Positions 1 through 64,000 of a stretch of 64,000 bases of DNA are shown here, piece by piece. The stretch is from Lota lota. Taxonomy: Eukaryota; Chordata; Actinopteri; Gadiformes; Lotidae. Within the stretch, counting starts at the first letter, position 1. Every line of letters begins with the position of its first letter. The notes beneath the pieces are model-generated. The model saw only the letters and a program-made list of their open reading frames with translations, was not told the DNA's origin and did no database searches. Position numbers and translations under genes: made by a program. The stretch is from contig JACYXH010000705.1 in assembly GCA_026745465.1 (NCBI GenBank), forward strand, positions 2,712,501-2,776,500, in the 5' to 3' direction.

Positions 1-720
1 CTCGTCTGCGCTGGAGATGAGGCCTCCAACTCCACGATGGTGAGGGGACTACAACACAGGATATATTAGAACTACAACACAGGATATATTAGAACTACAA
101 CACAGGATATATTAGAACTACAACACAGGATACATTAGAACTACAACACAGGATATATTAGAACTACAACACAGGATATATTAGAACTACAACACAGGAT
201 ATATTAGAACTACAACACAGGATATATTAGAACTACAACACAGGATATATTAGAACTACAACACAGGATATATTAGAACTGCAACACAGCATATATTACA
301 ACTACAACACAGGATATATTAGAACTACAACACAGGATATATTAGAACTACAACACAGGATATATTAGAACTACAACACAGGATATATTAGAACGACAAC
401 ACAGGATATATTAGAACTACAACACAGGATATATTAGAACTACAACACAGGATACATTAGAACTACAATACAGAATATATTTTATCCTTGGTCCTTCCTA
501 ACCACTAGAAGTCCTTCCTAACCACTAGAAGTCCTTCCTACCCACTAGACGTCCATCCTAACCTGATGTGTTGCAGGTGTGGGATGCTGGAACAGGAGCG
601 CTGCTCCAGAAGCTGCCTGCTGATCTGCCCGTGTTGGACATCTGCCCCCTAGAGGTGAACGGAGAGCACTACCTCGCCTCGCTCACAGAGAAGATGCTGA
701 AAGTCTACAAATGGGAGTGA
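1..720 (+). CDS. RFWD3: RFWD3, 3' end (last two coding exons)
   Basis: C-terminal fragment of the RING finger and WD repeat E3 ubiquitin ligase, known to act on RPA at stalled replication forks and in DNA repair. Coding exons are 1-39 (runs off the window) and 577-720. The first ends at a GTGAGG donor and the second follows a TGTTGCAG acceptor, both in phase 0. The joined frame has the WD-type element STMVWDAGTG, then [17 protein letters not shown] and the terminus [12 protein letters not shown] before TGA at 718-720. This matches my memory of the vertebrate RFWD3 C-terminus, which ends in a TEKM..YKWE-like motif. Its position just upstream of GLG1 in the same orientation agrees with conserved synteny. 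The RING and most WD repeats lie outside the window. The intron (40-576) is mostly a 23-bp minisatellite. Confidence 0.85.
49..478. repeat. 23-bp minisatellite in RFWD3 intron
   Basis: About 19 near-perfect copies of a 23-bp unit beginning AACTACAACACAGGATATAT. A short 20-bp repeat (CCTTCCTAACCACTAGAAGT, about 3 copies) follows at 485-555. Confidence 0.9.
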
Positions 721-1098
721 AGGGACGTCCGGAGAGCAGGTGATGCTCGGACCAAGACGGTTTTACCGTTGGTACAAAGGGGACGTTTACATATGGTCTC
801 CAGGGTTACCGTGTCTGGCTGTGTTCTCCTCCCTGTGTTATTGGTCCTCCAGATGGTCTCCAGGGTTACCGTGTCTGGCTGTGTTCTCCTCCCTGTGTTA
901 TTGGTCCTCCAGATGGTCTCCAGGGTTACCATGTCTGACTGTGTTCTCCTCCCTGGAGGATGAGGATGAAGAAGGAGGTTTGGCTCCAAGGGACTAAGTG
1001 AGTTCAGATATGGGCCGTCACATCCCATAATACACACCTGTGTGTGTGTGTGTGTGTGTGAATACTGCCAACTGTGTTGTATTTTGTCATTTAATAAA
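721..1098 (+). other. RFWD3: RFWD3 3'UTR with poly(A) signal
   Basis: The stretch after the RFWD3 stop contains a 60-bp tandem repeat at about 793-958 (2.8 copies, beginning ATGGTCTCCAGGGTTACC), a short TG run near 1040, and AATAAA at 1093-1098 as the likely polyadenylation signal. Because 60 is a multiple of three, several frames stay open through the repeat; they are not credible proteins. Confidence 0.7.
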
Positions 1099-1291
1099 TA
1101 ATTATGCATTTTTACAATCAAGTACTGTCCCTGATTGCTCACCTCACTTCCATCCTGGTTCTACAGTCATATTGGAGAACATGAGGCAAGGTTTTTTATG
1201 TCTAATAAGCTGAGACTGTTTTTATTAATAACACTGGAACGAGACATGGGGCCACTGTGAAGAGTTTCCCAATGTCTTCATAAAGGCCACA

Positions 1292-1506
1292 CCCTAATCC
1301 TTACGGTAAGATACTCTTTCTGTACTGCAACATAACACCCTAATCCTTACGGTAAGATACTCTTTCTGTACTGCAACATAACACCCTAATCCTTACGGTA
1401 ACACTAAGATACTCTTTCTGTACTGCAACATAACACCCTAATCCTTACGGTAACACTAAGATACTCTTTCTGTACTGCAACATAACACCCTAATCCTTAC
1501 GGTAAT
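1292..1506. repeat. 47/52-bp minisatellite
   Basis: About four copies of a unit starting CACCCTAATCCTTACGGTAA in the RFWD3-GLG1 intergenic region. Two unit lengths alternate through an extra ACACT. I see no gene in 1500-2120. Confidence 0.8.
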
Positions 1507-2121
1507 GTTGCGGACTCTTGCCGGCATTCCTCTCGCGTTTCCACCGTTCTCTTCCTGCAATAACTCAACTCTTGTGAGATTTCAGTGAGGAAAGGATGTG
1601 GGTGAAAGGGTTGTGACATTAGGGAAGTTACTTTCCTCGAGATTATAAAGCGAGACTTTTCTTAAGCGAGGCTTTGTTAGACACGATAACAAACTGACCA
1701 GATCAAACGAAAGGTAAAGAAGCATTTTGTATTTAATGTGTTTCTGCAAAAGCAAGCACTTTTAGAGTACGGCTATTGACCCAAAGGATTATAATGCAAC
1801 ATGTTTCAGGGCTGAAGCGATCTCACTCAATACTGGACCGATTTCCAAAATTGTTGTTCCCATTAGAAACGTTATATGATGGGAAAATAGGTTCCAGGTT
1901 GAAAAATCCTAAAGTTATCCCTTAAATCAATAGAATTACTCTTCAAGAAAGACATACATGTTTTTGATTAAAAAAAACACCCAATTCATTGTTGTTAAAT
2001 TCTGGAAAATATAATTTATGGAGCTTTGAGAATTCAAACTTTTTGAAATATGTATAATGGGCGTGCCCCACCTTCAAATTAATTAACTAAACAAAAGGCT
2101 GACAGTGACATGGCCCCAGGT

Positions 2122-2390
2122 CCACCACTAGGGGACTGTGAGGTGCCATATAGACACCACCACTAGGGGACTGTGAGGTGCCATATAGACACCACCACTA
2201 GGGGACTGTGAGGTGCCATATAGACACCACCACTAGGGGACTGTGAGGTGCCATATAGACACCACCACTAGGGGACTGTGAGGTGCCATATAGACACCAC
2301 CACTAGGGGACTGTGAGGTGCCATATAGACACCACCACTAGGGGACTGTGAGGTGCCATATAGACACCACCACTAGGGGACTGTGAGGTG
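2122..2390. repeat. 35-bp minisatellite
   Basis: Eight near-identical copies of a 35-bp unit starting CCACCACTAGGGGACTGTGA. The array ends exactly where a degenerate copy of GLG1 exon 1 sequence begins. Confidence 0.9.
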
Positions 2391-2465
2391 CGGTTCATTG
2401 CACTGAATGTGTGTTTGTTTCGCGGGGGCAACCCGGTGTACAACGCCGTTGGTAATCACTTTTAA
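2391..2465 (+). pseudogene. Partial duplicate of GLG1 exon 1
   Basis: These roughly 75 bp align to 3279-3353 inside GLG1 exon 1. Shared blocks include TGAATGTGTGTTTG, TTCGCGGGG and CGTTGGTAAT, and only small indels interrupt the match. The part copied covers the end of the signal peptide and the first mature residues. The reading frame is not kept in step with GLG1, so this is a non-functional fragment. Confidence 0.7.
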
Positions 2466-2854
2466 CCTGGCATGCTGTACTTTGTATTTTGTCACTTGTT
2501 TCAGTTTTTTTTTACCTCCCTCGACACTACAGATGTACATTTGTGCTAAACTCAGTCATGTTTACATCTTGTCTTTTTTTAAACTTATGTTCATTGACGT
2601 GCTCTGTTGCTATCAAATAAATCAACAAATGTTCCGCATGGCATGAATAAAGTATAAAGTAAAGAAATAGCAAAGTCTTAATGTAAGTTTCAAAATACCC
2701 AAATATCGTTATTTATTTAATGACTCATGAAGTACAGAAGTCCACATGAGTAAAGAAAAGACACTGATCCCTATAAATAAAATATTTACTTATTTTATCT
2801 TTCAATATGTATTCCCTTTCTTAATGTGTTCCATTGCTTTGACCGTAGCCATCT

Positions 2855-2940
2855 CCAACGGGATTCCTCTACAGGTAGACACTCGGAGGGATTGAACCCG
2901 GAACCTTTCCGTTACCACTGCATCCAGATTCAGAAGACTT
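2855..2940 (-). mobile_element. tRNA-derived SINE fragment
   Basis: On the - strand the fragment reads GGTTCCGGGTTCAATCCC, a good Pol III B box, followed by sequence ending in CTACCTGTAGAGG. The fragment at 4095-4210 shares the ACAGGTAGAC segment, so both appear to be one SINE family. No full-length boundaries are visible. Confidence 0.5.
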
Positions 2941-3159
2941 AAATCCAGAGGCTAATCATTTGCCGCACTTTCTATGCTCAAGGTAGACATTTTGAAATAC
3001 TAAGGTATAAAATAAAATCCAAGTAAAAATTAAAATACACTTTGTGACGCGCATAGTATACAATTTTAGTTTTCGATGTCTTATTAGTGTAGAAATGTCA
3101 CACTCCTAGTGAATAGAATAATACATTCTAACAGCTGTAGTTCTATGCTGCAAAAGTTG

Positions 3160-3242
3160 CCAACAACGCCGGAAAGAAAGCAACGTAACGACGTAACGTC
3201 CACTTGCTCCTCCTCCTCCTCAACTCGGAGCTTTTCTGGAAG

Positions 3243-3253
<11 letters not shown>
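3160..3253 (+). promoter_or_regulatory. GLG1: Probable GLG1 core promoter / 5'UTR
   Basis: The sequence just before the GLG1 start is more CG-containing than its surroundings. It holds a CRE-like ACGACGTAACGTC and a CT-rich stretch (TCCTCCTCCTCC). The start codon lies inside AAGATGGCGGA, which resembles the YY1 site AAnATGGCGGC found at many housekeeping start codons. No TATA box is apparent. This is a motif-level inference. Confidence 0.4.
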
Positions 3254-28375
<25,122 letters not shown>

Positions 28376-28539
28376 ATCTGCAGGTTTTTACCAAGTTGTC
28401 CTTTCTGGTCTTCATCTCTAACCCGAACAATAATAAACCAACACGAGCATTAACTACCAAAACTAACCAAAGAAGGTTGCTAACCACCACTGAACCCTAA
28501 CCCATATTATTGTCTAACCCTAACCCATGTTGTCTAACT

Positions 28540-28790
28540 GTACCTGTCTGTCTCGACCTCCTGACTGTCCCGAAGTGTCTGTCTTTTCCTCCTTACCTCT
28601 CTGTCTCTCTTCTAACCGTCTGTCTCCCCTGACCTGTGTGTCTGGTTTGCCTTACCTGTCTCTCTCCCTGCTCTGTTTCTCTCGACCTGTCTGTCTCTCC
28701 TCACCTGTCTGTCTCCTCACCTGTCTGTCTTTCCTCACGTGTCTGTCTCTCTCGACCTGTCTGTCTTTCTCCAAGAGACTGCTGCCTTTC
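28540..28790. repeat. CCTGTCTGTCT low-complexity tract
   Basis: Degenerate CCTGTCTGTCTCTC repeats between the GLG1 and FBLN7 3' ends. AATAAA on the - strand (28829-28824) is a possible FBLN7 polyadenylation signal, unproven. Confidence 0.6.
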
Positions 28791-29324
28791 TTCCACACAT
28801 TGACTTCAATTTGTATTTTTATATTTATTTGTAAGATTATTATTATGACATAGATTACATGTTAAAATATACACCATTATTAAAACATTTTGTTCAGTTC
28901 TATGTTTTGTAAAGTAAAACATTGGTAAACATTTAATTGTTTTATAAGAAAAAGAGTAAATTGGCGATGGACAATGAAAAACCTTACATCATGCAGCTTC
29001 TGAACAGATAAAATACTGTTGGACCACATCATCTGTACGTCATGATGTTGACATTTAGTTTGATCAGTTCAATGCTCAAAATGTCAGGTAAGTTAGTTTA
29101 CTCTCCACACAAGCATAACCTGGAGGTCCATTTCTAACCCTCTAGTGTGACCTGCTAATGCTCCTCCAAGCTTCTACAGGATCCGAACTCAACCCTAGCC
29201 TCTTGTGTTTTTGCTCCAACCCGGGGACCAGCAGATGGGATACGGCTCTTATTGCTCTGTGGGGGTTAGGGTTACTCTACTAACCCTAACTCTACTAACC
29301 CTTACTCTACTAGTTGGCTGTTCT

Positions 29325-29600
29325 GTAATGTATACACATGTAATGTATACACCTGTAATATATACACAGGTAATATATACACCTGTAATGTATACACATG
29401 TAATGTATACACCTGTAATATATACACATGTAATGTATACACCTGTAATATATACACAGGTAATATATACACCTGTAATATATACACATGTAATGTATAC
29501 ACCTGTAATATATACACATGTAATGTATACACCTGTAATATATACACAGGTAATATATACACCTGTAATATATACATGTGTGTGTATATATTACAGGTGT
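29325..29600. repeat. 18-bp minisatellite of alternating TATACAC
   Basis: About 15 copies of ATATACACCTGTAATGTA variants, 3' of FBLN7. CACATG and ATGTAT pieces make the array locally self-complementary. Confidence 0.9.
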
Positions 29601-29687
29601 ATATCTATGGAATGAATGAGTGGATGAATGGTAATGGGAGGACTGGGTCATGTCTTTGACCTCTAGGGGTCCCCCTCCAGGCCGGGT

Positions 29688-32600
29688 CTAGAAGCCATAC
29701 GGGGACACCAACAGCACCACCTTGGTGAGGTACCGGCCCAGCAGCGCCCCGCCCTCTGTCTCCTTCATCACCACGTCGGCCTGCAGCCGGGCCGGACCGG
29801 GCACGGGCGCCGTCAGCATGAGTGTGCCGGTCTGGCGACCCGAGTGCTGCACGCTGAAGTAGCCCCTCCCCCGCCAGCCCTCCCCCACTAGGCCGAACCA
29901 CAGGGAGTCCCCCAGAAGACGCGCCGCCGACACCCTGAACAAGATGCGCGGGGCGGACATGTTGGACACCAGCGACAGGAAGTGGAAGGAGATTGAGTTG
30001 GGCTCCTGGGAGCAGGCGAGGTCACCCACCACGCACGGATTCTTATCACAGCGCCTGGGGACCAAACCACACCCACATCACAACCACACCCACATCACAC
30101 CCACACCCACCCCAGAACCACACCCACATCACACCCACACCCACCCCAGAACCACACCCACATCACACCCACACCCACATCCCACCCACACCCACCCCAG
30201 AACCACACCCACATCACACCCACACCCACCCCAGAACCACACCCACATCACAACCACACCCACATCACACCCACACCCACCCCAGAACCACACCCACATC
30301 ACACCCACACCCACCCCAGAACCACACCCACATCTAACCCTCACCCACAGAATACATTCATAACCATTGTGTGTTTGTGTGACGAGTGAAAAGAAAAGTG
30401 AGGTTGAAATAAGATAAAAGCATCCAAGCCTTCTCGTTTCTCCTCCCTGATTGGGCAGGTGAGTACCTAATGTTCTTTATAAAGTATACACGTTTTATGA
30501 TGCTGTGTGACCTCTACATGACCTCTACATGACCACTGGGCTAGCAGTTCATTTAGGTTTGGGGTTAGACACGTTAGTGTAGGGAATGGTTAGTAGGATC
30601 AGGGTTATTAATGTTAGTAGAGTTAGGGGTTAGTGTAGGTTAGGGTTAGTAGAAAAATGTGGTAGTGACTGGTTAACCCTGTTATTTTGGGTGTGTTGTA
30701 CTATAATGTTATTGTGACTATTGGCACAGACATGTTTACATAGAGCAGCTCTGTCAATGTTTAGAAGGGCTCCTCTAACCAGACCGACCGTCTGTCGGCG
30801 GAGTGTCACATAGCCGCACAGTCTTTGTGGACGCTCAGTATACATAAGAAATATAATAAATCAGAGTAAACATCCAGTCCCAGGCGGTTGGTGGCTCCAG
30901 ACGGACTGGAGGACTGGAGGAGGAGGGTGTGTGGGGAACATGAAGTGGTGGTTTAGTTACAATCTTCTTCTGTCTGCCTACTATCTTTAGGGGGGAGAGG
31001 GGAGGACAATCCTCTCCTACCCGGTATTTAAAACTTACCACAGGCTCTGAAAGGGTTTTATACGGGCACAACTATTTACTGTTCCAAGGGTCCGACCCCG
31101 GGAAGACGTTATTTCGCAACCTGATGTTATATAGGTTTGACCTCTGCGAGATGCCGTAGATTGTCAGGATCATGCAGTGGGTTTGTGAGATGTCTACTCT
31201 ACTCTCCCCAACTCCCACTCACTAAACAAACATGGTGGCTGGCTTCTGTCATAGGCCTACTGATGCACAAGCTGGTGGTTTGTGTTGTGGTTATATGATG
31301 ATGTGTAATACAATCGTGCAATATACACTAGGGTTACTATTTGAAAGTCTTCTAGTGTGTGTGATGAACAGACATGATAGATTACAAATGAATACTTATT
31401 ACTAATCTACTATTTCCTGATTTCTTAATCATACATTTCTCCTTTGTTTTCAGCCCATTTGGGCCCTTTGCTCCTCCTAACTTCCCTGGAAGGAGGTCCC
31501 CCCCTTTAGGCTAGGGTTCCTAACCCTAGCCCTCTTCTGTGGTTAGGGTTCACCCCCAAGTCCTTTAGAGGGCTTGGGGGCTCGGGGGGGGGGGGGGGGG
31601 GGGGGGGGGGAGGGGTTCTCCTTTAAATCCTTCAGAGGACTTGGGGGGGGTCGTATAATGTGTGCTGTGTTTGAAGCTCTTTGAGACTGTTACTCTGATG
31701 AAAGACTAATAAAGTTGCCTTGTCCAACCTGTCAAAGCCGTGCTGTCTGGCTCGAGCTCATTTCCAACCTGACAACCAATAGGCAGCTCCCTGCGGGGGG
31801 TAAGGTGGGCGGAGCTTACACAGGGGAGGTCTTGATGTAGGGTTAGGGTGAGGTGGGCGGAGCTTACACAGGGGAGGTCTTGATGTAGGGTTAGGGTTAG
31901 GGTAGGGTGGGCGGAGCTTACACAGGGGAGGTCTTGATGTAGGTGGCGTTGGCGAGCCGAGGACACTCGACCCTCTCACACTGGAAGCCTCCGTACGTGT
32001 TCACACACAGCTCCTCCTGCGAGCAGTTGTGGCTCTTTCTCTCACACTCGTCCACATCTGCAGACAGGAAGACAGTTAACTCCCTGCGCCGCACCTACCC
32101 ATGCATGCCTGCTCAGATGACCCCCGGCCCCTGACCCCAAGTCCTCCTGACCTTTGCAGCTATGCGCGTCATCTGCGAGGTCGTAGCCAGCAGGACAGAG
32201 GCAGTGGAAGCTTCCGGGCGTGTTGATGCATCGGTGCATGCAGAGGCGCCCGGGCTGGCCCATCGGGAACAACTCACACTCGTCCAGATCTGAAACCCAT
32301 CCGTTACTAACTCACTTTAGAAGTCATGTAAACCCATCCGTTACTAACTCACTTTAGAAGTCATGTAAAAACATCCGTTACTAACCCACTTTAGAAGTCA
32401 TGTAAACCCATCCGTTACTAACTCACTTTAGAAGTCATGTAAACCCATCCGTTACTAACTCACTTTAGAAGTCATGTAAACCCATCCGTTACTAACTCAC
32501 TTTAGAAGTCATGTAAACCCATCCGTTACTAACTCACTTTAGAAGTCATGTAAACCCATCCGTTACTAACTCACTTTAGAAGTCATGTAAACACATCCGT

Positions 32601-34766
32601 TACTAACTCACTTTAGAACTCATGTAAACCCATCCGTTACTAACTCACTTTAGAAGTCATGTAAACCCATCCGTTACTAACTCACTTTAGAACTCATGTA
32701 AACCCATCCGTTACTAACTCACTTTAGAAGTCATGTAAACACATCCGTTACCAACTCACTAAACAACTCATCCAATCTGTTACTAACTCACTTAATAACT
32801 CAAAGGTATATTTGCCTATTTTAAAGGCAATATGATGTCGCATCTAAACAACATTCCATCAGATAGATGTAGGATCTAGAGGAGCTCCAGGTCCAGGGCT
32901 AAGGGTTAACCCTGGATCTTGAGGAGCTCCAAGTCCACCCTCGCAGGCACCCACCTGTACACATGCTGTTGTCGTGGCCGGAGATGGTGAAGCCCCCCTC
33001 ACAGCTGCACCGCGTGGAACCCTGGAGGCGGGTGCAGAGGGAGGGCCGGGTGGAGGGAGCAGGGGTGGAGGCAGGAGATGGGGCCGGGTGGGAGCGAGGA
33101 GAGAAGGAGGGCATGGAGGATGATGAGGAGCTGCTGAGGGCTGGAAGGGTGAAAGGTCAAAGAAGGATACGGTATCAGTCCTACATCTACTGGGTCTAGA
33201 GTACAGTATCAGTACTAGACCTACTGGGTCTTCGTCGCAGGAGAAAAACTCACGCCGGCACATGGACTTCTGTCCGCTCCATTTCCGTGACTCCAGGCAG
33301 ATGCGGGTCCGTGGGCCAATCAACTCATAGCCAGACTTGCACAGGAAGTGGACCTCATGTCCGACACTGAATACTCTCCCCAGCCTCTTGCTGTGGGCGG
33401 GAAGCTCCGGTCTGGGGCAGGAAGCTGGGGGGGGGAGAGACCAAGGCCTTAAAGAGGAGCCACATAGAGCTCCGCTCCTGGAGCTCTTAGTGGCTCTTTG
33501 AAGTCTTAGTGGCTCCAGGATGCAGGACTATGCTAGCAATTGTTTCAACCCTTTGCTCCTTACCATTTTCTGAAGTTTTCCAGGAGGCCAGTGCTGCAAT
33601 GCTGTTGACCAAGGCACTGAGCTTCTTCCTTAGCGAGTGCAGGCTCTTCTGGTACGACACTTCATGGGTAGCCAGCATCTTCTCCACTTGACCGAGAGAG
33701 GTCTGCAGCTCCTGATTGGATGGACAGTCCTGGGTGGGCGGGGCACAAGAAAAGGTTTGAACTGATATGCTTGTGGATGCTGAAAACATGCAAGGCTACT
33801 TGTGTGTACAGCAACCTGTGATCTGAGAGCAGCTTCTAGCCTGTCCCTATGAAACACAGCAGGTTCTGTTGCTTACACCTTGCTGTAGAACCTCATAGAC
33901 AGCTATGTAGTCGACAGCAGCAAGATACTTCAAAGAACTGAGTATTGTATTTGAAAACGAGAAAAGGCCAGCATAATGGGTGAGTAACTTGTATATTTGT
34001 ACTGCATTTATGTATCGGTTTTCTAATCATTGGCCACTCAAAGCGCTCTACAATTAATACCCAACATTCACCCATTCATAGACACATTCCCAGTCCGACG
34101 CCGGTGTCAGCCATGCAGGCAGCAGCCAGCTCGTCAGGAGTCTTGCTCAGGGACACCCTAACACTCAGCTAGTAGGTTAGGGTTCAAACCAGCAACCTTC
34201 ATAACCCAACCTCATTAGCACTGCGGCCCAGTAACCTCTCTTCTCACAATTGAAGAGTACCGGAGAGCATGTGAAGAGTCACATGCTGCCAATTCCATCC
34301 CACAGCTGCCAACTGAGAACACTAAATACTCACAAAATAATGCAAAGGGTTCCATTGCGCTGTATCTGAAAATCTGTCTGTCTAGTAGAGACTACAGGTA
34401 CCAGGTCTACTTTAAGCCAATCGATTGTCATTTGGCTCCTGAACAAATACCTTGGGTATGGATACTTTATGTATTGAGGCCATTAATGAACCCTGAGGGA
34501 TGTTTTCTATATAAAAATACTAAATATATTGCTGAAAATAATTTTTAAAAAAGTTGAATAATAATGAAATGTTTTATTTAGCTGTCTATGTCTGTTCATC
34601 TGATAGTTTGAAGTTTAGTTGAAACTTCGTTTTTAAGTTAGGCGGTAGGCTTCATTTAAACATCGTTCCTCCTTTCCAGGGATTCCACACTCACCTGTCC
34701 ACTTGCGCCATAGAGTTGATGCACGCAAATCACCGCCAGAACAACCACCATCTTCACCACCATCAT
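29688..34766 (-). CDS. FBLN7: FBLN7, fibulin-7, complete
   Basis: Secreted extracellular-matrix adhesion protein of the fibulin family. Coding exons in transcript order: 34695-34766, 33564-33729, 33254-33424, 32955-33140, 32152-32289, 31922-32057, 29688-30054. All have GT-AG sites and matching phases, giving 1236 nt (411 aa). Residues 1-24 are a signal peptide (MMVVKMVVVLAVICVHQLYG). Residues 25-79 form a predicted coiled coil. Residues 80-136 are a Sushi/CCP module (PRPELP, VHFLCKSGYELIGP, WSGQKSMC). A Ser/Pro linker and partial EGF-like module span 137-198. A calcium-binding EGF module starts DLDECELFPMG, and another EGF module starts DVDECERKSHNC. The C-terminal fibulin module runs from about 290 and ends VVLLVSPYGF. 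From memory human FBLN7 is about 439 aa; the shortfall equals its first EGF-like module, not found between exons 3 and 4. The gene is convergent with GLG1. Confidence 0.95.
30062..30345. repeat. Minisatellite CACCCCAGAACCACACCCACATCA in FBLN7 intron 6
   Basis: About eight degenerate copies, starting right at the FBLN7 exon 7 acceptor on the - strand. Confidence 0.85.
30400..31790. other. FBLN7 intron 6, mostly unrecognised; poly(G) run
   Basis: Unique intron sequence with scattered GGTTAGGGTTAG words and a long poly(G) run near 31585-31612. I see no exon or hairpin. Confidence 0.5.
31795..31945 (-). repeat. Triplicated FBLN7 exon 6 donor
   Basis: Three copies (about 55 bp each) of a unit that on the - strand reads CTACATCAAGACCTCCCCTG, TGTAAGCTCCGCCCACC. 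The copy at 31916-31940 is the real exon 6 end (codons YIKTSP) and donor; two further copies lie in the intron. Confidence 0.9.
32290..32760. repeat. 37-bp minisatellite in FBLN7 intron 4
   Basis: About 12 copies of ACCCATCCGTTACTAACTCA plus CTTTAGAAGTCATGTAA. Confidence 0.95.
33990..34215 (-). mobile_element. tRNA-derived SINE in FBLN7 intron 1
   Basis: On the - strand the head includes GAAGGTTGCTGGTTTGAACC, a B box, followed by GTGTCCCTGAGCAAGACTCC and a tail with GGGTGAATGTTGGGTATTAA. The layout matches a common teleost tRNA-SINE, also present in the opposite orientation at 49130-49310. Confidence 0.7.
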
Positions 34767-34834
34767 CCTCTTCTTTATTACCCCAAAATATATTCAACAG
34801 AATCTTAGGTCCGGATACACTAAAGCGCTTCTGT

Positions 34835-35138
34835 TACAGCCTTCAGCAGTGCCTGTATTCTTAAGGTTAGCCTTCAGCAGTGCCTGTATTCTTAAGGTTA
34901 GCCTTCAGCAGTGCCTGTATTCTTAAGGTTAGCCTTCAGCAGTGCCTGTATTCTTAAGGTTAGCCTTCAGCAGTGCCTGTATTCTTAAGGTTAGCCTTCA
35001 GCAATGCCTGTATTCTTAGGGTTAGCCTTCAGCAGTGCCTGTATTCTTAGGGTTAGCCTTCAGCAGTGCCTGTATTCTTAGGGTTAGCCTTCAGCAGTGC
35101 CTGTATTCTTAGGGTTAGCCTTCAGCAGTGCCTGTATG
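34835..35138. repeat. 31-bp minisatellite upstream of FBLN7
   Basis: About nine copies of TTAGCCTTCAGCAGTGCCTG plus TATTCTTAAGG, within 100 bp upstream of the FBLN7 start codon; it may include the 5'UTR or promoter. Confidence 0.9.
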
Positions 35139-36920
35139 AGTGAACTGGACCATCTCCTTTTCGAGTGCACTTGCGACATTTCACCAACAGCCCTGTGGGA
35201 TGTTTTAAAGCCCTGCGAGGTGGAGAAAGGAACAGTTTACCAGTGGGTGGAGAAGTTGGTATACACGGACTTAAAGGGTTTTGAAAATTTTTGAAACATG
35301 AGCTTCCCCCAAAAATACACCACGTGAAATTATAAGGAGAAGTCAAGGGACGACTGTTAATCTTCCTCAGAAGAACAAAGGAGCTCCATTTGGTAACAAA
35401 CATATCTGGAAATTACTCCCATCTTGGCGAAACAATGGCACATATGCGCAAAGTACGCACCAGTTAAGCTTAACCCTGTAAGACCCACAATTGTAATGTT
35501 ACAACATCACTATTAGCGATCCACAAAAGAAAATGTAAATGTATATATATTTTTTACACATTTAGTTAGTCGATGGGTCCTATTCTTTGTCCTTGCAATA
35601 CTATTGGTTGGTAAATGTGTTTATAGGTCTGGCACTCTGGCCATGAACACAACCTGCAAACGTTCCTTCAGGCGAATTCATTTTTTTTTATTGGACTGGA
35701 TTTGTCAAGATTCAAGTAATTAAAATGTAAAAAAAAATGTTTGGGTGAATATTATGTCTATAAAATGTACCTTATTAGTAGTAAAAATAGCAGGTGCACC
35801 TTACACATGACATGGGGAAGTGCAATGGCACTTATACCACATGTGGACATTGCACTTATTACATGTTCACATATGGAAATAAGGGTATTTTTTTCTAGTG
35901 TTAACCCTAAAGGGTTAACCCTTTTTTTATTTGTTTATAAATGACTATTATATAATAGTCATTAATAAATGACTATTATATAATAGTCATTTATTAAATA
36001 TATGACTGCTGTGTGATTATTATGTTATATACTGTTATGGGGCTAAATGAGCCATCAACCCTGCAACCGAACCCCTAGTTGTTCAGTATATTTGTTCAGA
36101 CCATGTGAGTACAAATACAGAAATTCTGCTCCCTGCCAGGGACAACATTGCAATATAACGTATTCCTAAAAACGTACTATAACGTAAACATTTTGATAAC
36201 ACTTTCATTTCGTTATCAAAGGACTCATACAACATGTCAACGGTCATCTTTTTTCTATCCCTGGGTCTTAATTCTGAATCCGCTGTCAGGATAATGATGT
36301 CCAAATGACAAATGAGGATTGTGGTCGGATGTTATTTACATGCAGAAGAGAGGTTTGAGAAATTACTTCAAGTGGCTAATTAATGAATTGGAAAGGGTAT
36401 AGTATAGACTGTATATATTAAGGTCATCAGGACATGTTTAAATATAGATAATAAGAAAGCCGGTGGATGAGAGAGAGCGAGCGAAAGAGAGAGAGAGAGT
36501 GGGAAGGAAGGGGGTAGAGTTTAAAGAGTGATTAGAGTACAGCAAGGGTAAGATTTAAACAACAGTTAGTGGTTGACTGCCGTGATTAGAGAGAAAAACA
36601 CTAGTTAAGACCGCTCTCCTCCTCCCTCTGTCCTCCTCCCTCTCTATCCCCTTCACCTCAACATACATCTATTTTCTCCATTCTTTTTCCAGTGTTTTCC
36701 GTTTCCATTGAGGTCATATTATTACATGGTCACATGATCACCACAATTGTTATCTTGTTTTACTCTCTATCCTGTATAAACTTTGTTTCAACCTGAAAAC
36801 ATACATCTTCAGGAGATGTGCGCTATTTGTCTTTATCGTAACCCTAACCCTGGTTTAAAACTGTATTATGTTTTGTAAACACAGATGATTAAGGATCAGG
36901 TAGGGATTAGAATAAGCACC
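35139..36920. other. Intergenic, nothing coding; AT palindromes
   Basis: AT-rich sequence upstream of FBLN7. It contains two copies of the perfect palindrome AATGACTATTATATAATAGT-CATT (35940-35963 and, extended to 36 bp, 35962-35997). A GAGA-rich patch lies at 36468-36502. A short frame near 35137-35293 vaguely resembles a LINE tail but is too weak to call. Confidence 0.5.
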
Positions 36921-36924
36921 CTTA

Positions 36925-37440
36925 TTAGTATTACCGCCCTGACCCCCTAACCCTCTTATTAGTATTACCGCCCTGACCCTTACCCCCTAACCCTCTTATT
37001 AGTATTACTGCCCTGACCCTTACCCCCTAACCCTCTAACCCTCTTATTAGTATTACTGCCCTGACCCTTACCCCCTAACCCTCTAACCCTCTTATTAGTA
37101 TTACTGCCCTGACCCTTACCCCCTAACCCTCTTATTAGTATTACTGCCCTGACCCTGACCCCCTAACCCTCTTATTAGTATTACCGCCCTGACCCTTACC
37201 CCCTAACCCTCTTATTAGTATTACTGCCCTGACCCTTACCCCCTAACCCTCTTATTAGTATTACTGCCCTGACCCTTACCCCCTAACCCTCTAACCCTCT
37301 TATTAGTATTACTGCCCTGACCCTTACCCCCTAACCCTCTAACCCTCTTATTAGTATTATTGCCCTGACCCTGACCCTTACCCTCTAACCCTCTTATTAG
37401 TATTACTGCCCTGACCCTTACCCCCTAACCCTCTTAGTAT
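36925..37440. repeat. 40-bp minisatellite
   Basis: About 13 copies of CTTATTAGTATTACTGCCCT plus GACCCTTACCCCCTAACCCT. It is followed by a perfect 16-bp inverted repeat at 37474-37513. Confidence 0.9.
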
Positions 37441-37599
37441 TACTACACTAGCCCGTTCAAACAGAACCAACCGCCTGCTAAAGCTGCAGCACACGTACTG
37501 CAGCTTTAGCAGGATCCTCCAGCCTCCTAAAGTGTTGGTTCAGAAAGAGGATGGGTTAGGTCAGGGTACAGGGATAAGAACTCCATGGGTCCACTGTCC

Positions 37600-40500
37600 A
37601 ATTGTTTATGTGGAGAACGGAAGGGCCAGGTTTGTTAAAAGGTCCCCTGGCGCCCTCTGATGGCGTCAGGGGAAAAGCACAGCCACGGGAATTATATTAA
37701 CGTCAACCAATTATGAGGGGAAAATTAGTTTGATTCGTTTAATTGTTCTTCATATTTTGTTACTTTTTGATGCAAGGATAGAGCATGAGGAGCAGCAGAT
37801 GTAGACTGAAGAAGGATAAAATGGGAATTAAAAAAGTGCAAATTCATGAATATTAAAAGAAAATAAGGATGATAAATGCTATCACATAAATAAGAATGCA
37901 GAGAACAACATTTTCATTAATTCAAGCATCATTAATTGATTGTTTTTAACTAAGACTCTAAATAACAATGTTCTGAGCATAACCTATAAAATGCAGCCTC
38001 GTGATCCTTGACTCATACATTTATCCACTCATTGATTGTAGTTATTAGATCAAACATAGCAAAGAATGGTGTGCGATGATTGGAGACTTCAGAAAGCAAT
38101 CCATTGTTATTTTCCGTATTTTCATAAACTATTTCCTCCTCCATTGTCTGAAAAAGTGTCACTTAAGGCCTATATATTTTATTTGGTGTATGAAAAAGTA
38201 GAGTTTATCCATAATCTTTAGCAGAAGATGTAGGTTTTCTATTGAAATTAGTCACGGATTTAAACACCGCTGGCGCCATCGGATGTGCACAGGCAAACGG
38301 CTGTATTTAAAAAGAATAATCTTTAAATGTTATTAAAACTTGTCCAGGATTGTTTGGCATTGAAGAAAAGAGAAGGGAAAAATAGGGGATTATTAACAAT
38401 TGTTAATAGTTCATTGTTGATAAAAAAAAAGTATAATGTAAGGAAATAAATTGTTATCGTGTAAAGAATGGAAGACAGACGCACATTAATTAAACCCTAC
38501 AGTTCCATTGAGGCAGGTGTAACAGAGTTAACATTTTAATTGTTTTATTTTGGTACTATATAAGCAGTGTAACACATTGTTATTTGTGTTATTTGAGTAG
38601 TGGCGTTGGGGGCGCTACGGGTCTGGTATGTTTGTCCTTTGCGTGTTGCCGTAGCTCTCTTTAGAATCCGTTATTATTCAAACTGCTCGTCGGTTTCAAC
38701 GTGTTCCGTGGAGCCAATATATCTGCTGGAGTTTCTACACTTGTTCTACATTTGTTGGGTAAGTGTTAAATTACTATTTCTAAGCTATGTTACGGTAGTA
38801 ATGGAGCCGGCGTACTGTCACACTTTGCTAATCGTTACAGAGACTGAAGCTACTACACTTTGTATTCATCTGTATTTTATTTAATGAGCAGCCATGATTA
38901 AGTTTAGCTTAACACGTAGCAGCCTTTTCTACATCAGCATACTTCTGTTTAACATGACGAGCTGTAAGTGCTGTAACATAGATGCTGTGGTCAAGATGCA
39001 TTTATAATACTTAATACAATGTACCGTGAGCAGATGTTACGGCGCTCGGCTCTAATGCAGTCCAAGTTATAATTGTTGATGTCAGAGGCCAAGAACGACA
39101 GTAAAGATACTTTCAAGGGATTTTAAGGATTCAAGAAGCTCTTTACAGAACAAGCAGCCAACGAGGTATTTAGTTTAAACCGAATAACCCTTTACATTCG
39201 TGGCAAGCGCCATTAGACTTTTCGCGCCCAGCGCCATTTGTATTTCCATTTGTCGTGGTACTGTATAATTTATCGACGTGTGTACTGTGTTGATTGAAAT
39301 ATATAGTTGTCACAAAAAGACGTCCAAGGCACTAAACTGCAGGTTGAAAGAAGCAACGTGTGTCTGTGTCATCGTGAAGAGAACGACACAAGGTATATAT
39401 GAAATGGGTGCTCTTAAACGATAAGACAAAGCTAAGGCTAGGCTACTGTGGGCCACCTTTGAAAGCATAGGCTAACGTTACTTGTTAGTTTTAATGCAAG
39501 TGCTTATGACTCAGCATTTAATTTAGTGATTAATGATTCGGTTACAGTCTTGTCCACATGCTTGTAATCATCGTGTCACATTGTGCCGAAGGATGTAACT
39601 TTGACAGACTACAGTTGTAACGTTAACCCTGAATGTAATTCAAAAGCCTAACACTGCATGTTACTTGGATTTGACGTGTAACTGAACGGCTAAAGCTCCT
39701 TGTAAGAAGGCCAGATAACATATTGGAATGGTTTTCTAAACGTTTTACTTGATCCCATTTGAAGAAGCATTAGGCTCATGGCCTCTGACTGCATATGCGG
39801 CGGCAGTCGTTTTAACCATGTTTTAATTTGAATGATAAGGTCTATTGGTTCCCGGGCCTTTTATTTAATACACGTTGATTTGTGTGTTCAACCCGATTTG
39901 AAACATCGTTCGTATGGTATTGTATAATGTGCTTTGACACATTTTTTTTTGTTGTTAAAATGTTTAATTGCAGGATTAGGTAAGGGATAAAAGTCAAATG
40001 GCGCCACCTAGTGGCGCCAGAGGAGGAACACGGTCATACAGCTCTTAAATTAACCCAACTTAAAGCTTTTCATAAAAGGTTAGTAAAGAAATAGAATATA
40101 GAAGAGACCATATTTCATTATTGTTAATAATCAAAATAATGTTAACCAAAGGCAACAAGTAACATCTTGAAATAATATTGTAAAGAACGAAGATGGCGCC
40201 CTGTGACAAGTAAATAAAATAATTTCAAAAATTAGATAGTGAAAACGATAAGAATGATATTAAAAAAAGGTTATAGTTGAGAGTGTTAGATTATATAATT
40301 TGTTTATATACATCACAATATATTAGGTATTGATAAAAGTCCAATGACCCCATCTAGTGGTGCCAGAGGAGGAGCACTGGCACGTGTCTTAAATTAACCA
40401 ACAACTACTGCTGCCATTAAAGCTTTTCATAAATGGAACATAGAAGAGGGTTAGAAAAAAAGGTTAATGGTAAGGAAAGGGTGAAGCATAAGCAACTAAA

Positions 40501-40860
40501 ATAAACCTGTAACCTTTACAAACTCAACCGAAAAACATAAATATAAATTAAAAGCTGAGGAAGGAAGGGCTACCTAGGGGATACTAATAAGATAAGGGAG
40601 ATACATTAATGATTGTATTAAGGTTAGAGAAAGGAGAGGTTAAGGAAAGGGGTTAGGTAAGGAATACAAGTCCAATGGAAGAGGATGCACGCCTCTTTAA
40701 ATTAATTATAAAAACTACTGAAAAAAGTAATCAATCGTAGTAAAAGAAAATATTACTGTTAATGATCAAAATAATAACCAAACAACTAGGGGAAAATGAT
40801 ATGGTTGTGATAGTATTGTAAATGTTAGAATTGTATTTTTTTTTTATAGTTATTGTGTGA
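37600..40860. repeat. Degenerate dispersed repeat region
   Basis: AT-rich intergenic DNA with recurring blocks marked by TGGCGCCACCTAGTGGCGCC-like words followed by AGAGGAGGA and a TTAAATTAACC stretch, near 37650, 40000, 40350, 40680 and again at 49545. The block near 37775-37830 (GATAGAGCATGAGGAGCAGC) also has a relative at 49020-49075. I see no coding potential. Confidence 0.5.
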
Positions 40861-40899
40861 GATATTGTGTTCTTTCTGCTCGTGGTTTTCTTTCTCCCC

Positions 40900-42300
40900 A
40901 TCGTCCTCATCCTACTCCTGCCACTCCTCCTTCCCCTTTCTCCTCGTAATCCTGATCCTGTTCCTCCTCCACCCGTTCTGCTCCTCCTACTTTTCTTGTC
41001 CCCCTCCTCCTTTCTTCCCCGTTCTGCTTCTCTTCCTCCTTTCCTTCTCTTACCACTCCTCCTTCTCCCCCTCCCTCCTGATCCAAATCCTCAACCTGCT
41101 TCTCCTCTTACTGCTTCACCTTTTCCTCCGGCTCCACCCCTCCTCTTAATGTTGCTAATCCTCCTCCTCACCTTAGTCCTTGTCCTCCCTACTGCTCGAT
41201 CTCTTCTACCCCGTCCTGCTCCTGGTTTTCCTTCTCCTCATCCTGTTCCTCCTCCTCCTTGCTGCTGCTCCATATCCTCTTTCTCCTTCCCCTTTCCCCT
41301 CGTAATCCTGTTCCTCCTCCACCCCTTCCTCCTCCTTTTGCACCTCATGCTCCCCCTCCTCCTTCCACTCTTGCTCTTCCTCCCCGTTCTGCTACTTCTC
41401 CCACTCCTCCTCTGCATACTTCCTCACCTCACCCTTCTCCCTCCTTCTCTTCCTCCCTTTCCTGCTTCCTCCTCTTAATCTTACTCATCCTCCTCCTTAC
41501 CTTAGTCGTTCCCCTCCCAACTTTCCTTGGTTCCCTCCTCTTTTTCTTCCTCCCCTTAGTCCTCCTTCCCCTTCTCCCTGTTCTGTTGCTCCTCTCCTCC
41601 TGTTTTTAACCCTCCTTCCTCCTGCTCCATATCCTCTTTCTCCTTCCCCTTTCTCCTCATAATCCTGATCCTGTTCCTCCTCCACCCCTTTCTCCTTCTA
41701 CTCTTCCTCCCCCTCATCCTACTCCTCTTCCTCCCCTGCCTCTTTACCCTTCTTCCTCCCTGCCCTGCTCCATCTTTTTGTACTGCTCCCCCTCCTGTTC
41801 CTGCTTCCCCTTCCTCCCCGTTCTGCTCCTCCTCTTTTTCTTCCTCCCCTTAGTGCTGATCCTCTTCCTTCTCTTACCACTCTTTCTTCCTCCTGACCCA
41901 TATCCTCCACCTGCTTCTCTTCTTACTGCTTCATCCTCCTCTGCTCCTCCTCCTTCCTCCTGCTCCACCCCCTCCTTCTCTTAATGTTTCTCATCCTCCT
42001 GCTTCCTCCTCCTCACCCTTGTCCTTCCCCCCCCTACTGCTCCATGTCTTCCTCCCGTCCTTCTCTTCCTCCTTCTCCCCATTCTGCTCCTCTTCCTCCT
42101 TTCCATCTCTTCCCACTCCTCCTTCCTCTTTCTCCCAGTCCTTCTCCTTGTCCTCCTCTTGCACCTATATTCCTGCTGCTGCCCCTCTTCTTCATCCTTT
42201 TCCTCCTTTCCTTTTAATGCTCCTTCTCCCCTGCCTCCTACTCCACCCCCTCTTCTTAATTAATGTTGCTCATCCTCCTCACCTTAGTCCTTCCCCTTCC
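40900..42300. repeat. 1.4 kb homopyrimidine/homopurine-biased tract
   Basis: The + strand is almost purely C and T (CTCCTCCTTCC-type) with only occasional A/G. The many open frames are Ser/Pro/Leu or Arg/Glu/Gly artefacts. Confidence 0.95.
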
Positions 42301-42729
42301 TACTCTAACCCTAATCGCCCCGTCCATCGCTCTACTGCATCTTTCCTTTGTGATCAACAAACCACCAATACAACTGAGACGCTGCACAAGACGATAACAT
42401 TACATGGTATTCATCACACCACAAACGTCCCGTTTATCGGTTGGCCGTGGAACTCAGGGAACAAATGCACCTAATGACCTAATTACACCTAATTACCTAA
42501 TTACACCTAATTACCTTCAGACACGCGGTTCTCCCCTTTCCCCCCACAGCTCTCATAGATGCTTAAACAATGCAGTTGAATGAAAGCTTATTTGAGGTTT
42601 AGTGGAGGCTTGGTTTGCAGGAAGATGCATTGAAAACAGTGCACTGGTGCGTCTTCTTGTGTCAGTATGCTTCTCATTTATTGACACATATATAAAGTGA
42701 GTCTAAACCACTATGTTATAGCACGGTGC

Positions 42730-42732
<3 letters not shown>

Positions 42733-42772
<40 letters not shown>
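42733..42772. repeat. (TA)n microsatellite
   Basis: About 20 TA dinucleotides in intergenic DNA. Confidence 0.95.
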
Positions 42773-42776
<4 letters not shown>

Positions 42777-42894
42777 AACTATATGTAGGACAATCAAAAT
42801 AAACGCCAGTGTCCAATATAATATATTCAAGAATACATTAAATACTTTTTTTTGTGTTTTTACAGGTGCTACAATTTGGCCGTACCCCTGTTAA

Positions 42895-43130
42895 AGCTGA
42901 CTGGTGGACCGCAGTGGGCTGACTGGTGGACCGCAGTGGGCTGACCAGTGGGCTGACTGGTGGACCGCAGTGGGCTGACCAGTGGACCAGTGGGCTTACT
43001 GGTGGACCGCAGTGGGCTGACCAGTGGGCTGACTGGTGGACCGCAGTGGGCTGACCAGTGGACCAGTGGGCTTACTGGTGGACCGCAGTGGGCTGACCAG
43101 TGGGCTGACTGGTGGACCGCAGTGGGGCTG
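42895..43130. repeat. Minisatellite GCTGACTGGTGGACCGCAGTGG
   Basis: Alternating GGCTGACCAGTGGGCTGACT and GGTGGACCGCAGTG blocks arranged in a higher-order pattern of about 60 bp. Confidence 0.9.
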
Positions 43131-43455
43131 ACCGGGGATTTAGAATGATACCCCCCCCCCCCCCCACAAATGCGGCTAGCCAGAGAGAGAGCCCTTGTGC
43201 CCTCCTACTCAGCCATAAGTCCACAATGAATGTTAGGGTCTTTTATGGAGGGGAAAGGCGTGGCCTGAATCTTGTGCTTCCTGGAAGCATCAGGCCCGTG
43301 CGTGTTGACGGCTTTCAAAACAAAAACACGCCTTTTTAAAACCGAGAGTGTGACATCAGGCGAATCCAACATGATGAACCCCGGGGTAGAGGAAGTCGTG
43401 GGGGGGGGGCTGTGGGGGTCGTGGGCGGGGATATCACGGGGGTTGCTCTCGACGA

Positions 43456-43613
43456 TTACATGCCGTCTTCCCTCTCGGCGGCCTCTGGCTTGCAATTGGA
43501 GTGGTGGTTCCTGTGCCACCAGTACGGCCCCGAGTGAGAGAAGCTCTTGCCACACTTGTCGCACTTGTGTTTGAAAGCCTTCTGGCAGACCTGGCACTGG
43601 TGCGGCCGTTTGC
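43456..43613 (-). pseudogene. C2H2 zinc-finger terminal exon, copy 2 (internally deleted)
   Basis: A terminal exon reading from the acceptor GCTTACAG at 43614-43621 to a TAA at 43456. It encodes [16 protein letters not shown], then [21 protein letters not shown], then an acidic tail EAAERE. One complete C2H2 finger remains. The first finger is fused to it because its helix, histidines and linker are deleted relative to copy 1 at 43875-44110. I find no upstream exons, so this is probably a remnant. Confidence 0.6.
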
Positions 43614-43644
43614 CTGTAAGCAGGACGTAAGAAGCAGAGAGGAG

Positions 43645-43800
43645 CTTACAGCTTATTATTCAAGTACAGGGTAGGAATTAGCAACACAAACAAACATTAA
43701 AAAAAGGGATAAATTAAAAAGCAATACCAAAGGAATACATTGGGGGTAAGGGGGAGAGGGTTATAAAGTAGTGGGCCACAACACTATATACCTGTGTGTT
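43645..43800. repeat. Segment duplicated at 45110-45258
   Basis: About 150 bp beginning CTTACAGCTTATTATTCAAG and ending in TAAAGTAGTGGGCCACAACA occurs again, nearly identical, about 1.46 kb downstream in the same orientation. Confidence 0.85.
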
Positions 43801-43874
43801 TATATTTGTGTCTTAGAAGGGAACTCCTCCTCTGGAATGTGCCGTCGCACAAGTCACACGCATACATGCTACTT

Positions 43875-44110
43875 TCACTTTCTCTTCTCCTCCTTCAGTG
43901 ACAGACAGGAGTCTGGGTCTGCCTCTGTCTCGGCGGCCTCTGGCTTGCGGTGGGAGCAGTAGTGGTTCCTGTGCCGCCAGAACGACCCCGAGTAGGAGAA
44001 ACTCTTGCCGCACTTGTTGCACAAGTAGGGCTTTTCGCCCGAGTGCTCGACGAGAGTGTGCTTTTGTTTGAAGGTCTTCTGGCAGACCTGGCACTGGTGC
44101 GACCGTTTGC
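43875..44110 (-). pseudogene. C2H2 zinc-finger terminal exon, copy 1
   Basis: A terminal exon from acceptor GCTTACAG (after 44110) to TGA at 43875, 78 codons. It encodes [20 protein letters not shown], a shortened linker [10 protein letters not shown], and a final finger [21 protein letters not shown], then an acidic Glu-rich tail. The first finger lacks its second histidine because about four residues before the SGEKP linker are missing. It may be the 3' exon of a zinc-finger gene or a remnant; no upstream exons are recognised. Confidence 0.6.
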
Positions 44111-44199
44111 CTGTAAGCAGGACGTCAGAACCACAGAGAGGAGCGCTCGGTCATTTGCAACGAGAGGAGTCATATTTCACACGCTTCAGGCAAAAAGAA

Positions 44200-45420
44200 A
44201 AGAATCTGGGTATAATCAGAGTAATGCCAGAGCTACATAATAGTGGGTGTACAGACGCTTCAGAGATCTTAGGCCACTGTTGTAGAAAAAACACGTAACT
44301 TGATCTTTCTGCCGAAATGTAACCTGACACTTCTGCCGAAACGAACTGCACGCTATAAAGTGCAGCCTTGTTTAAACATTCTGTGGTATGCGGCCAAGAT
44401 TCTTTTGCACTCGCCCAACGGAGTAGTGCCCATGGAACACTAAAACATCCCCCTCTCGACGAAGACCCCCAGCCGACGGGAGGGAAACATTCCTCAGCAG
44501 GGCGCGGCCCTGAAGATATAACCCAACTGTTACAGAGAGCAGTGGGTGTTCTCTCGGGGGTGCACATCCTTAAGGCGTGGCCCTATCGACAAGAATACAG
44601 CACGCTGTAGAGATAGTAACGAGTATCATGATTTGACATTTTTGTACACTATATTAGTATTGGAATAAAACTACCGCATTATTAATTCGACTTCCATATT
44701 TGCTTCTTTTACCGGGTTTCCAAGTTGAACATTGTCCTTCCTTTTATTTTAACAACACCACTGATGAGATCTCTTGCCTGTAATGGGCAGAGATGAAGGC
44801 ATTACAGCCTTTTTACTAGCCGCCTACATGTAGGTGAATTCATGTGGGCCTTCTCAGATAACAAAGTGCTTTATGACTGATGTGAATTATCCATTTACTG
44901 TGGGAACATCGATGTAACTGCATACATCAAACAAATACAAAATAAAAGTGCATCAAACACTCAGTTATATAAGCAATGGCGGTACAGTGCAAGATGACTG
45001 TGGATTATTTTTTGGGATTGTAATTAAAAAAGACATTCACATCCCTGTCAAGGAAGAAACCTGTTAGGTGAACATACAGCTTATAATGTATGTTGTATTT
45101 GAATAATACGCTTACAGCTTATTATTCAAGGACAGGGTAGGAATTAGCAACACAAACAAACAAAAAATAGGGATAAATTAAAAAGCAATACCAAAGGAAT
45201 ACATTGGGGGAGAGGGTTATAAAGTAGTGGGCCACAACACTACTGTACCTGTGAGTAGTATATAGGTACCCCCTGTTAGACCCAACGGGAAGTGGACCTG
45301 CTTCCTATGCAATAAGCTGAATATTCTACTATATTCAAAAGTGGCTTCCTGAACAATAAACTGAACATCCGCAAAGAATAATAAAAAGTTCTAGATAAAA
45401 AAAATTTTTCTACAACCCTT
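44200..45420. other. Intergenic, nothing recognised apart from one duplication
   Basis: Apart from the duplicated segment at 45110-45258 I see no gene or named element. A GC-richer patch at 44390-44600 has open frames on both strands but no similarity I recognise. Confidence 0.4.
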
Positions 45421-45545
45421 CTTTCCTATACAAAAGACCCCAGCTTTCTATCTATTTTTAATGAGCTGATTTGACCCTAACACACCTCTCCATTTCTCCC
45501 ATTCGTTTCAATGGGAGATTTTGATGGTTTTCGTTAGGTCACTTA
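45420..45545 (-). repeat. Inverted copy of the 46.4 kb repeat family
   Basis: On the - strand it reads CATTGAAACGAATGGGAGAA and then AGCTCATTAAAAATAGATAG, matching the units at 46375-46860. Confidence 0.75.
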
Positions 45546-45850
45546 GCGGAGAAGGGGAAGGTCACACGGCCATATCTCGGGGAAGGAAAGGTGTTAGAGG
45601 TTCGGGAGCAGGACCGTCGTGTTCAGGGCCCCTGAAAACATGGGTAAAAATGCCACCGCCGAGCGGCTGTGACGTTGCGTTGCCGAGTTACGGGCAAAGT
45701 ATTGGCGACAGTTTGAATAAATTGTGTGTAAAAAGCATGGACATGGATATGTCCTATATGTGTTGTATATTAATCCCGGTTTGTCCGGTTACGTGTTAAC
45801 CTTATTAACAATTCCGGTGTGTGTGTGTGTGTGTGTGTGTGTGTTCCCAG

Positions 45851-46080
45851 CTCTCCCAGTGCATCGTGTCCCCCCCATCCTGTGAAGGCCCCCATGTCCC
45901 CCCAGCCTGCCAAAGACGACCCTAACCACCACCAGGACCCTCATCCCAATGCTCCTTCATCACAAGGAGAAATATGTTTGTATATGTGTAGTAATATGAA
46001 CAGCAAATCATGTGTACTGTCAATAATACGAGTGTAGTTTTAGGGATTCACAGCTGTAGTATATCATTCTTTTAATAAAT
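45851..46080 (+). other. Possible terminal exon with poly(A) signal, unidentified
   Basis: A TG tract leads into TGTGTGTTCCCAG (acceptor-like, ending 45850). A frame follows that encodes SPSASCPPHPVKAPMSPQ, PAKDDPNHHQDPHPNAPSSQ and runs to TAG at 46037. AATAAA lies at 46074-46079. Composition differs from the flanking AT-rich repeats. I do not recognise the peptide; it may be a stray exon or chance. Confidence 0.3.
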
Positions 46081-46374
46081 ACAACATAATGTACCAAGTG
46101 TCATGTATTTATCACAGGGGTAAGGGGGGTCTGCCTCTCCGTTTGGAAAGTTCTAGAAAGATTGCACATGTTAAAAGTGCAAGTGATTCAAACGAGCACA
46201 GGTCAGAGTCGCACACACACAAAAGTCATCCTCTTATAGGCTGTAGAATGACTATGCTTTAAGGTACATCACTGGTGTCTATCTTATATTAAAGATAAGG
46301 TCCCCTACATGTGAGATTATGAATGTCTTGGCTGGGGCCCAACCACAAGAGACTAACACACGCACTATTCCATT

Positions 46375-46860
46375 TCTCCATTTAAACGAATAGGAGAAAT
46401 GGAGACCTGCTAAAAGGTCATAACAGCTCATTAAAAATAGATATCAAGATAGGCTCTGTTTGACATGATAGAAGGGGTCTAGAAAAATCACCAAAATTAA
46501 TATTGAGGTCCTATCTTAAAAGGAAGTGACCAAACGGACGCCGTCCAACTCTCCCATTCAAACGAATGGGAGAAATGGAGACCTGCTACAAGGTCATAAC
46601 TGCTCATTAAAAATAGATATCAAGATAGGCACTTTTCTACATGATAGAAGGGGTCTACAACTATCACCAAAATTAATATTGAGGTCCTATCTTAAAAGGT
46701 AGTGACCAAACGGACGCCGTCCAAGTCTCCCATTCTAACGAATAGGAGAAATGGAGACCTGCTACAAGGTCAAATCAGCTCATAAAAAATAGATAAAAAT
46801 CTGGTGACTTCTGATTAGGAGAGAGGGCCTACCCAACATTATACAAAATGAATTTGGTTG
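46375..46860. repeat. About 175-bp tandem repeat, 2.7 copies
   Basis: Units contain AACGAATGGGAGAAATGGAG, GCTCATTAAAAATAGATATC and GAAGTGACCAAACGGACGCC. The third unit diverges towards its end. Related wording continues to about 47640, where a GC-rich patch begins. It resembles a dispersed teleost repeat, with no coding potential. Confidence 0.75.
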
Positions 46861-47649
46861 ACCTAGCCCAAAGGGAAGTCAGTCAGAGGGCCAGGGTCAG
46901 AGGTCGTCACGGGCCTGTACAATGCGACCCTGCAAAAGGCTGTAGAATGAGTATGCTTTAAGCTAGAGGCCCGGGGTTGCTTTTATATCACTCAGGGCAT
47001 CCCACAGTACTAGGAAACGTGCATGAATAAACTGTCATTTGTGTGGAAATTTTTGACCCACAGGGTGACCCCTAGGTCACGGACACTCGGGAGCCAGATA
47101 GAGCCCCGGGGTGTTTTGTATATGAAAGAGGAGGTCGACTACATGTAAGATTATTAATATTGTGATTTTTGCCCAACAGGAAGGTGTTTAAACGGACGCG
47201 TCAGAGGCCTTCGCAGTACGCTCATAAGGAAGGCCCTAGAATGAGTTTGCAAAAAGCTACAGCCCTCTGGTGTTTTGCATAGTTAAGAGGACCCCCACCA
47301 CATGTGAGATTATGAAGTAGAAGAATGTAGGTCAACAGGAAGTGAGTCAGCCCAGCCCGTGTACATTGGTCACATTGAAAGTGTTGGGAATTTAAATATG
47401 GTTCATAAAACATCAGAGGAAGTAGATATCCTCTCGGGCTTGATAGGGGTACACCCGGGGGGCCCCAGGATGACTGTCTGAAAAAATGAAGCACGTAGGC
47501 CGAAAGGGGGCCGCGCACCGGGCCCGTGACCTCTTCGGGCCTTTTCTGCGTCGGGGGTCAAAGGGCCGTCGCGCGGCCCCACGAGGTCGCTGAGGGCCGG
47601 TTTTCGGACACGGTATCCCCGAGGGGCCCCGCAATAAGTGTTTAAAATA

Positions 47650-48790
47650 AGGGGTCGGTGTGACGTTGCGGTGATCGGTTTGGCATTGTGGTGATCGGTG
47701 TAGTGATTATGATCAGTGTGGCGGTGTGGTGATTGATGTGGCGGTGTGGTGTTGTGATGATCGTTGTGTTGGTGTTGTGATGATGATCGGTGTGGCGTTA
47801 TGGTTATGATGATTGGTGTGGCGTTGTGGTGATCGGTGTGGAAATCGGTGTGGCATTGTGGTTTTGATGATCAGTGTGGCGTTGTGGTGATTATGATCGG
47901 TGTGTTGTTGTGGTGATCAGTGTGGCGGTGTAGTGATCGGTGTGGCGTTGTGGTTATGATGATCAGTGTTACGTTTTGGTGATCGTAGTGGCATTGTGGT
48001 GATGATGGTCGTTGTGGCATTGTGGTGATCGGTGTGGTGATCGGTGTGGCATTGAGGTTATGATGATCGGTGTGACGTTGTGGTGATCGGTGTGGCGTTC
48101 TGGTGACGATCATTGTGGCGTTGTGTTGATCGGTGTGGCATTGTGGTAATCGGTGTGGCGTTGTGGTTATGATGATCAATTTTGCGTTGTGTTGATCTGT
48201 GTAGTGTTTTTGTGATGATGATTTGTGTGGCGTTGTGGTGATCGTTGTGGTGATTGGTGTGGCGGTGTGATTATGATGATCGGTGTGGCGTTGTGGTTAC
48301 GATGATCGGTGTGGCATTGCGGTGATCGGTGTGGTGTTGTGGTGATTTGTGTGGCGTTGTGGTGATGATGATCGGTGTGGCGTTGTGGTGATGATGATCG
48401 GTGTGTCGGTGTGGCGGTGTAGTGATCGGTGTGGTGTTGTCATTATGATGATCAGTGTGGCGTTGTGGTGATCTGTGTAGCGTTGTTTGGATGATGATAG
48501 GTGTGACGTTGTGGTGATCTGTGTGGCATTGTGGTGATCGGTGTAGTGATTATGATCGGTGTGGCGTTGTGGTGATCGGTGTGTTGGTGTGGTGATGATT
48601 GGTTTGGCATTGTGGTGATGATGATCGTTGTGGCGTTGTGGTGATTGGTGTGGCGGTGTGGTGATCAGTGTGGTGTTGTGGTTATGATGATCGGTGTGGC
48701 ATTGTTGTGATGATGATCGGTGTGGTGTTGTGTTTATCATGATCAATGTTACGTTGTGGTGATCGTAGTGGCATTGTGGTGATGATGAAA
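47650..48790. repeat. Degenerate minisatellite GATCGGTGTGGCGTTGTGGT
   Basis: About 1.1 kb of imperfect GATCGGTGTGGCGTTGTGGT plus GATGAT units. His-rich open frames on the - strand are artefacts. Confidence 0.9.
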
Positions 48791-49129
48791 TGAAGAGGGT
48801 TTCCTGATCCACCTCCTCTCCACCGCCTACCTGTTGAGACCCAAGGGGGCGGAGGAAGAGGGTTTCCTGATCCACCTCTGCTGGTGTTGGTCTTTGGCCT
48901 GGAGACCAACTGGTGTTGGTCATAATGGGTGAAATTAGGGTCACGGGGCGAATCGGGAAAACGAGGGTCCAGTCCTTTTGTTACATTTTTCTTGTTCTTG
49001 TTTTTATATGTTACGTTTTGCTGCAGGGATAGAGCAGGAGGAAAAGGAGAAGCAGCAGCTGGTGTCTGAGGAAGGAGCGGATAACATCTAACTCTTGTTT
49101 TGTTCTTGTTGTACTCTCTTGGGTCGACA

Positions 49130-49310
49130 TTGCCTCGGGAGGCAGAGCAGATTGACTAGCAGTCGGAAGGTTGCTAGTTCGATCCCCGGCTCCTCCCAGC
49201 TGACTATCGAGGTGTCCCTGAGCAAGACACCGAACCCTAACCACTCCCGACGTGTTGTCGCTTTGCATGGCTGACACCTGCCGTCGGCGTGTTTTTATAC
49301 AGTCATTTTA
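49130..49310 (+). mobile_element. tRNA-derived SINE
   Basis: Contains the tRNA-like GGAAGGTTGCTAGTTCGATC with B box GTTCGATCC, followed by GTGTCCCTGAGCAAGACACC and CTGACACCTGCCGTCGGCGT. It is the + strand counterpart of the SINE in FBLN7 intron 1. Confidence 0.75.
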
Positions 49311-49499
49311 ATATTTCCATTTGATAAATAGTGATTGTCTGCAGGGCACCGTGTTCCATAGGCTAAATAAAGGACATACGCACCTAAACTAAATACAACT
49401 ATATGGATCCCAGGGACACCGGCCTTGAGGCAGGGTCATGTGACGCCAGACGAGGACGGAGACCAACCCGAGGTAAGGATATTATAAGGGGAACTGTGA

Positions 49500-50340
49500 T
49501 AATGTAGGCGATGTTTAATTAAGCGTTAGGTGAGGGATACAGTCCAATGGCGCCATCTGGCGGCGCCAGAGGAAGAGCACAGGCACGCGCCTCCTAAATT
49601 ATACAAAACAAATGCTCCTACTAAAACGTCTGTGTTGGTAGTAAAGATTACAGAAGAAGGGAGGGGGGTGGAAGGGTGAAGAAGAAAAATATTAATATAA
49701 ATGATAAAAATAATGAGTCACAACCCAAAATTATGGGAAAAGGAGGATCATGAAATATTAGAAAAACAAGATGAAAGAAAAACGTTTTATTTTATTTGAG
49801 AAACTTAATTCTAATTGAAAAAGTGAGGTGATTTTCAAAAGGCAGAAAAGGTTATTGTTGGAAGTGTGAGATGTGATGGAACTGGTTTATATACTCTGTT
49901 TTTAAATATAGAAGACTATATACTGTATGGTACGGGTGCATGTGGAGTAGAGAAAGATGGGGGGAAAGAGAGAAACAGGTTATGTGTAGGCCAGGGCGAG
50001 GGATGAGAGAGGAGGAGGCCAGGGCAAGGGATGAGAGAAGAGAAGAGGAGGGCAAGAGGAGGAGGCCAGGGCAAGGGACGAGAGAAGAGAAGAGTGCAGA
50101 AAGAGGAAGAATCTAGGGCAAGAGAGGAGAAACGTGATGAAAGATTTTTGGCAGTGATGGATGCCCTAGTTAGAAAGTGAAGGATTGTTTTTGTACTTGT
50201 AAGTTTTATTATTTAGCCTGTTTAGTTCAATAAATGTTTGTTTTTTGTGTTTGCTCTAGTAAATGTGTGATCAACTAACCTATTATTTTGTGGTTTACTA
50301 TAGCTCACTCAATCATCACTCAAAAGACTACATAGTGTGT
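49500..50340. other. Intergenic, no gene seen
   Basis: One copy of the TGGCGCCATCTGGCGGCGCC block (49550), then purine-rich GGAGGCCAGGGCAAGGGA repeats at 49985-50130 and AT-rich sequence. Confidence 0.5.
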
Positions 50341-50344
50341 GTTG

Positions 50345-50915
50345 AATAATTGATGGCGGGTGTAGTTTGGCTGGTGGGTAGAGCTGCTGGTCATAGACAG
50401 GACTGTTCTTCAGGACACGGGCATCACGGACAGACCCTGGGAAACCACAGCACACATCTAGGAACTCGCCGCGATGGTCTCAGATGGGCTGAAGCTGGAT
50501 GGATGGGAATAGCTTTCTACTAAAATAACAGCTAGCGTCCTCTGCAGGGGGCTTAATCTGGATGTGGCACCCGTCAACAGCACAGACTGCCACACGAAAT
50601 CCTGGAGAGCCTGCTAACCTGGCAAAGCCAGCACCCACTTCATCGATTTGGTGTGGTTGAGGAAACCAGACAATCCTCTTCAGGAGCCCAGCTACTGTCC
50701 GGCTGACCTTATGAATGATCCTGTGGACCGAAGTCTTGGGGATATCAAACGCCCTTGACACAACTCTGTATAAGCTGCAGGGGCCTTTCCCAGCCATGAT
50801 CAGCTTCATGTGTAAGAGCAGCTGTAAGGGCTGCTATGAACTCTCTTGTCAGGTGAAGTTTGGACACATCATGAAAATAGAGCTGCAGGATAGGCACGTA
50901 GGGGTTCAACTGGCA
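50345..50915 (-). pseudogene. HARBI1-like (PIF/Harbinger) transposase relic
   Basis: On the - strand conserved blocks of the DDE nuclease appear in order: KLHLTREFIAALTAAL, then DHGWERP, SLYRVVSRAFDIPKTSVHRI, GAGFARLAGSPGF, VCAVDGCHIQIKPP (with the catalytic-type D), YFSRKLFPSIQLQPI and, after a stop, GSVRDARVLKNSPVYDQ. A frameshift/deletion after DHGWERP and an in-frame TGA at 50480-50482 (where related proteins have Cys) disable it. The N-terminus and the last catalytic region are missing. Confidence 0.85.
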
Positions 50916-50929
50916 GTATGTTGTAGGGT

Positions 50930-52370
50930 GGACATGCTATGAATATGACAAATAAAAGGGATCCAATGTTATGCAAAAGCCTCATTACAATTCCTGTAAA
51001 ATGCTATTCTGCCTGTTACCTGTTTTATATTGGTCCAACTTTTATATTTTAACTATTCTCTGTTCAGCCAACACTGTTAGGGTGGTGCAAGAGCAGCTCG
51101 ACATGTACACATGTTTTATTTACAGTGTGAGATACAAGACACTACATGTTAGGACTGCAATTGTGTGATTATATCACATAAAGTAAAATGTATATGGTTG
51201 CACAACAGAATTGGCCAGTATGTTACACGACAAATAAAATGAAGTTAAATGTAAGGCTGCTTCACGTGCAGACAGAACATGCAGCTCTGCATGAAAGTAT
51301 ATTCAACAACAGAAAACCATCTGCCAAGCAGAGAGCCATTTGTGAAAGGGGGTAACATGCCTAATGGTGACCATAGAATAGATAATGATAATAATAATAA
51401 TAGGACTTGTTTAATTAACAAAATAAAGATAACTAAAGGACATTACTAGGAGAATAGCAATGACAGAGAAATGCATATGTAATTGAACAGTCGTGAATGA
51501 ATACTGCACTTTAGAATTTCCAATTAAGTTACAAACATTATGAAGTAACAACAGCAGAGCTCTTCGGGTGGACCTCCGACAGAATGCGCATCTCTGACGA
51601 GCTCGGTGAGTGGCCGTTTGTTGAATCTCCAAGGTAAGACATGTAGCACCAACCATGTGGTCCAACATTTATCACGTCGCGTTACGGACTGCGTGATGTA
51701 TGAGCCAAGTCAAAAAAGGTGAAGGCGCAATGGTGAAATCAATAATTACTGCCCCGCCCCCCTCTCTTGTTGCAGGTATGCTAATCAGTGAAATGACCTG
51801 TAGTATGTCCCAATTGTATGCATACTGTGTGCAACAGTACGTACTTTGTAAGAGTAGCTGCAGTACGTACTACAAGGAAAAAGTATGCGATTTGGAACGC
51901 AGCCTGGTAGAAGTCTTTGACAATCACTATTATTCAGCACACCTGATGCATGATTGCCAATTGGGAACACCTGCCGGCCATGAGGCCACAAGAGAGCTAG
52001 ACAGAGCCAGCTACAAAGGCAGACAGAACCTCTTCAGTTGAGGAAGGATTGTGGCATATTCCCATAGTACGGTAAGCGGCCAGTGGCCCTGAAGAGGAAC
52101 CCCTTAATAAGGGTAGAGACGCTAGGAGAGAGCGACTTGCTGTGTGTGCTCCCTACCGTGTCTCACCTGTTTCCTTTGTCGTCAACCCAGCCTCTGGTTT
52201 ACCCCTGAAGCCCTTTCAGGAAACCTACCCCGGTGTGGAAAGACTTTATGTTGACTTTCACCCTCCCCGTAACCCTCACCATTTTGAATAAACCCTCTTT
52301 TACTTTCACTAATAACCTGTCTGTTTTCCGTTTTTTGCAACCAAGTAGACCGCGTCTCAAACAACATGCC
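50930..52370. other. Intergenic, transposon-like debris
   Basis: Contains a stretch at 51790-51905 rich in AGTATGTCCC/GTACGTACT words, of the sort seen near the ends of fish DNA transposons, and a stretch at 52140-52330 with AATAAA at 52287. I cannot define element boundaries. Confidence 0.35.
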
Positions 52371-52638
52371 ACACACCCTTGACGACGCTCATCCCACAAA
52401 CGATTCCCTGGCCTCTGATCCACAGCCACCTCACTCACATCATCAAAGCTGAGTACAACACAGCCAACAGTAACTTAGTCACCTTTCTTGTCATTTGATG
52501 TGGTGTTTTATGTGTTGGCTATAGTTTAAAACCCACTATATTTCTTATAAGAAGTGTGTTAATGCAGTGTTATAGGTCAACATTCATTCACGTATTTAGC
52601 TATTACTCGGGTTGGTTTAAAGTCCTTTAGGGACGCCA

Positions 52639-52713
52639 ACAGTATGCAAGTGGCGCTGAAACACATGAGGACCTAGGCCTCCCTCATGTGTTTCTAGCTC
52701 CGCTTGTGTCTGT
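52639..52713 (+). ncRNA. miRNA-like hairpin, copy 1
   Basis: The arms AAGTGGCGCTGAAACACATG (52648-52667) and CATGTGTTTCTAGCTCCGCT (52685-52704) pair. The full stem 52639-52670 / 52682-52713 has about 30 pairs, one mismatch (C54/T99) and two single-base bulges (52643, 52694). The loop is 11 nt. The layout of about 11 bp lower stem plus about 22 bp duplex is that of a Drosha substrate. Confidence 0.65.
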
Positions 52714-52825
52714 AAAGCCTGGATAATGGAGGATATACGTGAATGAATGTGGCCAAACATGCATCCTTTGTATTTGGTTGTGTTTTACACATAAGCCAAA
52801 CAGTAAAAACAGTTTTATTTCACAG

Positions 52826-52971
52826 GACCAGAACCATAGCGGCCCCAGACAGAGATCCGACAGCACCTCCAGGAGATTGGCACTCCTGACGTCTCATCCC
52901 ACAAACGGTTCCCTGGCCTCTGATCCAGAGAGGCTTCACTAACGTCAAAGCAGAGTACAACACAACCACCA
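52826..52971 (+). other. Repeated non-coding exon-like block A (copy 1 of 9)
   Basis: Bounded by TTTTATTTCACAG (acceptor) and ACCACCA/GTAAGTTAG (donor). Other copies: 54207-54352, 55303-55439, 56958-57103, 58029-58174, 59693-59838, 60898-61043, 62356-62501, 63432-63577; copy 2 has a weaker GTAATT donor. The block is the best conserved part of the unit after the hairpin. Indels shift the frame between copies, so it is probably a non-coding exon. Confidence 0.5.
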
Positions 52972-54018
52972 GTAAGTTAGAAGAGTCACCTTTCTGGTCA
53001 TTTGATTTAGTGTTTTATGTGTAGGATTTAGTTTAAAACCTGACATATTTATTGTAAGTGTGTTAATGCAGTTCTATAGGTCAACATTCATTCAGATATA
53101 TCACAGTACTCAAGATGTTTCCATGGATTAGCAAAGTAATGAACAGTATTTTATGTTCATGTTTTAGGCAAGAGTGGTGTTGTACAGAGCTGTCCAATCC
53201 AGGACTGGAGCTGGGAGCTGCAGGTGGAGGGAAGGCCAGGAGCGCTACAGTCCAAGAGATGCAGAAAGCTGAGCCAATGAACACCCCCATCTCTAATTTC
53301 TTAGTACTAATGTAATTCCATCTTCAATCAAGACTACGCTGTGTGGAAGAAGGTCCATGTACAATAAAGTGCAGCCATGTGAGTGAGCTATAGCATTACT
53401 GGAGTAAAATACATACTTGCATCGTGACAGGGAGAACAAATGTTCAGTGTGCAAATAAAACATGTTTGAACTTTCAGAAGGACTGAGGCGATGCAGATGG
53501 AGGTCGTTGAGATGGTCAGCTGGAGGTCCTTGAGATGGTCAGCTGGAGGTCCTTGCGGTGGTCAGCTGGAGATCCTTGATGTCAGCTATTTGATAAGTAT
53601 TTCTTTATGGCTATAGTTTAAAACTGTTGTGTGCAAATGAAACAAGTTTGAACTTTCAGAAGGACTAAGGCGATGCAGCTGTAGGTCCTTGGGGTGGTCA
53701 GCTGGAGGTCCTTGCTTTCAGCCATTTAATAAATATTTCTTTTTGGCTATAGTTTAAAATTGTTGTGTACAAATGTTCTATGTGCAAATAAAACACGTTT
53801 AAACTTTCAGAAGGACTGAGGCAATGCAGCTGGAGGTCCTTGTGGTGGTCAGCTGGAGGTCCTTGCTGTCAGCTATCTGATAAGTATTTCTTTATGATGG
53901 CTATAGTTTAAAACTCAACATATTTCTTATAAGAAGTGTGTTAATGCGGTGTTAGGTCAACATTCATTCATGTATTTAGCTATTGCTCGGGTTGGTTTAA
54001 AGTCCGTTAGGGACGCCA

Positions 54019-54093
54019 ACAGTATGCAAGTGGCGCTGAAACACATGAGGACCTAGGCCTACCTCATGTGTTTCTAGCTCCGCTTGTGTCTGT
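54019..54093 (+). ncRNA. miRNA-like hairpin, copy 2
   Basis: Stem identical to copy 1; only one loop base differs. Confidence 0.65.
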
Positions 54094-54548
54094 AAAGCCC
54101 GGATAATGGAGGATATACGTGAATGAATGTGGCCAAAAAAGCATCCTTTGTATTTGGTTGAGTTTTACACATAAGCCAAACAGTAAAAAACTGTTTTATT
54201 TCACAGGAGCGGAACCACACCGGCCCCAGACAGAGATCCGACAGCACCTCCAGGAGATTGGCACTCCTGACGTGTCATCCCACAAACGGTTCACTGGCCT
54301 CTGATCCAGAGAGACTTCACTAACGTCAAAGCAGAGTACAACACAACCACCAGTAATTTACAAGAGTCACTTTTCTGGTCATTTGATTTAGTGTCTTATG
54401 TGTAGGCTTTAGTTTAAAACCTGACATATTTATTGCAAGTGTTTTATTGCAGTTGTGTAGGTCAACATTCATTCAGATATATACCAGGACTCAAAACGTT
54501 TCCATGGATTAGCAAAGTAATGAACAGTAATTTATGTTCATGTTTTAG

Positions 54549-54649
54549 GCAAGAGTGGTGTTGTACAGAGCTGTCTGATCCAGGACCGGCGCTGGGAGCT
54601 GCAGGTGGAGGGAAGGCCAGGAGCGCTACAGTCCAAGAGATGCAGAAGG
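54549..54649 (+). other. Repeated non-coding exon-like block B (type I)
   Basis: Acceptor TTCATGTTTTAG, body including AGTGGTGTTGTACAGAGCTG and GCGCTGGGAGCTGCAGGTGG, donor AGAAGG/GTGAGACA. Type I copies also occur near 53168 (donor lost: GCTGAG), 57299, 60034 and 62678. Type II copies near 55629, 58363 and 61232 use a different acceptor, TTTTTTGTTCAG, and an extended 5' part. Confidence 0.45.
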
Positions 54650-55111
54650 GTGAGACAATGAACAGCACATCTCTAATTTGTTAGTACAAATGTAATTCAA
54701 TCTTCAATCAAGACTACACTGTGTGGAAGAAGGTCCATGTAAAATAAAGTGTAGCCATCTGAGTGAGCTATAGCATCACTGGAGTAAAATATATATTTTT
54801 TATCATGACAGGGAGAGCAAATGTTCAGTGTGCAAATAGAAGACGTTTGAACTTTCAGGACTGAGGCCATGCAGCTTGAGGTCCTTGTGGTGGTCAGCTG
54901 GAGGTCCTTGCGGTGGTCAGCTGGAGGTCCTTGCGGTGGTCAGCTGGAGGTCCTTGCTGTCATCTATCTGATAAGTATTTCTTTATGATGGCTTTAGTTT
55001 AAAACCCACCACATTTCTTATAAGAAGTGTGTTAATGCAGTGTTATAGGTCAACATTCATTCACGTATTTAGCTATTATTCGGGTTTGTTTAAAGTCCTT
55101 TAGGGACGCCA

Positions 55112-55186
55112 ACAGTCTGCAAGTGGCGCTGAAACACATGAGGACATAGTACTCCCTCATGTGTTTCTAGCTCTGCTTGTGTCTGT
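55112..55186 (+). ncRNA. miRNA-like hairpin, copy 3
   Basis: The loop changes to ACATAGTACT. One C-to-T in the 3' arm (GCTCTGCTTG) keeps a G-U pair; a basal A-to-C costs one pair. Confidence 0.65.
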
Positions 55187-56770
55187 AAAGACCGGATAAT
55201 GGAGGATATACGTGAATGAATGTGGCCAAACACACATCCTTTGTATTTGGTTGAGTTTTACACATAAGCCAAACAGTAAAAACTGTTTCTGTTTTTTCAC
55301 AGGAGCGGAACCACAGCGGCCCCAGACAGAGATCCGACAGCAGATTGGCACTCCTGACGTCTCATCCCACAAACGGTTCCCTGGCCTCTGATCCAGAGAG
55401 GCTTCACTAAGGTCAAAGCAGAGTACAACACAACCACCAGTAAGTTAGAAGAGTCACCTTTCTGGTCATTTGATTTAGTGTTTTATGTGTACGCTTTAGT
55501 TTAAAACCTGACGTATTTATTGTAAGTGTTAATGCAGTTTTACAGGTCAACATACATTCAGATACATAACAGTACTCAAGACGTTTCCATGGATTAGCAA
55601 AGTAATGAACAGTATTTTTTGTTCAGGGTCAGGTTGTAGTCTAGAGCAGGGTTTTACAGAGCTGTCCAATCCAGGACCGGCGCTGGGAGCTGCAGGTGGA
55701 GTAAAGACCAGGAGCGGTACAATCCAACAGATGCAAAAGGGTGAGACAAGGAACAGCACATCTCTTTAATTTTAGTAGTAATGATTGTAATTCCATCTTC
55801 AATCAAGGCTACACTGTGTGGAAGAAGGTCCATTTAAAAGAAAATGTAGCCATCTGAGTGTGCTATGGCATTACTGGAGTAAAATACATACTTGCATTGT
55901 GACAGGGAGAACAAATGTTCAGTATGCAAATGAAACACGTTTTAACTTTAAGAAGGACTGAGGCGATTCAGCTGGAGATCCTTGGGGTGGTCAGCTGGAG
56001 GTCCTTGCGGTCAGCTGGAGGTCCTTGATTTCAGCCATTTAATAAATATTTCTTTTTGGCTATAGTTTAAAATTGTTGTGTACAAATGTTCTATGTGCAA
56101 ATAAAACATGTTTGAACTTTCAAGACTGAGGCGATGCAGCTGGAGGTCATTGTAGTGGTCAGCTGGAGGTCATTGCGGTGGTCAGCTGGAGGTCCGTGCG
56201 GTGGTCAGCCTGAGGTCCTTGTGTTGGTCAGCTGGAGGTTTTTGCGGTGGAGGTCAGATATTTGATTGATGATTTGATATGTGATTTATGGCTATAGTTT
56301 AAAACTGTTTTGTACAAATGTTCAGTGTGCAAATAAAACACGTTTGAAATTTCAGAAGGACTGAGGCGATGCAGCTGGAGGTCCTTGCGGTGGTCAGCTG
56401 GAGGTCCTTGCGGTGGTCAGCTGGAGGTCCTTGCGGTGGTCAGATGGAGGTCCTTGCTGTCAGCTTTCTGATAAGTATTTCTTTATGGCTGTAGTTTAAA
56501 ACTGTTGATTGCAAATAAAACACGTTTGAACTTTCAGAAGGATTGAGGCTATGCAGCTGGAGGTCCTTGCGGTGGTCAGATGGAGGTCCTTGCGGTGGTC
56601 AGCTGGAGGTCCTTGCTGTCATCTATCTGATAAGTATTTGTTTATGATGGCTATAGTTTAAAACCCACCATATTTCTTATAAGAAGTGTGTTAATGCAGT
56701 GTTATAGGTCAACATTCATTCACGTATTTAGCTATTACTCGGGTTGGTTTAAAGTCCTTTAGGGACGCCA

Positions 56771-56845
56771 ACAGTATGCAGGTGGCGCTGAAACACATGA
56801 GGACGTAGTACTCCCTCATGTGTTTCTAGCTCCGCTTGTGTCTGT
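56771..56845 (+). ncRNA. miRNA-like hairpin, copy 4
   Basis: A-to-G in the 5' arm (GCAGGTGG) gives a G-U pair; the loop is ACGTAGTACT. Confidence 0.65.
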
Positions 56846-57837
56846 AAAGCCCGGATAATGGAGGATATACGTGAATGAATGTAGCCAAACACGCATCCTT
56901 TGTATTTGGTTGAGTTTTACACACAAGCCAAACAGTAAAAACGGTTTTATTTCACAGGAGCGGAACCACAGCGGCCCCAGACAGAGATCCGACAGCACCT
57001 CCAGCAGATTGGCACTCCTGACGTCTCATCCCACAAACGGTTCCCTGGCCTCTGATCCAGAGAGGCTTCACTAACGTCAAAGCAGAGTACAACACAACCA
57101 CCAGTAAGTTAAAAGATTCACCTTTCTGGTCATTTGATTTAGCGTTTTATGTGTACGCTTTAGTTAAAAACCTGACCTATTTATTGTAAGTGTTAATGCA
57201 GTTTTATAGGTCAACATACATTCAGATATATCACAGTACTCAACACGTTTCCATGGATTAGCAAAGTAATGAACAGTAATTTATGTTCATGTTTTAGGCA
57301 AGAGTGGTGCTGTACAGAGCTGTCTGATCCAGGACCGGCGCTGGGAGCTGCAGGTGGAGGGAAGGCCAGGAGCGCTACAGTCCAAGAGATGCAGAAGGGT
57401 GAGACAATGAACAGCACATCTCTAATTTGTTAGTACAAATGTAATTCAATCTTCAATCAAGACTACACTGTGTGGAAGAAGGTCCATGTAAAATAAAGTG
57501 TAGCCATCTGAGTGAGCTATAGCATCACTGGAGTAAAATATATATTTTTTATCATGACAGGGAGAGCAAATGTTCAGTGTGCAAATAGAAGACGTTTGAA
57601 CTTTCAGGACTGAGGCCATGCAGCTTGAGGTCCTTGTGGTGGTCAGCTGGAGGTCCTTGCGGTGGTCAGCTGGAGGTCCTTGCTGTCATCTATCTGATAA
57701 GTATTTCTTTATGATGGCTTTAGTTTAAAACCCACCACATTTCTTATAAGAAGTGTGTTAATGCAGTGTTATAGGTCAACATTCATTCACGTATTTAGCT
57801 ATTACTCGGGTTTGTTTAAAGTCCTTTAGGGACGCCA

Positions 57838-57912
57838 ACAGTCTGCAAGTGGCGCTGAAACACATGAGGACATAGTACTCCCTCATGTGTTTCTAGCTCT
57901 GCTTGTGTCTGT
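57838..57912 (+). ncRNA. miRNA-like hairpin, copy 5
   Basis: Identical to copy 3, consistent with recent dimer duplication. Confidence 0.65.
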
Positions 57913-59505
57913 AAAGACCGGATAATGGAGGATATACGTGAATGAATGTGGCCAAACACACATCCTTTGTATTTGGTTGAGTTTTACACATAAGCCAAAC
58001 AGTAAAAACTGTTTCTGTTTTTTCACAGGAGCGGAACCACAGCGGCCCCAGACAGAGATCCGACAGCACCTCCAGCAGATTGGCACTCCTGACGTCTCAT
58101 CCCACAAACGGTTCCCTGGCCTCTGATCCAGAGAGGCTTCACTAAGGTCAAAGCAGAGTACAACACAACCACCAGTAAGTTAGAAGAGTCACCTTTCTGG
58201 TCATTTGATTTAGTGTTTTATGTGTACGCTTTAGTTTAAAACCTGACGTATTTATTGTAAGTGTTAATGCAGTTTTACAGGTCAACATACATTCAGATAC
58301 ATAACAGTACTCAAGACGTTTCCATGGATTAGCAAAGTAATGAACAGTATTTTTTGTTCAGGGTCAGGTTGTAGTCTAGAGCAGGGTTGTACAGAGCTGT
58401 CCAATCCAGGACCGGCGCTGGGAGCTGCAGGTGGAGTAAAGACCAGGAGCGGTACAATCCAACAGATGCAAAAGGGTGAGACAAGGAACAGCACATCTCT
58501 TTAATTTTAGTAGTAATGATTGTAATTCCATCTTCAATCAAGGCTACACTGTGTGGAAGAAGGTCCATTTAAAAGAAAATGTAGCCATCTGAGTGTGCTA
58601 TGGCATTACTGGAGTAAAATACATACTTGCATTGTGACAGGGAGAACAAATGTTCAGTATGCAAATGAAACACGTTTTAACTTTAAGAAGGACTGAGGCG
58701 ATTCAGCTGGAGGTCCTTGGGGTGGTCAGCTGGAGGTCCTTGCGGTCAGCTGGAGGTCCTTGATTTCAGCCATTTAATAAATATTTCTTTTTGGCTATAG
58801 TTTAAAATTGTTGTGTACAAATGTTCTATGTGCAAATAAAACATGTTTGAACTTTCAAGACTGAGGCGATGCAGCTGGAGGTCATTGTGGTGGTCAGCTG
58901 GAGGTCATTGCGGTGGTCAGCTGGAGGTCCGTGCGGTGGTCAGCCTGAGGTCCTTGTGTTGGTCAGCTGGAGGTTTTTGCGGTGGAGGTCAGATATTTGA
59001 TTGATGATTTGATATGTGATTTATGACTATAGTTTAAAACTGTTTTGTACAAATGTTCAGTGTGCAAATAAAACACGTTTGAAATTTCAGAAGGACTGAG
59101 GCGATGCAGCTGGAGGTCCTTGCGGTGGTCAGCTGGAGGTCCTTGCGGTGGTCAGCTGGAGGTCCTTGCGGTGGTCAGATGGAGGTCCTTGCTGTCAGCT
59201 TTCTGATAAGTATTTCTTTATGGCTGTAGTTTAAAACTGTTGATTGCAAATAAAACACGTTTGAACTTTCAGAAGGATTGAGGCTATGCAGCTGGAGGTC
59301 CTTGCGGTGGTCAGATGGAGGTCCTTGCGGTGGTCAGCTGGAGGTCCTTGCTGTCATCTATCTGATAAGTATTTCTTTATGATGGCTATAGTTTAAAACC
59401 CACCATATTTCTTATAAGAAGTGTGTTAATGCAGTGTTATAGGTCAACATTCATTCACGTATTTAGCTATTACTCGGGTTGGTTTAAAGTCCTTTAGGGA
59501 CGCCA

Positions 59506-59580
59506 ACAGTATGCAAGTGGCGCTGAAACACATGAGGACGTAGGCCTCCCTTATGTGTTTCTAGCTCCGCTTGTGTCTGT
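59506..59580 (+). ncRNA. miRNA-like hairpin, copy 6
   Basis: C-to-T in the 3' arm (CCTTATGTG) gives a G-U pair; the loop is ACGTAGGCCT. Confidence 0.65.
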
Positions 59581-60706
59581 AAAGCCCGGATAATGGAGGA
59601 TATACGTGAATGAATGTGGCCAAACAAGCATCCTTTGTATTTGTTTGAGTTTTATACATAAGCCAAACAGTAAAAACGGTTTTATTTCACAGGAGCGGAA
59701 CCACAGCGGCCCCAGACGGAGATCCGACAGCACCTCCAGGAGATTGGCAATCCTGACGTCTCATCCCACAAACGGTTCCCTGGCCTCTGATCCAGAGAGG
59801 CTTCACTAACGTCAAAGCAGAGTACAAGACAACCACCAGTAAGTTAGTAGTCACCTTTTCTGGTCATTTGATTTAGTGTTTTATGTGTACGCTTTAGTTA
59901 AAAACCTGACCTATTTATTGTAAGTGTTAATGCAGTTTTATAGGTCAACATACATTCAGATATATCACAGTACTCAACACGTTTCCATGGATTAGCAAAG
60001 TAATGAACAGTAATTTATGTTCATGTTTTAGGCAAGAGTGGTGCTGTACAGAGCTGTCTGATCCAGGACCGGCGCTGGGAGCTGCAGGTGGAGGGAAGGC
60101 CAGGAGCGCTACAGTCCAAGAGATGCAGAAGGGTGAGACAATGAACAGCACATCTCTAATTTGTTAGTACAAATGTAATTCAATCTTCAATCAAGACCAC
60201 ACTTTTTGGAAGAAGGTCCATGTAAAATAAAGTGTAGCCATCTGAGTGAGCTATAGCATCACTGGAGTAAAATATATATTTTTATCATGACAGGGAGAGC
60301 AAATGTTCAGTGTGCAAATAGAAGACGTTTGAACTTTCAGGACTGAGGCCATGCAGCTGGAGGTCCTTGCGGTGGTCAGCTGGAGCTCCTTGATGTCAGC
60401 TATTTGACAAGTATTTCTTTATGGCTGTAGTTTAAAACTGTTGATTGCAAATAAAACACGTTTGAACTTTCAGAAGGATTGAGGCTATGCAGCTGGAGGT
60501 CCTTGCGGTGGTCAGATGGAGGTCCTTGCGGTGGTCAGCTGGAGGTCCTTGCTGTCATCTATCTGATAAGTATTTCTTTATGATGGCTATAGTTTAAAAC
60601 CCACCATATTTCTTATAAGAAGTGTGTTAATGCAGTGTTATAGGTCAACATTCATTCACGTATTTAGCTATTACTCGGGTTGGTTTAAAGTCCTTTAGGG
60701 ACGCCA

Positions 60707-60781
60707 ACAGTATGCAAGTGGCGCTGAAACATATGAGGACCTAGGCCTCCCTCATGTGTTTCTAGCTCTGCTTGTGTCTGT
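60707..60781 (+). ncRNA. miRNA-like hairpin, copy 7
   Basis: C-to-T in the 5' arm (AAACATATGAGG) gives a U-G pair, and the same 3' arm C-to-T as copy 3 is present. Confidence 0.65.
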
Positions 60782-62168
60782 AAAGCCCGGATAATGGAGG
60801 ATATACGTGAATGAATGTGGCCAAACACGCATCCTTTGTATTTGGTTGAGTTTTACACCAAAGCCAAACAGTAAAAACTGTTTCTGTTTTTTCACAGGAG
60901 CGGAACCACAGCGGCCCCAGACAGAGATCCGACAGCACCTCCAGCAGATTGGCACTCCTGACGTCTCATCCCACAAACGGTTCCCTGGCCTCTGATCCAG
61001 AGAGGCTTCACTAAGGTCAAAGCAGAGTACAACACAACCACCAGTAAGTTAGAAGAGTCACCTTTCTGGTCATTTGATTTAGTGTTTTATGTGTACGCTT
61101 TAGTTTAAAACCTGACGTATTTATTGTAAGTGTTAATGCAGTTTTACAGGTCAACATACATTCAGATACATAACAGTACTCAAGACGTTTCCATGGATTA
61201 GCAAAGTAATGAACAGTATTTTTTGTTCAGGGTCAGGTTGTAGTCTAGAGCAGGGTTGTACAGAGCTGTCCAATCCAGGACCGGCGCTGGGAGCTGCAGG
61301 TGGAGTAAAGACCAGGAGCGGTACAATCCAACAGATGCAAAAGGGTGAGACAAGGAACAGCACATCTCTTTAATTTTAGTAGTAATGATTGTAATTCCAT
61401 CTTCAATCAAGGCTACACTGTGTGGAAGAAGGTCCATTTAAAAGAAAATGTAGCCATCTGAGTGTGCTATGGCATTACTGGAGTAAAATACATACTTGCA
61501 TTGTGACAGGGAGAACAAATGTTCAGTATGCAAATGAAACACGTTTTAACTTTAAGAAGGACTGAGGCGATTCAGCTGGAGGTCCTTGGGGTGGTCAGCT
61601 GGAGGTCCTTGCGGTCAGCTGGAGGTCCTTGATTTCAGCCATTTAATAAATATTTCTTTTTGGCTATAGTTTAAAATTGTTGTGTACAAATGTTCTATGT
61701 GCAAATAAAACATGTTTGAACTTTCAAGACTGAGGCGATGCAGCTGGAGGTCATTGTGGTGGTCAGCTGGAGGTCATTGCGGTGGTCAGCTGGAGGTCCG
61801 TGCGGTGGTCAGCCTGAGGTCCTTGTGTTGGTCAGCTGGAGGTTTTTGCGGTGGAGGTCAGATATTTGATTGATGATTTGATATGTGATTTATGGCTATA
61901 GTTTAAAACTGTTTTGTACAAATGTTCAGTGTGCAAATAAAACACGTTTGAAATTTCAGAAGGACTGAGGCGATGCAGCTGGAGGTCCTTGTGGTGGTCA
62001 GCTGGAGGTCCTTGCTGTCAGCTATCTGATAAGTATTTATTTATGATTGCTATAGTTTAAACCCACCATATTTCTTATAGGAAGTGTGTTAATGCAGTGT
62101 TATAGGTCAACATTCATTCATGTATTTAGCTATTACTCGGGTTGGTTTAAAGTCCTTTAGGGACGCCA

Positions 62169-62243
62169 ACAGTATGCAAGTGGCGCTGAAACACATGAGG
62201 ACGTAGTACTCCCTCTTGTGTTTCTAGCTCCGCTTGTGTCTGT
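62169..62243 (+). ncRNA. miRNA-like hairpin, copy 8
   Basis: An A-to-T transversion in the 3' arm (CCTCTTGTG) makes one mismatch; otherwise as copy 4. Confidence 0.6.
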
Positions 62244-63243
62244 AAAGCCCGGATAATGGAGGATATACGTGAATGAATGTAGCCGAACACGCATCCTTTG
62301 TATTTGGTTGAGTTTTACACATAAGCCAAACAGTAAAAACGGTTTTATTTCACAGGAGCGGAACCACAGCGGCCCCAGACAGAGATCCGACAGCACCTCC
62401 AGGAGATTGGCACTCGTGACGTCTCATCCCACAAACGGTTCCCTGGCCTCTGATCCAGAGAAGCTTCACTAACGTCAAAGCAGAGTACAACACAACCACC
62501 AGTAAGTTAGAATAGTCACCTTTCTGGTCATTTGATTTAGTGTTTTATGTGTAGGCTTTAGTTTAAGTGTGTTAATGCAGTTGTGTAGGTCAACATTCAT
62601 TCAGATATGTCTCAGTACTAAAGACGTTTCCATGGATTAGCAAAGTAATGAACAGTATTTTATGTTCATGTTTTAGGCAAGGGTGGTGTTGTACAGAGCT
62701 GTCAGATGCAGGACCGGCGCTGGGAGCTGCAGGTGGAGGGAAGACCCGGAGCGGTGCGGTGCAGTCCAAGAAGGTGAGACATTTAACAGCACATCTCTTT
62801 CATTTTAGTAGTAATGATCGTAATTCCAGCTTCAATCAAGGCTACGCTGTGTGGAAGAAGGTCAATGTAAAATAAAGTGTAGCCATCTGAGTGAGCTATA
62901 GCATTACTGGAGTAAAATACATGTTGGTATCATAATGGGGAGAACAAATGTTCTGTGTGCAAATAAAACCCGTTTGAACTTTCAGAAGGACTGAGGCGAC
63001 GCAGCTGGATTTTCTTGCGGTGGTCAGCCTGAGGTCCTTGCGGTGGTCAGCTGGAGGTCCTTGTGGTTGTCAGCTGGAGGTCCTTGCTGTCATCTATCTG
63101 ATAAGTATTTCTTTATGATGGCTATAGTTTAAAACCCACCATATTTCTTATAAGAAGTGTGTTAATGCGGTGTTATAGGTCAACATTCATTCACTTATAT
63201 GTAGGTGTTACTCGGGTTTGTTTAAAGGCCTTTTGGGACTTCA

Positions 63244-63318
63244 ACAGTCTGCAAGTGGCGCTGAAACACATGAGGACCTAGGTCTCCCTCATGTGTTTCT
63301 GGCACAGTTTGTGTCTGT
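63244..63318 (+). ncRNA. miRNA-like hairpin, copy 9 (most diverged)
   Basis: The upper stem is intact. The lower 3' arm is altered (TTTCTGGCACAGTTTGTG): two changes give G-U pairs, one adds a mismatch and one falls in the existing mismatch. Confidence 0.5.
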
Positions 63319-63589
63319 AAAGTCTGTAAAATGTAGGATACATGTGAATGAATGTGGCCAAACACGCATCATTTGTATTTGGTAGAGTTTTACACAGAAG
63401 CCAAACATTAAAAAACGTTTTTATTTCACAGGACCAGAACCACAGCGGCCCCAGACAGATCCGACAGCACTTCCAGGAGATTGGCACTCCTGACGACTCT
63501 CATCCCACAAACTGTTCCCTGACCCTGGCCTCGGATTCACAGCTACCTGTCATGTCATGAAAGCTGCACAACCAACAGTAAGTTGTTAA

Positions 63590-64000
63590 CCTTCCTTGAT
63601 ATTTGATTTACAGTATCTTTGTGATGGCTAAAGTTGAAAATACAACATATTAGTGTTAAAGCACTTTTATAGGTCAACATATTTCAGATATGACAGTTGT
63701 TAACAGTGTTGATTATTGTCTAGTCTTTCTTTTTTTTTTTACTTCATTGTGACTGCTGCGTGATGTGTCATTATGTGCAGTGTTTTATTAAATGCATTTT
63801 CTGGCAGTGCCATTTATTTGAAGCCGGTCTCAACTCACCGTCTGTTGGTACAGTAAATGCAATTGTGCTGGTGGATTTCACCTCTAGTTAGTAATCTAGT
63901 TTTCTCCATTTAATCTGTGCTGTGAACTTGGACTATGCATTGACATTGAACATGTTAATGGTTGAATTTCTTTTGGCAACTTGAAGTCCATAATCCAGGA
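63590..64000. other. Downstream flank of the array, nothing recognised
   Basis: Unique AT-rich sequence with a poly(T) run near 63730. A weak inverted repeat exists around 63800 but does not fold convincingly. Confidence 0.4.

Follow-up and report, generated by a model that had tools for sequence, protein, structure and literature searches.

Does a tandem array in Lota lota constitute a microRNA cluster? The window analysed here, by which we mean the whole stretch of 64,000 nucleotides, had been read from its sequence only as carrying one new cluster of nine microRNA-precursor-like hairpins, comparable to miR-430 or C19MC. We conclude that a new microRNA family, made of about one hundred near-identical hairpins located at about fifteen places, is plausible but unproven, and we see about an even chance that these hairpins make microRNAs.

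Hairpins of the window array

All nine announced copies were recovered, each 76 nt long and on the forward strand (Table 1), and an inexact scan of the window found none on the reverse strand. The tandem amplification that had been proposed is evident in the nine units of the array, which are spaced 1067–1668 nt apart. When we folded copy 1, the stem comprised 4+10+3+13 = 30 bp, with a mismatch (h17/h62), two bulges (h6 and h58) and a loop of 11 nt (h34–h44), which is the geometry claimed by the sequence-only reading; one to several of these pairs are lost in some copies. The four loop types named earlier are all present, and copy 9 adds a fifth.

Animal microRNA hairpins have a duplex of about 22 bp, a short loop and a stem of about 30–35 bp, a shape that copy 1 shares. 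The MFE is -38.4 to -43.2 kcal/mol in copies 1–8 and -31.4 in copy 9, and in each of the nine the real energy was lower than in all 1000 dinucleotide shuffles of that copy (z of -6.9 to -8.2 for copies 1–8 and -3.7 for copy 9). The folding of every copy that had been suggested thus found all nine far more stable than shuffled sequence. The MFEI was 1.04–1.14 in copies 1–8 and 0.83 in copy 9, and the core pairing probability ranged over the nine copies from 0.91 to 0.997 (0.98 in copy 1). A pri-miRNA-like geometry is therefore supported, and processing by Drosha and Dicer would be compatible with it. In animals such processing yields reads of 21–23 nt from each arm, whose 5′ ends are fixed and whose 3′ ends overhang by 2 nt. 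A CNNC motif has an expected position in pri-miRNAs; reading the window copies by eye, we saw none there, which counts against the microRNA reading.

Table 1. Coordinates of the features described in the window (h, position within the hairpin).
Feature	Position	Strand	Remarks
Shared 5′ flank	49015..52360	+	common to eight other compared loci
Tandem array	52361..63720	+	nine hairpin-bearing units and a diverged partial unit at left end; limits approximate, ends by eye
Diverged partial exon-1-like block	52374..52472	+	left array end
Larger foldback, copy 1	52575..52757	+	small side hairpin in 5′ arm
Perfect 16-bp outer stem, copy 1	52580–52595 / 52735–52750	+	
Hairpin copy 1 (h1–h76)	52638..52713	+	fold
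Hairpin copy 2	54018..54093	+	fold
Hairpin copy 3	55111..55186	+	fold
Hairpin copy 4	56770..56845	+	fold
Hairpin copy 5	57837..57912	+	fold
Hairpin copy 6	59505..59580	+	fold
Hairpin copy 7	60706..60781	+	fold
Hairpin copy 8	62168..62243	+	fold
Hairpin copy 9	63243..63318	+	most diverged copy, in the last unit, with a partly broken lower stem
Predicted 5p	h14–h34		limits inferred from stem geometry
Predicted 3p	about h45–h67		limits inferred from stem geometry
Exon-1-like block, unit 1	52826..52971	+	146 nt; preceded by AG, followed by GT; stop codons in every frame
Exon-1-like block, unit 2	54207..54352	+	
Exon-1-like block, unit 3	55303..55439	+	137 nt
Exon-1-like block, unit 4	56958..57103	+	
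Exon-1-like block, unit 5	58029..58174	+	
Exon-1-like block, unit 6	59693..59838	+	
Exon-1-like block, unit 7	60898..61043	+	
Exon-1-like block, unit 8	62356..62501	+	
Exon-1-like block, unit 9	63432..63577	+	
Exon-2-like block, unit 2	54549..54649	+	
Further exon-2-like blocks	57298–57398, 60032–60132, 62677–62773	+	
Exon-3-like region	53494..53579	+	with 23-nt minisatellite; repeated in other units
Shared 3′ flank	63590..64000	+	nine other contigs carry most of it, 81–100% identical

Comparison with known microRNA families

A search of the window with Rfam 15 families, miR-430 included, gave no match at the gathering cut-off; below it, only mir-365 (reverse strand, best E 3.3) and mir-627 (E 3.7) fell over the hairpins. 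Six other loci (L014, L016, L018, L026, L029 and L030) likewise gave none at the cut-off; L016 alone had matches at E up to 1, two in number and far below it. We therefore rejected the known Rfam families as the identity of the hairpin, in agreement with the earlier statement that its arms are neither miR-430 nor another recognised family. No printed miRNA in the literature text matched the arm sequences; matches to work on E. coli engineering and on a fungus were taken as chance.

An excerpt of one account (PMC10417697) describes miR-430 as high-copy tandem miRNA repeats in fishes, and on that description the window array is alike in being a high-copy tandem repeat in a fish. Unlike miR-430, its hairpin arms carry neither an AAGUGCU nor an AAGUGCA seed, the Rfam comparison relates nothing to it at the cut-off, and the units, of 1.07–1.67 kb, contain exon-like blocks.

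Conservation across copies

It had also been claimed that the arms are nearly invariant while the loop varies. The part concerning the loop stands, since in copies 1–8 variable columns are more frequent there than in the surrounding sequence (4/11 vs 14/149, p = 0.02), whereas the duplex varies just as its flanks do (4/41 vs 14/149, p = 0.66). A duplex conserved no better than its flanks would fit a dispersed segmental duplication of the ordinary kind that contains a tandem repeat, in which case the foldback would be left over from an old inverted duplication and give no functional small RNA, and the copies would be young or homogenised by gene conversion.

The mature strand of an animal microRNA is conserved beyond its flanks. 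We collected 87 hairpins, from which two at fragment edges were dropped to leave 85, and three more without flank to leave 82; hairpins on C235, at C453:752569 and on parts of C517, C321, C615 and C702 were left out of the diversity tests. Among 717 windows of 20 nt along the unit, the four of lowest diversity start at h13–h16, on the predicted 5p strand (82 units, 13 arrays), a coincidence that speaks against segmental duplication as the whole explanation. Over 85 copies, diversity was 0.010 in 5p and 0.045 in the flanks (column-permutation p = 0.0025), the 3p arm was no more conserved than the flanks (p = 0.61), and both strands taken jointly gave p = 0.09. The 5p signal was weak by distinct alleles (p = 0.047), and on resampling of arrays the diversity minimum fell within h8–h20 in 383/1000 cases.

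Compensatory change in the stem is a supporting, though not a required, criterion for a microRNA. Pairs were kept by 13 of 27 inner-stem substitutions where 12.7 were expected (on the 30 pairs of copy 1, and with low power, the copies being young), and by 13 of 33, with 12.9 expected, when two loop pairs of the consensus fold were included as stem. Covariation as proof of the stem was rejected on these counts, and the lack of an excess of pair-preserving change again suits a segmental duplication.

Copy number and dispersal

The predicted 5p 21-mer has 91 exact copies at 15 places on 13 contigs of the 575-Mb genome, against none for the reversed 5p control and 68 for a 3p 21-mer. Allowing up to two mismatches, the 5p 21-mer matches the genome 102 times in all; among the 100 matches listed, 99 lie at the 15 places of the hairpin family and one, with two mismatches, lies elsewhere. 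A solitary exact 5p copy (C453:752569) retains the 3′ end of the family. The claim of a single cluster must thus be abandoned, as the window holds one of about 15 dispersed places. The possibility that the sequence-only reading had raised against itself, a MITE dispersed genome-wide, is ruled out by the genome distribution of the 5p and 3p 21-mers. A related tandem array on C92 yielded only weak folds in place of hairpins.

What was dispersed includes the flanks of the array. Some 2.5–4.9 kb of the shared 5′ flank could be aligned, in pieces 87–99% identical with gaps and rearrangements and with a SINE-like stretch more diverged than the other pieces, and the 3′ homology extends about 2.2–3.1 kb beyond the window in the loci compared (40 of 77 candidates were scored in the genome search with the 3′ flank). 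Unit identity is 95.5% between arrays (3309 pairs) and 95.5% within them (261 pairs). Common flanks, this equality of identities and the minisatellites that fill the remainder of the window are all consistent with segmental duplication; the hairpin MFE is nonetheless -35 or below in 76/82 units across 13 arrays and splice signals persist in most of the 82, both of which count against it. We regard this explanation as a real possibility, albeit a doubtful one.

A clear DNA-transposon identity was considered for the 5′ side and rejected. The ORF at 50483–50833 (reverse strand) gave only sub-threshold helix-turn-helix matches, 50012–50704 is absent from the C343 array, and 48700–50200 has only two neighbouring short stretches in common with L029, the longer of which we take to be SINE-like.

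The larger foldback

Each 76-nt hairpin is the core of an imperfect foldback of about 185 nt, whose inverted repeats are imperfect and about 80–100 nt long; a layout similar to that of copy 1 surrounds the remaining eight copies. This nested position counts against the microRNA reading. Together with the high copy number, the length of the foldback would suit a source of endogenous siRNAs or piRNAs, fed by the foldback or by the whole array and directed against a repeat or selfish gene. We consider such a source unlikely, given that the outlying two-mismatch site is the only near-perfect target outside the family among the matches listed, and that the rest of the window contains no match to the hairpin and only one, at E 0.42, to the hairpin with its flanks.

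Inverted repeats of this size also recall a MITE or another small inverted-repeat transposon that became part of a tandem array. MITEs are a known source of miRNAs: hsa-mir-548 is presented in an excerpt of its description (PMC1784062) as MITE-derived, with a hairpin formed from inverted repeats. The window hairpin resembles hsa-mir-548/Made1, so far as that excerpt goes, in being formed by inverted repeats and differs in being confined to one array family instead of scattered genome-wide, its exact 5p copies occurring only at family places and the solitary one keeping the family's 3′ end. Reading the window by eye, we saw no target-site duplication at the ends. Moreover, the outer 5′ arm recurs in direct orientation at another point of the unit, which fits a local inverted duplication. 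The MITE reading of the foldback is thus largely refuted, and we give it very little probability; most likely, the foldback was born when about 90 nt of intron were duplicated in inverted orientation.

The foldback could instead be a structured part of a long RNA, or a splicing or chromatin element, and no small-RNA precursor. Two outer-stem pairs of copy 9 are changed on both sides and still paired, and over the 85 copies 10 of 11 outer-stem double-change cells are paired, perhaps through one or two inherited events. Single substitutions in the outer stem nevertheless keep pairs at expectation (15/57 vs 14.4) and the low diversity is specific to the 5p strand, which makes this a most improbable account.

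Exon-like blocks and a putative host gene

Downstream of the hairpin comes an exon-like block of 146 nt, bordered by splice signals and interrupted by stop codons in every frame. Across 82 units the acceptor AG is present in 76 (six lack it) and the donor GT in 81, and 78 have stops in all three frames, by which a protein-coding exon 1 is ruled out. For the exon-2-like block, units 1, 3, 5 and 7 show just one of the two sites that were sought; the sites found score at the 96th–99.8th percentile of the window. No clear donor was seen at the exon-3-like region. The host of the hairpins is probably a non-coding tandem-repeat gene.

C19MC, according to part of one paper (PMC6346411), places its hairpins between many repeated non-coding exons. 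In the window, hairpins alternate with repeated stop-filled exon-like blocks, a likeness of architecture and not of homology; splice signals and stops are present, and the host transcript is a prediction. Unlike C19MC, which occupies one region, the near-identical hairpins described here occur at about 15 dispersed places, with no Rfam sequence relation found and no Alu-type driver shown. Of the comparison first drawn for this locus, a C19MC-like layout is supported and the notion of one cluster is not. The C2MC of rodents lies within an Sfmbt2 intron and has a unit made of B1 repeats, whereas here the stop-filled exon-like blocks are repeated along with the hairpin. That a new lineage-specific microRNA family, which arose in an intron by inverted duplication, sits in a tandem-exon lncRNA gene copied whole to about 15 places and so encodes one 5p microRNA about a hundred times over, as a dispersing, multi-locus C19MC-like system in a fish, is a tentative proposal that we hold to be somewhat doubtful.

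Origin and possible significance

Our best explanation, in which our confidence is evenly divided, is that an inverted duplication within a dispersed, tandem, non-coding gene gave rise to a young family of intronic microRNAs. The window array would belong to a dispersed family of tandem-repeat genes, in which every unit combines small exon-like blocks with a single foldback in a would-be intron. RNA polymerase II would produce a long spliced transcript spanning the array, Drosha/DGCR8 would cut every hairpin some 13 bp up from the base of the stem, and Dicer would free a duplex, the 5′ strand of which (about UGGCGCUGAAACACAUGAGGA) would be loaded as the microRNA. By analogy with miR-430, about 99 near-identical copies could supply a high dose of one microRNA. 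Transcription, splicing, processing and loading, as well as any targets, are here predictions of this model.

Should the hairpins not be processed, the family would be a good example of tandem amplification alone imitating a microRNA cluster. If they are processed, they would add to miR-430 a further high-copy microRNA system of fishes, young enough for its birth to be read, with inverted duplication, repetition of exon-like blocks and copying of entire arrays all still to be seen, and they would let one test directly why some microRNAs amplify to about a hundred near-identical copies.

Hairpins and their larger foldback

Nine 76-nt hairpins lie on the forward strand of the window where the sequence-only reading had placed them, and its observation as a whole is confirmed; the geometry that it described (30 bp, a single mismatch, two single-base bulges and an 11-nt loop) is that of copy 1. 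The real folding energy was reached by none of 1000 shuffles for any of the nine copies. Copies 1-8 have z-scores of -6.9 to -8.2, copy 9 one of -3.7. When the copies were folded with 60-nt flanks, mean pairing probability was 0.91-0.997 in the core stem and 0.81-0.99 in the lower stem, copy 9 (0.46) being the exception.

Folds that include the flanks show all nine hairpins nested innermost in a foldback some 185 nt long. The foldback also has a middle stem, an outer stem (perfect over 16 bp in copy 1) and, in its 5′ arm, a small side hairpin. In three of the nine copies the 5′ arm was aligned with the reverse-complemented 3′ arm: the scores were 32 (copy 1), 32 (copy 4) and 20 (copy 9), compared with maxima of 13, 12 and 14, respectively, over 500 shuffles each. 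Part of the 5′ outer arm recurs as a direct repeat 3′ of its own unit's exon-like block, which gives the foldback the appearance of an inverted duplication made locally.

A candidate host transcript

An exon-like block of 146 nt (137 nt in copy 3) lies about 110 nt downstream of each hairpin, and in all nine window copies it is preceded by AG, followed by GT and interrupted by at least one stop codon in each of the three frames. Scored with splice-site matrices, the acceptors rank between the 92nd and 99.9th percentile among all AG of the window, and the donors between the 97.5th and 97.7th in eight of nine units (83.5th in unit 2). Some units have a second exon-like block with good splice sites. 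Across 82 units from 13 arrays, the AG is retained in 76, the GT in 81 and all-frame stops in 78; this suggests, at the level of sequence, a putative spliced non-coding host that would carry the hairpin in an intron.

Dispersal of the arrays

The claim of a single tandem cluster does not hold. In the 575-Mb genome from which the window comes (867 contigs), exact copies of the predicted 5p 21-mer number 91 (reversed control, 0) and are spread over 15 places on 13 contigs. Among the 100 of 102 matches listed, eight further sites with one mismatch are all on array contigs, and the sole site with two mismatches falls outside the array places. For a 21-mer from the 3p arm, there are 68 exact matches and a further 22 that differ at one position. 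In a separate search, 40 of 105 candidates were scored, and among these the region was present on 12 contigs. On one contig (C489) two arrays run in opposite directions; another (C453) has an array plus a solitary hairpin retaining the family's 3′ end, and a third (C235) two hairpins accompanied by the family's 5′ flank.

The 3′ flank of the window array was found across most of its length on at least nine other contigs, and the 5′ flank is common to eight other fetched loci, its pieces being 87-99% identical except in a SINE-like stretch. Because dispersed arrays share both flanks, whole arrays seem to have been copied to new places. Unit identity is 95.5% both between and within arrays.

No more than about 20 kb separates the arrays of C379, C343, C321, C702 and C517 from their own contig ends, which is not so for those of C232, C300, C453 and C489. 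Repeats may have broken the assembly there, or some arrays may be close to chromosome ends. The ~104-nt stretch in the 3′ flank also occurs in series on C92 (spacing about 1.1-2 kb) and C287 (about 2 kb); apart from that stretch, 4.5 kb of sequence from the C92 array is without the hairpin unit.

Features of the window and of related loci
Feature	Location	Strand	Remark
Cys_rich_FGFR repeat stretches	3000-25000		GLG1-like; many minisatellites and microsatellites between
Open frame with Sushi domain	32862-33527	-	domain match
Segment of 5′ flank	50012-50704		absent from C343 array
Open frame with sub-threshold transposase-type helix-turn-helix matches	50483-50833	-	inside shared 5′ flank
Nine hairpins	52638-63318	+
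~104-nt stretch	63800-63903		in 3′ flank; recurs on many other contigs, 72-82% identity
Loci L017, L018, L019	C489:425606-444393		two seven-hairpin arrays facing each other, a large palindrome
Locus L029	C705:2776000-2780122		window array stops ~4 kb short of contig end

Diversity and selection

The sequence-only reading held that the arms are nearly invariant while the loop varies. In the window, the loop is indeed more variable than its surroundings (copies 1-8, p = 0.02), but duplex conservation does not exceed theirs (p = 0.66 for the variable sites of copies 1-8; p = 0.25 for the differences of copy 9). Over 85 copies from 13 arrays, with 5p limits (h14-h33) fixed from stem geometry before the genome copies were seen, 5p diversity was 0.010 and flank diversity 0.045 (p = 0.0025 by column permutation), that of 3p 0.049 (p = 0.61) and that of the loop 0.130; 5p and 3p jointly gave p = 0.09 and all arm columns p = 0.03. 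Among 717 20-nt windows along a 736-nt reference (82 units), the four of lowest diversity begin at h13-h16. However, the columns are linked by descent, resampling of whole arrays put the minimum within h8-h20 in 383 of 1000 cases, the 5p deficit counted by distinct alleles has p = 0.047, and inner-stem substitutions showed no excess of pair-keeping changes (13 of 27, 12.7 expected). The evidence for selection is thus modest and one-sided, concerning 5p only.

Known families and microRNA status

The sequence-only reading did not recognise the arms as miR-430 or another known family, and no Rfam 15 family reached its cut-off anywhere in the window. The families nearest to the hairpins are chance-level matches, and six fetched loci compared with Rfam 15 at E up to 1 gave two matches, each far under cut-off. 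Arm fragments of 13-19 nt matched no miRNA paper among the main texts searched. Among the systems compared, C19MC is the closest known architecture (PMC6346411) and miR-430 the closest by tandem copy number in fishes (PMC10417697). Gene content (Cys_rich_FGFR repeats like those of GLG1) and the style of the repeats suggest that the genome belongs to a teleost.

The microRNA-cluster interpretation is plausible and supported in part, and whether the hairpins are microRNAs stands at about an even chance. More certain is the finding of a dispersed family of tandem, hairpin-bearing and apparently non-coding units.
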